Shown: in pieces, positions 1-64,000 of the stretch
Layout of the letters: every line of letters starts with the position of its first letter
Position numbering within the stretch: position 1 is the first letter of the stretch
IMG/VR virus record: IMGVR_UViG_3300007512_001664
Location: 62,001 to 126,000 of that record
DNA from: a virus
Length of the DNA: 64,000 bases
Direction: 5' to 3' (one strand)
Position numbers and translations under genes: made by a program
The notes under the pieces: model-generated
The model's database searches: none
What the model was told of the DNA's origin: nothing
The model's input: only the letters and a program-made list of their open reading frames with translations

Positions 1-390
1 TACATCTTCCATTTGCACGGCTTGTTGTAGGGTCATATCATTACCATAAAATTGTCCTCCCTTCTCTTTTAAGTTAGTAAGTATTTTTAACCGGTTTGGA
101 CCATCTGCTACATCCATTGGGTAAACTATAGGATCTTTGCTGTGTTCATTTTCTTCTAGAGCTAAGTTCCAATCGCTTTGAGTTTCGTGTTGTGGTGGAT
201 TACTTTTTACATTTGGTGATATTCCAGCATCTAGTATTATTTGAACGATTTTAGTCTTACTGCTATTAGCTGCATAGTGTAGAGGACTCCATCCTCTTTC
301 TTTATCTAAGGACAGTATAATCCTTTTATTTTTTACAGCAGTTCTAATACCTTTAATGTTACCAGACCTAGCTAAAGTATGAACATCCAT
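1..390 (-). CDS. Ankyrin-repeat protein, N-terminal part (partial)
   Basis: The first 130 codons are present; the 3' part lies beyond the left edge. Residues about 33-60 form an ankyrin unit (GWSPLHYAAN, then IVQIILDAGISPN), and a second degenerate unit may follow near residues 90-110. Ankyrin repeats mediate protein-protein contacts. No catalytic domain is visible in this part, so the target is unknown. The start codon is 7 nt downstream of a late-type TAAATA lying inside the 3' end of the upstream SDR gene, which argues for expression late in infection together with the neighbouring minus-strand genes. Certain as a coding region; the fold assignment is good. Confidence 0.8.
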   Translation of the reverse strand, partial: MDVHTLARSGNIKGIRTAVKNKRIILSLDKERGWSPLHYAANSSKTKIVQIILDAGISPNVKSNPPQHETQSDWNLALEENEHSKDPIVYPMDVADGPNRLKILTNLKEKGGQFYGNDMTLQQAVQMEDV

Positions 391-396
391 ATAGAA

Positions 397-1389
397 TTAT
401 TTATTTTTATCTAATTTGTTAATGTATGTGATAACTTGTTTTATTGAATCATGTAATGGTATAGTTGCTTCGAATCCAAGTATTTCTTTAGCTTTTGTAA
501 CATCAGGTATGCGTTTTTGTACGTCATATGTAGGTGGTTCGTCGCTTATGTAATTAAAAGGCTTGTTACCATTAATTTCTTTCCATACTAGCTGTGCTAA
601 TTCTAAAATAGTTGTTGTCTGTGAGGTTGAGATATTAAAATCTTCATTTATTGCAGCTTCACTTTCAATGGCTAATCTTATACCTCGCACAACATCTTTT
701 ACATCTGTAAAACAACGAACTTGGTTACCAGAGCCTAAAATATGTAATGGGTCTTGTCCTTGAAGAGTTTTATTAATTAAGTCTGGTAGAACAGATTTAT
801 TGACTTTTCCTGTCACGTGATGAATACCAGTACCTATACAATTTGATGGCCGTATAATTGTGTATGGTAATTGATATTGCTCATATGCGCTTTTAATCAT
901 ATATTCACTTAAGAGTGTTTGAAATCCATAAGTAGAGACTGGTGCTAGAATATTTTTTAGAGAAGCTTCGGTTGTAGGAAAAGTATCGGTATTTTCAAAC
1001 ACCTCACTTCCAGAAAGTACAATGTGTCGTTTTACTTGATACTCTTTAAATAGCTTAATAGCTAATTCATTATTCAGTAACTGAAGTCGTGCGTTTGTTT
1101 GTAGTGCGTCATATGAGCGTTTATCATAATAACGTGTACCATATACTTCACCAACAGCGTTAACCCAAACATCAATATCTTTAAAACAAGGACCCAGTCT
1201 AGGGGTTATTTGACATTTTACAATATTTGTTTCTAAGAATGTAAACTCAGGATGGTTGTCATGTTTTCTTTCTATTTTTCCATACTTAGAGCAATCATCT
1301 AGACCCATTACCGAGTATCCATTACTAAGTAATTCGTCACATAAGTGGCTACCTATAAATCCTTGACTTCCAGTTACTACTATTTTCAT
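397..1389 (-). CDS. NAD-dependent epimerase/dehydratase (extended SDR) with altered catalytic motif
   Basis: A 330-residue extended short-chain dehydrogenase/reductase. The Rossmann nucleotide-binding motif GSQGFIG is at residues 7-13, and the family's IIRPSNCIG segment follows the active-site region. Such enzymes act on nucleotide sugars (epimerases, dehydratases, reductases) and in phages usually serve surface-glycan or modified-sugar pathways. Odd feature: the active-site YxxxK reads Y-G-F-Q-T near residue 154, so the general-base lysine is a threonine. The nucleotides confirm this. The protein may be inactive, use another residue, or act as a binding protein. A TAAATA lies 13 nt upstream of the ATG. 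Substrate unknown. Confidence 0.85.
   Translation of the reverse strand: MKIVVTGSQGFIGSHLCDELLSNGYSVMGLDDCSKYGKIERKHDNHPEFTFLETNIVKCQITPRLGPCFKDIDVWVNAVGEVYGTRYYDKRSYDALQTNARLQLLNNELAIKLFKEYQVKRHIVLSGSEVFENTDTFPTTEASLKNILAPVSTYGFQTLLSEYMIKSAYEQYQLPYTIIRPSNCIGTGIHHVTGKVNKSVLPDLINKTLQGQDPLHILGSGNQVRCFTDVKDVVRGIRLAIESEAAINEDFNISTSQTTTILELAQLVWKEINGNKPFNYISDEPPTYDVQKRIPDVTKAKEILGFEATIPLHDSIKQVITYINKLDKNK
398..403 (-). promoter_or_regulatory. Late-type promoter element (TAAATA)
   Basis: TAAATA on the minus strand, 7 nt before the ankyrin-gene start codon; same arrangement as at many other starts in the window. Confidence 0.6.
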
Positions 1390-1415
1390 TACTATGTAAA
1401 ATTATTTATGTATTT

Positions 1416-2396
1416 CTACCATTGGTCATTCCAATACCATCCCCATGAATCTCTTCTGCCGTAACGGACATACGCATCATATGAGCCATCATGTCCTGTA
1501 TTCCATTTGCGCATTTGTCTTGACAGTCCATGAACCCACGGGAACCATGTATATTTCTGAGCTTTGAAGTTTTCTATTTTGGTGGTGGACCTATCTTTTA
1601 GCCATTTTATGTCTACGCTGCCATATGCCCTTCTTATTCCATACTTGAAATTAGAACCATCAATGTAATATTTACCTTGCGCATTTTTTGTTCGCTCGTC
1701 CAGCCAACGCTTTGTCTCAACATGACCATCTGCGAAAGCTAATGCTGTTCCATCAATGTGATAATTACCTGGGACGTCCATGTCGTATATTTTATGGGTA
1801 GGGGCACCCTCGTTCATAACCACCCGAAAACAACCAGCGTTTATGAACTCAAATGGCATTTCTATAAAAGTAAAAATATTAGATGGATCTTCTATATCTT
1901 GTTGTTTGTGGTACACTTTCCATTCTTTATCATCTTCCACTGGCCAACCAGCCCATCCTCCTACGTGAATGTTTACGCTATAGCTCCTATGCCGGGGGAA
2001 GATCTGTCTTAACTCACCGGCCTTGTTTGTTATTCTGAGCATATCCTTATCTGCTGGGCATTTAAATACCCCAACAGAATGACCCACGTAAGGATAAAGG
2101 GGAGTCTTTTTCAGAAACTGATCTTTATTTCCATATTTAGAGATATTTAAACTACCGGGTGCCCATGTATACTTAGAACATCTCTCATACTTCCAAGAAC
2201 TTGAATATAATATTTTGTCACCGTGGTCATCGCTAAAGGTCATGTGAGCCATTTGTAGTTGTTTTTGATTACTAATGCAGGTCGCTCGTTGACTGATAGA
2301 TTTTGCCTTATTAACTGCTGGTAACAGGAGCGCTGCTAGAAGTGCGATAATAGCAATAACCACTAGTAACTCAATTAGAGTAAATCCTTTTCTCAT
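1416..2396 (-). CDS. H-X9-DG type pseudopilin-like protein 1
   Basis: Starts at [10 protein letters not shown]: a type III (prepilin-peptidase) signal with the cleavage site after Gly4, followed by a hydrophobic helix ([16 protein letters not shown]). The C-terminal half has [12 protein letters not shown], an H-X9-DG motif of the prepilin-type proteins abundant in Verrucomicrobiota, Lentisphaerota and Planctomycetota. The start at 2396 is chosen because its ATG overlaps the TGA of the upstream paralogue (ATGA), which indicates coupled translation. It ends in SWGWYWND, as the paralogue does. Expected location is the inner membrane/periplasm after processing by the host prepilin peptidase. Role in a phage unknown: pilus mimicry, adhesion or superinfection exclusion are guesses. 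Confidence 0.9.
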
Positions 2397-3385
2397 CGAT
2401 AAGGGTTCCATGTTGGATGGCTACCCCAGCTATCGTTCCAATACCAGCCCCATGAATCATACATACCTCCATCTTTTTCTCGTAGATTCCAGTCCCTATT
2501 GTATCGACCTATGCCTCCCATAACACCATACCAGCGATGATTGTTAGGATCTGGTATGATCGCTCTTTCTCTTAACCAAGCTAAGTCTCTATTATTAGGA
2601 CTGATTATCTTATCTTGATTGGTTGTTGGGTTCATTGCATCAGCTGATATATTTATTGTATCCTCTTCTAGCCATCGCTTAAACTCGACATGAGCATCAA
2701 CAAATGAAACCACTGATCCATTATTGTGATAAACACCTGGCCAATCTTGAGAGAAGAAGCTCTCACCTCCTTTGAGAGTTGGTGCTACTCTAAAGTTACC
2801 AGCATTAATTGACTGAGCTGGCATTTCAATAAAAGTAAACAACTCACTAGGGCTGTATACGTCGTCATAGGTGTGATGAACTTTAAATTGTGTATCTGAC
2901 AACCATGGCCAACCTGACCAACCACCGACAAATAGGTTTACACTATAAGAACGAGGCCTATTAACAATTTCAGGTTTAAGTGTACTAGAAATTGGTCCTG
3001 GTATACGAACAGTTGACTTATCACCTGGGCAATGATATATTCCCATACCAGCGTATGGTTTTAAAGGTGAAAAGAAAAGAGGTCGGTCGCTCTGTCCCCA
3101 TGCTCCATTGCCGCTCATACTGTCAGCGACCCATGCCCACATTCCAGTAGGTTCACCTGCCCAAGCTGATGCATAAGGAAATCTATCTTCATGATCGGCT
3201 GCAAATTCAGCGAACGCGAGATTAAGCTGTCGTTGGTTATTTATGCAAGCGGCCTGCCACCCGGTTTGTTTAGCAGAGCCTAGAGCTGGTAACAATAACG
3301 CAGCTAAAATTGCTATTATCGCTATTACTACCAGTAGTTCAATAAGTGTGAACCCCCTGGTTGCTTTCGCCGCAGGCGGGGCCAT
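2393..3385 (-). CDS. H-X9-DG type pseudopilin-like protein 2
   Basis: A 330-residue paralogue of the downstream gene. The N-terminus is [11 protein letters not shown] then [12 protein letters not shown], a prepilin-type signal with cleavage expected after Gly11. The C-terminal motif is [12 protein letters not shown], that is H-X9-DG with DG changed to DA. Both proteins share RSYSVN, VGGW.GWP, FTFIEMP and the C-terminal SWGWYWND, so they arose by tandem duplication or were acquired together. The 5' end looks more GC-rich (CCGCAGGCGGGG) than its surroundings, hinting at recent transfer from a bacterium. A full T4-type TATAAATA is 8 nt upstream of the ATG. Confidence 0.9.
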
Positions 3386-3393
3386 ATTATAAG

Positions 3394-3401
3394 TATTTAT
3401 A
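3394..3401 (-). promoter_or_regulatory. Late-type promoter, full TATAAATA
   Basis: Minus-strand TATAAATA, identical to the T4 late consensus, with 8 nt between it and the start codon of the first pseudopilin gene; probably drives both pilin genes. Confidence 0.65.
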
Positions 3402-3426
3402 ATGATATCTCTTTGAAACAGTCTAT

Positions 3427-3648
3427 TTATTTACTTAAATATGTAGCTATAATGGAGCAAATAAACCCTATTAGTGCTCCGCCTACTGTTCCAATCATGG
3501 CTAATTTTGAAGTTTGAGTAGCTACTTGAAGCTCTATTTTTTTCTGATTGTCTTGTAAGCGACCTATATCCCCATCGAGTCTGTGTAACTCACTGAGTAC
3601 CAACCGCCTCCACTCGGCCCAAGATCCGTTTTCTTTAGGTTCATCCAT
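3427..3648 (-). CDS. Small coiled-coil protein with C-terminal TM helix
   Basis: 73 residues. [18 protein letters not shown] is followed by a helical segment (residues ~25-45) and a membrane helix ([19 protein letters not shown], ~50-68). The W-x-E-W-x-x-x-V-L-x-E-L-x-R-L pattern followed by a coil and a TM helix is common in small phage proteins and recalls XhlA-type haemolysin/holin accessory proteins, but no lysis function can be assigned. It overlaps the start region of the next minus-strand unit by 8 nt with the PAS gene, so the two are probably co-transcribed. Confidence 0.6.
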
Positions 3649-3982
3649 GCGATATAAGAGTCACTTTCTTGTGTATAAGTTTACCATCACGCCGTAAGTC
3701 TGTTACTTTAACCATGTGCTCCGTGTCGTGTATCGTAATTGTTCTAGATCGTTTATTATTCGTTAAAACATCTATACCAAGAATAGTATTTAGACCCTTA
3801 TTGTGAATTTCTTCTTTATTCACATCAAATGACCTTTGAAAATAATCGTTACACCATTTGATTCTTCCAGCCTCTGATACTAACACAATAGAATAATCAG
3901 CCTTTGTAACGTAATCTATAAAATCGTTTTCATGCAGCTCTAGCTGATGAGTCAATTTCTCTAACTTCTTTAAATTAGTCAC
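3641..3982 (-). CDS. PAS-domain protein
   Basis: 113 residues with a GTG start. The central segment D-Y-S-I-V-L-V-S-E-A-G-R-I-K-W-C-N then YFQRSF matches the beginning of a PAS fold (sensor strand, 'N-aa-f' helix), and the remaining length suffices for one PAS domain. No kinase, GGDEF or DNA-binding domain is attached, so it would be a stand-alone sensor or binding module that could interact with host signalling. The GTG start is chosen because TATAAATA sits 7 nt upstream. Overlaps the downstream small TM gene. Confidence 0.65.
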   Translation of the reverse strand: MTNLKKLEKLTHQLELHENDFIDYVTKADYSIVLVSEAGRIKWCNDYFQRSFDVNKEEIHNKGLNTILGIDVLTNNKRSRTITIHDTEHMVKVTDLRRDGKLIHKKVTLISHG

Positions 3983-4010
3983 TTGTAATTATTTATAGAA
4001 ACGCTATAAT
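3983..4010 (+). promoter_or_regulatory. Sigma70-like promoter, TTGTAA-N16-TATAAT
   Basis: The -10 element ends 6 nt before the ATG at 4017, predicting a leaderless transcript. Confidence 0.65.
3990..3997 (-). promoter_or_regulatory. Late-type promoter, full TATAAATA
   Basis: Minus-strand TATAAATA 7 nt before the GTG start of the PAS gene. It lies inside the spacer of the divergent sigma70-like promoter, so the two cannot be occupied independently. Confidence 0.6.
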
Positions 4011-4016
4011 GTATTT

Positions 4017-4343
4017 ATGCGTTACGATAACGTTGTAGATAAAGAAAATTGCTTTTCTTGCCAAAAACCAATTGAAGGTAAATGGGATAGTCAAGTTCAC
4101 CTCGGGCTAGAAACAGGTGAGTTAGACGAGAATGGTATATACAAGCACTTCATTTACGACAAGCATATAAAATGCTCTCCAAGTCGGGCGCAACGGATTA
4201 TTCATCCTGCATATCCGCAGGTGTTTGATGACAGGGAGTCGTTTGACATGAGACTGTGGACTGAGGAGAAGCGAGATAAGTTTGTCAAGATGTATACCTA
4301 CGCTTGGGTTAGACTTCAAGAGAAATATAATCCTAACTGGTAA
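4017..4343 (+). CDS. Hypothetical protein with N-terminal CxxC
   Basis: 108 residues, unrecognised. An N-terminal C-F-S-C pair and a later H-I-K-C could bind one zinc ion. Rich in aromatic and charged residues, no signal or TM segment, so cytosolic. First gene of a plus-strand unit started by a consensus promoter with the start codon at about +1. Confidence 0.6.
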   Translation: MRYDNVVDKENCFSCQKPIEGKWDSQVHLGLETGELDENGIYKHFIYDKHIKCSPSRAQRIIHPAYPQVFDDRESFDMRLWTEEKRDKFVKMYTYAWVRLQEKYNPNW

Positions 4344-4349
4344 AAAGTC

Positions 4350-4377
4350 TTGCTCTTATAAATTAATTATATATAAT
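4350..4377 (+). promoter_or_regulatory. Sigma70-like promoter, TTGCTC-N16-TATAAT
   Basis: The -10 element ends 6 nt before the ATG at 4384; this spacing decides the start of the following gene. Confidence 0.6.
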
Positions 4378-4383
4378 ATTGTT

Positions 4384-4572
4384 ATGGTTGTTACAACGGA
4401 AGGTGAATTTAAAGAATATGTGGAGGAGATGACTGGTAATAATACTTGTCATCGTCCAGATATTAGTTGCTATGATGTTTGTGATCCTTGTCCTTATGTA
4501 AAGTACTGTTTATGTGACATGAATACACGAACTAATTCTAAAAGATACCGTAGAAAATTGAAGTATAATTAA
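4384..4572 (+). CDS. Cysteine-rich small protein
   Basis: 62 residues. The frame is open further upstream, but the promoter at 4350-4377 and the overlap with the preceding gene favour ATG 4384. Cysteines cluster in C-H-R-P-D-I-S-C-Y-D-V-C-D-P-C and Y-C-L-C, giving six Cys within about 30 residues and suggesting a metal-binding or disulphide miniprotein. The C-terminus is basic (RYRRKLK). No family recognised. Confidence 0.6.
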   Translation: MVVTTEGEFKEYVEEMTGNNTCHRPDISCYDVCDPCPYVKYCLCDMNTRTNSKRYRRKLKYN

Positions 4573-4578
4573 TAAATA
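4573..4578 (+). promoter_or_regulatory. Late-type promoter element (TAAATA)
   Basis: 8 nt before the ATG at 4587. Confidence 0.55.
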
Positions 4579-4586
4579 TTAACGAT

Positions 4587-4955
4587 ATGAAGAAGACATT
4601 ATTGACATTAGCCGTGATCGGCTTTTTATCAACAACTACCCACGCCGGCTTTCTTGATCATTTCGGGGCTGGTTTGAAACCTGTGCCTTATTTGAAAGTT
4701 CCTCTAGTTAAGTTAGCAGTTCCTGCTCCATCTCTTGCAGTTGGGCCTAGAGCTGGAACTGAAGTAGATGGTAAAGTCTCAGGTACTGGTGCTAGTGCAG
4801 CTCTTCCATGGATTCGTGGAGGAGTTAAGTGGCCTAGCTTGACTCTGGGAGCGGGAGACGCCAAGGTGACGATTGGTCCTAAGGCTGCTAAAGGAGACGC
4901 TGCTAAGAAGAAGGCCGCAGTGGCCAAAAAGAAGAGGGCTACTAAGAAGAAGTAA
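4587..4955 (+). CDS. Secreted protein with Lys/Ala-rich tail
   Basis: 122 residues with a clear Sec signal peptide (MKKTLLTLAVIGFLSTTTHA, cleavage after Ala20). The middle is Pro/Gly/Ala-rich with little predicted secondary structure. The last ~30 residues are a Lys/Ala-rich basic tail (KKKAAVAKKKRATKKK) of histone-like composition. Export plus a polycationic tail suggests binding to an acidic envelope polymer or nucleic acid outside the cytoplasm; this is inference. The gene is isolated by a late promoter element and a strong terminator, so it forms its own transcription unit. Confidence 0.75.
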   Translation: MKKTLLTLAVIGFLSTTTHAGFLDHFGAGLKPVPYLKVPLVKLAVPAPSLAVGPRAGTEVDGKVSGTGASAALPWIRGGVKWPSLTLGAGDAKVTIGPKAAKGDAAKKKAAVAKKKRATKKK

Positions 4956-4980
4956 CCTATTCTTAATCAATAAGTGGGGA

Positions 4981-5008
4981 AAGAGCCGACCTAGGTCGGC
5001 TCTTTTTT
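4981..5008 (+). terminator. Rho-independent terminator
   Basis: AAGAGCCGACC pairs perfectly with GGTCGGCTCTT across a TA, followed by a T run. Closes the 4587-4955 unit and is nearly the same stem as the terminator at 5356-5388. Confidence 0.9.
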
Positions 5009-5031
5009 ATGTTTTTTCGTAAGGAATTCAA

Positions 5032-5037
5032 TAAATA
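5032..5037 (+). promoter_or_regulatory. Late-type promoter element (TAAATA)
   Basis: 8 nt before the ATG at 5046. Confidence 0.55.
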
Positions 5038-5045
5038 ATATACGT

Positions 5046-5336
5046 ATGAAAAAGTTAACTAATGTCGGTGTAGTCTCCGCAGCAAATGTTTTAGGCGTGC
5101 TGGGAGCTCTTACTGGTCTAGTCAAGGTTACCATTTTACCTGTACTTGCTGTCATCGCAGCAGGTAACTTAGGTGATATAGATGCTGCTGTTAAAACAAT
5201 TGGTGAAGCTGCATCAAAAAATGTAGGTGATGTTGTTACATTTGCCGTGGTAGGATGGTTAGGTGGTGCTGTTTGGGCATGGCTGCTCAATTTATCATTG
5301 AAATGGACAAAGGGTCTAAGCTGGACAGTTAAGTAA
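5046..5336 (+). CDS. Small integral membrane protein
   Basis: 96 residues with two hydrophobic segments, about residues 8-40 (AANVLGVLGALTGLVKVTIL and following) and 64-83 (VVTFAVVGWLGGAVWAWLL), joined by a helical loop. Start and stop are basic (MKKL; SLKWTKG). Membrane location is certain, family unknown. A single-gene unit between TAAATA and a terminator. A holin-like role is possible but nothing specific supports it. Confidence 0.7.
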   Translation: MKKLTNVGVVSAANVLGVLGALTGLVKVTILPVLAVIAAGNLGDIDAAVKTIGEAASKNVGDVVTFAVVGWLGGAVWAWLLNLSLKWTKGLSWTVK

Positions 5337-5355
5337 GAAACACTTAGAAAATCGA

Positions 5356-5388
5356 AAGAGCCGATCTTATTGGTCGGCTCTTTTTTTT
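5356..5388 (+). terminator. Rho-independent terminator
   Basis: AAGAGCCGATC and GGTCGGCTCTT pair (one G-T) around TTATT, followed by eight T. Confidence 0.9.
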
Positions 5389-5403
5389 CGCGATAATTTA
5401 AAG

Positions 5404-5432
5404 TTGCATTTTTAATTATCGCATACTATAAT
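5404..5432 (+). promoter_or_regulatory. Sigma70-like promoter, TTGCAT-N17-TATAAT
   Basis: Seven nt from the end of the -10 element to the ATG at 5440: leaderless spacing. Confidence 0.7.
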
Positions 5433-5439
5433 ATCCGCT

Positions 5440-5682
5440 ATGAAAGACTTCTTAAGTTACAAATCTATGATAACTCCGGGAATTATAAAGATCCTGAGCT
5501 ATCTCGGAATGGTGGGTGCTATTATTTTTGGTATTTTCGCCATAGCCGCGGAACCACTTACTGGTGTTGGGCTTGTTATTTTAGGACCAGTAGCAGTTCG
5601 TATTCAAGCTGAATTGATATTAGTCATGTTCGAGATTCATGCCGAACTCAAAAAGCTAAATCACGGCATTAGGAAAAAGTAG
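5440..5682 (+). CDS. DUF4282-like membrane protein
   Basis: 80 residues with the DUF4282 pattern: MITPGIIKIL, first TM segment (~20-38), second hydrophobic segment (GVGLVILGPVAVRIQAELIL) and an amphipathic C-terminus ending GIRKK. DUF4282 proteins are small two-TM bacterial membrane proteins of unknown function. The TAG stop directly precedes the ATG of the DUF3445-like gene, so the two are one operon. Confidence 0.7.
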   Translation: MKDFLSYKSMITPGIIKILSYLGMVGAIIFGIFAIAAEPLTGVGLVILGPVAVRIQAELILVMFEIHAELKKLNHGIRKK

Positions 5683-6495
5683 ATGAAAGATCTATTTCGT
5701 CCTGGTCCATTCGAATATAGAATGGGACTTAGTAAAGGGAAGGCTGAAGACTTCTTTAAACATGACCCAGAGGACGAAATAGTTCTAAAAGAACGAAAAC
5801 AAATACTTTCTGAACACCCAGAAAGACATTGTGATTTGTTAGACGAAGGTAGAGATTCCCTAGAGGAATTCAATGAATTGTTAGTACTGTGGGGAATCAT
5901 ACCTTCGTCTCTACCTTTAAAGCAATTAGGTGAATCAATTTCACCTGATATTCTTTTTATGAAAGGAGACACTCTCCTTGGAGGGTGTGTCTGTTTTCCG
6001 TCTTCATGGGCTTTTGAAGATAAAGTAGGGAAGTCTTTAGATTGGATTCATGGAGCAGTACCTACATTAAATGAAAAATTTGCTGATAAGATTGCGCATT
6101 TTATTAATAAGATACCTAGAGATATAGGATGGTTGCGGAGTAATTGGGGGCTCTCGGGAGATAATTTATTGAATCATCACCCTGCATTAAACTTACCACA
6201 ATTAACAGAGAGCACAAGTATGAATGATATTTGGTTTAGAGTTGAAAGGCAATTATTATTTTCTCTCCCTAAAACACAAAGTGTTCTATTTGGAATTAGG
6301 GTACAAAATTACCCTCTTTTTGAGGCTGTCGAAGATGAAGAAGTTAAGACTGGTCTACTCGAAGCATTAAAAACTATGCCAAAAGAAATCGCAAAGTATA
6401 AAAATATAAATCGAGTTCAAGATTCTATTATAAATCATTTAACAGGTACAACTATTATTTGTAGTAATCAATTTGATAGAATATTAAGTACGTGA
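5683..6495 (+). CDS. DUF3445 / haem-dependent oxidative N-demethylase (HODM) homologue
   Basis: 270 residues matching DUF3445 through most of its length: CVCFPSSWAF, KVGKSLDWIHGAVP, RSNWGLSGDNLL, RVERQLLFSLP and SVLFGIRV occur in family order. Characterised members are haem proteins that oxidatively demethylate small amines, for example a subunit of bacterial dimethylamine monooxygenase, with O2 and an electron donor. No ferredoxin- or flavodoxin-type reductase partner is visible nearby, so electrons would have to come from the host. It lies directly after the DUF4282 gene in one operon. In a phage this would be an auxiliary metabolic gene for methylated-amine use, or a haem/oxygen scavenger. 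Overlaps the convergent gene by 28 nt. Confidence 0.8.
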   Translation: MKDLFRPGPFEYRMGLSKGKAEDFFKHDPEDEIVLKERKQILSEHPERHCDLLDEGRDSLEEFNELLVLWGIIPSSLPLKQLGESISPDILFMKGDTLLGGCVCFPSSWAFEDKVGKSLDWIHGAVPTLNEKFADKIAHFINKIPRDIGWLRSNWGLSGDNLLNHHPALNLPQLTESTSMNDIWFRVERQLLFSLPKTQSVLFGIRVQNYPLFEAVEDEEVKTGLLEALKTMPKEIAKYKNINRVQDSIINHLTGTTIICSNQFDRILST

Positions 6496-6791
6496 TCAAG
6501 ATTATCCCAATTCACTCTATTAATAGTTATACAAGGTTGCCTTTTCTGTACTTCAGATACTCGTAGACCATAAACCTGTTCATCAGGTTCAATTAATTCA
6601 GATATAAAATCATACAAACCCGTTTGTTTAACCCATTTATAATACAGGTCTTTGTTCTGTTTTTCAGTCTCTAATAGAAATTCTGTATCTTTTTTTAAAA
6701 ATATGGACACATATAAACAAACTGATCTCAAAGCGAGGTTTTCCGATGGTGGGGTAACTATTCCCTCATAAAATATAATTGGTTTAGACAT
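6468..6791 (-). CDS. Hypothetical protein, convergent to HODM gene
   Basis: 107 residues, unrecognised, soluble (FYEGIVTPPSENLALRS, LSELIEPDEQVYG-like acidic core). ATG 6791 is chosen over an upstream GTG because it overlaps the stop of the zinc-ribbon gene, consistent with co-transcription. Confidence 0.55.
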   Translation of the reverse strand: MSKPIIFYEGIVTPPSENLALRSVCLYVSIFLKKDTEFLLETEKQNKDLYYKWVKQTGLYDFISELIEPDEQVYGLRVSEVQKRQPCITINRVNWDNLDHVLNILSN

Positions 6792-6936
6792 CACTCTTTT
6801 CTTTATCTTTTTTCTTGCACTTGTCGCAAATTACTCGCATTGATTTACGTTGTTGCAAGTAATATGTATCGGGCAATACTTCCCAGGTTAATTGATATTC
6901 CGGGAACGTTTTTTTACATATAGAACACTCGCACAT
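6784..6936 (-). CDS. Zinc-ribbon miniprotein
   Basis: 50 residues: M-C-E-C-S-I-C-K-K at the N-terminus and V-I-C-D-K-C-K-K-K near the C-terminus give a C-x-C-x2-C ... C-x2-C pattern expected to bind zinc. TAAATA lies 5 nt before the ATG. Its stop overlaps the start of the next gene. Function unknown; possibly nucleic-acid or protein binding. Confidence 0.65.
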   Translation of the reverse strand: MCECSICKKTFPEYQLTWEVLPDTYYLQQRKSMRVICDKCKKKDKEKSDV

Positions 6937-6941
6937 ATAAA

Positions 6942-6947
6942 TATTTA
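6942..6947 (-). promoter_or_regulatory. Late-type promoter element (TAAATA)
   Basis: 5 nt before the zinc-ribbon ATG at 6936. Confidence 0.55.
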
Positions 6948-6981
6948 AGATAATAAGGCTGGATGATTTTTCCGGAAACCT

Positions 6982-6987
6982 TATAAT
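6982..6987 (+). promoter_or_regulatory. TATAAT -10 element upstream of 7003 gene
   Basis: 15 nt before the ATG; the leader contains GAGTTGTTG, similar to leaders of the 8754, 9184 and 9954 genes. No good -35. Confidence 0.45.
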
Positions 6988-7002
6988 AAATGAGTTGTTG
7001 AT

Positions 7003-7965
7003 ATGAAAACGTTTAAAGATTTTTACGAAGATAATGAAATCGCAGTAAAATACCCTTTTGATTTAGGAAACATTGAACCTTCTTTTACTAATTTTCTAGA
7101 TCGGCTAGTTGACATGCGCGCGTCTATTAAAACAATATTAGATTTAGGTGCGTTTGATTTAGGTACACAGCGTACGTTTAGTACGGTTACTGATCCTGCG
7201 ATAAATGCAGCAGTAGATTTTCATGAAGCCCTACAAACATTTGTCAACAGAGATGAAAAGGGTCAAGGTCCAGGTAGTTTTCGACCAAGAGTATATGAAA
7301 CAGAAGAGTTCAAACAACACAATAATTACGATGAGTATGCACAACTAGAAAAATTAAAACGTTCAGCTTTTCGTGATAGGTTTATGGCGAGGAAGGCTGA
7401 AGATAATGAAGCACTAGCCGCAGCAGAAGCTGAGTATTCACGCATAGCGGGTGCGCAGGCAGAAACTGAGTACTGGAAAGCATATAGACAAGCTAAAGAA
7501 GAGGAAGATGAATATGTAGATATTTTACACAGGTCGCCTTTAAGTCGTGAAGCGTTAAAGAATGATGGTAGTGAGGAGTATAAAAACGCCGAAGCCGCAT
7601 ATAACCATCCTAATTTTGATGTAAATGTCTATCTTAATTTAGTTAAAAAGCAGATAGAAAATATTAGAGGAGCTCTGTCTGAAGCTGGCTCTGCCGAGAC
7701 AAAACCTTTCGGCATAATCCCCGGGGAACATTTCTTTCAATTTGGTCAATGGTTAGGATATTTTATTGAGTATACAGGGCCCGATCGCAGCAAGCCTAAT
7801 TGGCATTCATTTAAAGTAACAGTGAACGATCGCGAACGTCGTCTGTGGGTGTATGAAGATAATGGACAGCTAATGGGATGGATGAGGGGGAAAGGGACTG
7901 ATAAAATAACTATATTGGATGAGGATGATCTAGATCAATACCCAGGAATAACGAAAACACACTAA
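7003..7965 (+). CDS. Putative virion-internal protein with capsid-targeting-like leader
   Basis: 320 residues. The N-terminus MKTFKDFYEDNE resembles the T4 internal-protein capsid-targeting sequence (MKTYQEFIAE|A), although the cleavage-site residues are less perfect here. Residues ~105-215 are a highly charged, Ala/Glu/Lys-rich helical region. The C-terminal ~80 residues (FFQFGQWLGYFIEY, then a W-rich segment) look globular. No enzyme family recognised. If packaged, it would be processed by the prohead protease and possibly injected. Confidence 0.55.
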   Translation: MKTFKDFYEDNEIAVKYPFDLGNIEPSFTNFLDRLVDMRASIKTILDLGAFDLGTQRTFSTVTDPAINAAVDFHEALQTFVNRDEKGQGPGSFRPRVYETEEFKQHNNYDEYAQLEKLKRSAFRDRFMARKAEDNEALAAAEAEYSRIAGAQAETEYWKAYRQAKEEEDEYVDILHRSPLSREALKNDGSEEYKNAEAAYNHPNFDVNVYLNLVKKQIENIRGALSEAGSAETKPFGIIPGEHFFQFGQWLGYFIEYTGPDRSKPNWHSFKVTVNDRERRLWVYEDNGQLMGWMRGKGTDKITILDEDDLDQYPGITKTH

Positions 7966-7970
7966 ATGTT

Positions 7971-7998
7971 TTGCAATTTAAAAAGATTATACTATAAT
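7971..7998 (+). promoter_or_regulatory. Sigma70-like promoter, TTGCAA-N16-TATAAT
   Basis: Seven nt from the -10 element to ATG 8006; decides that start over ATG 7997, which lies within the -10 itself. Confidence 0.65.
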
Positions 7999-8005
7999 GA
8001 ATGAC

Positions 8006-8206
8006 ATGAGCTTGGAGCGAAGAGTATTTATTTGTTTTGTTATTGTGGTCGCATTTTTTTGTAGTGGGTGTTCGTCAACTAAATGGAAATGGTTACCACA
8101 AGAACCATATATAGACGACCAACGCAGAAGCGAGTATTCTCGACTAGATAAAGACCGTAAAGAAGTTGGTGGTGTTCAAATAACTGTATTAAAAGCGAGT
8201 TTCTAA
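8006..8206 (+). CDS. Small lipoprotein
   Basis: 66 residues: MSLERR, a hydrophobic stretch (VFICFVIVVAFFCSG) and a lipobox-like S-G-C-S-S give a type II signal with lipidation on the Cys. The mature part is ~45 charged residues. Spanins and other phage lipoproteins look like this, but no partner inner-membrane spanin is visible. The next gene starts immediately after the stop, so they are one operon with the HMA protein. Confidence 0.65.
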   Translation: MSLERRVFICFVIVVAFFCSGCSSTKWKWLPQEPYIDDQRRSEYSRLDKDRKEVGGVQITVLKASF

Positions 8207-8602
8207 ATGGAAGATTTTGAAAAATTTGAATTTGAAATGGGTAAGTGGTTCATGAAAGCTGTAGCGTTTATAGGCCTATTCCTCGGAATAATGTTTACCT
8301 GTTGGGCTCACGGTGCTCCCGATAAGCCAATCGATGCTGATATGGAAGTAAAGGTACCTGGATTAGTTTGTCCTTCATGTGCTATCGGTATTAAAAGAAA
8401 TCTTAAAAGAGAAGTCAACGTTAAATATATTGCGTTTGATATTATAAAGGAATTAGTTCTTATTGACTTTGTTGAGATTGAAGGATTTATTCATTATTTA
8501 AAAAATGATAAAATTATAAAATTAGTTAAAGACGCAGGATATGAGGTTTCTTCTATTAAACGCCTCGATAATAATAAACCAAATCGTTATAATAAACCCT
8601 GA
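8207..8602 (+). CDS. Membrane-anchored or exported heavy-metal-associated (HMA) domain protein
   Basis: 131 residues. A hydrophobic segment at ~17-33 (AVAFIGLFLGIMFTCWA) serves as signal or anchor. It is followed by an HMA/MerP-like domain: MEVKVPGLVCPSCAIGIKR contains the metal-binding G-x-x-C-x-x-C, and LVKDAGYEV is the usual end of the ferredoxin-like beta-alpha-beta fold. Known relatives bind Cu(I), Hg(II) or Zn(II) and hand them to transporters. The tail is basic. Located outside or at the membrane, it could scavenge or detoxify metal during infection. Translated directly after the lipoprotein. Confidence 0.75.
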   Translation: MEDFEKFEFEMGKWFMKAVAFIGLFLGIMFTCWAHGAPDKPIDADMEVKVPGLVCPSCAIGIKRNLKREVNVKYIAFDIIKELVLIDFVEIEGFIHYLKNDKIIKLVKDAGYEVSSIKRLDNNKPNRYNKP

Positions 8603-8610
8603 ATATTTAC

Positions 8611-8730
8611 TTTAACGGTAAAGTTTCCTCACATTTCCAAAACTTTACTTAAGTAAAGTTCCTAAAGTCACTATTCCTTAAGGAATTTGACCACTATTTC
8701 TGGAGAAAAGGCTTGCTGTTTTCGCAAAAG
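8611..8730. repeat. Cluster of inverted repeats in intergenic region
   Basis: Between 8603 and 8753 lie several palindromes: CTTTAACGGTAAAG (8610-8623), a perfect 20-bp palindrome centred on TTAA (8641-8660), ATTCCTTAAGGAAT (8673-8686) and GGCTT...AAGCC (8710-8732). The last overlaps the promoter of the 8754 gene. Candidates are operator sites or a terminator without a T run. Confidence 0.6.
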
Positions 8731-8740
8731 CCGCCATAAT
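8713..8740 (+). promoter_or_regulatory. Sigma70-like promoter, TTGCTG-N16-CATAAT
   Basis: Followed by ATTGGTGTTGTTG, nearly the same initial sequence as at the 26691 gene (ATTGGCGTTGTG). Confidence 0.5.
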
Positions 8741-8753
8741 ATTGGTGTTGTTG

Positions 8754-9137
8754 ATGAATACGATGAATGATTATTCCAAAATATCGGCTGAGAACGTAAG
8801 TTCCAGGATGGCGACAGTTAGCGGTGAAGAAGCTTTTATGTCTGATCCAAAATTAAATACACAAACAGGGACCCTCAAATGGGGTGAGCGTAGGTTAATG
8901 GAGAATAAAGACTTTGCATTTGGAGATGTGACGGTTTATTCTGTTCCAGTTGAGGGTGAGATTGATCGAAATAAAATCCATATTGCTCTAACTAAGAAGT
9001 TTCCAGCGCAATCAGGACAAGGACGTATGAGATGGTTTACCGGTTTCGCGGTTCTTGTTAAAGGTGAGCTCGGGTTTAAGAGATCTAAGTTTGAGAATTC
9101 TGTGACAGTCGAGGAGCACTACGCGCTAGCTAATTAA
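8754..9137 (+). CDS. Hypothetical protein
   Basis: 127 residues, unrecognised, soluble, no signal. Several in-frame starts exist (TTG 8742, GTG 8745, ATG 8754); ATG 8754 fits the promoter best. Contains G-T-L-K-W-G-E-R-R and R-M-R-W-F-T-G-F. The stop overlaps AGCTAGC palindromic DNA just before the next promoter. Confidence 0.5.
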   Translation: MNTMNDYSKISAENVSSRMATVSGEEAFMSDPKLNTQTGTLKWGERRLMENKDFAFGDVTVYSVPVEGEIDRNKIHIALTKKFPAQSGQGRMRWFTGFAVLVKGELGFKRSKFENSVTVEEHYALAN

Positions 9138-9148
9138 GCTAGCCGCAC

Positions 9149-9179
9149 TCTCGGGATAAGCTATAATTATTGTGTTGTT
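9149..9179 (+). promoter_or_regulatory. Promoter block, copy 1 (31 bp identical to 9919-9949)
   Basis: Contains TATAAT (9162-9167) and the leader TATTGTGTTGTT. The -35 region is poor compared with copy 2. Confidence 0.6.
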
Positions 9180-9183
9180 GAAG

Positions 9184-9345
9184 ATGATAAGAGAACGAGA
9201 AACAGTTGGATTGCTCAAAGAGAAGCAAATGATCTTTCCGGAATGGATGCAGAAAGCTGTCAAGGGATTAAAGGATAGCGATTTTGTAACAGTCATAAGA
9301 CAGCACACGCCTTTCGGATCGTTTGTGCTTGGTATTGAAAAATAA
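9184..9345 (+). CDS. Hypothetical small protein
   Basis: 53 residues: MIRERETVGLLKEKQ... ending FGSFVLGIEK. Unrecognised; soluble, helical. Follows promoter copy 1 by 16 nt from the -10 and is 2 nt from the next gene, so it heads an operon of three. Confidence 0.6.
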   Translation: MIRERETVGLLKEKQMIFPEWMQKAVKGLKDSDFVTVIRQHTPFGSFVLGIEK

Positions 9346-9347
9346 AG

Positions 9348-9599
9348 ATGAAACTGACTTACGATAGTAACTTCGAGCGTCGTAGAGATCCGAGAGGACC
9401 TCTAGCAAAGAAAAAAGTTTATGTTGAGGGTATCGCTGAACCAGTGGAGCTTAAATTCCAAGATTGGGAGAAGCTTCCGAGTGATATCAAATTAACAAAA
9501 GGAGAGTGCAATCAGCTTTACAACATTCTTACCTGGAATTTATCCAGTCCAGAATTTAAAGTAATGCAGATTATTCGTAAGCTAGAAAAACAAATATAA
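9348..9599 (+). CDS. Hypothetical protein
   Basis: 83 residues, unrecognised, basic and soluble, opening MKLTYDSNFERRRDPRG. Two nt after the preceding gene and 2 nt before the next; part of the 9184-9913 operon. Confidence 0.55.
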   Translation: MKLTYDSNFERRRDPRGPLAKKKVYVEGIAEPVELKFQDWEKLPSDIKLTKGECNQLYNILTWNLSSPEFKVMQIIRKLEKQI

Positions 9600-9601
9600 A
9601 A

Positions 9602-9913
9602 ATGAAGAATATTACCTTAACATTTGAAAGAAACGGTAGAACGGTCTGGTCAGATGGAGATGATCATTACACGTATTATGTCCACGAACCAACCATGTCG
9701 AAGTGGGAAATTCTATGGCAGTACACTCAGTGCGGTCGACATATTGGATCAATCCGTAAGAGGATTGAAGACAAATGGGAATATCAAGGTGAGGTTTTTC
9801 GCTATGAGCGATTAGAGCAAGGATTGAAAGTCGAGGTTGATCTTCTTGAAGCCGATGAGACTTATGAATCAGTCTCTCGAGCTATGTCTACCCCACCACC
9901 GGTTCTAACTTGA
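9602..9913 (+). CDS. Hypothetical protein
   Basis: 103 residues, unrecognised. Alternating hydrophobic/charged strands (GRTVWSDGDDHYTYYVHEP, EVFRYERLEQGLKVEVDL) suggest a small beta-rich fold. The TGA stop lies within the -35 (TTGACG) of the following promoter. Confidence 0.55.
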   Translation: MKNITLTFERNGRTVWSDGDDHYTYYVHEPTMSKWEILWQYTQCGRHIGSIRKRIEDKWEYQGEVFRYERLEQGLKVEVDLLEADETYESVSRAMSTPPPVLT

Positions 9914-9949
9914 CGTATTCTCGGGATAAGCTATAATTATTGTGTTGTT
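9910..9949 (+). promoter_or_regulatory. Strong promoter TTGACG-N16-TATAAT with block copy 2
   Basis: Near-consensus sigma70-type promoter (-35 at 9910-9915, -10 at 9932-9937). Bases 9919-9949 repeat 9149-9179 exactly. Confidence 0.8.
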
Positions 9950-9953
9950 AGAG

Positions 9954-10166
9954 ATGAGAACTTACTTTGATGCAAGACACGGAGGGCCGTATGATAGAGG
10001 TACGGCGGATAGTTGGTACAGGCGCGCACGCAATCCTCACTTCTACGAAGGGCCATCATATGACTCGCCTATAGTAGAAGAAAAGGACATGACTCCATTT
10101 GAGATCAGCGAGTACAATGCTGGTTTTGATGAGAACGAGAGTGATCCAAACGCAAGAAAGAATTAA
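9954..10166 (+). CDS. Hypothetical acidic/aromatic small protein
   Basis: 70 residues, MRTYFDARHGGPYDRG..., rich in Tyr, Arg and Asp. Resembles other small phage proteins only in composition. ATG 9954 is chosen over an upstream in-frame TTG because it matches the 16-nt spacing of the promoter's other copy. Confidence 0.5.
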   Translation: MRTYFDARHGGPYDRGTADSWYRRARNPHFYEGPSYDSPIVEEKDMTPFEISEYNAGFDENESDPNARKN

Positions 10167-10177
10167 ACAAAGACTAA

Positions 10178-10492
10178 ATGACTAGACTACTTTCAATATT
10201 ATTACTCAGCGGTGTTGCGTTAACTGCAGCTCCAAAGTTAGAAATAAAACGAGTATATCAGAAAGTAGTTGAAGCTACAGGCGAGCCATATGGCTCTCCA
10301 GGTGGTATTTACTTTAAGTACACAGGCTTGGATCCTTTTATCATGTACGGTCTTGAGTACTCTTATGATATGAAAACGTGGGCGCATTTATATAATTTCG
10401 GTACGGTTGGAGACAATACAACTAGCCCACTATTTCATTGGTACGAGCTACCACCAGGCAAATGTTTCTTCCGAATAAAACAATTATGGTAG
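10178..10492 (+). CDS. Secreted small beta protein (Verrucomicrobia-like motif)
   Basis: 104 residues with a Sec signal peptide (MTRLLSILLLSGVALTAA). The mature domain contains L-E-Y-S-Y-D-M-K-T-W followed by C-F-F-R-I. The pattern 'e-x-S-x-D-l-x-x-W ... F-F-R-i' recurs in secreted and surface proteins of Verrucomicrobiota, where it closes beta-sandwich domains. Function unknown. The gene ends overlapping the start of the next in another frame. Confidence 0.55.
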   Translation: MTRLLSILLLSGVALTAAPKLEIKRVYQKVVEATGEPYGSPGGIYFKYTGLDPFIMYGLEYSYDMKTWAHLYNFGTVGDNTTSPLFHWYELPPGKCFFRIKQLW

Positions 10493-10803
10493 TTAGTAGA
10501 TACAGTAATCAAGGTGAAAAATATATCGGAGTAAAATCAATGACAAGACCAACAAATCCATATTTCAGATCTCAGATGAACATGACGTACTTTGAGAAGT
10601 TTTTAGATGTTCTTCAGAATATAGAACCAAACGATAATAAATTTCGATCAAAGGATGAATATAAGATTGCGTATGATAGAGATACAAACCGTGATGGATC
10701 AAAATCTAAGTACGCTTATATTGACATACCGTGTGAAGATTTGTCGTTTGCTTTCTCAAAAGAGACAGGCAAGTTGGCCTTCATAGTAAACTACAAAGAC
10801 TGA
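10486..10803 (+). CDS. Hypothetical protein
   Basis: 105 residues, unrecognised. ATG 10486 is chosen over TTG 10438, which would lie deep inside the previous gene. Contains a DRDTNRDGSKSKYAYID segment (Asp-rich, possibly a Ca2+ loop) and IPCEDLSFAFSKE. Translational coupling with both neighbours. Confidence 0.5.
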   Translation: MVVSRYSNQGEKYIGVKSMTRPTNPYFRSQMNMTYFEKFLDVLQNIEPNDNKFRSKDEYKIAYDRDTNRDGSKSKYAYIDIPCEDLSFAFSKETGKLAFIVNYKD

Positions 10804-10946
10804 TGACGAGCCCATATTACGATACTTTAAGAAGAATGAATATAGAAAAGAGAAAAGAATTGCTCAAGAAGTGGAAAGAGCTACCTGAGCCAAAACCTAC
10901 GTGGGAATCCTTTAAGAGAAGAAGCCAATTTCAGAATAGTATATAA
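10803..10946 (+). CDS. Hypothetical basic small protein
   Basis: 47 residues, starts within the TGA of the preceding gene (TGATG). Lys/Arg-rich helix (RRMNIEKRKELLKKWKEL) then PEPKPTWESF. Unrecognised; coupled translation supports reality. The C-terminal 'PKP-W-E-F' pattern also ends the 28910 gene product. Confidence 0.5.
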   Translation: MTSPYYDTLRRMNIEKRKELLKKWKELPEPKPTWESFKRRSQFQNSI

Positions 10947-11285
10947 ATGATTACACTAACAAAAGCCGCGCGCGTAGCGCAAGAAGTAAATGAAGAGGAA
11001 GCGAATGTTGAATACAGTGAGTGGGTATTGAAGTGGCAAGAGATTGAGTCAGATATGACGTTCAATGTGCCATGGAAGAAGCTCTACGAAAGAGTTGGAT
11101 TGACAAAGACGATGAGTGGTCCGAGCACTTGTCGTTGGACGATAGCCGAGAAGAAGTTCTGGGCTGAATATCTTAGATTTGTGACTGAGGTTTATCATTA
11201 TGGTGGAACTCTCGATGAATTAAAACGTAGAATAACTGATCAACGTATTTATAATAGTCGGACAGATAAGACAAGAAGATTTTGA
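10947..11285 (+). CDS. Hypothetical protein
   Basis: 112 residues, unrecognised. Mixed-charge helical protein with several Trp (SEWVLKWQEIE, CRWTIAEKKFWAEYL). The ATG directly abuts the preceding TAA. Confidence 0.5.
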   Translation: MITLTKAARVAQEVNEEEANVEYSEWVLKWQEIESDMTFNVPWKKLYERVGLTKTMSGPSTCRWTIAEKKFWAEYLRFVTEVYHYGGTLDELKRRITDQRIYNSRTDKTRRF

Positions 11286-11287
11286 TT

Positions 11288-11890
11288 ATGACTGAGATTA
11301 AAGACAAGGCAGCGTTCCTTTTTAAACACGCAAAAACACAGGTAAAAAAGCCACACGGCACTCACGGTGAACACGAATCCTTTACAGGTATACCAACAAC
11401 CGGTGAGCTTCCAAAAGATACAAAACAATGCGAACACATAATTGATAGTTGCCCAATTATTACAGCTGCTGGAGAACAGCGGCTTGGGGAAATTTATAGT
11501 GCTCTCTACAACCAATGGGAAGTAATTATAGAAAAGATACATGACCCGTACGTTTCACCCGATCAAGTTGGTACCGGACTTTGTGATAATGGAAGACAAG
11601 CTACGGCTGGAGTTTCGGATTTTTTCCGGGGATGTAAAATGCTTACATTGATTGCAAATACACCTGGCGCTAGCGTGGGAAGTATGCTGCCGAAAGTATC
11701 ATTCTCTGCTATTTCTAAGCTCGGAACGAAACTTCGTTTAGGGCCACCAAAGCCCCTAAGTAGTAAATCGAGCAATGAGACATCTAAGAAAAAGGTAACT
11801 CGGTCAACTCGAAAAAAGATTGTTAAGGGTGACAGCGATCTAGTTCCATGTCTAGTTGAGAGCAAGTATCTTAAGGAAAAGAAAATTTAA
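11288..11890 (+). CDS. Hypothetical protein with basic C-terminus
   Basis: 200 residues, unrecognised. The N-terminus is soluble with a CEHIIDSC pair. The C-terminal third is Ser/Lys/Arg-rich (SKKKVTRSTRKKI), likely a disordered nucleic-acid-binding tail. ATG 11288 is preferred over TTG 11282. Abuts the next gene. Confidence 0.5.
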   Translation: MTEIKDKAAFLFKHAKTQVKKPHGTHGEHESFTGIPTTGELPKDTKQCEHIIDSCPIITAAGEQRLGEIYSALYNQWEVIIEKIHDPYVSPDQVGTGLCDNGRQATAGVSDFFRGCKMLTLIANTPGASVGSMLPKVSFSAISKLGTKLRLGPPKPLSSKSSNETSKKKVTRSTRKKIVKGDSDLVPCLVESKYLKEKKI

Positions 11891-12022
11891 ATGGATGTAA
11901 TAGAGATATACGGAGAAGATGCTATTTGCGGCGGTGAATGTGAATGCGGTGGTGCTTTGGAATATGAAGAAGCTATTGGCGGTTACGTTTGTGTTGAATG
12001 TGAAGCTGAACATTTTGAGTAA
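11891..12022 (+). CDS. Zinc-ribbon miniprotein
   Basis: 43 residues with A-I-C-G-G-E-C-E-C-G-G-A and Y-V-C-V-E-C: two CxxC-type knuckles forming a zinc ribbon, very acidic overall. ATG follows the upstream TAA directly. Function unknown. Confidence 0.6.
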   Translation: MDVIEIYGEDAICGGECECGGALEYEEAIGGYVCVECEAEHFE

Positions 12023-12024
12023 AC

Positions 12025-12309
12025 ATGACACTACAAGAAGCAGTTAGAATCGGAAAGGGGTTAGACTTCACGACTATTGAAGAGTGTGTAGATGCTATTC
12101 ATAGTCATGCACCTCAATTGTTCCCATATTCGAAGATCAATGACGAGCTTAGTGAGTTGTACGAAGAGTATGACAATTATAAAAAGCATCCTGAGACATG
12201 GATGACGGCTCTGTGTGGAATTGATGTTCCTGTTGTCCGTAAACTCGGCACGGCCGCGGCCCAGAACAAAAAGATAGAGTACGTACAAAGAGAAGATCAT
12301 AAAGCATGA
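12025..12309 (+). CDS. Hypothetical protein
   Basis: 94 residues, unrecognised, helical, soluble. Ends with a 4-nt ATGA overlap with the next gene, so the two are co-translated. Confidence 0.5.
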   Translation: MTLQEAVRIGKGLDFTTIEECVDAIHSHAPQLFPYSKINDELSELYEEYDNYKKHPETWMTALCGIDVPVVRKLGTAAAQNKKIEYVQREDHKA

Positions 12310-12623
12310 GCATAAAAGATGTCAGAGCTAATTTAAACACAATCAATAGGATTGTTGATGAGCACTTAGACTTCTTGCTAGAGGTTAGGCAAGACGAAGA
12401 GATGTACAAAGACGATATTAATGACATTGGTAAGATGGCTAGTGATGTTTTATCTACCCTTTCGAAGCATAGCGATCTCTTGCATGCATTGTCTGGTGAT
12501 GAGAAAGAGCTTTGGACGTGTGAGAAATGTGGTGAGAGTACATTTGAGACTGATTACGATTACCTAGTGCACCCAAAGTTGCATTTAGACTGTGTATTAA
12601 AAGAGAACATGAATCATGAGTAA
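12306..12623 (+). CDS. Hypothetical zinc-finger protein
   Basis: 105 residues: an N-terminal helical segment (~1-70) and a C-terminal finger W-T-C-E-K-C ... H-P-K-L-H-L-D-C (two Cys, then His/Cys ligands). Overlaps both neighbours by a few nt. Confidence 0.55.
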   Translation: MSIKDVRANLNTINRIVDEHLDFLLEVRQDEEMYKDDINDIGKMASDVLSTLSKHSDLLHALSGDEKELWTCEKCGESTFETDYDYLVHPKLHLDCVLKENMNHE

Positions 12624-12810
12624 TGATATGATAAATTGGGTTTGGTGTGAAGATTGCCTTGAATGGAAGAATGCAGGTGAGGATGTTGCTTTTATATCTA
12701 TCGGTGAGCATAAGACCGGCAAAGAGATAATGGCATTTACATGTGACAAATGTGGTAATGATAATGAAAACTTTATAACTTCATCAGAGATAATGCCGCG
12801 TGGTAGATAA
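12616..12810 (+). CDS. Zinc-ribbon miniprotein
   Basis: 64 residues with V-W-C-E-D-C and F-T-C-D-K-C about 35 residues apart, the usual geometry of a four-Cys zinc ribbon. One of a run of such miniproteins between 11.9 and 12.8 kb. Confidence 0.6.
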   Translation: MSNDMINWVWCEDCLEWKNAGEDVAFISIGEHKTGKEIMAFTCDKCGNDNENFITSSEIMPRGR

Positions 12811-12818
12811 TTAATTAT

Positions 12819-12917
12819 ATGGAGTACATAGTTTTAATTGCCGTAGGGTGGTTTTGCTGGATGAGTACAATTTTAGTTAATGAAAAGAAAAAACGACAAA
12901 GACATGACAGACGATAA
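12819..12917 (+). CDS. Tiny single-TM protein
   Basis: 32 residues: MEYIVLIAVGWFCWMSTILV membrane helix, then a strongly basic cytoplasmic tail (KKKRQRHDRR). Overlaps the next gene. Short but composition is clear. Confidence 0.5.
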   Translation: MEYIVLIAVGWFCWMSTILVNEKKKRQRHDRR

Positions 12918-13065
12918 TAAGTTCGTTCCAAGAAAAAAGCCAGTAATTAATGCTCGGTTTGCCCCGTATGAACAAGACATAAGTCCAGCTGCTACTGCCA
13001 ATGCACCGTTTGTACCATTAACGGTAGAAGATGCTTTAGCTCGACAGAAGAAAAAGGATAAATAA
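12880..13065 (+). CDS. Hypothetical small basic protein
   Basis: 61 residues (53 if ATG 12904 is used), disordered-looking, Lys-rich ends, middle PVINARFAPYEQDISPA. Contains the TAAATA for the next gene at its 3' end. Confidence 0.4.
   Translation: MKRKNDKDMTDDNKFVPRKKPVINARFAPYEQDISPAATANAPFVPLTVEDALARQKKKDK
13059..13064 (+). promoter_or_regulatory. Late-type promoter element (TAAATA)
   Basis: 6 nt before ATG 13071 (3 nt before ATG 13068), favouring the second ATG. Confidence 0.5.
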
Positions 13066-13070
13066 TTATG

Positions 13071-13295
13071 ATGTATGCAGAATTTACTGAAGTTATTAGA
13101 GGTGGGATTGAGCAAGGCAAGAAACGTAAAATTGTCATGAATCTAGAAAAAGTAATTTCGTTTAGAGCTGAACAGGATGGTACAATGTTAGAAACTCGAC
13201 GAGGTGACTTCTATGTTGAAGAAACATATGATCAAATAAAACGTGTCTTTAATAGTAAAAACGGAGTACCACCTGCACTTATACCAGTAAGATGA
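13071..13295 (+). CDS. Hypothetical small beta protein
   Basis: 74 residues. KRKIVMNLEKVISF ... GDFYVEETYDQIKRVF recalls the FlbD-like/small beta-barrel pattern ('v-N-l-d-x-I ... V-x-E-s-y-d-x-I'), common in short phage and bacterial proteins. Function unknown. Overlaps the next gene by 4 nt. Confidence 0.5.
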   Translation: MYAEFTEVIRGGIEQGKKRKIVMNLEKVISFRAEQDGTMLETRRGDFYVEETYDQIKRVFNSKNGVPPALIPVR

Positions 13296-13834
13296 AACCA
13301 CAATTACTAAAACAAGAGCACATTAAAGAATTGTTACCACCTATTGGTACACTACCTGCAGGTAAATCACTATCGGGTCGAAGACATGTCTTATTCTCTG
13401 ATAGTGACTATGCTATGTTCACTGAGTCGTTCTTGACACGTGAGGGTTTTAATGGATTTAAGAAGTGGCTTAACTTCTGTGGCATAAAAGCATCTGCTCA
13501 AAAGCAATACTGGAAGCGTAATTATGATTGTGACAATTTAGCTAATGCTTTTAAGACTTATATGAATCTGTTACATGCAAAAGCTAATCCGCTATCATTC
13601 ACAGAAGGATTTAAGAAGAATCTAGAGAACGAGAGTGATGCACAAGGAGTTGCTATAGGTGTCATCTATTTTGAAATGAGAAATAAGAAGTCAGCTAGTC
13701 ATCATGCAATTAATGTAGCAGTTACAAACGGTCTTAGAAATGATCCTGCACTTATCTATATAGAACCCAACGGTGCAGGTAGAATTAAACTAACTAAAAG
13801 AGAAAGAGAATCAATATGGTACGTAAACTTTTAA
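13292..13834 (+). CDS. Putative papain/transglutaminase-fold protein
   Basis: 180 residues. Y-D-C-D-N-L-A-N-A-F (residues ~81-90), S-H-H-A-I-N-V-A (~136-143) and Y-I-E-P-N-G (~156-161) reproduce the order Cys (start of helix), His (strand), Asp/Asn/Glu (strand) of papain-like and transglutaminase-like cysteine hydrolases. Such phage proteins could cut peptide cross-links or host proteins. The family is not recognised with certainty and the triad is an inference from spacing. Confidence 0.45.
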   Translation: MKPQLLKQEHIKELLPPIGTLPAGKSLSGRRHVLFSDSDYAMFTESFLTREGFNGFKKWLNFCGIKASAQKQYWKRNYDCDNLANAFKTYMNLLHAKANPLSFTEGFKKNLENESDAQGVAIGVIYFEMRNKKSASHHAINVAVTNGLRNDPALIYIEPNGAGRIKLTKRERESIWYVNF

Positions 13835-13956
13835 AGAAACTATTTAAATTTAAAGAAGAAGAAGATATTCAAGAAGAGCTCTTCCCTAAACCCGTTTATG
13901 TGTACGAAGAAGGTGATGATGATTCTGATTGATGAATATTGCTATATGTATTAATT

Positions 13957-14124
13957 ATGAATAACAAAATACCACTAGAAGACATATTAGCCACTATTGA
14001 TAATTGGAAACTTGAAGCTAGTTCAAGTTATAATGATGGTTGGACCATTAACGGTTATAAAGAAAAGCTTGAAATACTCCGACAACACTTGGAAGTCAAA
14101 GAAGAACCAAGGTTAATAACCTAG
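13957..14124 (+). CDS. Hypothetical small helical protein
   Basis: 55 residues from MNNKIPLEDIL; an earlier in-frame start (13939) is less likely. Two amphipathic helices. Unrecognised. The stretch 13835-13956 upstream holds no convincing gene. Confidence 0.45.
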   Translation: MNNKIPLEDILATIDNWKLEASSSYNDGWTINGYKEKLEILRQHLEVKEEPRLIT

Positions 14125-14131
14125 CCTAGCA

Positions 14132-14153
14132 TAAATATTTATTAAGGAAAAGG
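14132..14153 (+). promoter_or_regulatory. TAAATA followed by a Shine-Dalgarno sequence
   Basis: TAAATA (14132-14137), then AAGGAAAAGG (14144-14153) 4 nt before ATG 14158. One of few genes here with a real Shine-Dalgarno and a longer leader, so it is likely translated differently from its neighbours. Confidence 0.6.
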
Positions 14154-14157
14154 TAAT

Positions 14158-14943
14158 ATGTCTACAATAACAGCAGGATCTCTTTTTAACAGGGAACAAT
14201 TAGACAGAGAGATAGATAGAATAAAGTCCGATACTACACTTAGCCTTACAGATCCATCGGATTCGTTAAGTGAACTAGAACAACTTCGTGATGATGCAAT
14301 TAGCGTTCAACAAAAAGTAGAACAGGGGTTAGCAGCACCTATTGACGCTGATGATGCTGCACATCGCTTAGCTCTTCTTAAATTATCAGGAGATGTAATA
14401 GCAAATATTAACGCTGAGCTTGGTGGTCAATCACCAGTCCCGGCGAGCCCTACAACTGCAGATTCTCAATGGAGGGGTACTACTCAACCAGCCGGCGCAC
14501 GAGTTAGAGATCAAGGGTATGGAGCAGATGCTGCAGTTCAACGGAACTCTGTACGAACAGACCCTTCTAATCTAACTGAAGCTTATAAAGTTATTAAGAC
14601 TAAAGAAGATATAGCATCTGGTATGAACCATAATGCTGTTGAACTTGACGTTGAACCTGATGAGGAATTAATAAAAGCTTATTATGAGCTAGTTAACTCA
14701 ATGAACGACAGAATAGAAGATACGTATGAAGATCAAAAAGAACTAGACATTCAGACTGGTGAAAATACTCCTCCTATTAAAATTAAGGTGTTAGGTTATT
14801 GTAAATCACCTCAAGTAAAGGCTGCTAAAACTCAAGAAGACGCAACTAGTACAAGTGGAGCCCTTCCCCCCACTGATAACATTCCAGGATACTCTGAAAG
14901 CTATATGAAACACTCAACCGCTAATCCTAAGAGATTCGGATGA
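14158..14943 (+). CDS. Structural-like protein with internal LTE|A site
   Basis: 261 residues, acidic, mostly disordered/helical with Ala/Pro/Thr-rich linker (~90-130). RTDPSNLTEAYK near residue 137 contains D-P-S-x-L-T-E-A, shared with the 21475 product, and L-T-E|A fits the T4 prohead-protease rule (L/I-x-E). No family recognised. First gene of the putative internal-protein block, with its own TAAATA and a strong ribosome binding site, suggesting high late expression. Confidence 0.5.
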   Translation: MSTITAGSLFNREQLDREIDRIKSDTTLSLTDPSDSLSELEQLRDDAISVQQKVEQGLAAPIDADDAAHRLALLKLSGDVIANINAELGGQSPVPASPTTADSQWRGTTQPAGARVRDQGYGADAAVQRNSVRTDPSNLTEAYKVIKTKEDIASGMNHNAVELDVEPDEELIKAYYELVNSMNDRIEDTYEDQKELDIQTGENTPPIKIKVLGYCKSPQVKAAKTQEDATSTSGALPPTDNIPGYSESYMKHSTANPKRFG

Positions 14944-15998
14944 TGGAGTCGTTTACAAAAAGTCTTGATAAAATCTATTATAATTTAGATGAATGGGGAC
15001 CGGTGTATACTGAAGCTTTATATCGAGGAGCGGATCCTGAATTAGATGATAATTATAAGAGAGGGTCAAAGGTCGGTTGGTTAGCGGGTCTAGCAGCAGC
15101 AGCTCTTTATCTCGGATACCCTGAGGTAACTAAAAGATCACCACAAGAGAATAAAGTTCATGCCGTACAAATATATAATGATGCTTTAAACAGTAAGAAG
15201 GAAAGAGATGAACTCTACGAAACAGCAAAAGAAATTGCTGCTATAATCTTTCAATTCCCTGAAGAACAAAGAGATGAAGTTTTTAACAGTGTCGGTATAG
15301 TACCGACTACTCATCGCCATGGATGGAATAGATCAAATAGAGACGGTGCTTCTGCAGAAGCACATCTTCAATCATCAATTATAAAAATTTATAATCATTA
15401 TCTAACAACAAACTGGGCAAAAAACGAAAGTACTATGAATACATTTAAAACATTTGAAAAGGAAATATCCAACTGGATAACAGAGACTGACAGCAAATTT
15501 GATCAAGATATATTTAATATCTTATCTGACATGGAAGCTGAGCTTGAGACGGGTGAATATTCTCAAGAAGAGACTGTTGATACTGTCAGTGATCGACTTC
15601 AGTCGGAATTAGGTAAAGAGATATCTACTGAAGAAGGAGCTCGTATTGAACAAAAGGTTGAAGACTTTTATGATATGCTAGGTCTCGAGGCTATCCCAGC
15701 TGATAGGCGATCAAGAGATTATTTGCTTCAACAGACACCAGATCCAGCTGGGTCATCTAAATCCTGGACCACAGGAACCAATGTAGCACCCAAAGTAGAA
15801 GGGCAACCATGGGTACATAGTGATGATGATTTTATAGAGTTTTTAAGGTGGTTAGTTAAGAAAGAAAATGACGAAGGTGATCTTCAATTCAGCGCACAAA
15901 CTATTGTTGATGTAGTAGAAAGACCAGACAAATATCAACCAGAGTACACAGAGTTTTTAGATTGGAAGCAAAGAGTAGATAATGATCCGTACCTATAA
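14940..15998 (+). CDS. Putative virion-internal protein with membrane-like segment
   Basis: 352 residues. The leader MMESFTKSLDKIYYN is aromatic like the capsid-targeting type but lacks a clean E-A end until VYTEA (~27). Then KRGSKVGWLAGLAAAALYLG (~41-60) is a basic-plus-hydrophobic segment like a signal anchor. The rest is acidic and helical, and an internal STMNTFKTFEKEI near residue 162 looks like a second leader of the same type. Function unknown. ATGA overlap with the upstream gene and TAATG with the downstream one. Confidence 0.5.
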   Translation: MMESFTKSLDKIYYNLDEWGPVYTEALYRGADPELDDNYKRGSKVGWLAGLAAAALYLGYPEVTKRSPQENKVHAVQIYNDALNSKKERDELYETAKEIAAIIFQFPEEQRDEVFNSVGIVPTTHRHGWNRSNRDGASAEAHLQSSIIKIYNHYLTTNWAKNESTMNTFKTFEKEISNWITETDSKFDQDIFNILSDMEAELETGEYSQEETVDTVSDRLQSELGKEISTEEGARIEQKVEDFYDMLGLEAIPADRRSRDYLLQQTPDPAGSSKSWTTGTNVAPKVEGQPWVHSDDDFIEFLRWLVKKENDEGDLQFSAQTIVDVVERPDKYQPEYTEFLDWKQRVDNDPYL

Positions 15999-16153
15999 TG
16001 TCAGATGAAAAAGACAACGAGGTTGACTATCATGAATTATACAGACACACTAAACGCAAACTTCTCAGACGGGATTATGTTCTATTTACCCTCGCCTCAA
16101 TTTTGATAATTACTATATTTTTTATATACATGTCACACATATCATCTAACTAA
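15998..16153 (+). CDS. Small single-TM protein
   Basis: 51 residues: charged N-terminus (MSDEKDNEVDYHELYRH), R-R-D then a TM helix (YVLFTLASILIITIFFIYM). Starts in the stop of the preceding gene (TAATG). Type II topology likely. Function unknown. Confidence 0.55.
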   Translation: MSDEKDNEVDYHELYRHTKRKLLRRDYVLFTLASILIITIFFIYMSHISSN

Positions 16154-16165
16154 ACCTACGTAAAG

Positions 16166-17047
16166 ATGAAAATTGATATAATTTATACTTATTATAATGG
16201 TGACAAGCTACTTGAAAGGTATATCGATCATTGGAATAATAATTTCAATAATGTTAAACATAAAATTAATTTTGTTATAGTAGACGATCATAGTATTGAT
16301 TCATATAAAGCTATAAACACAATAGAAAAAAAAGATATAAATTATAATTTACAATTATATTATGTAGAGGATGATATTTTATGGAACGAGATGGGCGCTC
16401 GTAATTTAGGTGGAAGTCAAACAACGTCAGATATCTTGTTATTTTTAGACTGGGATCATTTGATAACAGAAAATTTAATAAATGAAATCTTTACATGGAC
16501 TTTTAATAATCAAAGTCTTTATCTTTTTTATAAAGCGATGCTTCCGCCCCATCATCCCTTATGGGACGAGGATCCTATAACATTTAGAAAAGTAAAATTA
16601 AATGGTGCAAGCGAGGGTACGCAACACCCGCTTGTTGGTTGTGATTACGATGAATGGTTACAAAAAACAGTCGTTCAACTGAGAGAAAAAAAATCTAAAT
16701 TAAAGTCATTGGATCCTTCTGCTTTTTGTTTATCGAGAGAGTTATGGCATAAGGTAGGAGGGTTTGATGAAGATTTTGCTGGAGGATATGGAGAGTATGA
16801 TCGAACGTTCCGAAAAAATCTCTATAATTATAAAGCAAAAGAAATTACGATGAATAAAACTCCTCTTATCATACTTAAACAAGGTAGAACACGACGTGTT
16901 TTAAGAGCATCGATGGTCGAACGAAATGTTAAAGGTAATAATTACAAGAGAAATAGACAGCTTTATAAGAAAAAAGCTCATAGCTTTTATACTCCGAGCT
17001 CACCAATACGTTTTAAATATACTAAACAATATGAACATTTTATCTAA
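16166..17047 (+). CDS. Family 2-like glycosyltransferase
   Basis: 293 residues, GT-A fold. FVIVDDHSID (nucleotide binding), L-F-L-D-W-D-H (the DxD metal site) and the acceptor-side GGFDEDFAGGYGEYD, which parallels the galactosyltransferase C-terminal 'GGFDE-x-f-x-GyG-E-D'. It transfers a sugar from a nucleotide-sugar donor; in a phage the targets would be host surface glycans, phage DNA or a virion protein. The C-terminus is basic. No partner sugar-synthesis gene is adjacent. Confidence 0.8.
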   Translation: MKIDIIYTYYNGDKLLERYIDHWNNNFNNVKHKINFVIVDDHSIDSYKAINTIEKKDINYNLQLYYVEDDILWNEMGARNLGGSQTTSDILLFLDWDHLITENLINEIFTWTFNNQSLYLFYKAMLPPHHPLWDEDPITFRKVKLNGASEGTQHPLVGCDYDEWLQKTVVQLREKKSKLKSLDPSAFCLSRELWHKVGGFDEDFAGGYGEYDRTFRKNLYNYKAKEITMNKTPLIILKQGRTRRVLRASMVERNVKGNNYKRNRQLYKKKAHSFYTPSSPIRFKYTKQYEHFI

Positions 17048-17063
17048 ATATATATAGCATGAT

Positions 17064-18383
17064 ATGAGCTTCGAACCATTCATACAAAATAGAAGAGGAT
17101 TCTTATCTACATTAGCTAAAGGTATAGGAGTACTTGCTAGTCCAGATGCAGTAACAAATGTAGCTAAAGCAGCAGGAAGATCTACACCTAACCAACCTCT
17201 TAAAGCAGGTCTCGGTCATGTATATAGAGCACTCTTAAAAACTACTGGAGACTATCATGAGTATTCGCCGGGATTCAGTATTAAGCAAAGAGAGCATATA
17301 ACTCAGATAGCTATGGCCGCTCTACATAAAGTAGAAAAAGAGGATTGGTCAGATGAAGTTGTAGGCTTTAAGGATATGGTAGGTCACTTTCAATATTATT
17401 TTGATGAAGGAGAATCATTTGAAGATGCGTACACTGCGTTTGAAGATGATAATATGTTTGATATATATGATCTCGTAAAGAAATACGCATATGATTTAAG
17501 AACTGTCGGTTCAGTTGACACAAAAGATCTAACAGATCGTATGGTAAGAGAAATTTCAGATGGAAATGGGTTCGATGATTTTTGGGATACGCTGGCGATG
17601 AAACATGGTCCTAGAGAGCCCGGTGAACAAAGACCAGACGATAGAGATTATTTAGATAAAGATTACGCACAGGGCCCTCATATGAATAGCGCGCAAGTAA
17701 GCTTTAAAGATTTCCACAACCTTAACGAAGCATTCGATAAACCTTATTCATTTAATGTAGATAGCAGCGAGTACCCTCTAACAGTCTATAACTTTACAGT
17801 AGACGACGTCGACGATCCATATACCGTACAAGCCGTATTCGATCCAGTAGATACATTAGATCAATTTATAGAACCAGAGAGAGATAGCGCTGGTATCGCA
17901 AAGCAAGACCACCGCCAAGCGGTTAAACAGGCTGATCGATACATAGCATTTAAGTATCCCAGCGCTATTAAACCAGAATACGCTAAAGTTATTGAATATG
18001 GATTTTCAGATAAAGGATCTGGATCAATCGAGAAAACCGGGAAAGGCGGCCATAGTGCTACTCGTGTCATTGGTACTGTCATACAAATAGCTCAGCATTA
18101 TATGATTACCAGAGAGCCCAAAGTCTTACTCTTTACTGGCGCTAAAGATGAGAATAGAGGCCCTATCTATACTAAACTAACTCACTTGGCATTCAGATCT
18201 CTTAAAGATGGTGCACTGTCTGGTTATAACTACTTCATAGATGACCACCTTAAGGGAGATGTAAGATTTTGGATCTATAAAGAAAAGGATATACCTTACC
18301 TCGGTGACGAGAACTTCCAGGAATTCTTAACTAATGATCGATGGCATCAGCAAAACCCTGGCCTTGATAATGTATACGCATAA
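17064..18383 (+). CDS. Two-part putative injected protein with twin-arginine-like N-terminus
   Basis: 439 residues. Residues 1-9 (MSFEPFIQN) resemble the aromatic leader, and R10-R11-G-F-L-S-T-L-A-K-G-I-G-V-L-A follows the Tat pattern RR-x-F-L plus a hydrophobic core. Residues ~40-205 are acidic and unrecognised. At ~213-225 V-S-F-K-D-F-H-N-L-N-E-A-F restarts a T4-type capsid-targeting leader, and from there to the end is a separate globular domain (GHSATRVIGTVIQIAQ, then LLFTGAKDENRGPIYTKL) that looks like a stand-alone phage protein. The gene therefore appears to be a fusion of two leader-bearing proteins. Enzymatic role unknown. Confidence 0.6.
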   Translation: MSFEPFIQNRRGFLSTLAKGIGVLASPDAVTNVAKAAGRSTPNQPLKAGLGHVYRALLKTTGDYHEYSPGFSIKQREHITQIAMAALHKVEKEDWSDEVVGFKDMVGHFQYYFDEGESFEDAYTAFEDDNMFDIYDLVKKYAYDLRTVGSVDTKDLTDRMVREISDGNGFDDFWDTLAMKHGPREPGEQRPDDRDYLDKDYAQGPHMNSAQVSFKDFHNLNEAFDKPYSFNVDSSEYPLTVYNFTVDDVDDPYTVQAVFDPVDTLDQFIEPERDSAGIAKQDHRQAVKQADRYIAFKYPSAIKPEYAKVIEYGFSDKGSGSIEKTGKGGHSATRVIGTVIQIAQHYMITREPKVLLFTGAKDENRGPIYTKLTHLAFRSLKDGALSGYNYFIDDHLKGDVRFWIYKEKDIPYLGDENFQEFLTNDRWHQQNPGLDNVYA

Positions 18384-18968
18384 ATGATACCTTTTAAACA
18401 GTATATTGCTGAGGCAAATCCTAAGTCTCTCATAGTTGTTGATGTTCAACCAGTCTATACTCATCTGATGCAAGATGAAGTAACTGCGATAACAGAGTTC
18501 ATAAACACAAAAGCTGAGAGAGTGCTAGCATATTTTAACGGTGAAGATGCTGGTGAGAGAGATACTTTAGAAGATGTTAAGCAGTGGTACCTTGATAATG
18601 GACTAGAGGAAGAGAGCTTAGCTAAGATAAACTTCCAAGAGAAAACATATGCATACCTTAGAGGGTGGATGGACGATGTGGAGGAGAGGGATATTATAAA
18701 GGTAGTCAGATATATGGTGACTAATAGAATACAACAGTCTGACCAGATAGGTAATAGTGCTATAGTTGAATTATTAGGAATAGATGTAGCTAGGGAAGTT
18801 GATGATATTGATCCTATATACATTCCTGATATTGATCTTTCATTAATTAAACAGTATAACAAATCGTATATTGGTGGTGGAGGGCGCCATGAATGTTTAA
18901 AAGAAATTACTCTTATGATGAATGCATTCAATATTAAATACAAATTAATCAACAATTTCATATATTAA
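18384..18968 (+). CDS. Isochorismatase-like protein with capsid-targeting-like leader
   Basis: 194 residues. The leader MIPFKQYIAEA closely matches the T4 internal-protein leader, with the protease site I-A-E|A. SLIVVDVQPVY then gives the family's first catalytic Asp (V-D-x-Q), and the C-terminal G-G-G-G-R-H-E-C-L-K-E-I places a Cys where isochorismatase-like hydrolases carry the nucleophile. The family hydrolyses small amides or vinyl ethers, but many phage members have no known substrate. Translated directly after the 17064 gene. Confidence 0.65.
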   Translation: MIPFKQYIAEANPKSLIVVDVQPVYTHLMQDEVTAITEFINTKAERVLAYFNGEDAGERDTLEDVKQWYLDNGLEEESLAKINFQEKTYAYLRGWMDDVEERDIIKVVRYMVTNRIQQSDQIGNSAIVELLGIDVAREVDDIDPIYIPDIDLSLIKQYNKSYIGGGGRHECLKEITLMMNAFNIKYKLINNFIY

Positions 18969-19163
18969 ATGATCCAAGTAAGCTTACGTAAAGATGAGTC
19001 TATCGATAAAGCTCTTAAGAAGCTTAAAAAGAAATTAGATAGAGACAATATACTCAAAGAATGTCGAGATAGACGATATTTCGAAAAACCGTCAGCAAAA
19101 AAGAGACGTAAATTGAAAGAAGCTAAGTTCAAAGCTATGTTAGACGCACGTGATTTTGACTAA
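18969..19163 (+). CDS. rpsU: Ribosomal protein bS21
   Basis: 64 residues matching bS21 end to end: VSLRKDESIDKALKKLKKKL, then ILKECRDRRYFEKPS (the family's 'E-x-R-R-r-x-f-E-K-P' signature) and a basic C-terminal helix (AKKRRKLKEAKFKA). bS21 joins the 30S platform next to bS18/bS6 and the anti-Shine-Dalgarno end of 16S rRNA and affects initiation. Phage copies are known and are thought to compete with the host protein. The gene lies directly after the isochorismatase-like gene; its TAA is part of the next gene's TAAATA. Confidence 0.93.
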   Translation: MIQVSLRKDESIDKALKKLKKKLDRDNILKECRDRRYFEKPSAKKRRKLKEAKFKAMLDARDFD

Positions 19164-19166
19164 ATA
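19161..19166 (+). promoter_or_regulatory. Late-type promoter element (TAAATA)
   Basis: 5 nt before the GTG start at 19172; overlaps the bS21 stop codon. Confidence 0.6.
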
Positions 19167-19171
19167 CTTAT

Positions 19172-19768
19172 GTGAAGTCATTTATCGATTTTATTAACGA
19201 GGCAGGAAAGTTTCCTACAGTTACATTAACTCAACCGTATTCGCAATCGCGTCCCGGAGCAGGAAAGCGGTTCCGTAATAAGAAAGACCCCAAAAGAGCC
19301 AATCAACAACAAGCTCTAAGAGATCAAGGCTATCGCTGGGATAAAGAAAAGAAAAAATGGGTTAAAGGCACTGTTCCTGTCAGTGCATCAACCGTGGAGT
19401 CTAAACAAGCCAAGTACATTGAAGAAGCCAAAAGAGGTCGTGAGAGTTATGAGACACGTAACCCAGATTTTGTTGATGCTTTATTAGATATTTTTTCTGC
19501 CCTCCAAGATCGAAACATAGAAAAAGGAATGACGTTAAATCGTTTTACAAATCAAGACGTTATTAAACTAATCGATGATCATGAAGTTTATGGTATTAAT
19601 GGCACTAATCCATGGCCTTCACAACATAAGGAGCGTTATATATCTAATCTTCGTCGTCTACTTGGAGTTGAAACACCCGGAAGAAAGCAAAGAAAAGATA
19701 CAGGAAAAGAGCAGGGTACTCATGATACAGGTGATGAATGGTCAGATTGGCTTAAACCGGAAGCATGA
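19172..19768 (+). CDS. Putative virion-internal protein with capsid-targeting leader
   Basis: 198 residues, GTG start fixed by the TAAATA 5 nt upstream. MKSFIDFINEAGKF is the clearest T4-like leader in the window, with the I-N-E|A protease site. Then a basic Gln/Lys/Arg region includes LRDQGYRWDKEKKKWVK, a short W-containing motif found in phage proteins, and an all-helical second half follows. The mature protein is strongly basic, fitting co-packaging with DNA. ATGA overlap with the next gene. Confidence 0.6.
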   Translation: MKSFIDFINEAGKFPTVTLTQPYSQSRPGAGKRFRNKKDPKRANQQQALRDQGYRWDKEKKKWVKGTVPVSASTVESKQAKYIEEAKRGRESYETRNPDFVDALLDIFSALQDRNIEKGMTLNRFTNQDVIKLIDDHEVYGINGTNPWPSQHKERYISNLRRLLGVETPGRKQRKDTGKEQGTHDTGDEWSDWLKPEA

Positions 19769-21141
19769 GAGATACAGAAGCACAACTAATTTTTGAGACT
19801 TACGTAGAAGCAAAGGATGTAAGTCGACGAGATTTCTTTAAGCTATTAGGTAGAGGTGCTGCAACAGTCGCGACAGTTCCTTGGACTAAACTACTATCAG
19901 CTCCTAAGTTAGCTGCAGCAGTCACAGCACCATTTAAGATTGGTGCAGGTACTATACTTAATCCTCAGGCTCTGCATTGGTACTACGTTCGTAAGTTTGT
20001 TAACAAAGCAGAGGAAAGCGGTCTCACTCCAGTAGATGTAACAGATGAAAGGCATTACGAGGACCCAGTCGACGAGATATCTTTTGAAGCATTTGAGTGG
20101 GTTTCCAAGAATGTAATTAATATGTATGTTGATGATCGAGATCATGCTGTAGATAGAGAAGGAGACACGATAGCACCCACTATGGCTGAGTTGATCAATG
20201 ATCACGGATGGGATGAAGAGCATTTTATAGATGATCCTAATTTTCCGGAATGGGCGAAACCTCTTCTCACTAAAGATGAAGAAGATATGACTGATGAAGA
20301 GGAAGAAAAATATCAGAACTTAATGAATTCAAAGTGGTTTGATAAGCAGATGGTGATTAACTGGGATGGTGAGCAGGGCCATGGAGCTGATGAAGAGGTA
20401 GAAGAAATGCTAAGAAATTGGACTGGGTGGCATCACAAGTCGCCAGGGTCAGGTGATGTCGGGGGCCCCCTTCATGGTGATGAACTTATTACTACTGTCT
20501 TTGATTACATTGTAGATCTCAATCGCAAACGTAATGATGAGGGAAAGTTTATGGACATTAATGAGATAATGAAGATGGACTTTAAACAAGAGTTCTTACC
20601 TGGTGTTGTAAAGTATGCGAGAGAGCTGGCTGTAGCTCGATCAACTCGGTTGACAGGAAACCAACAGAGACAAGCAGGGCAAGATTTTCAAAAAGCTAAA
20701 GACGAGCTACAAAAAGACTACCTACCTAAAAGACCAGGCCAACCAGCTGAGTGGGATGATGTACATCCGGATGTTGAATGGTGGCACGAAGGTGATTTTA
20801 AATGGTGGGAGCGTCGGTTTGATGATGATGTTATTAATAGTGATAAGATCGAACAATATAAGGTTTTTGCTGATAAAATAATACAGAATCCTTTCGAAGA
20901 CGGCTTACTGTGGCCAACCACTGGGGAACCAGCTTATAGCCCTGAAGAAAGCAAAGCGATAATTAAAAAACTTAAACAAGAAGCACATGATTGGTTGAAA
21001 TGGTATGAGATGACAAAGGATAGTAGAAAGCCTAATCAAGCACATATCAAACATCCATATGGAGTAGGTAGACCTCAGAGCGGTTTACAAACAGCTAGTA
21101 CTAAGCCTACATTTAAACAGTTCTTTTTAATAAATAATTAA
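19765..21141 (+). CDS. Putative injected protein: AQLI leader plus Tat-type signal
   Basis: 458 residues. The type-B leader M-R-D-T-E-A-Q-L-I-F-E-T has a candidate cleavage site I-F-E|T. V-S-R-R-D-F-F-K-L-L-G-R-G-A-A-T-V-A follows at ~24-41: an exact Tat consensus S-R-R-x-F-[FL]-K with hydrophobic core, then SAPKLAAAVTA as a possible signal-peptidase site. The rest (~60-430) is acidic and Trp-rich (W-W-H-E-G-D-F-K-W-W-E), unrecognised. The last residues PTFKQFFLINN resemble the aromatic leader. No enzyme family visible. Confidence 0.6.
   Translation: MRDTEAQLIFETYVEAKDVSRRDFFKLLGRGAATVATVPWTKLLSAPKLAAAVTAPFKIGAGTILNPQALHWYYVRKFVNKAEESGLTPVDVTDERHYEDPVDEISFEAFEWVSKNVINMYVDDRDHAVDREGDTIAPTMAELINDHGWDEEHFIDDPNFPEWAKPLLTKDEEDMTDEEEEKYQNLMNSKWFDKQMVINWDGEQGHGADEEVEEMLRNWTGWHHKSPGSGDVGGPLHGDELITTVFDYIVDLNRKRNDEGKFMDINEIMKMDFKQEFLPGVVKYARELAVARSTRLTGNQQRQAGQDFQKAKDELQKDYLPKRPGQPAEWDDVHPDVEWWHEGDFKWWERRFDDDVINSDKIEQYKVFADKIIQNPFEDGLLWPTTGEPAYSPEESKAIIKKLKQEAHDWLKWYEMTKDSRKPNQAHIKHPYGVGRPQSGLQTASTKPTFKQFFLINN
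21131..21136 (+). promoter_or_regulatory. Late-type promoter element (TAAATA)
   Basis: 6 nt before ATG 21143. Confidence 0.55.
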
Positions 21142-21142
21142 G

Positions 21143-21466
21143 ATGAACGAACTTAGCAATGCAGTAACACCAACGTTTAATAAGGTAATTAAGCGTTTAT
21201 CTGAAGTAGAAGATGGTGATGCTTTATCAATAGCTAATGGTCATGTAAAAAATACCCCCAGTCTTGAGGGAACGCCTACAGTATATACACTTGATCCAGC
21301 AGATGGTAATTCTGGTATAGTACAATATTCAATGAAAAGAGAATCTGGCGGTGGATCAATGGTAGTAATTGTTAGAGAGGGTCAAGTTATCTGGTCTGGA
21401 ATTTCTATTGAAAGAGTAAGCAACATTGCAAATGCAGCGTTAATGAGCCCGGGAATAGGTAAATAA
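21143..21466 (+). CDS. Hypothetical protein
   Basis: 107 residues, no leader. C-terminal strands (SGIVQYSMKRESGGGSMVVIV, QVIWSGISIERV) suggest a small beta-rich fold. Ends in GIGK followed by TAA that belongs to the next TAAATA. Sits between two leader proteins and might be a partner of one. Confidence 0.5.
   Translation: MNELSNAVTPTFNKVIKRLSEVEDGDALSIANGHVKNTPSLEGTPTVYTLDPADGNSGIVQYSMKRESGGGSMVVIVREGQVIWSGISIERVSNIANAALMSPGIGK
21460..21465 (+). promoter_or_regulatory. Late-type promoter element (TAAATA)
   Basis: 9 nt before ATG 21475. Confidence 0.5.
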
Positions 21467-21474
21467 TTAGAACA

Positions 21475-22269
21475 ATGAAGTATGATACAGAAGCACAATT
21501 AATTTGGGAAGCCGCGCAAAAGAAGAGGTCACCTGTTGAAGAAGGTAAACCACACAATTGCGCTACACACGTAGAGCATTCTAAGTGGGGTAAAGGTGAA
21601 TGTATTTCAGAGAGCCATGCTGAACCAGATGAAAATGGTAATGTAGCCTGGTATAATGTTGTATTTGAACACGGCACTGAGACAGTCAATACTGCTGATG
21701 TTAAAGTGCTTAAATCTAGTCATCATATGCACGCTAGTCATAATCCTATTAAAATTAGTAAAAATCGAGGTGAATATGCTTTGCGAATGAGAGCTGATGG
21801 ATGGCAACGTTGTCCGCATAATTGTATTCCAGATGATGGTAATCCTCCTACATATCGACATGTCGATGGTGTGCCTTGTCCAGAGTGTGAAGGAAAAGGA
21901 TATGTTACTTCAGACCATATAAAATCTACCGATAGGCCAGTGCAAGTGCCACCAAACCCCAAAACCGATGAGTTCGGTCGAGCTAAAGGTGATATTGGCC
22001 ATATGTATGCTTCTACTAAATCAGATCCAAGTAAATTAACAGAAGCAAGCCCAGATGATAATTTTGCCGCTAGCCAGTCAATGATATCAGCAATATATAA
22101 AGAAATTGATGAGTATATGACTCGAGCAGGAGCCGAGGATTTAAAAGATAACGTACTTGCTATTGTTAAGCAATATTTGGAGGGGCCGATAATATCGACT
22201 CCACCTAGCAGTAGCGATTACAGTGGCAAGGCAATTGCAAATCCTTATACACCTTACCCGACAGGATAA
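21475..22269 (+). CDS. AQLI-leader protein with Tudor/SH3-like and zinc-knuckle segments
   Basis: 264 residues. Leader M-K-Y-D-T-E-A-Q-L-I-W-E-A with I-W-E|A. Residues ~33-80 (H-S-K-W-G-K-G-E-C ... W-Y-N-V-V-F-E-H-G) follow the pattern of the SH3/Tudor-like end of UvrD/PcrA helicases. RCPHNC ... CPECEGKGYV is a four-Cys knuckle like those of DnaJ. SDPSKLTEAS at ~178 is a second candidate protease site. The C-terminus (KEIDEYMT...EDLK.NVLAIVKQYL) is shared with the 22860 product. A modular protein of unknown role. Confidence 0.6.
   Translation: MKYDTEAQLIWEAAQKKRSPVEEGKPHNCATHVEHSKWGKGECISESHAEPDENGNVAWYNVVFEHGTETVNTADVKVLKSSHHMHASHNPIKISKNRGEYALRMRADGWQRCPHNCIPDDGNPPTYRHVDGVPCPECEGKGYVTSDHIKSTDRPVQVPPNPKTDEFGRAKGDIGHMYASTKSDPSKLTEASPDDNFAASQSMISAIYKEIDEYMTRAGAEDLKDNVLAIVKQYLEGPIISTPPSSSDYSGKAIANPYTPYPTG
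22099..22179 (+). repeat. Duplicated KEIDEYM module, copy 1
   Basis: Encodes KEIDEYMT ... EDLK.NVLAI.KQYL; closely similar DNA at 22965-23057. Confidence 0.75.
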
Positions 22270-22274
22270 TAGCC

Positions 22275-22589
22275 ATGAAAGATAAAGACGCACAACTAAT
22301 GATGGAAGCCTTACAAAAGCAAAAAGTAAATGAAGCTGACTATTATGAAGATGACAATAGTACTGACACATATTTACAGTGGAAACTCGCAGAAGACAGA
22401 TGGCATGAAAAATTAGCTGACTTAGAACCTCTTGATGAGCTTGCAGCGCGCTATGGTGGTGAAGATATTAATCCAGCTGGTGGTAACATAAAGGGTGGTA
22501 ATATCATTGATTGGCTAGCTAAACAGATCAACCAACCAGGTTCGGACTTTGTTGGTTATTTTGAGCAGCAACTTATGAAAGAGCAATAG
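22275..22589 (+). CDS. Small AQLM-leader protein
   Basis: 104 residues: leader M-K-D-K-D-A-Q-L-M-M-E-A-L-Q-K-Q-K-V-N-E, then an acidic region. The second half (DELAARYGGEDINPAGG, NIIDWLAKQIN) is helical. No known family. The first 45 nt are nearly identical to the starts of the 22591, 22860, 23354 and 23786 genes. One-nt spacing to the next gene. Confidence 0.6.
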   Translation: MKDKDAQLMMEALQKQKVNEADYYEDDNSTDTYLQWKLAEDRWHEKLADLEPLDELAARYGGEDINPAGGNIKGGNIIDWLAKQINQPGSDFVGYFEQQLMKEQ

Positions 22590-22590
22590 T

Positions 22591-28909: not shown

Positions 28910-29029
28910 ATGTTAGGAGAGCTGGAGGAATATCGTGATCGTCATAATCTATATGACATATGGAAAAACACGGAGAGACCTAAGCCTCGCTGGGAGCTCT
29001 TTACGAGAACCTTAATTGATAACCGATAA
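28910..29029 (+). CDS. Hypothetical small protein
   Basis: 39 residues, MLGELEEYRDRHNLYDIWKN, ending PKPRWELFTRTLIDNR. An in-frame extension to 28814 would run through the tRNA and is rejected. Shares a 'P-K-P-x-W-E-x-F' end with the 10803 product. Next gene starts in its stop. Confidence 0.45.
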   Translation: MLGELEEYRDRHNLYDIWKNTERPKPRWELFTRTLIDNR

Positions 29030-29136
29030 TGAACCTATTTTTACAATTAGAGATAGATAAGTGGAAGTGGCGAATAAAAAGGCTTTTCGAGCCGGAAAGG
29101 TGTACGTGTTCAGTATGTTTAAAAAAATATGGCTAA
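29029..29136 (+). CDS. Tiny zinc-knuckle protein
   Basis: 35 residues: MNLFLQLEIDKWKWRIKRLF then R-C-T-C-S-V-C-L-K-K, a C-x-C-x2-C cluster like that at the start of the 6784 product. TAATG coupling with the upstream gene and 8-nt overlap with the next. Confidence 0.5.
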   Translation: MNLFLQLEIDKWKWRIKRLFEPERCTCSVCLKKYG

Positions 29137-29326
29137 TAAATATTATACACAAATGGTAACATCTCGAGATATAAACGATGCGACGCAGACACGGTTCGTG
29201 CCGGGGAAAAAGCCGGATTTGCCGGATGAACGGCCGCCGGTATTTGCTGTATTTTTAATTCCTTTTATTTTATTGATAATAAAGATATGTGATCTATATT
29301 ATTGGATAACTTCCAGAAAAAAATAA
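29129..29326 (+). CDS. Small C-terminally anchored membrane protein
   Basis: 65 residues: soluble N-terminal ~35 (FVPGKKPDLPDERPP), then one hydrophobic helix (VFAVFLIPFILLIIKICDLY) and a short basic end. FVPGKKP also occurs, as FVPRKKP, in the 12880 product, which hints at a shared N-terminal motif. Confidence 0.55.
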   Translation: MANKYYTQMVTSRDINDATQTRFVPGKKPDLPDERPPVFAVFLIPFILLIIKICDLYYWITSRKK

Positions 29327-29334
29327 TATTAGAA

Positions 29335-29340
29335 TAAATA
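29335..29340 (+). promoter_or_regulatory. Late-type promoter element (TAAATA)
   Basis: 7 nt before ATG 29348. Confidence 0.55.
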
Positions 29341-29347
29341 ATAGTGT

Positions 29348-29860
29348 ATGGCATTCGAAGATAAAATTCTAAAAGAATCTAAGAGCAAACAAGCTAAGTT
29401 ATTGAGAGCTGCGAAGTTAGCTGCTAAGTCTCCTGATACAGGAGTTAAGATAGTAAAGAAGAGTGCTTATTACGTTATAAGAGACTGTGCTAAGATTACA
29501 GAACATTATCTCCCGCATTTTATATATTCACAAATAAAGAATCCTATTCAGATGTTAGAAGGGGTATTTACAAAGGCAGAATGCACAGATTTTCTTGGTA
29601 GAGCTAAAAAAGATTTAGTTACTAATCAATTACTAAATTTAATTATTTTAGATATAAAGAAACAAAATATACTAGAGTCAGCGACAACTGTTACACCTCC
29701 TAGTTTCGATGCTAGTGTATTTGATGAAGAAGATGAAGACGACATATATGGTGATTATGAGGCTGGTGGAGTAACTGCCGAAGCTGAACCAGAAGTAGTA
29801 GTTGAAGTTGAAAAAGACACATTACAATTGTTGTTAGATGCCTTCAAAGTTAAAAACTAA
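29348..29860 (+). CDS. Hypothetical protein with acidic tail
   Basis: 170 residues. Residues 1-115 are basic/helical (KSKQAKLLRAAKLAAKS); ~118-150 is very acidic (DEEDEDDIYGDYEAGG), ending in a helix (LLLDAFKVKN). Charge-segregated, possibly a DNA-associated or scaffolding-like protein. Unrecognised. Confidence 0.5.
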   Translation: MAFEDKILKESKSKQAKLLRAAKLAAKSPDTGVKIVKKSAYYVIRDCAKITEHYLPHFIYSQIKNPIQMLEGVFTKAECTDFLGRAKKDLVTNQLLNLIILDIKKQNILESATTVTPPSFDASVFDEEDEDDIYGDYEAGGVTAEAEPEVVVEVEKDTLQLLLDAFKVKN

Positions 29861-30023
29861 AAGCGAATATAAGTGCCGGTATAATGAACTAGCTTGTCAA
29901 TTATTAGCTGGTAGTACTAATATGTATCAGTGTAAAACTGATCAAGAGCTTTCTGATTTAAATCAGAAATACATACAATTAGCTGAACAATTCATAAAAC
30001 GCATATCTTTACCCAAAAATTAG
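29838..30023 (+). CDS. Hypothetical small helical protein
   Basis: 61 residues, MPSKLKTKSEYKCRYNELAC..., overlapping the end of the upstream gene by 23 nt. Basic, helical, unrecognised. Confidence 0.45.
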   Translation: MPSKLKTKSEYKCRYNELACQLLAGSTNMYQCKTDQELSDLNQKYIQLAEQFIKRISLPKN

Positions 30024-30049
30024 TAAAGAAAAAAAGTTGTATAAAAAGC

Positions 30050-30078
30050 TTGACGAAATCCCCGTTTTAGGATATCAT
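30050..30078 (+). promoter_or_regulatory. Sigma70-like promoter, TTGACG-N17-TATCAT
   Basis: Good -35; the -10 lies 46 nt before ATG 30125, leaving an untranslated leader of roughly 40 nt, longer than most in this genome. Confidence 0.65.
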
Positions 30079-30124
30079 ATAGGGGTTCTTTGGTGATGTA
30101 GCCGGAGATTCAATAAAAATCAAT

Positions 30125-30577
30125 ATGTTTAAAAGCGTAGATATAATTAGGCGAGCTCTCCAAGAGCCGATAGACTTAATAAATGCGATAAACAATGATA
30201 ATAAACTACAAGGTTTATTAATTGAAAGTCAATTCTTTAAATTATTTGATGGAGAATTTACTAATTCTAATGGTTATGACGGTATTATAAACGGTAAAAA
30301 ATATGAAATAAAATTTACTAATTATGTAATGCCTAGTGGTTATTTAAGAATAAATTCATGTAATTATAATAAAAAAGGATTATTTGACTACATGACTGTT
30401 ATTGATGGTTTAAATGACATGGTATTTAGAGTGCCTCACGACGAGTGGTATGACCGTGGAGATTTTTCCGGATCAGAATTTCATTGGAGTAGTACGTACA
30501 ATAAATCTGATAAACAAAAAATAAGTAACACTAAATTACTTTTAGAATATCAAGTGTATCCGAAACAGGAAGCTTGA
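30125..30577 (+). CDS. Putative PD-(D/E)xK-fold nuclease-like protein
   Basis: 150 residues. L-L-I-E-S-Q-F-F near residue 39, then N-G-Y-D-G-I-I-N-G-K-K-Y-E-I-K-F (~57-73) gives the D-x(n)-E-x-K catalytic pattern with flanking strands of the restriction-endonuclease-like fold, and the conserved upstream Glu is plausible. No known family name can be given and specificity is unknown. The TGA stop is embedded in the -35 of the next promoter. Confidence 0.45.
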   Translation: MFKSVDIIRRALQEPIDLINAINNDNKLQGLLIESQFFKLFDGEFTNSNGYDGIINGKKYEIKFTNYVMPSGYLRINSCNYNKKGLFDYMTVIDGLNDMVFRVPHDEWYDRGDFSGSEFHWSSTYNKSDKQKISNTKLLLEYQVYPKQEA

Positions 30578-30602
30578 CTGATTTATCATAAATACCTATA
30601 AT
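30574..30602 (+). promoter_or_regulatory. Sigma70-like promoter, TTGACT-N17-TATAAT
   Basis: Near-consensus; 10 nt before ATG 30613. Drives the three tiny basic genes. Confidence 0.7.
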
Positions 30603-30612
30603 AATGTCTGTT

Positions 30613-30741
30613 ATGGCAATACGAATGCGAATTAAACAGAAGAATAAAGGATATCGGATAAGGGTATGGGATGATGAAAAAACCAAGAGTCATAATAAGG
30701 TTCAATACAGGAACCAGAATACATCCTCCAAAAAGAGGTAA
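30613..30741 (+). CDS. Tiny basic protein 1
   Basis: 42 residues, MAIRMRIKQKNKGYRIRVWD, with a Lys/Arg/Asn-rich remainder. ATG 30604 is an alternative start. Nucleic-acid binding is the obvious guess from charge. Overlaps the following ORF in another frame. Confidence 0.5.
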   Translation: MAIRMRIKQKNKGYRIRVWDDEKTKSHNKVQYRNQNTSSKKR

Positions 30742-30787
30742 AGGGTCATATAATCGTAAAAAAAAATATAATGGCAGCAAAGATTAA
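30674..30787 (+). CDS. Tiny basic protein 2 (overlapping frame)
   Basis: 37 residues, MKKPRVIIRFNTGTRIHPPK then RGKGSYNRKKK. Lies mostly inside frame 1 of the preceding gene; the highly basic, Pro/Gly-containing sequence looks deliberate, but so short an overlapping ORF remains uncertain. Confidence 0.4.
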   Translation: MKKPRVIIRFNTGTRIHPPKRGKGSYNRKKKYNGSKD

Positions 30788-30881
30788 AAAACAACGAGTT
30801 TGGGAACGGATCCGGAAAGGTGTCAAGACACGTAAAACTGTGACTGTGACTAAACAACGAGTACCTCGACGAAAGAAGTGA
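30771..30881 (+). CDS. Tiny basic protein 3
   Basis: 36 residues, MAAKIKKQRVWERIRKG, then TRKT and QRVPRRKK: about 45% Lys+Arg. Overlaps the previous ORF by 17 nt. Confidence 0.5.
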   Translation: MAAKIKKQRVWERIRKGVKTRKTVTVTKQRVPRRKK

Positions 30882-30898
30882 TTTCCAGAACAAAGTAG

Positions 30899-30927
30899 TT
30901 GATTAAATATTCAAGACAGTCTATAAT
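30899..30927 (+). promoter_or_regulatory. Sigma70-like promoter, TTGATT-N17-TATAAT
   Basis: Nine nt before ATG 30937. Confidence 0.75.
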
Positions 30928-30936
30928 AATGGAGTT

Positions 30937-31962
30937 ATGAGAGTTAACGATAGAAACGTAGCATTACAAGACATTAACGAACATTCGGCAATTGCGGTTG
31001 AGGGTGTTCATCAGATCTCAAGTAAAGATGAGCTTTATAGTAAAGCTGGTCTAGATTTCGAGGTAGAACAGGTCAATCTAGGTAAGGCCACTGGAAATGA
31101 GAATTTCGATAGGTTTTACGGATTGCGCAATAATAGGACCGGGCACGTATATGCTGTTACTGGTAAGAAGTACACTCCAATTCAGAATCATGAATTGATT
31201 GATGCATTTGACGAGGTTCGTAAAATGTACGGAGCAGATTATAAGGCTGCTGGTGTTATGCGCGGAGGTAGTCGAGTCTGGGTACAAGCTCAATTGCCGA
31301 AGGATTATACTTTCGAGATTCCTAATCGGAAGGGTGATAAGATTAATTCTATGCTTACCATGTTACTTGGTCATGACGGGATTATTTCAAATTGTATTTT
31401 CCCGACGTCGATGCGTGGTGCATGTAACAATCAGTTTGTAGCCATGACTAAGGAGTCTACACGTGATTATCGAATTCAGCATTATTCAAATTGGGGTGAT
31501 AGGTTGGATTTGGTTAAGTCAGTATTCGCTAAGAATATTAATAGTCTTAAAAACATGTACACTGATTTTGCTGCGCTTGATAGTAAAGCAATTTCTAAGA
31601 CCGAGCTTTATAACTTCTTGGGTGAGTTGTATCCGATGAAGGATGATGAAGATGAGAGGACTCTTAACAGGCATAACGACATTGCAGCGTTGTTCTCACG
31701 TGGTGCTGGTAATCTTGGTAAGTCACGCTGGGATGCATTTAATGCAGTGACCGAATATGTCGATCACCATCAGCATGCAACTCGAATGGCTAATGCCATT
31801 GAGAATAAGAATCACGAATATATTCAGAACCGAATTGGTAGTCTTAGCACTCCAGGAGGTCAGATGGATCGATTCAAGCGCCGGGCGTTGAACTTGCTGA
31901 CGACTACGGATAGGTTCCCAAAACCAGTCGTGAAGCAGGCGGAGCTTACAATAACAGCTTAA
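30937..31962 (+). CDS. DUF932 (phage/plasmid-like TIGR03299) protein
   Basis: 341 residues with family landmarks in order: VYAVTGKKYTPIQNHELIDA, GSRVWVQAQLP, LTMLLGHDGIISNCIFPTS and RGACNNQFVA. DUF932 proteins are widespread on phages and plasmids and are usually expressed early; their biochemical role is not established, though an association with DNA metabolism is suspected. Coding sequence is less AT-rich than neighbouring late genes. Strong promoter, and a probable structured RNA directly downstream. Confidence 0.85.
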   Translation: MRVNDRNVALQDINEHSAIAVEGVHQISSKDELYSKAGLDFEVEQVNLGKATGNENFDRFYGLRNNRTGHVYAVTGKKYTPIQNHELIDAFDEVRKMYGADYKAAGVMRGGSRVWVQAQLPKDYTFEIPNRKGDKINSMLTMLLGHDGIISNCIFPTSMRGACNNQFVAMTKESTRDYRIQHYSNWGDRLDLVKSVFAKNINSLKNMYTDFAALDSKAISKTELYNFLGELYPMKDDEDERTLNRHNDIAALFSRGAGNLGKSRWDAFNAVTEYVDHHQHATRMANAIENKNHEYIQNRIGSLSTPGGQMDRFKRRALNLLTTTDRFPKPVVKQAELTITA

Positions 31963-31965
31963 GAT

Positions 31966-32095
31966 TATAATGGGGTTAGGGATCCTCGGGAAACCGGGGA
32001 TTTCCTATCACCAAATCCTATAAAGGTTAGTAAAATTAAAAGGAGAGGCCCATTCGGAAACGCAGGAATTTAACGATTTGTAATATTGGAGATCT
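31966..32095 (+). ncRNA. Candidate small RNA downstream of DUF932 gene
   Basis: No ORF between 31963 and 32109. A TATAAT (31966-31971) is followed by a compact stem-loop: GGT-TAGG (31974-31980) pairs with CCTA..ACC (32004-32012, two-nt bulge), and inside it TCCTCGG-GAAA-CCGGGGA (31983-32000) forms a 7-bp stem (one T-G) capped by a GNRA tetraloop. The rest is unstructured by eye. It could instead be an attenuator for the downstream gene. Confidence 0.45.
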
Positions 32096-32098
32096 GAC

Positions 32099-32104
32099 TA
32101 AATA
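32099..32104 (+). promoter_or_regulatory. Late-type promoter element (TAAATA)
   Basis: 5 nt before ATG 32110. Confidence 0.6.
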
Positions 32105-32109
32105 ATTAT

Positions 32110-32601
32110 ATGATCACGATTGATTTAACAGCTAAACCCCGAGTCAAGAGATGGCTGAAGGACAATAAAATCAATTTTAAAACATTACAAGCAACGGCTC
32201 AGATTTTTTTTAATCAAATTCAGCGTCGTAGTAAAGTAGACAGGCATTATAATTTAGAAGTTAAAACATGTCCGCATCATAGTAGTGGATATTATTTTGG
32301 ATTTAATGAGGTTCACGTTACTCAGCATTTGGATCAAAACGGTTGGAGTCAGGAGAAGAAATTTGATACATTTGCTGGCCATTTTCTTCATGAGTTTAGA
32401 CATTGGATACAGGATAATATGCTTAATGTAGCTGAACATCGATTAAATTATACTGATGAAGATAGTGAGAAAGAGAATGACAAGTATTATTACAATAAGT
32501 GGGAAGTTGATGCTCGAAAATTTGAGAGGATGTATAAAAAAGAATTTATAGATCTATATCACCTTCTTGATGGTTTAAACGAAAAGAAGCTTTTTTATTA
32601 A
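32110..32601 (+). CDS. Putative zinc metallopeptidase (HExxH)
   Basis: 163 residues. H-F-L-H-E-F-R-H-W (~94-102) contains HEFRH, a HExxH zinc/catalytic motif, and N-K-W-E-V-D-A-R-K-F-E (~135-145) supplies a plausible third ligand Glu, as in many small gluzincin-like phage proteins. No signal peptide, so it would act in the cytosol or virion. Substrate unknown. Its TAA overlaps the ATG of the next gene (TAATG), so the two are co-translated. Confidence 0.6.
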   Translation: MITIDLTAKPRVKRWLKDNKINFKTLQATAQIFFNQIQRRSKVDRHYNLEVKTCPHHSSGYYFGFNEVHVTQHLDQNGWSQEKKFDTFAGHFLHEFRHWIQDNMLNVAEHRLNYTDEDSEKENDKYYYNKWEVDARKFERMYKKEFIDLYHLLDGLNEKKLFY

Positions 32602-33596
32602 TGTATAAATTAGGAATTTTATTATTCGGTCAACCACGATATTATAGTATTGTTAAAAAATATTATGATGAAGCATTTTCAAACTGTGAAATAGATTACT
32701 TTATACATACTTGGAATGTTAACAGTGTCGTCGGTCGTAATCAAATACCTAGTAAGAGGGAAGATAATTACGACAACTTGATGGGCGTTCTTGGAGATAA
32801 GCTCTCCCAACATGTTGAGCCATTGACCTTTAAATATAATATAAATACGTTAAAGCACAGATTACAAAACATATACAACCCGTCATATATAGAAGTTAGT
32901 GATCATCAGAGACATTGCAAATGGATAAGTAAGTTAAACGATTTTCAACCACGTAAAGTAATTTCTTATCTGGGTCAATATGTAACGTTCTCAAGTAGTC
33001 CAAAAATAAAAAAATTAGAAAAGTATATTTTTAACAATGAACATGTACATCAATGGAGGTCGTTTGAGAGGGTTACTAAACTTTTAAAGCAGTCGGAAAA
33101 GGAATATGATTTGATGTTATGTGGTCGGTTTGATTTAATATTCGAACCAAAACCTGATATGGTTGAAAGACTGGTAGATTTAATCGAGAAGAATAAATCT
33201 GAGGATGATGAATTAATAGTATGTTCTATATCTGAAGAATCCAAAGATACATCTCTTAGCTCAATGTATGATTGGCTTTGGTTTGGGACCAAAAAAGGTA
33301 TGATTAGATTTGGTTATAATTTTACACGCAACCAAATAAACGATCCAAAACTGCCTGATAAAAATTATAGAGCAAGATGGGCTGATCAACTTAAATGGAA
33401 TAGAGTACCTGTTTATACAATGCCAGGGTCTCAATGGAATGAAACATGGGGACATGCAACGTTAATAAAGCCTTATTGTCCGGATTTTGATATTGATGCA
33501 ATAAAAAATTATAGCAAATATCATTCTCAAAATACACGTGGAGTGCTTAATAAGGTTGCACATCTAGAACAATATAACCCAGAAATTAAATATTAA
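32601..33596 (+). CDS. Glycosyltransferase-like protein (GT-A-like fold)
   Basis: 331 residues. It opens with the strand GILLFGQPRYY, followed by DYFIHTWN and later LMLCGRFDLIF, the 'G-Q-x-R ... D-x-F-x-H-x-W ... R-x-D' signature of a poorly studied glycosyltransferase-like family found in surface-polysaccharide loci and phages. R-F-D likely takes the place of the DxD donor-binding motif. Substrate unknown. Together with the 16166 enzyme the phage carries two sugar-transfer candidates. Confidence 0.6.
   Translation: MYKLGILLFGQPRYYSIVKKYYDEAFSNCEIDYFIHTWNVNSVVGRNQIPSKREDNYDNLMGVLGDKLSQHVEPLTFKYNINTLKHRLQNIYNPSYIEVSDHQRHCKWISKLNDFQPRKVISYLGQYVTFSSSPKIKKLEKYIFNNEHVHQWRSFERVTKLLKQSEKEYDLMLCGRFDLIFEPKPDMVERLVDLIEKNKSEDDELIVCSISEESKDTSLSSMYDWLWFGTKKGMIRFGYNFTRNQINDPKLPDKNYRARWADQLKWNRVPVYTMPGSQWNETWGHATLIKPYCPDFDIDAIKNYSKYHSQNTRGVLNKVAHLEQYNPEIKY
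33587..33592 (+). promoter_or_regulatory. Late-type promoter element (TAAATA)
   Basis: 8 nt before ATG 33601; overlaps the stop of the upstream gene. Confidence 0.55.
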
Positions 33597-33600
33597 TACA

Positions 33601-33816
33601 ATGAGAAATATATCAGAATTCGAGCGTACAAAACCTACTCAAGCATATGCTGCTATTGATAGCGCAATTGCTAAGTACCGTCAAATAGTTAACGAGCATA
33701 CTTATCAAGGTAAGCAATTAATTATGGAGAGTGGCGACGCGCAACGCGCTTCATTAGCTCAGCAAGTAGTTAGTGATCTTGAGAATATAAAGAGAGTATT
33801 TCTAACCGGAAATTAA
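33601..33816 (+). CDS. Hypothetical small helical protein
   Basis: 71 residues, MRNISEFERTKPTQAYAAID. Starts with an F-E-R segment that weakly resembles the aromatic leader; all-helical; unrecognised. Its stop overlaps the convergent fibre gene's stop by 4 nt. Confidence 0.5.
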   Translation: MRNISEFERTKPTQAYAAIDSAIAKYRQIVNEHTYQGKQLIMESGDAQRASLAQQVVSDLENIKRVFLTGN

Positions 33817-36800
33817 GTAAAATCTATTCTTTTTATTTCGTCATAGTATGGAGTAACTTTCTGTAGTTCTAACTCCATACGATCCTCGATTTTATCTAGT
33901 AGTAATTGATCTGATATATCTGTGTGTGTTATTTCTACTTTATATTTGTTAGCAAGTTTTTCTGGATAATTAAATTTAAATAATTTATCAATAGTGTCAA
34001 TATATGTTCTCTGTCCTAACGGATAAGACCAAATTACGTCTTTGTCATCAATATGATAATTATAATGTGCTAGCATATCAAAATAATTCATAATCTTATT
34101 ATAGATTTTAAATCCCTTTATCTTTGCGTTATGCACAAAATATTTTTTCTCTTGTAGTAGTTTATTAGCCAGTGTTATATAATATGGAGTTGATACTGCA
34201 CCTACATATAATCCTGCTTCAAGTATATTTGTTAAGGCATATTTAGCAGGTGAAAAGTCTACTTTATTAGCTAATCTACCATTTACATATAAACACATAA
34301 ACCCTTTATTTAAAGATACGTTAATAAAGAAATGATTATATCCTGGGTTTAACGTAGAAAAGTCAAAATCAATTATTGACGTTTTTCTAGGGTACTTACC
34401 TGTACTTGAGAACTTCGGTCTTTTCTTTAATACAACTTTTAGTCTGTTTTTATTTGCTCCTGTCTTTTTTAAATAACCATATGATGTGACTGTCTTAGTT
34501 AGACTAAGAGAACCAATATCAATACCATGAAGTTTCTTACTGTAAACTATTTTTAATGTATCTGGATCGAGTTTTGATAGTCTAGTGCCTCCAATAAATT
34601 CTTGTATCAGTAATATATATTTTTTATATTCCCCTTCTTCGAAGTCATAAATTAAGTCTATATATGATGCACCTTCCGTCCATCTTAAACTACAAAATTC
34701 TCTAGTGCGGAGTAACTTGCGATCATTATCTAATATGGAAATAACATTCTCATCATGTAGTACAATTATGTTATTTATTTCGTCATTTATAACACTATGA
34801 ATTTTAGATCGTTTATCTAGACCAGATAATATTCTATCATTTTTATCGTCTTGTTGTATTTTTCTATAATCTGTTATATTTCTTTTCTTTAATTTTTTAA
34901 TGTGAGTTTGTTCGTTAGCTTGATCGGTCGGATCATCTTGTCTTATAACCCAAGGTATATTATTATTGTCAATTGTTACTTCATTTCCATTTCCAAACTT
35001 ATCAACATCAAATTTATATAGTACACCATCCTTTCTTATTAACTTACCCTTTCTACCTTTCGGTATTGGGAACTCTGTTCGTCCACCTTGACTAGCAGCA
35101 GGGCAAGCTGAACTCGCTGTTGTCCATGTAGAAGGTCTCCATTTACCTTGAACATCACCACCGAATTTATTTGTATTAGTATTGTAGGTAAAGTATTTAA
35201 ATTCGTCTACAGGTGCAAACAATACATCAATTTTATCTTCGTCAACATCAAAGTCGTCTATTTGAATATCTGAATCTTTTAAGTTTTCTATCTTACCAAT
35301 TAGATGGTTATTATTGTTAAAAATATATATTATATATTGTTTTCTTTTTCGACATTCTACATCTCTCTCTAATACGGAGTCATATGCTCTACTCGACACC
35401 TCCGTATGTCCTAGTACATAAAATTCAGAGAAAATGTCTTTACGAGCAATACCATCGATAGTAACTTCTTGGGAGCCTTCTTTTAAAATAATATAATCAT
35501 ATACTTCGAAATCATTATTTAAAAATAATAACTTACTATAGTATCTTTTACTTAAACTATTTTTATTTGTTGTATTGACAACAGGTAATATAATATTTGG
35601 TGTTACAAGATCAGTATTAAATATTCCTATTCCATCCTCCTGCAGGTTACCTAATAAGTGATAACAAAAAGGCTTATTATTGTCTTTAGTATGTAGCCAA
35701 AAATTCATACTAAAGTCACCTATTATGTCTGATTTATCTCTAGCAAAATTATTACCATCTAGAATTATCTCACGGTCTGTCTTAACAAATTTTTCAGTTA
35801 TTGGTACGCCTTTATAATTTAAATATTCGGCTTTTTTTGTTTTGGTATATTTACTATCAAATGCATCAAATAATTTTTCATAATCTTGATCACCAACATG
35901 ATAGTATCCATAATCGTTATTAGGCTCAAATGTTAAGTTAGACGACACATCAAATGTTTCTGTTGTTTCAGCTCCTGCAGCTGTTATTACTTTATAATGA
36001 GAGGTGCCTGATAATGCGGCAGAAAAATTAGAAGCTAGCGGGTTGTAATATCTATCTACCCATCTTGTATCTCCGTCGCTATTACCTGACAGCCAACTAC
36101 ATAGGTACGCTGGATTAGGAGAGTCGCTAAACGAATTATTTTTAATTACTTCTCTTCTTTTGAAAACTTTATCTGACATTAATGGATTAGTACCAGGTAT
36201 GGCACCTAAGTTTTCAATTTTAGAATCATTAATATTAAGTGATGTATACGGTGATATAGAGTTAGGTGTTGTAAAATATGTTAGCTTATTAGGTTTAAAG
36301 GTTAGGTCATATGTACCAATATTATACGACAATCCTATATTAGGGTATCCGTGCTGTTGATGAACACCTGCATGTATTTTTTCATAAACTCTATTATTAG
36401 TATCAGCTTCATAGTTGTAATGATTATTTTCAGAATAATACTCATGTAGAGTTGCTTGGTTTTTTAAAGGGAAGAAATCTACATGAGCAATAAAGTTATT
36501 TTGGCTATTGTCTTGATAAAAATTATAATTATTATTGAATACAAAATAATTGTTACTTACCGCTTCTACATTAGTTAATGATACCTTATCAGCGTTATAA
36601 TCTGATTTATATTTAACAAAGTTACTAGGTAGTGTTTTAAAGTCTTTAGTTAAAACATTTCTATTTATAGTGAAGAATCCAGCACTTAAATCTGCTACAG
36701 TATTTTGCCAAGCACCAGGAGCGGATAGATATAATAAATCAGATTTATTTATTAAAATATTTGCACGACCGGGTGCTGTAGTTCCGATACCAACATTAAC

Positions 36801-37433
36801 ATCAAAGTCTGTTGTTGGTTTATGATGTAAAGTTATTTTATCATTGTCAATAGTAAAACTAAGCCAGGCTCTATTATCAGTAAGTGGGGTAATAGTTATC
36901 CATTTTGCTGCTTCATCTTGATGGTATGGTGCACTTAAATGGTATGTGTTACTATTATATGTTTGAGTTATAAAAAGCGCCTCTCTTTTATTTAGTGGTT
37001 TATTAGAACGACCGTCATGATGAGTTGGAGTTGGAATGCTACTAATATGAAACGTATAGAAAAATTGGCTACTTAGAGTACTAAATTCTGATGCATCAAC
37101 AAAAACACTACTAACTGGGTCGCCGTCAGACGTGTAGCAATTCTTCAGATACTTATCTCCTTGTTTTATTGTTGTAGTAAATGAACTAACAGCATTAGTT
37201 GTAAATGGTATTTTAAGTTCTGCTATAGTAGATAATTCTGCTAACTCCGTTAATGAATATTGTGTATTGAAGTTTGTCTTTTTATCTTTTAAATTTTGAT
37301 TAAAATAATATTGATTTGTAATTAATCCGAAGTTAAAATTTTCTCTATATTTACGGAGTACTATAGTTGCATCGTGTATGTGACGATACTCAATTATCGG
37401 TAGAGAGCTACTATCAATAATTTGTACATTCAT
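33813..37433 (-). CDS. Large tail-fibre/adhesin-like protein with LamG-like fold
   Basis: 1206 residues, the last gene of the tail cluster. SMNFWLHTKDNNK (~578) and HFFINVSLNKGFMCLYVNGR (~1030) are the first and last halves of a LamG/ConA-like jelly roll, separated by a long insertion that includes a Gly/Arg segment (FPIPKGRKGKLIRKDG). The N-terminal ~550 residues are Asn/Tyr/Thr-rich and beta-structured. Such proteins bind carbohydrate or protein receptors at the tail tip. Start 2 nt after the stop of the 38488 gene, so they are co-transcribed. Exact T4 equivalent unclear. Confidence 0.7.
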   Translation of the reverse strand: MNVQIIDSSSLPIIEYRHIHDATIVLRKYRENFNFGLITNQYYFNQNLKDKKTNFNTQYSLTELAELSTIAELKIPFTTNAVSSFTTTIKQGDKYLKNCYTSDGDPVSSVFVDASEFSTLSSQFFYTFHISSIPTPTHHDGRSNKPLNKREALFITQTYNSNTYHLSAPYHQDEAAKWITITPLTDNRAWLSFTIDNDKITLHHKPTTDFDVNVGIGTTAPGRANILINKSDLLYLSAPGAWQNTVADLSAGFFTINRNVLTKDFKTLPSNFVKYKSDYNADKVSLTNVEAVSNNYFVFNNNYNFYQDNSQNNFIAHVDFFPLKNQATLHEYYSENNHYNYEADTNNRVYEKIHAGVHQQHGYPNIGLSYNIGTYDLTFKPNKLTYFTTPNSISPYTSLNINDSKIENLGAIPGTNPLMSDKVFKRREVIKNNSFSDSPNPAYLCSWLSGNSDGDTRWVDRYYNPLASNFSAALSGTSHYKVITAAGAETTETFDVSSNLTFEPNNDYGYYHVGDQDYEKLFDAFDSKYTKTKKAEYLNYKGVPITEKFVKTDREIILDGNNFARDKSDIIGDFSMNFWLHTKDNNKPFCYHLLGNLQEDGIGIFNTDLVTPNIILPVVNTTNKNSLSKRYYSKLLFLNNDFEVYDYIILKEGSQEVTIDGIARKDIFSEFYVLGHTEVSSRAYDSVLERDVECRKRKQYIIYIFNNNNHLIGKIENLKDSDIQIDDFDVDEDKIDVLFAPVDEFKYFTYNTNTNKFGGDVQGKWRPSTWTTASSACPAASQGGRTEFPIPKGRKGKLIRKDGVLYKFDVDKFGNGNEVTIDNNNIPWVIRQDDPTDQANEQTHIKKLKKRNITDYRKIQQDDKNDRILSGLDKRSKIHSVINDEINNIIVLHDENVISILDNDRKLLRTREFCSLRWTEGASYIDLIYDFEEGEYKKYILLIQEFIGGTRLSKLDPDTLKIVYSKKLHGIDIGSLSLTKTVTSYGYLKKTGANKNRLKVVLKKRPKFSSTGKYPRKTSIIDFDFSTLNPGYNHFFINVSLNKGFMCLYVNGRLANKVDFSPAKYALTNILEAGLYVGAVSTPYYITLANKLLQEKKYFVHNAKIKGFKIYNKIMNYFDMLAHYNYHIDDKDVIWSYPLGQRTYIDTIDKLFKFNYPEKLANKYKVEITHTDISDQLLLDKIEDRMELELQKVTPYYDEIKRIDFT

Positions 37434-37435
37434 TA

Positions 37436-38488
37436 TTAGAACATCCTTACACCAGAAAACGATGAACCTTTACCGATCTTTGGAGCATTAACGCCGGTTT
37501 TTCCGGTACTGCCAAACTTTATAAGAACCACATCATCGTTTGAAACTTCTTCGACGAGACTAAAATCATATATATATGTGGTACCTATCCTATTAGTCCG
37601 ATACCCTTTACGTACTTCAGTACCATTAATATATACTGTAATAGGAATAGAGTCAGCACTAGTACCGGCGTTTGCATATATTATCTCTATATACACATCA
37701 AAAGATATTGTACTTGTTAAAAATTGCGTTGCAGAAGGGTATGTCATTTTAAATGGATTCTGAACTATAGTTCCAATAGCTGGATCAATAGTAGTTCTAT
37801 TAAAGGCTAGATTTCCGCTAGCTGGTATTGTTATATCATTCCCTGTAACTGATACTTTAAAGTTTACAGAGTCAACTGTTGACGATGTTGTATCTAATAA
37901 TCTAGGTGGTATTGTGACAATATCTGTATCTGTTCCATCACTTCGAACTTCAAGGTCTGCTGGTATGCCGTCATACCATTCATGGTCATTCCTTTGATTG
38001 GAGTCACCAGCAGATGCCCATGATTTCACTTTGTATAAGCGTAATTTTGCCCCGGCTTTTAAAGTAACTTTTTGTTCGGTTTCTAATAGGGCTGTAATTT
38101 GACCTATTCTAGCTAATATGTTTTGTATGTCACTTCGGTTCCGGGCTACATTACCTGAAATATCTTGTAATGTTGTATACGCATTATAATTGCGTACACT
38201 TAGATCAATGGTACCTTGTAAGTCTGAATATGTAGGTTTATGATCTGTATCTGTATCTGATCTTAATATATTGAACCCACCAACTGAGAAAAATTGTTTA
38301 TTACCGGTGTTATCTCCGCGACCGGATATTAAATGATAAAAACTAATATTATCAAGACCGATGACAAAATCTCTAAAGTTTAATAGCTTAGTACCGTTGG
38401 TTGTTTCAACAAGCAACTTATCTGTTTTTAATATTTCCGTCCCGATATCTAAATCAGATATATTTACAATTTCGTCTTCTATAGCCAT
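37436..38488 (-). CDS. Tail-fibre-type structural protein
   Basis: 350 residues. MAIEDEIVNISDLDIGTEIL, then a region of short hydrophobic strands, a coiled-coil-like stretch (SGNVARNRSDIQNILARIG) and C-terminal beta-rich domains (SFDVYIEIIYANAG, SNDDVVLIKFGSTG). The N-terminus/coil/beta layout is typical of trimeric fibre proteins. TAAATA lies 5 nt before the ATG; the gene heads a two-gene unit with the 1206-residue adhesin. Confidence 0.6.
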   Translation of the reverse strand: MAIEDEIVNISDLDIGTEILKTDKLLVETTNGTKLLNFRDFVIGLDNISFYHLISGRGDNTGNKQFFSVGGFNILRSDTDTDHKPTYSDLQGTIDLSVRNYNAYTTLQDISGNVARNRSDIQNILARIGQITALLETEQKVTLKAGAKLRLYKVKSWASAGDSNQRNDHEWYDGIPADLEVRSDGTDTDIVTIPPRLLDTTSSTVDSVNFKVSVTGNDITIPASGNLAFNRTTIDPAIGTIVQNPFKMTYPSATQFLTSTISFDVYIEIIYANAGTSADSIPITVYINGTEVRKGYRTNRIGTTYIYDFSLVEEVSNDDVVLIKFGSTGKTGVNAPKIGKGSSFSGVRMF

Positions 38489-38493
38489 ATAAT

Positions 38494-38499
38494 TATTTA
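38494..38499 (-). promoter_or_regulatory. Late-type promoter element (TAAATA)
   Basis: 5 nt before ATG at 38488. Confidence 0.65.
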
Positions 38500-38503
38500 G
38501 TCG

Positions 38504-39622
38504 TTAATAATCTACAAACGCAGTAATTGTACTTATTCCAGTTGATATAGTACTACAGCTTTGTGGATCAAACACATCTACCATGAAATAACCACCAATA
38601 GGTAATTGCGAAACAGATACACCTGTACCTACGTTAGTAAAATAGAAGTATTGTGCGTCTGCTAATGATGATCTTGTTCCTGTAATATCTAATAATGGTA
38701 CTGATATTACCTTTTCAGTTAGACTAATATCCTTAATAAAGTCTCCAGGGTTCCAGTTTATATAACCAGTCAAATGCATAAACGCTGAATTAGCAGTAAG
38801 AGGCACATATGCAGTATCTCCCGCTGCTAGTGATTGACCTGGCATGTATATATTCCCAGTGTCGGGATGTGCAGCACGAGTTCTATATTTCAGAGTAATA
38901 TTATCATTATCTTTTGGTTTTTTAGTAACTGGATTATAGACATCGTTAACTCTTACTATAATAGAATCTCCAGTATTAGATTCATTAGCATCTATTTGTA
39001 AGTATTCAGTTGTAAATCCAACGTTAAATGACTCAGAGCTAATAGTTTGACTATACGCCAATGCTGGATCAAATTCACTCCTTGCTACAGCGTTAATATC
39101 AATTAAATTCAATCCTAATACTTCAGGATTCTTATTAACAAATGTTAATAATAGTTTTTCATCTGTAGTATCTTTATTATTAAAATAATCTGTTTTAATT
39201 AAATTTATATCTTCAAATGTTTCAATACCAGGTTGATTCATTGTGAATTGAATATCAATCATGTCAACTTCGAGATCGTCTCTGTATAAAGTTAAATATA
39301 CATTTTTTGTTGAACTATCAACCGGTTCAGTTTCAATAACTTTAGTAAATGTAGTTGTAGATATTGGTGGTATTGAAGTTGTTGTTATTGGTCTGTTTAT
39401 TATTAATTCATCAGATCCATCCTGTTCAAAATCAACAATTATTTTATTAAGTTTTCTAGTTGCATGGTCGTCATATGCTGATAAACAAGACAAGGAAAAT
39501 GTTACATTAGTGGTACCAGTAAGCGAGACAGAAAACGTAGATACCGTACTAGTAGCAGTTGGAGTTCCATGCTTATGACCGCTGGAATTTCCTCCTGTTA
39601 CATTATATGTATACGTATTCAT
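38504..39622 (-). CDS. Structural beta protein of the tail cluster
   Basis: 372 residues, Thr/Ser/Asp-rich with beta-strand periodicity throughout (NVYLTLYRDDLEVDMIDIQF, ITLKYRTRAA). No domain recognised. Starts with MNTYTYNVTGGNSSGHKHG, where His and Gly recall metal- or receptor-contact tips. Position between lectin-like and fibre genes suggests an accessory fibre or baseplate component. Confidence 0.55.
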   Translation of the reverse strand: MNTYTYNVTGGNSSGHKHGTPTATSTVSTFSVSLTGTTNVTFSLSCLSAYDDHATRKLNKIIVDFEQDGSDELIINRPITTTSIPPISTTTFTKVIETEPVDSSTKNVYLTLYRDDLEVDMIDIQFTMNQPGIETFEDINLIKTDYFNNKDTTDEKLLLTFVNKNPEVLGLNLIDINAVARSEFDPALAYSQTISSESFNVGFTTEYLQIDANESNTGDSIIVRVNDVYNPVTKKPKDNDNITLKYRTRAAHPDTGNIYMPGQSLAAGDTAYVPLTANSAFMHLTGYINWNPGDFIKDISLTEKVISVPLLDITGTRSSLADAQYFYFTNVGTGVSVSQLPIGGYFMVDVFDPQSCSTISTGISTITAFVDY

Positions 39623-39640
39623 ATTATTCTATTTCTATGT

Positions 39641-42600
39641 TCATCCTTTCTCTTCGACACTTTCGCTCAAGGCGTTGTGAAGGCTGTCGTCGGCATCGCC
39701 CATAATTTTTTTATTTCGGCCTTCTTCGTCATGACGCCACTCCCAAGCTTCTTTATTCGTCCATGTTTTGCCAGTACTATGATCTTTATAGGCATATTTA
39801 TTATCTCTTTCTGGTGAACCATCACCTGCATGCCACATTGCTGCACCATGACCACCTGGCTGGCTAGCCTCCATTGCATGTTTTAAATAGTTACCGCGCA
39901 CAATGTAACAACCCTCAGGATCACATGATATTGTTATATCTTTACCAGCAGCATTCTTCTTAGTGACACAGTTTCTTCCCTGGTTCCAGATGATATTACC
40001 ATTCCAATTCCTATCTCCCCATTTGCGGAAATACGTTATACCGTCCGGAAAATTCTTTTTAACTTCTTCCTTGAGACCTACTAGAGAGTCTAGATTGTCC
40101 CGGGAATAATATTCAACTCTTCCAAATAATTGACCCCATTTATGACGGGTATATTCATGTTCATATGTTTCATACACTGTCCGGTCATTATCACCGGTTG
40201 GTTCGCTTAAATTAGATTTATACCCTATATAATCATGACAAGCTTGTGGTGTATCACCCACGCATAGGTTATTATATTCCTGAAGCAGGGCGTCAATTTG
40301 GTCCCACGTTTTAACCCAGCAATGACCTATTTTCCGTATAGGTTCAATTACCACAGGTTCGCCCTCATCACCCGATGTAGCTTCCTTACACGCACCAGCA
40401 GCTGTAGCTTGTTCAGCAGTAAGCCATACAGCTATTTTAACCCAGTCTTGACCTAACGCCTTACCCACTGGCTTATGTGAAACGGTAGCTTTATAATGTG
40501 TAAGTGCGAAGTTTCTAGGATTTATAAACTTAACATCATTTACAAGAATAGGTTGACTACTGTAACCTGTTTGTTTAGGATCTACTATATACGTGGTCGT
40601 TATATTTTGTGTAGTTTTCTCTTCACTACCAGCGGCTGTTTCCCACTGAATTAAATAACTTATTCCGTCTATCTCATATTCTCTAATCATGTCGTTAACG
40701 GCAGGATTATATGCATTGGAATTTAATTGACTCTTCGAAATTCTATTCCAACCTAGAATATACTGAGTCCTTCCGCTACCTTTTCTTTGACCTTCTGTAT
40801 CACCTTCCGTATCGAATATAGGCTCGAACCAACCAGCACATTCTTCGGGAGGTCGCAGTTTTGGTGGGTCGACTATTACTGGGTTTGGATCACCGGGAGG
40901 ACCAGGTATATCGTTTCTCCTTGTGTTAACAGCTGTCCACTTAGCTTCAATCTCAGTAGTTTTCCATTCCGGGACCGAGCATAAATCAATCCTGTCGAGC
41001 AGTTTTTCTCGTTTTATTAACATTGTAATATCGATAGGATCCGGGGTAGGAATAGTAACTAAATCTCTCCTTAAATTAGCAGACGATTCTTCTAGATATT
41101 CTACAGTAGTTATATTGTCTATTTTTTCTATTGCTTTAGTTGGGCGACCCATTCTTACACCTGTTACTTTAAATGAATGTAATTCGAAGTGACTACTAAA
41201 ATTCGATGTTGTAAATGATAGACCTACGTTAAGAGGGGCAGGTTCAAGTTTACCTGATTGATATGTACCACTATTACTAACATCAACTGGAGCTGTACTA
41301 CCTACACCAACTCCTGGTGCATATGTAGTACCAATACCAACAGCTGTAGTACCAATACCAATGCTGGGCAAAGCTTCAGGAGTATCAATACCAACGGACC
41401 ATGGCTGATAATATGATCCTTTATTATCTTTTACGCTATTTAAGTCAAACTCCATTATTGTATTGTAGTCTGTAGCGCTTGTAAGTTTATTATATATCGT
41501 GACTCGATTACCTTTATTAGTGAGATCAATTCTATAGTCTTGAAAATCAACATCAGACCCTGTAGCGTTAGCTGATTGCTGGTGCATGGAAACTGCGCTA
41601 GCAGCTACTGTTGATATTGACATACACGTTAATACCCTTGTAAAGGAATCTCTATTACCTCGAATACCTACTGAGCTTGGAGCTGTCTTATTAGTATGAT
41701 TGCCAGACCATTTTCCATGGCTCCATGTACCGGCTCCTCCACCAGCGGATAACCAGCCTTCTTTGCCATCAGCAGTAGTACAAAAATCTCCTCTAATATC
41801 AAACCCTACTCCTAAAAAACAATCAGCTGGTGCACCATAATTAGCACCATACATATTAGAATTATTAACAATTAAGCCTTCAACATTACCTGCGCTTAAC
41901 GGTATTCTACCAGAAGAAGCATTTTCTTCAATTTCGGTTGCCAAGGTAGATGCTTTTGCGTAACCTAATGTACTACCTACTCCCATTGGTTCAACAATAC
42001 CATTAGTAGGATTCCTATAAAAATATGCGCAAAAACCTTCACCGAACCCTGTTAGTCCACCGTTCGCAGTAGTAGCTATATCTATATATCTAGACGGGTG
42101 ACTATCAGAATTATTGGATTGAAGTGACCTATAAGCAGTCATTGTAGGAACCTGAAATGACTTTGCTGTAAAATCTACACGTATATCATAATTAGAATCA
42201 AATGCTGCGTATTTAGGGTTATACGTAATATAGCCTCCAGAATATTGAAATACAGATTGTTTAGTTGCAGTTAGACAAGTTTTTTCACTACTACCTGCAC
42301 CTGTACCTTTACGACAATAAGCCATTAAATTAAAACCTAAGCTATCGTTATAATCGACATGTGTCGGTGTAAGAGAATAATCCGTAACTCTCTCTTGATA
42401 AGCAGTGTCAATCTCTTCGTTCCATCTAAGTGGATTACCACCTATAATAAGATCAGAATTTAAATAACCACTTTTAAATGTAAATCGGTTGGTGCCCAAT
42501 TTGTCATTAGGTAAAAATGCTTCTGTATCTAATAAATAAAAATCAGTATCTATATATTGAAAAATATAATTTAATATTCCAAAACCATCAGCTCTTGCCG

Positions 42601-42943
42601 TGTATCTACCTATACATGTAACTGAATATCTATCAGATGTTTTATTATAATTTATAAGTGGTTTTGTAATAGAATTAAAATTCGTATCATCACCGTAATA
42701 GTTTTTCGGGAGTAAATCAAATAAATCACTCCTATTATCATCTTTAAATGTATCGAGATTTTTAGGATATATTACTGATTGATAATTTGTGTTTTTATCA
42801 ATTTTATATACTATAGGTAATGCACCATAAACTATATCAGTTGATCCTTGACATCTTTGACCAGAAATGGAGCTAACTTTGCACACAAACATTTCTCTTG
42901 TTTGGTCATTATAAAAAACGTCTGATTGTTTTGTTGTGAACAT
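39641..42943 (-). CDS. Large tail protein with L-type-lectin-like domain
   Basis: 1100 residues. Residues ~235-480 look like a legume/L-type lectin sandwich: G-F-G-E-G-F-C-A-Y-F-Y-R, L-G-Y-A and C-F-L-G-V-G-F-D-I-R-G-D-F occur in the order of that fold's 'DG-x-A-F ... LG ... v-x-F-D'. A Gly/Thr-rich segment (SIGIGTTAVGIGTTYAPGVG) follows. The C-terminal half is Trp-rich with several Cys (ECAGWFEPIF, GHCWVKTWDQ, GCYIVRG), probably a further receptor-binding or assembly region. TAAATA is 6 nt before the ATG. Role: host-surface glycan binding. Confidence 0.65.
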   Translation of the reverse strand: MFTTKQSDVFYNDQTREMFVCKVSSISGQRCQGSTDIVYGALPIVYKIDKNTNYQSVIYPKNLDTFKDDNRSDLFDLLPKNYYGDDTNFNSITKPLINYNKTSDRYSVTCIGRYTARADGFGILNYIFQYIDTDFYLLDTEAFLPNDKLGTNRFTFKSGYLNSDLIIGGNPLRWNEEIDTAYQERVTDYSLTPTHVDYNDSLGFNLMAYCRKGTGAGSSEKTCLTATKQSVFQYSGGYITYNPKYAAFDSNYDIRVDFTAKSFQVPTMTAYRSLQSNNSDSHPSRYIDIATTANGGLTGFGEGFCAYFYRNPTNGIVEPMGVGSTLGYAKASTLATEIEENASSGRIPLSAGNVEGLIVNNSNMYGANYGAPADCFLGVGFDIRGDFCTTADGKEGWLSAGGGAGTWSHGKWSGNHTNKTAPSSVGIRGNRDSFTRVLTCMSISTVAASAVSMHQQSANATGSDVDFQDYRIDLTNKGNRVTIYNKLTSATDYNTIMEFDLNSVKDNKGSYYQPWSVGIDTPEALPSIGIGTTAVGIGTTYAPGVGVGSTAPVDVSNSGTYQSGKLEPAPLNVGLSFTTSNFSSHFELHSFKVTGVRMGRPTKAIEKIDNITTVEYLEESSANLRRDLVTIPTPDPIDITMLIKREKLLDRIDLCSVPEWKTTEIEAKWTAVNTRRNDIPGPPGDPNPVIVDPPKLRPPEECAGWFEPIFDTEGDTEGQRKGSGRTQYILGWNRISKSQLNSNAYNPAVNDMIREYEIDGISYLIQWETAAGSEEKTTQNITTTYIVDPKQTGYSSQPILVNDVKFINPRNFALTHYKATVSHKPVGKALGQDWVKIAVWLTAEQATAAGACKEATSGDEGEPVVIEPIRKIGHCWVKTWDQIDALLQEYNNLCVGDTPQACHDYIGYKSNLSEPTGDNDRTVYETYEHEYTRHKWGQLFGRVEYYSRDNLDSLVGLKEEVKKNFPDGITYFRKWGDRNWNGNIIWNQGRNCVTKKNAAGKDITISCDPEGCYIVRGNYLKHAMEASQPGGHGAAMWHAGDGSPERDNKYAYKDHSTGKTWTNKEAWEWRHDEEGRNKKIMGDADDSLHNALSESVEEKG

Positions 42944-42949
42944 TTAAAT

Positions 42950-42955
42950 TATTTA
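42950..42955 (-). promoter_or_regulatory. Late-type promoter element (TAAATA)
   Basis: 6 nt before ATG at 42943. Confidence 0.65.
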
Positions 42956-42960
42956 CTATG

Positions 42961-45294
42961 TTATGAGCTCAAAACTAGAGTTTTGGAGCTTGCAGCGACT
43001 TTAAATATTTTATCTTCAAATTTATATCTCTCAGAAACTGTTTCTGCTGATGTTTGTATGTATATTGTGTCCTCTACAAGATCAAAATCTATAATATTAC
43101 TTGTTGATAATATGTTAGATTTTGTGTTACCCGTCGACGAACCATCTGTCCAGCCATCTGTATGCTTATTAAACACATTTACAAAGGCTGTTGATAATGG
43201 TTCAACTAATTGTGTTGCTACATTTCTTATATAAATCTCACCAGCTTTTACATATTGTTGATCAAATAATTGTATAGATGTAGAAGCAAAATTATTAAGG
43301 GATGTACTTTCAAATACAGTATTATTACTTGTATATATAGACGTTGTATCTATTGTATAATACGGTACTGTTGTTTCTGGGAAATATGTTGATACTAAAT
43401 CTGTACCAGTACCAGGATGATCTATGAACGATCCACAGTCAATACCAGATGCAGCTGAAACAGCATTACAAGATAGAACATTGGTAAAAATTGTATCACA
43501 TGTCTCAGCATGGAACGGTGCATTAAAATTATCTCTCGCACCGTTTGTACAACTAGTTCGACCTAGTAGATCAGCAGTACCATCATTTGCTAGTACAAAC
43601 GTATCATACATTCCTGTTATACTAGAATACAATGTACCGGTTGCGCGGTAATATGAAGCAGATATCGCTTGTAGCATTGTATCAAAAAATAAACCATCAT
43701 AATATTCAGCTGATGTAACACAAGGTGATGTAGTAGCAGCTGGTCTATCTACATTTGCACCATCTGCTTTTCGTTTTGGATATAAAGATTTTACAAAATA
43801 GAATTCATTACCATAAATATCACTTCTTACTTTTACTCCTGTTTTATTATAAATTAATAAATCATCTAATCTAGTTGATTCAGGATATACATTTAAATCT
43901 TCTATTGGGTATGTATCTTCGTTTAACCATGTAACATGGGTTGCGTCATCATTCCAAAAACTTATTACGTCTTCTTTTTTATTAATACCTGTGAACGAAT
44001 AATCTAAACTGTTTTCTTTACTTTGATATCCGTAGTTACGTAATAGTTTATTGTTATATATGTTTACACCAGACCTAAGATTATCATTTTTAAATTGAGC
44101 GTTTTTAGCTTTATATTTAAAAGGTGGTTTTCTTTTTCTATATATGTTTTTAACTACTTCTCCTGTTCTACTGTTTCTAATATCCCCGACGCATTTAACA
44201 CCTGATTCGAATTTATCTGGATCAGGTATAATGTATTCAGAACCACGTAGACTTGATAACTCTATTGAATAAGTTAAATTGCTTGAGTGAAATACGGTTA
44301 CACCAGTATTAAAGAAAGATAATTGCTGAGGATATATTTCATTATGTTTTATGTTAATTAATTTTTTAAATAAATTCGGGCTATATCTTTGAGAGAGGTT
44401 ATTTGTTGAATTAGAATGTTCAAATAATTTATTCACCTCTTTAGCTATACTGTTTATATAGTATAGGTCATTAGAGATATATTTTTGAATTAAATCTCGT
44501 TCAAGGATAAATTTTAAATTCTTTAATGTTTTTTCTTCATCTTTAAAATACCTAACCGGTAATCTTTCAAAATTTGAAAATGGTTGATTTATACCGAGTA
44601 TACTATTAGGCGCAGATATGTTATTTATTCTAACTTTTAAAGGTGTCTGGTCTTTATTAACCGTTAATACTTGACTAATATTAGGTACTTCTTCGAGAAT
44701 CTTTTGTGATATATTTAAAACGAGGTTTTTATCTACTTTATGAAAATTATATACAAACTCGTCTGATGCATATGTGTTTAAATTAACATTAAAATTATTT
44801 GCGATTTTTGGTATGTTTATATCACCGACCAATGTATTAGTACCTTCAGTGATAAATGTTTTATCGTTGAGCAGCCGTATAATGAAGTTTTTAAGATAAT
44901 TTGTTATTCCGACTTTTGAAGATTTAAGTTTGTTTTTTGTTTTAGTAAATTTTAAATCTTCTCTTAAGTCTCGAACATGTTTTAATTGATCTTTTATTAT
45001 TTCAGAATAATAATGTACTGCTAGTTCTAATTCATAAATGTTATTAGTTTTAATTCGGTCAAGAAACCTTACAACATTATTATCTATTGTACTGAGGTTT
45101 ATATTTGTAAGAAATTGGGTATATATATTTCTTACATAAAGATCATCATCAGTGTCTCTTTTTAATTTTTCTGTTTTCCATTCAGTAAGGTAATTATTAT
45201 ATAGAGTAGGTAGCTCTGATGCATTAAAAGTTTCTTCATAATGCTTTTTCCACTCTTTATATGATAATGGATTATGTGTGTTTAATGATACCAT
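42961..45294 (-). CDS. Large structural protein of the baseplate/fibre region
   Basis: 777 residues. The N-terminal ~270 are helical with many Lys/Asn (EWKKHYEETFNASELPTLYN); the middle is mixed. The C-terminal ~250 is Ser/Thr-rich and beta-structured with scattered Cys (VTSAEYYDGLFFD, TSCTNGARDNFN). No family recognised. Starts within 1 nt of the stop of the PKD gene, so it is co-translated with gp6 and the PKD protein, as expected of a wedge or fibre-attachment component (T4 gp7/gp8/gp9-11 position). Confidence 0.55.
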   Translation of the reverse strand: MVSLNTHNPLSYKEWKKHYEETFNASELPTLYNNYLTEWKTEKLKRDTDDDLYVRNIYTQFLTNINLSTIDNNVVRFLDRIKTNNIYELELAVHYYSEIIKDQLKHVRDLREDLKFTKTKNKLKSSKVGITNYLKNFIIRLLNDKTFITEGTNTLVGDINIPKIANNFNVNLNTYASDEFVYNFHKVDKNLVLNISQKILEEVPNISQVLTVNKDQTPLKVRINNISAPNSILGINQPFSNFERLPVRYFKDEEKTLKNLKFILERDLIQKYISNDLYYINSIAKEVNKLFEHSNSTNNLSQRYSPNLFKKLINIKHNEIYPQQLSFFNTGVTVFHSSNLTYSIELSSLRGSEYIIPDPDKFESGVKCVGDIRNSRTGEVVKNIYRKRKPPFKYKAKNAQFKNDNLRSGVNIYNNKLLRNYGYQSKENSLDYSFTGINKKEDVISFWNDDATHVTWLNEDTYPIEDLNVYPESTRLDDLLIYNKTGVKVRSDIYGNEFYFVKSLYPKRKADGANVDRPAATTSPCVTSAEYYDGLFFDTMLQAISASYYRATGTLYSSITGMYDTFVLANDGTADLLGRTSCTNGARDNFNAPFHAETCDTIFTNVLSCNAVSAASGIDCGSFIDHPGTGTDLVSTYFPETTVPYYTIDTTSIYTSNNTVFESTSLNNFASTSIQLFDQQYVKAGEIYIRNVATQLVEPLSTAFVNVFNKHTDGWTDGSSTGNTKSNILSTSNIIDFDLVEDTIYIQTSAETVSERYKFEDKIFKVAASSKTLVLSS

Positions 45295-47771
45295 TATAAG
45301 TCTAGTCCTTTTCTAATTTGATAATCTAAATTCTTATATACTACCCCACCGATAGGATCCCACGATGCACTTAGAGATGAAACTGATCTTGCAACAGAAT
45401 TGTATTTGTTATTATAGTCTATAATATTGTTTTGTACATTTTCATTAGAAACAACACTATAGGATGTAAACGGATAAAAATCATACAATAAATCTAATCC
45501 AGAGGCGCCAGTAACAGTTGTATCTAGCGGCCAACCCCATGTACTATAACCACTTAAAGTAGATGCATTATATGTAGATAAGTAGTACGTAGATAAAACA
45601 GGGTTAGGATGTACTATTTCACCATCGGCACTTAAGTTTGGAATTTGTTGAGGGTTAATAAAAATAAATTCATTATTAAACCTCTGTCTTGCAACAAACG
45701 GCTTGTTAGCGGTTACTACGTACGTAGATGTAGTAATCTTATTATCAAAATCTATATTCCTTCTATCTGCAGATGATGTATAAAATCGAGTATCGAAACT
45801 TCTATTATACCGTTCATAATCACCTAATAATTTAGTAATCTTTACACTGAACAAATCATACATTCTTCTTAGTTCAGGCGGAGCATCTGGTAATGATGTA
45901 TCAATATCTTCATTAAGAAAATGATAAAAAGATTCAAGCGATTTAACATTACAGAAATCAACATCACTATTATTCATAGTAAAGTTTGCAATTTTTTCAA
46001 AAATCGTTTTACCAAATGTTGTCGGGCTTGAGCTTGCCTCACCTACAAATGATGTGAAAATCCCGTCAAATAGTTTATCGTATTCATGTTGTAAGGATTG
46101 AAATCTGTAACTTTTTAATATATTTGAATAATCTACATCTTCATTAACTTTATAAATCTCTACATCGTTAGTAGATGGAAACACAGTAAAGGTATAAGAA
46201 CCCATAATTAGACTATCTCCGCCTATTGCGGTTCCCGAGCTAGTCCCGATTGTTACTGGGCCTAATGGACCACTGGGATCGTAATCTACAGTTGTTCCTA
46301 ACGAAGTAAGACCAGCAGTTATAGAGTCAAATGAATCTAATCTTCCTGTTATATTCAACGTCCATGTTCCGGACTCAAGAGGAGTAATATTAAAATATGC
46401 ATAACTACTTAAAGCCGTCACTGTCCCGTCATACGGAAAATACTCTGTACATAAACTGCTAATGTTAGATGTTGAAGTAGTTGTACCATCTGTCCATTCA
46501 TAAGCCAATTGTCTGTCTTGAGGTGGGTTATTAGCTCCTGCTAGTAAGTAAAACGTATTATAAAATTTTGCAATGTTTAGTTTTTTATCAGCTAGAGCCA
46601 CGAATACTTGAAACGGATCCCCTTGACGTTTGTATTGTATACTGGACATCTCTTTCATTCCAGTTGATGTAAATGATAACCGCTGAGTAAACGGTGTTTG
46701 AATTTTTACTGGTATACCAATAGTAGTACCTACGTTTTTATTAATAGTAGATTTGTCTTTAATTATTGGACGAGCAACATCTGTTTCTAAAAAGTTTCGA
46801 CCACTATTATTAATATCTGTTTCTATATCATCTACATAAAAGTTTTTTACTCTGTGCTTACTTGTATCTAGTCGTATTAATAAATTTACTTGACTAGTTG
46901 GTATGTCATCGAGATATTGAAACTTAATAGGTTTACGAACCCGTGGTGCTGATTCACCAATGTATTCATCTGTGCTTGAATATAAAAGATGAGCATCAGT
47001 ATTTTCGCTAGATAAAGCTTGTTTTTTTGTACATTCTTTTATTGTATTGTTAGTACCTACATAAAAATAATGCGGGTGTAGTATTGATTGTAACCCGTTA
47101 ACATTATTAATTATATTATTATTTTCATCATAATAAGCATTAAACGGTACTATATGACCGTACTTATTATTAAAATCAAAAGGTTTTGCTATACTACCGC
47201 TTGATGTAAAAAAGAATGTTGCAGGCTCATCTGGATCTGGTACGTCTTGCCAAGCTGCAGTAGTCTCCATATTAAATGTTTTACGTTCACCGGCGAATAA
47301 AGCTCTAGCATTTGCTCCATCAGCGTCTGTTATATTTCGAGTTTCTATAGCAAGACTTGTATTTGCATAATTAAAAATTGATATTGTTTCTGTAAATGTC
47401 GATTTATACGCATTACTGTCTTTATCGTATAAGAAAACCGTAACTGTATAAATACCCGGTACATTATATGTATGTGTAGCCCTAAATGCATCTGTACCAC
47501 TTAATGTATACCCATCACCAAAATCCCATTTTGCTATACGGTTAGATACTTTACTGTGAAATAAATTTGAAATATCAAGTTTAGCTAAATGGTCAGCAGC
47601 AGACAGAACAGGCTCTACTGTGAATTTTGATATACGAGTAAATCCAGCATGAGATGCTTTTAGTGGATGACTGTCAACACTATCTGGATTAGTTCCAGAC
47701 GTATTAACAGTCACTGTAAACGGAACTGGTAATACTTTAGGGCAATTATTACTATCTGTCGACGTACTCAT
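45294..47771 (-). CDS. PKD-domain baseplate/tail protein
   Basis: 825 residues. Residues ~78-130 form a PKD domain: A-K-W-D-F-G-D-G-Y-T ... H-T-Y-N-V-P-G-I-Y-T-V-T-V. PKD domains are Ig-like modules used for extracellular protein or glycan contacts. A second beta-rich region near ~420-520 (SGTWTLNITGRLDSF) may be another Ig-like unit; the rest is helical and unrecognised. TAATG overlap with gp6 puts it at the place of T4 gp7 in gene order, but no gp7 similarity is evident. Confidence 0.65.
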   Translation of the reverse strand: MSTSTDSNNCPKVLPVPFTVTVNTSGTNPDSVDSHPLKASHAGFTRISKFTVEPVLSAADHLAKLDISNLFHSKVSNRIAKWDFGDGYTLSGTDAFRATHTYNVPGIYTVTVFLYDKDSNAYKSTFTETISIFNYANTSLAIETRNITDADGANARALFAGERKTFNMETTAAWQDVPDPDEPATFFFTSSGSIAKPFDFNNKYGHIVPFNAYYDENNNIINNVNGLQSILHPHYFYVGTNNTIKECTKKQALSSENTDAHLLYSSTDEYIGESAPRVRKPIKFQYLDDIPTSQVNLLIRLDTSKHRVKNFYVDDIETDINNSGRNFLETDVARPIIKDKSTINKNVGTTIGIPVKIQTPFTQRLSFTSTGMKEMSSIQYKRQGDPFQVFVALADKKLNIAKFYNTFYLLAGANNPPQDRQLAYEWTDGTTTSTSNISSLCTEYFPYDGTVTALSSYAYFNITPLESGTWTLNITGRLDSFDSITAGLTSLGTTVDYDPSGPLGPVTIGTSSGTAIGGDSLIMGSYTFTVFPSTNDVEIYKVNEDVDYSNILKSYRFQSLQHEYDKLFDGIFTSFVGEASSSPTTFGKTIFEKIANFTMNNSDVDFCNVKSLESFYHFLNEDIDTSLPDAPPELRRMYDLFSVKITKLLGDYERYNRSFDTRFYTSSADRRNIDFDNKITTSTYVVTANKPFVARQRFNNEFIFINPQQIPNLSADGEIVHPNPVLSTYYLSTYNASTLSGYSTWGWPLDTTVTGASGLDLLYDFYPFTSYSVVSNENVQNNIIDYNNKYNSVARSVSSLSASWDPIGGVVYKNLDYQIRKGLDL

Positions 47772-49630
47772 TAATATTCTACTATAGCTTTACTTTCCAA
47801 CACACTCATAACTTTAATTTTATCTTTTAAGGCTACTTCATTTTGTATGTATGGTATTTGATATGGTTTTAGTTTTAACGTTGTGTCAATAAATTTTATA
47901 TCCTTTCCGTTATATATAGGATTAAAAACACATAATGACAACCCCGGTATCTCTAGACCTGAATCTGTTCTTACTGTTTTAAAACCGACTAAACCTTTAA
48001 TGGCTTCAATTTCATTATTTAAATCTCTTACATTTATTGTCTCTCCTAATTTTACTTTTTTAATATATGACGCTATTATATTAAATACACTTGATTTTAA
48101 TTGGGCTTCATTAATTAATGTTCGAGAATCTCTATGTAAATGTATCTCAGTAGTGTTTCTAAATGCTGTACTAGAATTTTCTCCTGCAGATTTAAGTCCT
48201 ATATCAACATTTAAATAAACTGGGTCAAGAAAAGTAACCTCACTATTTAATAGTTTGTACTTTTTAATCTCTATTTGTATTTTTTCTTTCAATGCAGTTG
48301 GTAAGTAGTTAGACCGAGTGACTACGGATTTTTCTTTACGTAGCTTAGGGACAATAATTAAGTATATATTATTCGAATCAGCACTATCTGCATAAAAATA
48401 TTGATTCATTAATGCATTTGTATCTTTAGTGTAGTCTGTTAAACCTAATTCATCGTTTATGTATTTTAAATAATTGTTTGTATAATCACTATTATTAAAC
48501 ACTGCACAATCATATATAAAGCTTTTATAATTACGTTGTATAAAACTCTTATAATCAGCTTTGGTTGTTAATCTATATTCCGAACTAAAGAATCTAGGAG
48601 CGTTTTGTTTGATTTCTGATACAGATTCTGGTTCACCGAATTCCGTACTATCTTCAGTATTAGTTAAAGTAATATTAGGTGAAGCGGATATACTTACATA
48701 ATTAAGTGATGTATCTTTGACATCAGCAAATATTTCATCGAATTGTGTAGTATTGTAGATATTTATATTACTAGCGTTCAATGTATTTTTTGTTACTTTG
48801 CCTCGAGTACCGGATGATTTTATATAATATATTGCTACAGAATCACCGTCGTTTAATTTCTTACCGTTAATATTATTTCCAAATCTGAGTTCATATTTTT
48901 TATTTTCATTATATGTAACTTCAAAATGTCTATCATTTGGATTTGATAAAAATAAACTCGGTGTTCTGCTCCATTCATACCATTTACTTTGCTCATTTGT
49001 CTCCTTAACATAAACAAAAATATTAAAATGATCTATTAATACGTCTCCACCAGGATTTAAAAATATTGTTTCGTAATTTTCACCCAGTGGAGATATTACT
49101 GGATATTCTTCTACAGTACCTTCATACATTAATGTATTACCAACAGGGTCGATCGTTTCGACAGTAGTTGTTGTTTTTTCAAACGTTATATCTTCTATAG
49201 TAGTAAATGTTTGACCGCTACCGGTACTAAAGGTAAATTTCGGTATTGTATAATAACCTTTACTTAGTGCTGCTTTTCCTGTTACATTAATTGGTAATAT
49301 ACACGTTTGTGGTCCTGCGGGCTTGTAGCCTATTAACTTTACAATTCGATTTACATTTTCATATAACTCGGCATCAGCAAAATTACTCTCCGCGCTTGTT
49401 TGGTTTAAGTAAAATAATAATGTATGGTATGTGTATGCGAGTATGTCTATAAGCGCAGAAATATTACTACCTTCGAAATTCTGATCTGTAAAATTAATTG
49501 TCGAATCGCTGTTAAGACGATTAACAATTAAATCACGCATAGTTTGTGCGTCAAAACCAGCGTATGCGTTTGTAGGTAAATCGAACTCTGTTATATTAGA
49601 TCGTTTTGTATTTGTTGTATAATGACTCAT
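47771..49630 (-). CDS. gp6: Baseplate wedge protein gp6-like (baseplate J family)
   Basis: 619 residues, near T4 gp6 length. N-terminal NFEGSNISALIDILAYTYHT, YLNQTSAESNFADAELYENV and KLIGYKPAGPQT are the conserved gp6/baseplate-J opening. The middle contains FEVTYNENKKYELRFGNNING, and the C-terminal part has the strand/helix pattern of the wedge dimer (AQLKSSVFNIIASYIKKV). gp6 dimers form the ring that links the six wedges and drives the change from dome to star during contraction. Three nt after gp25. Confidence 0.9.
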   Translation of the reverse strand: MSHYTTNTKRSNITEFDLPTNAYAGFDAQTMRDLIVNRLNSDSTINFTDQNFEGSNISALIDILAYTYHTLLFYLNQTSAESNFADAELYENVNRIVKLIGYKPAGPQTCILPINVTGKAALSKGYYTIPKFTFSTGSGQTFTTIEDITFEKTTTTVETIDPVGNTLMYEGTVEEYPVISPLGENYETIFLNPGGDVLIDHFNIFVYVKETNEQSKWYEWSRTPSLFLSNPNDRHFEVTYNENKKYELRFGNNINGKKLNDGDSVAIYYIKSSGTRGKVTKNTLNASNINIYNTTQFDEIFADVKDTSLNYVSISASPNITLTNTEDSTEFGEPESVSEIKQNAPRFFSSEYRLTTKADYKSFIQRNYKSFIYDCAVFNNSDYTNNYLKYINDELGLTDYTKDTNALMNQYFYADSADSNNIYLIIVPKLRKEKSVVTRSNYLPTALKEKIQIEIKKYKLLNSEVTFLDPVYLNVDIGLKSAGENSSTAFRNTTEIHLHRDSRTLINEAQLKSSVFNIIASYIKKVKLGETINVRDLNNEIEAIKGLVGFKTVRTDSGLEIPGLSLCVFNPIYNGKDIKFIDTTLKLKPYQIPYIQNEVALKDKIKVMSVLESKAIVEY

Positions 49631-49633
49631 GAG

Positions 49634-50116
49634 TTAAATGTATTTAAAAGTTCCTTCTGTTAATATTCCAGTTGATGTTGCTGATTTGTTACCTAACGGA
49701 GGAATAATAATGGACATGGTTATTTCATATTCATTATCATCTGGCCTAGCAACAACATTAACTGCTTCTACTGTTATACGAGGTTCATATAAAGGTAATT
49801 CTTCATATATTGTTTTACCAATAACATCTCCATTTTCTTTAGAAACATTATCAAATAAAAATACTTCTAAATCTAAGCCAAATGTAGGGTTTAAAATCTT
49901 TTGCCCTTTCTTTGTATTAAAGATGTTTTTAATAGAATTAAAAATAGCATTTTCATCATAGCTTAATCTAAAATCTATAGCATTTTTACTGATACCTACT
50001 GGAGTAGATGGTATATGACTATTAAGATCTAGATCTAATCTTAAATCTGCGTAAGAGAATTTACGATATGCATCTGCGTTCTCTCTATCTTTAAGTATGT
50101 CGAGCTTAATCGCCAT
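49634..50116 (-). CDS. gp25: Baseplate wedge protein gp25-like
   Basis: 160 residues. KNIFNTKKGQKILNPTFGLDLE and LYEPRITVEAVNV include the E-P-R core motif of the gp25/lysozyme-like wedge family shared by contractile tails and type VI secretion (TssE). gp25 clamps two gp6 molecules and nucleates the sheath. Slightly longer than T4 gp25 because of an N-terminal extension. TAAATA lies 7 nt before the ATG; first gene of the gp25-gp6-PKD-777aa operon. Confidence 0.92.
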   Translation of the reverse strand: MAIKLDILKDRENADAYRKFSYADLRLDLDLNSHIPSTPVGISKNAIDFRLSYDENAIFNSIKNIFNTKKGQKILNPTFGLDLEVFLFDNVSKENGDVIGKTIYEELPLYEPRITVEAVNVVARPDDNEYEITMSIIIPPLGNKSATSTGILTEGTFKYI

Positions 50117-50123
50117 GTATAAT

Positions 50124-50129
50124 TATTTA
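50124..50129 (-). promoter_or_regulatory. Late-type promoter element (TAAATA)
   Basis: 7 nt before gp25 ATG; back to back with the plus-strand element at 50151. Confidence 0.65.
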
Positions 50130-50150
50130 ATTTATAAGTGCTTAAAACAA

Positions 50151-50156
50151 TAAATA
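50151..50156 (+). promoter_or_regulatory. Late-type promoter element (TAAATA)
   Basis: 6 nt before ATG 50163. Confidence 0.6.
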
Positions 50157-50162
50157 ATTGAA

Positions 50163-50672
50163 ATGAGTAAGTTCGATACATTATTTGAAGAACAAATTGG
50201 TCAGTTTACTAGACCGGGACCTGTTGCTGGAGATTATGTTAAAATTAAAAGTACTTGCAAGTCATCTGATTGGTATAAAGGTCTAGGTGAAGCTAGGCAA
50301 AATTATGTAAATGAAATTTTAACATTAGTTGAGCAGGGCAAATATCTTATGCTTTCTACCATAAAAAAGAATTTATATGATACAAGAACCCCTAATCAAT
50401 CTGAAGCTACTGATTCACAAAATTGGGATAGTGCAGATATCGTTGTTGAAGTTAACCCAGGATTCTTTTCACATAATTTAACAATTCCTGTAGAGTTGTT
50501 AGAATTTGATATGTCATGGGAGGAAGCACGAGCAACTCGACCAGTTAAAGGAGAGCAAGGTGAAGTACAGCTGAAACCTGCAGAAGCAGAAGATAAAACA
50601 ATCGACGTAGGTCAGCAAACTAAAGTACCTGATGGTAATTATAACTTAGGTACGGCGAATTATTTACCTTAA
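50163..50672 (+). CDS. Hypothetical late protein
   Basis: 169 residues, MSKFDTLFEEQIGQFTRPGP. The opening F-D-x-L-F-E-E is a variant of the aromatic leader. Central beta region (SADIVVEVNPGFFSHNLTIP), acidic Pro/Glu C-terminus. A lone plus-strand gene inside the minus-strand tail cluster, with its own late promoter; stop overlaps the clamp-loader stop by 4 nt. Unrecognised. Confidence 0.55.
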   Translation: MSKFDTLFEEQIGQFTRPGPVAGDYVKIKSTCKSSDWYKGLGEARQNYVNEILTLVEQGKYLMLSTIKKNLYDTRTPNQSEATDSQNWDSADIVVEVNPGFFSHNLTIPVELLEFDMSWEEARATRPVKGEQGEVQLKPAEAEDKTIDVGQQTKVPDGNYNLGTANYLP

Positions 50673-51577
50673 ACTCGTAAATCAAGTATACAAGAATAGA
50701 AGTTGATCTCCTGATCAATACATTGACTATTCTGGTAAAAATATTTAGAGACTGTAATTAAACAGTCTCTTTTTTTATCTATATCTATTTCTGCAGTATA
50801 CATATAATCAAATAACCGTTTAAATAGTTCGTCATAGTCATTATTAAATAATGCTTCGTTTTCAATTATATATTTGCGTATTAATACATATTTCTTTTCC
50901 TTCAAAAGATCCTTTAATCCATTAAAGAAATCTGTAACATTAAATACACTATCATCTTTACCACCTGATAAGTAATATTTTTGTAATGTATTAATACCTT
51001 TCCGGAAATCTGGATAACAACTATTAACAATAGAAGTGAATTGTTCTTTATTAATTTTTACCTCTTCAGCTTTAACGATAGATATTAATTTAGTTATATA
51101 ATCGTTTTTATTATAATTGATATCAAATACCTGACATCTACTTTGAAGAGCAGGTATGATTTTATGTTTATAATTTGCTGTTAAAATGAATCTTGTTAAG
51201 TCGTGATATTCTTCTATCGAATTACGTAGCGCTTTTTGCGCATCAATAGATAACCCGTCACACTCATCAAGTATTATAATCTTAATATTCCCAAAGAGAC
51301 TTTGGGTCTGCGCGAAGTTAAGAACTTTTGTACGTATAGTATCTATACCGTTTTCATCAGAGGCATTAATATAAAGATATTGACATTTAAGAACATCATT
51401 AACGATAATCTTAGCTAGAGAGGTCTTACCAATACCTGGCTTGCCTACAAATAGTACATTAGGTATATTTTTTTCCGACTGTACTGTATTAAAATAAGAC
51501 CTAGTATTTTTATCTAGGACTATTTCATCTAATGTACTCGGTCGATATTTTTCACACCAGATGTCAGAAATTGTCAT
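50669..51577 (-). CDS. gp44: Sliding-clamp loader ATPase, gp44/RFC-like
   Basis: 302 residues. WCEKYRPSTLDEIV opening; Walker A G-K-P-G-I-G-K-T; Walker B I-I-I-L-D-E-C-D; sensor 1 L-T-A-N-Y; S-R-C motif in LQSRCQ, which supplies the arginine finger to the neighbouring subunit. Matches the T4 gp44 large clamp-loader subunit (319 residues) through the AAA+ core and C-terminal collar. Works with a gp62-like subunit (not in this window) to load the clamp gp45. Third gene of the dUTPase operon, so expressed early. Confidence 0.93.
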   Translation of the reverse strand: MTISDIWCEKYRPSTLDEIVLDKNTRSYFNTVQSEKNIPNVLFVGKPGIGKTSLAKIIVNDVLKCQYLYINASDENGIDTIRTKVLNFAQTQSLFGNIKIIILDECDGLSIDAQKALRNSIEEYHDLTRFILTANYKHKIIPALQSRCQVFDINYNKNDYITKLISIVKAEEVKINKEQFTSIVNSCYPDFRKGINTLQKYYLSGGKDDSVFNVTDFFNGLKDLLKEKKYVLIRKYIIENEALFNNDYDELFKRLFDYMYTAEIDIDKKRDCLITVSKYFYQNSQCIDQEINFYSCILDLRV

Positions 51578-51579
51578 TT

Positions 51580-52335
51580 TTAATTATTAAACATGTATAT
51601 TGGATTAGGGGCGCTCAAATAATCATTATTATTTTCAGTTTGAAGTATTTTACATGATTTAAATCCGATTTCATCAATAAGATATTGTACAAAATTACTA
51701 TCTTGTTCTTCATAATTTTTAAAAGAAGCTCTTAATCTTATTTGAAAAAATGCAGTTTTACAATTGTCTTGAATATTTTTGAGCAGCTTAATTCCTCGCT
51801 CATTAAAAACTAGAGACTTTTTACCAGTATCACGCATCCATTTACTATAATGTTCTTTGTTTTTTTTCCATTCATCCAAAAAATGGTGCATTACATTAAA
51901 ACAAATACAATAATCATATGTTGTGTTTTTTTTCTTTACATTAAATATATCTTTGTTAATTTTTATTTTTTCGTGTCCTTGGAAAAACCGGTTTGCATCG
52001 GCGGCGATAAATTCAATATGATTTTTATCTAAATTATGATATTCGCGTAAAAAGTTATTTAGTTCAATATAATTTTTACTCTTATCAACACCTGTAACAG
52101 ATATCCCTTTACTACCTAATTCAAATGTATTCCAACCAACGTTACAGCCTATATCGATTAGTGTTTTATTTTCATTTAATTTAATTTCCGGGAGTATAAG
52201 GTTTAATCTGTTTTTAAAAGCTTTTATTTTTTTACGACCTGCACTAGACGCTGAAGGGAATCCCCACCACGGCTGATATCGTCCAGGAAATCGAGTTAAT
52301 AAAAAATATGTATTATCTTTGTCACTCATTGTCAT
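51580..52335 (-). CDS. Class I SAM-dependent methyltransferase
   Basis: 251 residues. LIDIGCNVGWNTFELG is the SAM-binding motif I, G-V-D-K-S the second strand acid, IEFIAADANRFF motif III-like, and YCICFNVMHHFLDEW the Methyltransf_11/23-type motif. Substrate unknown; the absence of N-P-P-Y or P-C-Q motifs argues against a DNA methylase. Start overlaps the dUTPase stop by 4 nt; clamp loader begins 2 nt after its stop, so it is in the replication operon. Confidence 0.82.
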   Translation of the reverse strand: MTMSDKDNTYFLLTRFPGRYQPWWGFPSASSAGRKKIKAFKNRLNLILPEIKLNENKTLIDIGCNVGWNTFELGSKGISVTGVDKSKNYIELNNFLREYHNLDKNHIEFIAADANRFFQGHEKIKINKDIFNVKKKNTTYDYCICFNVMHHFLDEWKKNKEHYSKWMRDTGKKSLVFNERGIKLLKNIQDNCKTAFFQIRLRASFKNYEEQDSNFVQYLIDEIGFKSCKILQTENNNDYLSAPNPIYMFNN

Positions 52336-52817
52336 CCTGTAGATCCAAATCCAGCACTTCCACGTTCAGTATCATCAACTTTATTAGTTTCTGTTACTTT
52401 TGCTGTAAAATGAGTATATAATACTATTTGTGCGATTTTACTTCCTTTAGGAAGTGTTACTTCAGTATCACTAAAATTATATAATTTTACTCCTAGATCA
52501 CCTCTATAACCATTATCAATAATACCTAAATGAGGTTGAATGTTATGCTTAAACCCTAAACCACTTCTAGGTTCTATTCTAAACCAAAGACCAGGTGTTA
52601 AGTACGCGAGTGTTAATCCTACCGGAACAACAACTGATCCTCTTCCAGGAACAATAACCTCTTCAACACTATATAGATCATACCCGGTATCACTGTTATG
52701 TGCTTGTTCTGGTAGCTTTGCATCTGGATGAGTTCTTACAAAACTCATTTTAAAATCTCCTGGAAAACGACCTCCAGTGGCTTTTAATTGTTCGTTAATG
52801 CTGCCTTTTAATTTCAT
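52332..52817 (-). CDS. dut: dUTPase (trimeric type)
   Basis: 161 residues with the five dUTPase motifs: N-S-D-T-G-Y-D-L-Y (I), E-P-R-S-G-L-G (II), G-I-I-D-N-G-Y-R-G-D-L (III, catalytic Asp), K-I-A-Q-I-V (IV) and the C-terminal R-G-S-A-G-F-G-S-T-G (V). Hydrolyses dUTP to dUMP and PPi, keeping uracil out of phage DNA and feeding thymidylate synthesis. ~20-residue N-terminal extension. Early-type promoter with leaderless spacing (6 nt). Confidence 0.96.
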   Translation of the reverse strand: MKLKGSINEQLKATGGRFPGDFKMSFVRTHPDAKLPEQAHNSDTGYDLYSVEEVIVPGRGSVVVPVGLTLAYLTPGLWFRIEPRSGLGFKHNIQPHLGIIDNGYRGDLGVKLYNFSDTEVTLPKGSKIAQIVLYTHFTAKVTETNKVDDTERGSAGFGSTG

Positions 52818-52823
52818 ACGACA

Positions 52824-52851
52824 AATATAGTGTATATATTTCGTTTTTCAA
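52824..52851 (-). promoter_or_regulatory. Sigma70-like promoter, TTGAAA-N16-TATATT
   Basis: Minus strand; the -10 ends 6 nt before the dUTPase ATG. Touches the divergent late element at 52853. Confidence 0.7.
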
Positions 52852-52852
52852 G

Positions 52853-52858
52853 TAAATA
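52853..52858 (+). promoter_or_regulatory. Late-type promoter element (TAAATA)
   Basis: 5 nt before ATG 52864; one base from the divergent early -35. Confidence 0.6.
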
Positions 52859-52863
52859 ATTTT

Positions 52864-53325
52864 ATGGATGACATTGATCCAGCGGATTTAATATCTCAAT
52901 TAAAAACTTTACCGAAAGATAATAAGAAAATACTTCAGCATGCTGAAGACAATATTGATTTGTCTAAAGAAGATGTTGAGGAATTTATAATTAAAAAATC
53001 ATCAAAATTAATTCAAGATTCATTAGAGTTAATAGATAATATGAAAGAAGTAGTTCATCATATGCCTGAAGCAGAAAATGTCTCTTCTCTTGCTGAGCTT
53101 ATTAAAGCATCTACTGGAGCTATAGAAACATTAAATAAATTAGTTGTTCAAGATAAAAAATCTAATACAACAATAAAGGCGAAGCAACTAGATATTGATT
53201 CTAAAAAGCAACTTCTAGCAGCTGAGAAACAAAGTGAATTAATGTTAAGTAGGGAAGAAGTTTTAGATCGTTTATTAAAAAAGGCAGATGTTATTGATAT
53301 TGATCAGGTAGAACCTAAGACTTAA
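52864..53325 (+). CDS. Coiled-coil protein, possible small terminase (gp16-like)
   Basis: 153 residues, entirely helical and charged: ...MPEAENVSSLAELIKASTGAI, then a Lys-rich helix (IKAKQLDIDSKKQLLAAEKQ) and acidic end. The 'E-x-x-A-x-L-i-x-a-x-x-x-x-i-e-x-L-n-K-l' central helix followed by a basic coil resembles gp16-type small terminases of marine T4-like phages, but this is from memory of the pattern only. No large terminase is nearby. Own late promoter, plus strand, overlapping the convergent 53315 gene by 11 nt. Confidence 0.4.
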   Translation: MDDIDPADLISQLKTLPKDNKKILQHAEDNIDLSKEDVEEFIIKKSSKLIQDSLELIDNMKEVVHHMPEAENVSSLAELIKASTGAIETLNKLVVQDKKSNTTIKAKQLDIDSKKQLLAAEKQSELMLSREEVLDRLLKKADVIDIDQVEPKT

Positions 53326-54181
53326 TATCATTCATAGTAAACCCTCGCCACGAGTCTTGAATTGCATTCATTAAATCATCTACTTCTTGCTCAGTGTTTT
53401 CAACTCTAAGAGTATGTACGACGGGAACAGCTTCTTGTTTATTAGCAATTTTGTTGCATGTTAACCAATATAACACTTTATATGTCCCACTTAAAATTCT
53501 TCCTATCTCTATCATAATATCACTATGTATTTCTCCTAAACGTTGATAGTGTATATAATCAGTAACGAGATTAGTCCCATGAGGAAGATTTGGTTGACCT
53601 TGTTCTCCGTAAATAACTTGTTGCATATTTCGTCCAAAAATAGCTTCCGCTCGTTTACTTAAACCTAATATATTTTTACGTGTATCAAAGTCTAACTTAT
53701 CATCTATTATACTATTATAAGGAAATGGAGTAACACTCGGGTCGTTTGGGTCACGTGCGGGTCCATCTGGTGTTGGATCGAATTCATCTGCATAGTGCAT
53801 ATTTCTACGTTGCGGTGTTAAATATTGAGTGAATAATAAACCGACGCTTTCTGATATAGTTTGAAGTATTGTATCTTCTATATTAGGTAGTCTTTGCTCA
53901 ACTAAATCTCTTACTAAAGGATGACTTTTACGGTACTTATCTAACCACCATGCAATAAATTCTCCGCTATTATCTAGTTCTGATATATCAACCGGGTTCG
54001 CATTTGCTAAATTTACCCAGAAGTCGGCTTCTTCTGTTATTGGGTCATTTGTATATTTTATATTATCATAATCTTTAGCTAAAGAATTAAAATCTATATA
54101 TTGTGGATCTAGTGTATTTGGATTTAAAAGATTACTATCCACTATATCTGGTATGCCTGTTTTTAATGGTACTGTACTCAT
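53315..54181 (-). CDS. Hypothetical structural protein of the baseplate cluster
   Basis: 288 residues, acidic, helical (EFIAWWLDKYRKSHPLVRDL, YKVLYWLTCNKIANKQ). Not recognised. Its start overlaps the stop of the hub gene by 4 nt, so it is translated with the hub and gp53 and is probably a baseplate or neck component. Confidence 0.55.
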   Translation of the reverse strand: MSTVPLKTGIPDIVDSNLLNPNTLDPQYIDFNSLAKDYDNIKYTNDPITEEADFWVNLANANPVDISELDNSGEFIAWWLDKYRKSHPLVRDLVEQRLPNIEDTILQTISESVGLLFTQYLTPQRRNMHYADEFDPTPDGPARDPNDPSVTPFPYNSIIDDKLDFDTRKNILGLSKRAEAIFGRNMQQVIYGEQGQPNLPHGTNLVTDYIHYQRLGEIHSDIMIEIGRILSGTYKVLYWLTCNKIANKQEAVPVVHTLRVENTEQEVDDLMNAIQDSWRGFTMNDIKS

Positions 54182-55563
54182 ATTTTTTCTTTATCTAATT
54201 TTCCACAAACAATTTTTGATTTAAACGTTCCCGGGCGAAGGACAGTTGTGTTTTGTAGTATAAACCATGATCCTGAAATATCTCTCATTTCTTGGTTAAG
54301 TGGAATCCCGGTTAGTTCAACGTTTATAAAATTACTACCTTTTAAATATAAATTACCATTTATTGGTATTGTTAATTTTTTAGACGTATTTATGAATTTT
54401 TGTTGCAGTGCTAATCGACCTGAATAATTATATTCATTTTTAATATTTTCAAAATTAGATAATACTGCTTTATTGGGTTTATTTAAATGAGATTCATCAA
54501 AGGCAATTGTTCTAGACGTATAATTATTAATACTTTCTTTTAATTTACCTACAGTACCTTCCTGGTTGAATAAGTTAAATTGTTTATTAGAAATATTATA
54601 TGAAGATACAGAATGATCTATTATCCAATCAGAACCAAGCCTAGAAGCTTGCGGTACAATGTTTATTGTAGATATATGAGCGGGTATAGGTTGATGGTTA
54701 TTCCAGATTGATCTGTTTGGTGGTATTCTATTAGTATATGGTTCTCTATTATCTTCTGTTTCTATTCGTATTAAACCAGTGTAATTTTTTGTTGACGCTT
54801 GTTTTATAAGCTTATCTAAAGAGTTAAGTTGATATAACCCTCTGTTTTTTGTTAGTATGCCCATATCATGAGTTTTAGATTCATATTTAGACATTAAATA
54901 GTTTAGACCTATAATTGCAGGTTCTTGATTTTTTAATGTGTATTCTACTTTTGAAGAACTTTCATCCCAATTCTTTAGATCAATAATTGACTGCGGTTTA
55001 GACTCTTTTTGGTATAGTGAGACTAATAAGTGTTTAATTGCATCACTAACTAAAATTTGTTTATCGTTTGTATTTTTTTGAGCAGCGGCTTCTACATAAT
55101 TATTTGTCGACCATGGTAATTTAGTATACATTAATGGTCCATAGTCTATATTTACAAAATAATAATTTAATACTTTTTTCTCGTCGTTAAGACCTAGTTC
55201 TACGTTTTGTACTATATATTGTTCAGCTAATATTGTAACTTTTTGATTTGTGGTAGGGTTATAAATTTGTTCAATAGTAATGTTAATAATTTCTGCTCCA
55301 CTACTAACCATATTGTAATCAAATGTTTTAAATGCTGCTATTGATTGAAATGTACTCTTTTCATTGGTGTTGTCTACTTGTAGTCTACCTCGCATAAACG
55401 GAGTAAGGTATGATGATTCAAATTGTAATTTCTTAAAATCCCTGCTAATAGTTTTAACTTGACCTTTATGATTTAAAAATTTAATTGTAACTAGATATTC
55501 AGTACCGTTAGCAGTAACTTTAAGCGGTTCATTAACTGATGGGTCTGGGACATTACTGGGCAT
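54178..55563 (-). CDS. gp27: Baseplate hub protein, gp27-like
   Basis: 461 residues. FESSYLTPFMRGRLQVDN and LAEQYIVQNVELGL (N-terminal strands), then a long middle, and at the end IPINGNLYLKGSNFINVEL and GSWFILQNTTVLRPGTFKSKIVC, which follow the 'G-N-x-x-L ... G-x-W-x-I ... H/V-x-x-x-y-x-t-x-l' close of gp27/gpD-type hub proteins. The hub is the trimer linking tail tube and central spike. Larger than T4 gp27 (391). Sits between gp53 and the 288-residue gene. Confidence 0.65.
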   Translation of the reverse strand: MPSNVPDPSVNEPLKVTANGTEYLVTIKFLNHKGQVKTISRDFKKLQFESSYLTPFMRGRLQVDNTNEKSTFQSIAAFKTFDYNMVSSGAEIINITIEQIYNPTTNQKVTILAEQYIVQNVELGLNDEKKVLNYYFVNIDYGPLMYTKLPWSTNNYVEAAAQKNTNDKQILVSDAIKHLLVSLYQKESKPQSIIDLKNWDESSSKVEYTLKNQEPAIIGLNYLMSKYESKTHDMGILTKNRGLYQLNSLDKLIKQASTKNYTGLIRIETEDNREPYTNRIPPNRSIWNNHQPIPAHISTINIVPQASRLGSDWIIDHSVSSYNISNKQFNLFNQEGTVGKLKESINNYTSRTIAFDESHLNKPNKAVLSNFENIKNEYNYSGRLALQQKFINTSKKLTIPINGNLYLKGSNFINVELTGIPLNQEMRDISGSWFILQNTTVLRPGTFKSKIVCGKLDKEKI

Positions 55564-55569
55564 TATACT

Positions 55570-55938
55570 TTATATTAATTGTTTTTTTATTTCTGCTAGG
55601 ATGGTGTTTATATATGATGGTTTTATAAGTTTATAACCCTTACCAATTTCAGGATTAATAGTCGGGTTTTGTATCTTATTTACACCACATATAATCCACC
55701 ATAAATTTTGATCGCCATATACTTCATATGCTAATGTCGTCCATGGAATACTAGCAGTGGTATATTGTTCAATATATACTTCTGATCCTAGTTCATCTGG
55801 AAAGTTAATTTTTTTAATAATATTATAAAAAAAATAACCATCGCATTTATTCATATTAAATATATTTTCATACCTAGTATCACTAATTGGTGATAGAGTA
55901 TCAATATTATTCCTCTTTGTTTGTAAGTCAGTTATCAT
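55570..55938 (-). CDS. gp53: Baseplate wedge protein gp53-like
   Basis: 122 residues. Y-T-T-A-S-I-P-W-T-T-L-A-Y-E-V-Y-G and N-L-W-W-I-I-C-G-V-N-K-I-Q-N-P match the conserved core of gp53, a LysM-like domain that locks gp6/gp25 wedges into the ring. Shorter than T4 gp53 (196). Start overlaps the gp48-like stop by 4 nt. Confidence 0.88.
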   Translation of the reverse strand: MITDLQTKRNNIDTLSPISDTRYENIFNMNKCDGYFFYNIIKKINFPDELGSEVYIEQYTTASIPWTTLAYEVYGDQNLWWIICGVNKIQNPTINPEIGKGYKLIKPSYINTILAEIKKQLI

Positions 55939-57245
55939 TCGTCTGGTGTATTATCGCTGCCGCCGCGGCGGGTTTGTTGGTGTTTTTCAAGCGGTGATTG
56001 TTTATAAGAACCGTTCAGTTGTCCCTGAACTTTACTCATCTCCTCTGCAGTCGGTTCTCTAAATTCTTCAGTAGCATTTACAGCATTATTAAGACTATCA
56101 AAAAACAAGTTCTTCGTTTCTGGTGTAAGGCTAGTTAAGGTTAATTGTACCTCGTATCCTTCCGGAATAATAGATTCTGTTTGTTCACCTCCAATGTTTG
56201 CATGAAAGGGTCGTCTTACTCCGCAAAAATTTACATTAATCTTACTTAAATAACTCCATCGATAACTAAAAACACCCGGCAAGAAGGCTTGATATATAAC
56301 TGGTGGTGTTATTGCTGTTCTATTAATCCTGTTAGGTAAATTTTGATAAAGTAACAAATATATAAAAGTAAGATTATCGAGCGCGGTTGATTTACCGTCA
56401 TATACTGTGTTGTCTAAGTAAAAGTTTATGTTATAACTTGGCCCGGATTGAGGGTAATCGAATGTTTTAGCAAAATCAACACCTACAGCTGGTGAGAGTA
56501 AATTTGTAAGACCTGCCATCATATTAACACCTTTCATGAGCAAACCACTTGTATTTTCACCGCCCCATGAACTGCTTATTTCCTTATACGAGTCTTCTAA
56601 ATAAGGTATCTTATATTTAAAACCAGTGTAATGTATACCATATATTCTTTCATATTGTCTTAAATATGCTGGTCCAGATATAGGATCATTTCCTAGTGCA
56701 TATTGTCGTAGTGCTTCAAAGTCACTTGATATTGCGTTTGCTCCAGCTACCGCAGAGCTAAAGAAGTGATCACCCAGCAGATTGAAGTTACTTGCCAATA
56801 GATTTGCCCACCCTGATGGAGCGTTGGCGTCGACGCCGGCGTCTGACAACCCTTGCCCAATTGCACCCTGATCTGCTCCTGAAAATAATCTGTCACCTAT
56901 ATTAAGTAGTCCTGTTTTTTCTCTATTTACTAATTGATCTATAAAAAGAGCTATATTATTAAAAAACGCTGGATTTATTACTTCCATTTCCCTTAAGGTA
57001 ATAGTTGGTGTGTTATTTACAGTAACAGAATTTAATGACGATTTTGTCCACCGAAAACTCTTTACAATATTAAACACACCACCGTTAGTAGGTACCGCCA
57101 CCTTAGCCATATTTTTAGAATACCTTTGACTCTTAGCTACAGTTTGTATTGATTTAAGAAGCGTACTACCAGTAGCATTTATTGCTGGAGTAGTTCTTGG
57201 TTCAACTTCTTGAAATTTAAAATATTTTGATGTTGTTTTTATCAT
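55935..57245 (-). CDS. gp48: Tail-tube cap / baseplate protein gp48-like
   Basis: 436 residues. FIYLLLYQNLPNRINRTAIT, YQAFLPGVFSYRWSYLSKI and the terminal part IIPEGYEVQLTLTSLTPETK correspond to the closing portion of T4 gp48, the hexameric platform on which the tail tube starts. The N-terminus contains FRWTKSSLN and TPTITLREMEVINPAFFNN; a ~40-residue hydrophilic tail (KHQQTRRGGSD) is extra. Next to gp53 and the tape-measure candidate, as expected. Confidence 0.75.
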   Translation of the reverse strand: MIKTTSKYFKFQEVEPRTTPAINATGSTLLKSIQTVAKSQRYSKNMAKVAVPTNGGVFNIVKSFRWTKSSLNSVTVNNTPTITLREMEVINPAFFNNIALFIDQLVNREKTGLLNIGDRLFSGADQGAIGQGLSDAGVDANAPSGWANLLASNFNLLGDHFFSSAVAGANAISSDFEALRQYALGNDPISGPAYLRQYERIYGIHYTGFKYKIPYLEDSYKEISSSWGGENTSGLLMKGVNMMAGLTNLLSPAVGVDFAKTFDYPQSGPSYNINFYLDNTVYDGKSTALDNLTFIYLLLYQNLPNRINRTAITPPVIYQAFLPGVFSYRWSYLSKINVNFCGVRRPFHANIGGEQTESIIPEGYEVQLTLTSLTPETKNLFFDSLNNAVNATEEFREPTAEEMSKVQGQLNGSYKQSPLEKHQQTRRGGSDNTPDE

Positions 57246-59422
57246 TATTTTATATTGGATAATGTGGGAGGTTTGCCGTAGTTTTGATTATCTGCTTGAT
57301 CAATGTGGTACTCATCACCAACCGTGTTCATCACCACAACCGGGCTTTGTGTTGCTCTGTTTTGTATTTGTTCGTGACGATCTAACCATTGTATAAGATC
57401 TTTTCTATTCGCATTTAAAAATTCTTGAAATATTCTTTGAGTATCGCCCTGTCTTTTTTGGAATTGAGCTGCTCCATAATCGGTCGAGAGCATTGTCTCT
57501 TTTTCTTGGTGGTGACGTGCCCAACCCTCAGCACCTACATGTTCCCTCAGAAATTCCGCTTGGCCTTGACCGTAAGCTCTAGCTAAGAGGAATTGGTTCC
57601 TGTCCGTCATGTAGGGTAGGTCAGATGCGTTAATAATACCTGCCTCGAACATTGCTTTTAACCTATTTCCTTTTATTTTATCGATGTCAGAGGACCTAGT
57701 ATAAGTTACACTTTTAATTCTATCTTGTCTTTCTGTTTTCACCTTGTCGCTCTCTTCGGCCTGTTTCATTTCCGCCCATGTCATTTCCTTTCCGTCATGT
57801 TTATATGCTTTAATAGTAGAAACCTCCTTAAGAGAGTCATCGATGGTTCTTAAATTTGTTAAGTTTTGTGTTAAAAGCTCCCCATTAGACATGTAACGTT
57901 TTTGACCGAATATTTGGTGCGAGGTAGGTGCAAATCCAGGGAACCCGTATGGGTAGTGAAGACCGTCATCATGTTTTTGTATAGTTTTTATTATCCTCAT
58001 CCGACTTTTATGGTACCTGTCATATGTATACCCAGCTACTGTCATTTGTCGGTTTTGAGCGACGTCGCTGGTTGGATCCATAAATTTAGACTCGTGCTTT
58101 TGTAAATCAGCATCAAATCCGAAGGCTCCTTGTAATATCGCTTCTGAACCTCTTTCGAGTGCCGCAGTAGGATTCAATAATACAAGACCGGCTTTTCCAA
58201 CAAGACCAGCATTATCAAATTCTTCTTTATATGATGAATACGCGTCTGGATCTGTCATGAGATCATGTGCATCTGATATTGTCATTCCTAATGTAATAAA
58301 TAGTCCAACAAGAGGTATTGCTCGAGCTCCCGTTTTTAATCCTATTTTACCGCCCATTTTGGTTGCGTTTTTTGCGAGGGTTTTATTAAATGCTTTGTTT
58401 TTCTTTCCGGGAACTCTCTTCGCTAGTTTACCAGTGTCCGCATCCTCAATACCTGTAATTTTACCGTTTGTAAAATGAAGTATACCAGCTTTTGTTATTT
58501 TAGTTCCATTATATCCTTTTAATCTCTGATATACATGAGCTGAACCTTCACCGACTCGCCGGTAATATCCACTCTTTCCCATTACTTGACCGAATGCACC
58601 TCCTACATATTGACCAGCACCTTTTGCAGCTCCCTTAATACCACGGCCCATACCACGGATCCGTTCCCGACCAAGTTTTGTTACTCCTAATCGTGTATAC
58701 TTAGCTAGACCGATTCCGCCGACACCGACAGCGGCTGTGGGTGCGAGTTTTCCTAACTCTCCAAAGACCCCAGTGCCTTCTCTACCCTCCCAGATTCCTC
58801 CAGGACCTCGAGGCCATCCGAGTTGACCGAGCCCACCTTCAGCATAATCACGACCTAAGTGCATTGCAAGTAATACAGGTACTGCAGTTGACAACCCCGC
58901 TACAGCTTTATACAACATTTGAGGAATTCCGAGCGCCGCTGCCCCTCCTCCATAAAGAAGAGACTTAAAGGGATTTTCAGACACCCATCCTAACATACCT
59001 TTATTAGATTTTTTTAATAAGGCTTCTAATTGACCTTTTGTGAGGGAGCTAGCTGGACCACTAACTGGAGCGCTAATACCTTTACCTTTAGTAGCTCCTG
59101 ACAGTCCAGGTCCGCCGCTAAGTTTCTTTAATTCCTGGAGTTGCTTTTTATTGAGGTCAACTAGGTCTGCGATGCCGCCTAATTTTGTATCTATACTCTT
59201 AAGGTGACCTTTTGTAGACTTACTAATAGAAGTATCTTTTAAGAGGAGTTTTGAAAGAGCGCTTTTTCCTCCAAATAATGTAATAAAGTCTTTGTTTAGT
59301 TTATCTATTGCCTCTTTCGTCTCTGAAGTATTAGTATCAACGTCACCAAGCCCAATAGATACATTTTCTAGAGCATCTGTTAGTTTATTTATTAGACTCG
59401 CACCTATAGATTCATTAGCCAT
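57245..59422 (-). CDS. Tape-measure-like protein
   Basis: 725 residues. The N-terminal ~100 are helical/coiled (VDTNTSETKEAIDKLNKDF, LVDLNKKQLQELKKL). Residues ~150-400 are Gly/Ala-rich with membrane-compatible segments (SLLYGGGAAALGIPQ, GARAIPLVGLFITLGMTIS). The C-terminus is charged and helical. Long Gly/Ala/hydrophobic plus coiled composition in the position of T4 gp29, just upstream of gp48, makes it the tape-measure candidate. TAAATA 9 nt before the ATG. Confirming homology by eye is not possible. Confidence 0.55.
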   Translation of the reverse strand: MANESIGASLINKLTDALENVSIGLGDVDTNTSETKEAIDKLNKDFITLFGGKSALSKLLLKDTSISKSTKGHLKSIDTKLGGIADLVDLNKKQLQELKKLSGGPGLSGATKGKGISAPVSGPASSLTKGQLEALLKKSNKGMLGWVSENPFKSLLYGGGAAALGIPQMLYKAVAGLSTAVPVLLAMHLGRDYAEGGLGQLGWPRGPGGIWEGREGTGVFGELGKLAPTAAVGVGGIGLAKYTRLGVTKLGRERIRGMGRGIKGAAKGAGQYVGGAFGQVMGKSGYYRRVGEGSAHVYQRLKGYNGTKITKAGILHFTNGKITGIEDADTGKLAKRVPGKKNKAFNKTLAKNATKMGGKIGLKTGARAIPLVGLFITLGMTISDAHDLMTDPDAYSSYKEEFDNAGLVGKAGLVLLNPTAALERGSEAILQGAFGFDADLQKHESKFMDPTSDVAQNRQMTVAGYTYDRYHKSRMRIIKTIQKHDDGLHYPYGFPGFAPTSHQIFGQKRYMSNGELLTQNLTNLRTIDDSLKEVSTIKAYKHDGKEMTWAEMKQAEESDKVKTERQDRIKSVTYTRSSDIDKIKGNRLKAMFEAGIINASDLPYMTDRNQFLLARAYGQGQAEFLREHVGAEGWARHHQEKETMLSTDYGAAQFQKRQGDTQRIFQEFLNANRKDLIQWLDRHEQIQNRATQSPVVVMNTVGDEYHIDQADNQNYGKPPTLSNIK

Positions 59423-59431
59423 CTCTATAGA

Positions 59432-59437
59432 TATTTA
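59432..59437 (-). promoter_or_regulatory. Late-type promoter element (TAAATA)
   Basis: 9 nt before ATG at 59422. Confidence 0.6.
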
Positions 59438-59445
59438 ATTTAAAA

Positions 59446-60126
59446 TCAATAAAAAGAAGAGTAATCGGCTTCAAGTAATCGTATGTTAGTTACTTTTTCA
59501 AGCGTTTCAGATAGTGTTTTTGAAATAGTTCGAAGGTGTTCTATATCAAATAATAAAAATAATTCATATAATTCTTGTGTAGTTATATTATCAATAAGAT
59601 ATTCATGATTATCAATATCTATTGAATGTAGGAATCTAAAAACATCAAAAAAGATTATATCCATATCAGTGTTTTTGCTGTTACTATTTTCCAGTAAGAA
59701 CGTTAATATTGTATTCTCTTGTTGTAAGGTAGGTTGTTTAAATTTAATTTTAGGATGCATAGTACCTAAATTAAGTTTTAATTCTACATCATTTAATTTA
59801 TCTATACATTTTAAATCTTCTAATATATTAGAAGGTTTATCAGATGACTCTATATCGTTTTTCCAAAAATCTAGAAGAAATAATTTATCTCTATAAGTAA
59901 ACGTTCTTTCTGAATGTAGCTCGATTATGTGCTTGTTAATAAATTTAATATATTCAAGTACAAAAAGATTGTCTGTATTTTCCGACTCATTCGGAAGATT
60001 AGTAAAATGAGAATGTAATTTAGTTTGAAAATTTACATTTAATTTATTTAATGTTATTTCGTTACTATCTGGCAATATAACATTCGTTGTACATATATTT
60101 TTAAATTTATCTAATAGATCAGTCAT
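59446..60126 (-). CDS. Putative tail chaperone / hub assembly protein (gp26/gp51 position), B
   Basis: 226 residues, acidic, helical (FVLEYIKFINKHIIELHSER, YRDKLFLLDFWKND). Similar in size and predicted structure to T4 baseplate-hub assembly proteins gp26/gp51; located between tube genes and tape measure, where tail-assembly chaperones are usually encoded. Identity not proven. Overlaps the preceding gene by 8 nt. Confidence 0.5.
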   Translation of the reverse strand: MTDLLDKFKNICTTNVILPDSNEITLNKLNVNFQTKLHSHFTNLPNESENTDNLFVLEYIKFINKHIIELHSERTFTYRDKLFLLDFWKNDIESSDKPSNILEDLKCIDKLNDVELKLNLGTMHPKIKFKQPTLQQENTILTFLLENSNSKNTDMDIIFFDVFRFLHSIDIDNHEYLIDNITTQELYELFLLFDIEHLRTISKTLSETLEKVTNIRLLEADYSSFY

Positions 60127-60790
60127 CTTTATTAAGTTTTAAATTAATTACCTTTACATATGCATTTATTGAATTTATTGTAATATTATTAAAGTCTTGA
60201 TATGTAAAATTATATTGCTTCATAAGAAGTAGCTGTTGTTGTATTAAACTTTCATAGTCTTGAACGAAACATAAATATATTATATTTATAATTATATCTC
60301 TATGATATAGAAATCTACTATTGTAGTTTTTATTTACGTAATATACATACCCGTCATTTAATTTATCAATATACGTTTGTATGTATGGCATACTTTTTTT
60401 AACTAATGACAGGGGTATATGGTCGTAGTTGTTTGGATTAACGTCTAAAAATACATTTTGGTATTGAATTCTTTTAATACAGGAAGCAGGTAATGTTGAA
60501 TCTATTCGCGGGTAACCTATAGTAATTTTATAATTATCAATATGATAGATGTCTTCATTATCGTTAGGTAGGTTTTTGAGAAAGTCATCTTTATAAATTA
60601 TTAATTCCTTTTTATCTATATCTAATTTTACACAGTCATTAGTTTCTATAAATTTTTCTCTTTTACATTTATTTAAAAAATCTATAATATTTTTACTTGG
60701 AATTTTTTGTGTAATAAACGAAAATACTTTATCATATTGTTTATGTTTATAAAGTCTTGAAACTTCTAATACGTCATTATAACTTATCAT
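60119..60790 (-). CDS. Putative tail chaperone / hub assembly protein (gp26/gp51 position), A
   Basis: 223 residues, Asn/Tyr/Ile-rich, helical C-terminus (HRDIIINIIYLCFVQDYESL). Also of gp26/gp51 size. Overlaps the next gene by 8 nt: two adjacent, overlapping genes upstream of the tape measure recall the G/GT chaperone pair of other phages, although here they have separate starts and no slippery sequence was seen. Confidence 0.45.
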   Translation of the reverse strand: MISYNDVLEVSRLYKHKQYDKVFSFITQKIPSKNIIDFLNKCKREKFIETNDCVKLDIDKKELIIYKDDFLKNLPNDNEDIYHIDNYKITIGYPRIDSTLPASCIKRIQYQNVFLDVNPNNYDHIPLSLVKKSMPYIQTYIDKLNDGYVYYVNKNYNSRFLYHRDIIINIIYLCFVQDYESLIQQQLLLMKQYNFTYQDFNNITINSINAYVKVINLKLNKDD

Positions 60791-60796
60791 TTAATT

Positions 60797-62209
60797 CTAA
60801 TCACCACCTTCACCGCCTTTTTTCTTTTGTCGTTCTTGATATTGTTTTGTCCATTTATCTACTGTGACGGGATTGAAGGGTACTTCCACAGGAGGTATTG
60901 TAGATTTTTTAGAAGTAGCGCTCCCTTCACGCATATCTTTTCCTTTATCTTCTATTCTTTTCTTATTTCTCTGTATTGATTCATTAAACAATCTATTCGT
61001 TTCAGCAGCGGTACGTTCCGCGATTGCAATATCTTTTTGGCTTTTATACGATTGAAAATCTGGTTGCTTTTTCAATAAGTCGATAATAGCTTTATTATCC
61101 TTTTGATTTTGTATATTTTCACGAGCTTTTTGAATTCTTTCCTCTTGTTTTGGATCAACGAGAGGTTTTATCGGTCCACCTATAGGTGGTGCACCAAGGA
61201 AGGTACCTGTTGTATTTTGATCTGCAGTTGGATCTGGTTCCGGGAAGTTCGGTAACAACGGAGGTCGTTCAGGTAGAGGGTCATATTTCGGAAGACCAGT
61301 GGGGAATTGTTTTTTCTGGGCTTCTTCTAATGTTAAATCTTCATCACCAATCTTTTTATCACCAAGCTTTTTCCGTTCGGGTGGTGTTAATGGTAATTGC
61401 GGGGCTGGGTCTTCTGGTTTAATTATTGCCTCTTTTTGACCAAGATGTGGGAATTCATGTTCTGTTGGTTCCGGCATAAAATCTTCCATAATACCTTTTA
61501 CTAAGGTCGCGCCTCGTACTGGTATACGAACATCATATTTAGAGAACCTCCAACCTACTGCTATAGAACCTAATTTTGTATCACCGTCATATTCGGCGAC
61601 ATTAGCATCCTTTATTACATATGGTATACAATCTTTATATGTATAAATTTTAGTAATTAGTGGCTCATTATCATATGGATTGTCGTTTTGTTTTGATATA
61701 AAATATATAGATATATCTGTTGTTAACCGCTGATCTCCTAAGTTACCATATACACTATATAATTGAACCCACGATCTAAATAAACTATCTATAATACTTA
61801 CATTAGTTTCAGAAAATTGTATATCTAAATCATTATCAGGAAATTCTCTTGATTCCATAAAAGGACCAACTGGTAATAACCCGTTAATTAATGTACCTTT
61901 ATTATTTACAGATGTAGTTTCTGTAGTTAGATTAACACCTGTTGATAAAAACATCCAATTATTACCACCACCAAAAAACGGTTGGAATACTTGTTTAGTA
62001 GCTAAATCTAATCCAGTTGAGTGACCGGTACCTGGTCGTATACCTAAATTATCTACATTTAACTCTATAACAGTTCCTGGTAAGTCATGGATTTGTACAA
62101 GAAAGAAATTTTGTGCAGCAGGGAAAGTTGCAAACTCCTGTAACAGTTGATAGAACTTTTGTCTTAGATCTGTTACACCAGAACTTTGTAATTGAAGGCT
62201 CGTCGCCAT
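60797..62209 (-). CDS. Tube-fold baseplate protein (gp54-like) with long hydrophilic tail
   Basis: 470 residues. Residues ~1-240 have tube-protein features: MESREFPDNDLDIQFSETNV, DSLFRSWVQLYSVYG and YTYKDCIPYVIKDANVAEYD, then IAVGWRFSKYDV, which follow the 'P ... W ... y-x-g-C-i-P ... l-x-Y-d ... f-x-v-x-f-x-y' layout of T4 gp54/gp19. The remaining ~230 residues are Pro/Lys/Glu-rich and disordered (DPAPQLPLTPPERKKLGDKK), absent from T4 gp54. TAAATA 7 nt before the ATG. Likely the tube initiator at the tube-baseplate junction. Confidence 0.6.
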   Translation of the reverse strand: MATSLQLQSSGVTDLRQKFYQLLQEFATFPAAQNFFLVQIHDLPGTVIELNVDNLGIRPGTGHSTGLDLATKQVFQPFFGGGNNWMFLSTGVNLTTETTSVNNKGTLINGLLPVGPFMESREFPDNDLDIQFSETNVSIIDSLFRSWVQLYSVYGNLGDQRLTTDISIYFISKQNDNPYDNEPLITKIYTYKDCIPYVIKDANVAEYDGDTKLGSIAVGWRFSKYDVRIPVRGATLVKGIMEDFMPEPTEHEFPHLGQKEAIIKPEDPAPQLPLTPPERKKLGDKKIGDEDLTLEEAQKKQFPTGLPKYDPLPERPPLLPNFPEPDPTADQNTTGTFLGAPPIGGPIKPLVDPKQEERIQKARENIQNQKDNKAIIDLLKKQPDFQSYKSQKDIAIAERTAAETNRLFNESIQRNKKRIEDKGKDMREGSATSKKSTIPPVEVPFNPVTVDKWTKQYQERQKKKGGEGGD

Positions 62210-62216
62210 ATGTAAA

Positions 62217-62222
62217 TATTTA
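62217..62222 (-). promoter_or_regulatory. Late-type promoter element (TAAATA)
   Basis: 7 nt before ATG at 62209. Confidence 0.6.
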
Positions 62223-62228
62223 AGGCAA

Positions 62229-62819
62229 TTAACCTACTAAAGCACCGGCTAGTTTACCTATAGTATTTACAGTACCACGTATTGCAGCATCTCTCCTGAA
62301 GAATTGATAAGCCATAGCTATGGTAACTGTTGCAATTTCACCGTCACCTGCCATTGAATAACCAATTTCTCCACAATCAACCGGGAAAACACCGTGAAGC
62401 TTATATGTACGCATTGGTTCAAATTGAGTATTTAATTGAACTAATGTAATAGTACTATTATTATGAAGTACACCATCACCAGTAGTAGTTTCATCGTTAT
62501 AAGTTTCAGTTATCCAATTTTCCATTGCAATACGAGCATTAGTTGTCGCATCACAATAAAAGTCAATTGTATAAGAATCACTATTAGTATACGAAACAGT
62601 GCCTGGTACTTTAAACTCAAAACCATTATAAGGGACAGGTTTCGTGGCAATAGTTTTGCCTGGTAATACTGCTGTCGTAGCATATACTAGATCATTTTCA
62701 GTAAAAACAGGCACCCCCTTATTAGAAATATCTAATACACGAAATTGAAAGTCACGTGCGAAATCTCTTGTTTGCGCTACCTTATAAAAATCTTGAATTG
62801 TTTGTTTAATATCAGCCAT
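62229..62819 (-). CDS. gp19: Tail tube protein gp19-like
   Basis: 196 residues. TRDFARDFQFRVLDI, ATTAVLPGKTIATKPVPYNG, NSDSYTIDFYCDATTNARIA (with MENW following) and MRTYKLHGVFPVDCGEIGYS then VTIAMAYQFFRRD match the T4 gp19 family (163 residues in T4). Hexameric rings of this protein stack to form the tail tube. Placed directly after the sheath, as in T4. TAAATA is 11 nt upstream of the ATG. Confidence 0.93.
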   Translation of the reverse strand: MADIKQTIQDFYKVAQTRDFARDFQFRVLDISNKGVPVFTENDLVYATTAVLPGKTIATKPVPYNGFEFKVPGTVSYTNSDSYTIDFYCDATTNARIAMENWITETYNDETTTGDGVLHNNSTITLVQLNTQFEPMRTYKLHGVFPVDCGEIGYSMAGDGEIATVTIAMAYQFFRRDAAIRGTVNTIGKLAGALVG

Positions 62820-62830
62820 GATGTTATAAT

Positions 62831-62836
62831 TATTTA
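62831..62836 (-). promoter_or_regulatory. Late-type promoter element (TAAATA)
   Basis: 11 nt before the gp19 ATG, the longest spacing among the structural genes listed. Confidence 0.5.
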
Positions 62837-62852
62837 ATGTTTACTTTAACTT

Positions 62853-64000
62853 TTATTGTCCAACTATCTCCTGAAAATTAACATCTGTGTTAACAGCGTA
62901 GAAGTTAACCAATATAAACTCTGCTGCTCGAACTGGCTTCAAATAGATATCTACTCTTAGCTCATTTTGATCAATAACACTAGCAGGGTTATTCCTGTCA
63001 TCACAAACAATAAGGTAATCATATACACCTTCTGTTTGTTTGCAGTTTTCAAACATAGGTGTTAATGTATTAACGACCTTGTTTCTTGTTAAGAACGTAT
63101 TAGGTTCAAAGATAAAGAATTTCAATGTCTCTCTTGTTCTTTTCTCTAAATCGAGGAACAATCGACGTACATTAATCCTATCAAATGCCGTAGGTGCTCG
63201 TTGTAATGTCTTTTGACCAAATATAACTATCCCTTCACCCGGGAACTGTGTAACAGGGTTAATTGCAATTTTATATAATTGATCTCGTTGACGTTGGGTC
63301 GGGCTTATTGCGATGTCAGATACACCAGTAACAACACCTCTATTAAACCCAGCTGGTGCATACCAAGGAGCAAACGCCGCATCGTTTTGTGCGTAAATCT
63401 TCGCAGCTACACCAGAGAACGGAATCCATACTTGAGCACCAGCTACAGAATCTTCTACTTTCGCCCAGTTGCCGTATGTTGTCGCAAAATTACTATTAGT
63501 AACACTAAATTGATGCCTCAAAGGCCAATATACGTGCTTACTAAAGTTCTTAGTTTTATCATCTAATACTTTTTGACCAGGTCCAGATCCTTGAACAACT
63601 AACGGGCGGAAGGCGTCAGCAATAAAGATATGATCTTTTCTTGTTTCACGTGCAAATGATTCAAATCTATTGAATACAGTTATATAATTATCCCTATAGG
63701 TTATTGCTGTACCGGCAGTGTTGTCTTTCATGTTAGGGTCTGGTGTATAGAATCCTGTACCTGCACTTGCATCACCAATATCTTTAAAAATAGTATCATC
63801 AAATGTTGATCCATTACCTATAGCATGAACTGTTCCTAATCCAGCTTCAATAGTAACGTCCATTTCAAACACATCAACGTTACTACCAATTTCAAACACT
63901 CTATCCAACTTATCTGGAATACTGCCAATATTTTTATTAGTTACATCATTAGTTGTACTACTATAAACACCTAACGGCCATAACCCTTGCTCTTTCGAAA
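62853..64000 (-). CDS. gp18: Tail sheath protein gp18-like, C-terminal part (partial)
   Basis: The frame stays open to the right edge (S-K-E-Q-G-L-W-P-L-G-V-Y upstream of position 63908), so only the last ~382 codons are here. YKIAINPVTQFPGEGIVIFG, NVRRLFLDLEKRTRETLKFF, FEPNTFLTRNKVVN and the final DLYLKPVRAAEFI-like segment belong to the conserved sheath C-terminal domain, which forms the interlocking mesh that contracts. The apparent start at 63908 (TTG) is internal and not used. Confidence 0.94.
   Translation of the reverse strand, partial: SKEQGLWPLGVYSSTTNDVTNKNIGSIPDKLDRVFEIGSNVDVFEMDVTIEAGLGTVHAIGNGSTFDDTIFKDIGDASAGTGFYTPDPNMKDNTAGTAITYRDNYITVFNRFESFARETRKDHIFIADAFRPLVVQGSGPGQKVLDDKTKNFSKHVYWPLRHQFSVTNSNFATTYGNWAKVEDSVAGAQVWIPFSGVAAKIYAQNDAAFAPWYAPAGFNRGVVTGVSDIAISPTQRQRDQLYKIAINPVTQFPGEGIVIFGQKTLQRAPTAFDRINVRRLFLDLEKRTRETLKFFIFEPNTFLTRNKVVNTLTPMFENCKQTEGVYDYLIVCDDRNNPASVIDQNELRVDIYLKPVRAAEFILVNFYAVNTDVNFQEIVGQ

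Follow-up and report, generated by a model that had tools for sequence, protein, structure and literature searches.

A capsid-targeting-like leader ahead of a twin-arginine-like segment in two unrelated proteins of a T4-like phage hints at virion cargo for the host envelope

In the genome of a T4-like phage, two proteins that are unrelated beyond their N-termini carry a short leader resembling the capsid-targeting sequence (CTS) of phage T4, followed by a segment resembling a twin-arginine (Tat) signal, the type of signal used by bacteria to export folded proteins. The combination of leader and Tat-like signal stands up statistically and is repeated within one block of genes in the window, the term used here for the whole 64,000-nucleotide stretch analysed, which represents bases 62001-126000 within a 200.8-kb viral record. 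The CTS reading is well supported by the sequence, use of the Tat pathway is plausible but unproven, and the two unrelated proteins hint at phage delivery of cargo meant for the host cell envelope.

The first protein, referred to as the 17064 product, is encoded by an ORF at 17064-18383 (+) and comprises 439 residues, with the coordinates and N-terminus (MSFEPFIQNRRGFLSTLAKGIGVLA) that had been given in the earlier note. It starts with MSFEPFIQN followed by RRGFLSTLAKGIGVLAS, the longer N-terminal stretch being MSFEPFIQNRRGFLSTLAKGIGVLASPDAVTNVAKAAGR, and is composed of the following parts:

17064..17090, + strand: class I leader MSFEPFIQN, CTS-like, with Asn replacing the P1 Glu (aligned to the T4 ipII/ipIII CTS MKTYQEFIAE)
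17091..17171, + strand: Tat-like signal RRGFLSTLAKGIGVLASPDAVTNVAKA with an inferred signal-peptidase-like A-K-A-A site (Tat-profile rank 2, hydrophobicity)
17064..17696, + strand: N-terminal RR module, residues 1-211 (searches of IMG/VR and INPHARED gave no relatives)
17697..17729, + strand: internal leader VSFKDFHNLNE with a predicted prohead-protease site, LNE222-A223 (free-standing counterpart in contig L002)
17730..18380, + strand: conserved AFDKPY domain (alignment with the L002 and L003 proteins)

Residues 212-439 represent a conserved domain that is encoded alone in two other viral contigs, L002 and L003, where its identity to the 17064 product in the alignment is 63% and 41%, respectively, and where the N-terminal RR module is absent altogether. 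The free-standing domain starts with a class I leader in L002 (MKFKDFYNLNE-AFDKPY) and with a class II leader in L003 (MNKDTQLIFETYVNE-AFDKPY), in both cases joined at NE-A. Judged from this alignment, the 17064 product is a two-module fusion in which the leader of the AFDKPY domain has become internal, so that the prohead protease could split the protein at LNE222-A223, or the domain could be made as a separate product from the in-frame ATG at 17682. The AFDKPY domain gave no convincing match in a PDB sequence search. PHROG 6387, considered as a bridge from this phage to known phages, was a weak candidate that was not found in five records. The fusion, the second, internal leader and the T4 counterpart of the leader were absent from the earlier note and were found here.

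Many genes in the block between 14 and 24 kb start with short N-termini that are related to one another and can be divided into class I leaders (MKSFIDFINE-A, MIPFKQYIAE-A, MSFEPFIQN and MKTFKDFYEDNE) and class II leaders (M(R/K)DKDAQLMMEA and kin); MRDTEAQLIFETYVE is a leader as well. Class II leaders, such as that of L003, end in the class I core, namely aromatic, x, x, aromatic, hydrophobic, x, E-A. The leader genes accompanying the 17064 gene are as follows:

7003..7965, + strand: leader protein MKTFKDFYEDNE (sequence, leader-pattern count)
14940..15998, + strand: leader-like start MMESFTKSLDKIYYNLDEW, then a hydrophobic stretch without RR (sequence)
18384..18968, + strand: sibling leader protein MIPFKQYIAE-A (sequence, leader-pattern count)
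19172..19768, + strand: sibling leader protein MKSFIDFINE-A (sequence, leader-pattern count)
19765..21141, + strand: second leader plus Tat-like protein MRDTEAQLIFETYVEAKDVSRRDFFKLLGRGAATVATVP, 458 residues (TIGR01409, PF10518, TIGR02811, HybO; top Tat-profile score)
21475..24052, + strand: run of class II leader genes M(R/K)DKDAQLMMEA (sequence, leader-pattern count)

With gene calls made mechanically as the longest non-overlapping ORFs, 13 of 256 called starts carry a leader pattern, compared with 2 of 628 internal Met residues (Fisher P = 5e-6, post hoc), and this enrichment at starts over internal Met indicates that the leader is non-random. A similar run of leader-like starts ahead of diverse bodies exists in a 91.8-kb viral record (G013), where L252/L254 contain leader genes with unrelated bodies, including an apparent peptidase and one protein in which MRDKDAQLIFE is followed by strongly hydrophobic helices. 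Cyanophage P-TIM68 has one leader, MKSFTSFFTE-A, on a cytidyltransferase. Additionally, two lysozymes, at L006:12591-13451 (with LysM) and L002:264-908, show an aromatic leader-like start, a Gly/Ala-rich hydrophobic stretch and a signal-peptidase-like end, and may be SAR-type endolysins or leader-tagged. A nucleotidyltransferase-like protein at L006:13474-14493 bears the leader-like ESFKQYFEQ near residue 50, behind a Lys-rich N-terminus, which is possibly another internal leader.

The T4-like character of the phage is indicated by a major head protein approximately 31% identical to cyanophage gp23 and by a prohead protease, Peptidase_S77 (PF03420), at G000:7015-7467 (104 bits, above cut-off). 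Within the window, minus-strand contractile-tail-type genes, assigned by eye, come after the leader-gene block. The T4 internal head proteins IPI, IPII, IPIII and Alt bear a CTS and are cleaved by gp21. In the T4 record, ipII and ipIII start with MKTYQEFIAE-A and ipI with MKTFKEF, and the class I leaders match this CTS position by position, sharing the 10-residue aromatic form with F/Y at 4 and 7, I8, E10 and a cut before A; the diverse small cargo genes and the S77 prohead protease in the genome are further likenesses. Residues 4 and 7 of the CTS set targeting and residues 8 and 10 processing, and Asp10 keeps targeting while blocking processing (PMC9026906). All four positions are kept in MKSFIDFINE-A and MIPFKQYIAE-A. 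In MSFEPFIQN, F3, F6 and I7 (register -1) correspond to Y4, F7 and I8 of T4, and the leader ends in IQN, without the Glu of the cleavable (I/L)xE that is present in siblings 18384 and 19172 and at the internal LNE222-A. Because F, F and I are kept but Asn replaces Glu, the 17064 leader is predicted to target without being trimmed, and the protein may be packaged in untrimmed form. Taken by itself, packaging by the CTS is probable.

Several features nonetheless distinguish this phage from T4, including the far larger number of leader genes, their arrangement in an array, the extended class II leader, the missing Glu of the 17064 leader, and the two cargo proteins in which the leader is followed by RR-x-F and a hydrophobic segment. 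The ejection proteins of SPN3US and phiKZ likewise have head-targeting propeptides that the prohead protease removes, but these propeptides are mostly longer than 100 residues, unlike the leaders here, and no report of a Tat-like segment in them was found (PMC5694885). At the C-terminus of the 19765 product, PTFKQFFLINN (window 21095-21138) resembles a class I leader; T4 Alt bears a C-terminal propeptide too (PMC9026906).

The motif RR.F[L/F] is found 3 times in the 62,804 residues of the phage, against 0.66 expected from composition, and two of the three lie no more than 11 residues from a leader, in genes 2.7 kb apart, where 0.0015 would be expected (P ~1e-6, post hoc). This agrees with the earlier argument that two leader-RR proteins within 3 kb make chance less likely. 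The description of these proteins as two independent bodies was likewise borne out, since a single BLASTP comparison of the 17064 and 19765 products gave E = 0.02 over the first ~57 residues and nothing else convincing; the possibility that they share mature domains was rejected on the same result. No relatives of the 19765 product were obtained for its RR module in INPHARED or IMG/VR, and a PDB sequence search with this protein returned nothing.

A Tat profile was built from 18 PVC Tat signals, comprising 14 from TIGR01409 hits in genomes and 4 DUF1552 homologues; a profile trained on DUF1552 alone was dropped as too family-specific. Among 56,916 phage proteome positions, 19765 ranks first, its score of 27.3 falling within the leave-one-out range obtained for known Tat signals (20.3-37.1), and 17064 ranks second (18.5), just below that range, both exceeding the start of a DUF1552 protein of the same phage (15.6); shuffled N-termini reach 18.5 at a rate of 0.015 per genome. 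Near its N-terminus, the 17064 product has an RR and, behind it, a weakly hydrophobic stretch. This segment is the most hydrophobic 19-residue window of the protein, with a mean KD of 1.05, a value similar to that of DUF1552 (1.19) and low by the standard of membrane anchors. Judged by eye, A34-K35-A36-A37 would serve as a putative signal-peptidase site. The likeness to Tat signal peptides (TIGR01409/PF10518) thus extends over S/N-RR-x-F-[L/F]-[K/S], a weakly hydrophobic h-region and an A-x-A-like end, the difference being the CTS-like leader that precedes the signal in both proteins.

Curated models yield a less uniform picture. The 19765 product scores 15.3 bits with TIGR01409, just under the cut-off of 16.7, and 9.1 with PF10518 (cut-off 22.7), and also matches TIGR02811 and the HybO model, whereas the 17064 product is recognised by none of these models. 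The curated models are insensitive for this phage, because even its DUF1552 start remains below the PF10518 cut-off, at 13.9. The earlier Tat reading of 17064 is partly supported, by the profile rank and the recurrence in the block and not by the curated models; whether its RR segment works as a Tat signal is an even call, and for 19765 such a function is rather more probable than otherwise.

It is quite improbable that a degenerate leader and a fortuitous RR have simply come together in an orphan ORF. Although the N-terminal module is an orphan and the statistics are post hoc, chance would have to account for the leader enrichment at starts, the RR-behind-leader statistic and the Tat-profile ranks, as well as an intact frame of 439 codons whose C-terminal domain is conserved at 63% identity.

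The main rival explanation, a serious possibility although short of probable, accepts CTS-tagged head proteins but regards the RR and the modestly hydrophobic segment as an ordinary amphipathic or membrane-active helix rather than a Tat signal, one that might touch the scaffold or the DNA, or insert into the membrane during ejection. A leader followed by a hydrophobic stretch without RR is seen in the 14940 product and the two lysozymes, so that the general design may be a leader plus a hydrophobic segment, with the RR incidental; charges within the stretch (K19 in 17064; K26 and R30 in 19765) and the failure of Tat models to match 17064 are in keeping with this explanation. It is opposed by the position of two RR.F[L/F] motifs exactly behind leaders, by their ranking first and second in the proteome by Tat-profile score, and by the matches of 19765 to several Tat families.

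The DUF1552/HXXSHH protein (PF07586, 263 bits), present as one copy in the phage genome, is encoded outside the window (G000:C1 ~128970-130214 = L009:3071-4315), two genes from a terminase-like gene. Like other Tat passengers of this known family, it has a plain N-terminal RR signal, MNRRQFIGALG, and lacks the leader that distinguishes the 17064 and 19765 products. Over a conserved stretch, it is 50-61% identical to proteins of Verrucomicrobiota/Planctomycetota, a resemblance from which the phage host is inferred to belong probably to this group. By family and signal, it appears to be a host-type Tat passenger aboard a T4-like phage, so use of Tat by the phage would not be odd in itself. Such a protein also fits an alternative that we consider unlikely, in which the 17064 and 19765 products are synthesised in the infected cell as Tat substrates destined for the periplasm, where they might serve in envelope modification or superinfection exclusion, with the leader acting as the n-region and nothing packaged. 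Tat n-regions vary in length, and the cleavage Glu is absent from the 17064 leader; this alternative, however, leaves unaccounted for the match of the leader to the CTS, its sharing with many siblings that do not look exported, and its occurrence on free-standing domains in other phages.

The reading we prefer, a packaged and injected protein with a Tat-type export signal, is tentative, and short of probable, when taken as a whole chain. The 17064 product would be one of the CTS-tagged internal head proteins of the phage, drawn into the prohead core by its N-terminal leader, as T4 internal proteins are. Partial cleavage by the prohead protease, at LNE222-A223, would then free the AFDKPY domain from the N-terminal module, which would keep its leader together with the twin-arginine-type signal because Asn replaces the cleavable Glu. 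After ejection with the DNA into the next host, the RR signal would direct the module to the host Tat translocase, which would move it into or across the inner membrane. For the 19765 product, trimming after IFE11 or YVE15 would produce a textbook short n-region, TYVEAKDVSRRDFFK or AKDVSRRDFFK, ahead of SRRDFFK. The general arrangement suggested by both proteins, tandem addresses on capsid cargo consisting of a CTS propeptide and then a host Tat signal, unmasked in 19765 by protease trimming and leading to export of the ejected cargo to the envelope, is somewhat doubtful.

The CTS-tagged proteins that T4-like phages are known to inject have their action in the cytoplasm. A Tat address on such cargo, if true, would allow virion-delivered proteins to reach the periplasm or membrane as well, by folded-protein export, and envelope-acting virion effectors could then be sought by a rule, namely a CTS with a sorting signal behind it. 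The results also suggest that phages of uncultured hosts use the CTS code too, in the form of swappable leaders arranged as an array, in which case sequence alone could suffice to predict virion cargo. Searches of the open-access literature yielded no account of virion cargo exported by Tat. Pattern searches of IMG/VR gave no intact example: for a class I leader plus RRxFL, a broad pattern matching at least 120 stretches, no credible in-frame case appeared among the matches listed; for MKxFxxF(hydrophobic)xE plus RRxF[L/F], one of the 40 complete DNA hits was in frame and was broken by stops; and for a class II leader plus RR there were zero hits. The arrangement is accordingly seen only in this genome, twice, as far as these patterns, which represent common rather than all leader forms, can capture it.

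Two further groups of genes were observed in this genome. Two tandem pseudopilin-like proteins, at window positions 1416-2411 and 2393-3385 (-), both exceed the N_methyl (PF07963) cut-off, and the second also shows weak similarity to DUF1559; proteins of this type are common in Verrucomicrobia/Planctomycetes and unexpected in a phage genome. In L011 and L012 (G000 165-200 kb), a long run of glycosyltransferase-like, methyltransferase-like and sugar-nucleotide genes, assigned by eye, constitutes a glycan gene set that is unusually large for a phage.

Follow-up and report, generated by a model that had tools for sequence, protein, structure and literature searches.

The 458-residue protein encoded at positions 19765–21141 (plus strand) of a T4-like phage begins with a predicted head-packaging leader, behind which lies a twin-arginine (RR) block resembling those of Tat substrates. 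We tentatively interpret it as a T4-type internal head protein whose leader would be cut and whose RR block would then serve the host Tat system. Coordinates without a contig handle refer to the window, the whole stretch of 64,000 nucleotides analysed here (bases 62001–126000 of a 200,819-base viral record). Judged by its sequence, this record is a T4-like myovirus; the same genome holds tail sheath and tube genes, a gp23 major capsid protein (G000:C1:9064–10230; 298 bits) and a homologue of the gp21-type S77 prohead protease (L006:6940–7602, match at G000:C1:7015–7467; PF03420, 104 bits versus a cut-off of 27). The start of the 458-residue ORF is credible, as its ATG shares the tetranucleotide ATGA with the stop of the upstream gene and is preceded by GGAAG. 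The product is cysteine-free (pI 4.9, 53 kDa) and has no Pfam, NCBIfam or PDB relative and a single weak PHROG match, and a single-sequence AlphaFold2 model of it (pLDDT 38.8) was uninformative either way. Local RNA structure around the gene is unremarkable, and promoter- and terminator-like sites at the locus are no more frequent than chance. The extreme C-terminus, TFKQFFLINN (21106–21138), is itself leader-like (compare FKQYIAE and FIDFINE).

The N-terminus of the protein reads MRDTEAQLIFE↓ (arrows mark predicted cuts), followed by TYVEAKDVSRRDFFKLLGRGAATVATVPWTKLLSAPKLAAA in one excerpt and by TYVEAKDVSRRDFFKLLGRGAATVATVPWTKLLSAPKLAAAVTAPF in a second one. The leader (19765–19797, plus strand) ends, as originally predicted, in L-I-F-E↓T; its last residue is at position 11 (nucleotide 19797), and a gp21-type cut is expected after E11. 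T4-type leaders are recognised by an L/I-x-E cleavage motif within about 10–19 N-terminal residues, and here I-F-E occupies residues 9–11. Leaders of the same type are found on eight ORFs (19765, 21475, 22275, 22591, 22860, 23354, 23786 and L007:14761) that are otherwise unrelated and predicted to encode head cargo. Counted without the ORF at 22860–23357, seven ORFs carry this leader type versus 0.0 per genome in shuffled N-termini, whereas the generic rule [LI]xE↓[AT] by itself gives 8 observed versus 1.8 expected; the common sequence is therefore what is decisive for the leader, and the generic rule is less telling. A published review states that T4 gp21 cuts by the L/I-x-E rule and that such leaders target proteins (PMC9026906), and the presence of a gp21-type protease in the same phage is what is expected of T4-type leader proteins. 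The module shared by unrelated ORFs, the L/I-x-E fit and the gp21 and gp23 genes together support the proposed capsid-targeting role. Since the leader sequence is shared and L-I-F-E↓T fits the gp21 rule, the predicted packaging and cleavage of the 458-residue protein are very likely, and its first 11 residues can be assigned as a packaging leader with high confidence from sequence. The six ORFs 21475, 22275, 22591, 22860, 23354 and 23786 (21475–24052, plus strand) have neither an RR pair nor a hydrophobic segment behind the leader, and because these neighbours share the leader without an export signal, its presence on the 458-residue protein points to packaging.

A second style of leader, MKSFIDFINE↓A, resembles the leaders of the T4 internal proteins and is found on the two ORFs at 18384 and 19172. 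These encode a 194-residue protein with the leader MIPFKQYIAE↓A (18384–18968, plus strand) and a 198-residue protein with the leader MKSFIDFINE↓A (19172–19768, plus strand), the latter conserved in the close relative L166. A homologue of ribosomal protein S21 (PF01165; 18969–19163) lies within this cluster of leader proteins and is kept in the relative (L166:9895–10089).

The twin-arginine motif of the 458-residue protein, SRRDFFK, lies at residues 20–26 (19822–19842, plus strand). The original prediction had placed it at about residues 24–41, but the stretch it quoted spans residues 20–36; it had also called the motif an exact Tat consensus, and while SRRDFFK is indeed present, its second F stands at the position of L in the consensus S/T-R-R-x-F-L-K (PMC6085387, PMC5539426). 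This is one conservative change, and FdnG, a validated Pseudomonas Tat signal, likewise has RRQFFK (PMC6085387). With expectations derived from the shuffled N-termini of 263 ORFs, the strict pattern [ST]RRxF[LF]K was observed once in the first 45 residues versus 0.001 expected, and the looser RRxF[LFIVM] four times versus 0.28 expected (P(≥3) = 0.0025). The four carriers of the looser motif are the 458-residue protein, a 439-residue sister protein, a DUF1552 gene and the ORF at 7997–8206, which resembles a Sec lipoprotein. We also scored RR sites with a position-specific matrix (PSSM) derived from Pseudomonas Tat signals with experimental validation (n = 25; PMC6085387). When the 525 RR dipeptides encoded in ORFs of the phage and its relatives were ranked, SRRDFFK came first with 18.7 bits, followed by the DUF1552 gene at 16.3 and the next site at 11.4; validated signals on the same matrix have a median of 15.5 and a maximum of 22.7. 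The RR motif of the 458-residue protein is not a product of chance.

The hydrophobic core behind the motif is weak. A Tat h-region is expected to be an uncharged, moderately hydrophobic stretch of at least 12–13 residues. The core here, which the original prediction implied, is substandard, and R30 splits it: the segment GAATVATVPWT (residues 31–41; 19855–19887, plus strand) follows R30 and is ended by K42, so that the longest uncharged run is 11 residues versus a minimum of 12 in validated signals, and the peak 13-residue hydropathy is 1.01 versus a validated minimum of 1.37. The validated set used here comprised 32 signals, with two phospholipase C signals deliberately omitted, and an apparent uncharged run of 3 within it is an artefact of a later RR having been picked. 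Curated Tat models gave matches below their thresholds: TIGR01409 (NCBIfam) scored 15.3 bits, just short of its cut-off of 16.7 (E 0.019 against 18,950 models, about 1e-6 for TIGR01409 alone), and PF10518 scored 9.1 versus a cut-off of 22.7, with E. coli HyaA itself at 11.7. TIGR02811 scored 15.6 bits. The TIGR01409 match also counts in favour of a Tat signal. A candidate signal-peptidase site, K-L-A-A-A↓V (residues 48–52; 19906–19920, plus strand), can be read from the letters, and its A50-A51-A52↓V53 sits in a region that is Ala-rich anyway. The motif and the length of the n-region are thus those of a Tat signal and the h-region is not, and we put the likelihood of the RR block functioning as a Tat signal only a little short of even.

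A second RR protein behind a leader-like stretch is encoded near the 458-residue gene. This 439-residue sister (17064–18383, plus strand) begins MSFEPFIQNRRGFLSTLAKGIGVLASP and consists, in order, of the leader-like MSFEPFIQ, the RR block NRRGFLSTLAKGIGVLASP (residues 9–38; 17088–17177, plus strand), an unknown module of about 170 residues, an internal leader and a C-terminal domain. Its best local alignment with the 458-residue protein covers exactly the leader and RR block (E 0.018). The internal leader, VSFKDFHNLNE (residues 212–222; 17697–17729, plus strand), corresponds to the N-terminus of stand-alone relatives of the C-terminal domain, found in L001, L002 and L166 (n = 3), which start directly with a leader and without an RR block: MKFKDFYNLNE↓A at L001:7420, MNFKNYHTLSE↓A at L166:9092 and MNKDTQLIFE↓TYVNE↓A in L002. 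As these three have no RR block, this phage is the only one of the four compared in which the RR module has been added. Since the fusion still contains the relatives' leader, as VSFKDFHNLNE↓A, the protease may cut at the internal L-N-E↓A site and so split the two halves of the protein. A fold search with a low-confidence model of the 439-residue protein gave weak acetyltransferase and methyltransferase matches, with nothing at E ≤ 0.001, and an acetyltransferase (GNAT) type for the C-terminal domain is a weakly suggested possibility.

The sister protein bears on what we consider the strongest alternative, namely that the leader packages the protein and the RR block, rather than serving as a Tat signal, forms a basic helix, amphipathic in part, for attachment to the head core, DNA or membrane, its motif having arisen by convergence. 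The substandard core of the 458-residue protein would be explained by such a helix, as would the block of the sister, which K19 likewise interrupts at the same spacing and whose uncharged run is 8, and the fact that the sister's relatives manage without the block altogether. Against it, the motif is far beyond chance and fits Tat models better than those of other families, and a helix that binds the core gives no reason for conformity to S-R-R-x-F-x-K. We consider this alternative quite possible, if short of probable.

No homologue of the 458-residue protein turned up among phages and viral contigs, in bacterial genomes or in 60 related viral records, and the N-terminal 67 residues queried alone against viral contigs gave no match. 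Among the related phage sequence surveyed, which included two records above 200 kb, we saw no protein combining a leader with an RR block, a result that weighs against the preferred interpretation. The contig of L166, which is 87% identical at the 14940 gene, stops within its homologue of the 19172 gene, a few hundred bases short of the expected start of the 458-residue gene.

Support for the combination of a leader with an export signal came independently from lysozymes of this phage and its relatives, where the signal resembles the Sec type. The sole lysozyme-family match of this phage, a LysM and lysozyme protein (L093:12591–13451; G000:C1:32591–33451), begins MTFKQLSDCNEVFLRE↓GPWSSRAAALGLGAASLFGGPGEVQA↓K. 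Its 17 relatives, most about 59% identical, keep the leader, the VQA↓K and the hydrophobic run even as residues of the core vary, and VQA↓K is found in the two related lysozyme subfamilies. Further lysozymes (L001:1683–2327, and L101:11587–12411 on the minus strand) follow the same plan with other leaders, that of the L101 protein being MNKDNYLIYE↓A; a search with the L001 lysozyme gave matches in phages S-H25 and UP87. The segments behind the leaders have uncharged runs of 16–22 and look like good Sec-type signals, and it would be reasonable for a head-packaged murein enzyme to carry an export signal. The L093 lysozyme could also simply be an endolysin, with the leader serving another role. 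These lysozymes possibly outweigh the 458-residue protein in importance, and they keep the idea testable should the Tat reading of that protein fail.

The DUF1552 (HXXSHH) gene with an N-terminal RR signal lies at L008:2970–4214 (G000:C1:128970–130214). Bacterial DUF1552 homologues likewise start with RR signals, which speaks for the preferred interpretation; a search of the phage collection found no relative. Two genes in the window (1416–2411 and 2393–3385, minus strand) have prepilin-type N-termini with weak matches to Verru_Chthon cassette proteins, and a comparable gene occurs in a related phage of 229 kb (L124:12880–13614, minus strand). The DUF1552 gene and the two prepilin-like genes suggest a Planctomycetota/Verrucomicrobiota host, and this host remains inferred because a bacterial genome scan returned no DUF1552 relatives.

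For the 458-residue protein we infer four steps: it would be packaged, cleaved, ejected into the cytoplasm and recognised by Tat. The protein would be packed in the head via its 11-residue leader, which the gp21-type protease very probably cuts after L-I-F-E; the RR block would most likely take it to or across the cytoplasmic membrane via the host Tat system, whether in the cell that makes it or, following ejection, in a new host. The latter order, in which virion delivery would be followed by Tat export, was the core of the original prediction, which held that leader removal exposes the RR pair. Such exposure is unneeded: 2–36 residues precede the RR in validated Tat signals, so leader removal is not required for Tat recognition, and the TIGR01409 score is 15.5 without the leader, close to that with it. 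The sequential use of the two elements is best regarded as unlikely, and we hold in similarly low expectation the broader scheme of cargo with two addresses, in which a leader removed by the protease would precede a Tat-like signal (458- and 439-residue proteins) or a Sec-like one (lysozymes) and the new host would export the injected proteins to its periplasm as infection begins.

Were the Tat signal instead to work solely in the producing cell, the newly made protein would be either packaged or exported late in infection, and delivery by the virion would be beside the point. The 20 residues that precede the RR here, leader included, fall within the tolerated range and need not block export, and the unchanged Tat model score is equally compatible with such a course. 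The leader is also borne by neighbours that lack an export signal, which argues against this alternative, and we judge it improbable. A functionless chance motif in a fast-evolving accessory protein would suit the lack of relatives in the collections searched, but with the strict motif so rarely expected per genome and a second RR block of the same spacing nearby, it is the least probable explanation of all.

If virion delivery does lead on to export, a tailed phage could get folded proteins into the periplasm of a newly infected cell ahead of all phage gene expression. Two cheap N-terminal labels used in series would extend the reach of virion-delivered effectors past the cytoplasm.

Among known systems, T7 gp16 is an internal muralytic ejection protein that traverses the envelope in the course of ejection, with no need of an export signal. 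It is alike in being a virion-internal protein that acts beyond the cytoplasm; the lysozymes described here carry a leader and a Sec-like signal. The lysis system gp22/gp25 of phage Mu includes a lysis protein with a twin-arginine motif, for which a possible hijack of part of the Tat machinery is discussed (PMC9239132), and differs in that its protein is produced in the infected cell with reversed topology and no virion delivery. Our search of the literature linking twin-arginine signals with prohead proteases or internal head proteins, which covered full texts in part, found no virion-delivered Tat substrate, and because of that partial coverage novelty is only weakly evidenced. The Tat signals of Pseudomonas aeruginosa (34 validated; PMC6085387) are alike in S-R-R-x-F-x-K and n-region length, and the 458-residue protein has a candidate AxA site; compared with bacterial Tat signals, the core of this protein is shorter and less hydrophobic and contains an internal arginine, and the protein scores under the curated model cut-offs. 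T4 IPI, IPII, IPIII and Alt share with it a short leader ending in L/I-x-E, placed on unrelated proteins and cut by gp21; whereas the available part of the source on T4 internal proteins describes no second targeting block, the 458-residue protein carries a Tat-like RR block after its leader.
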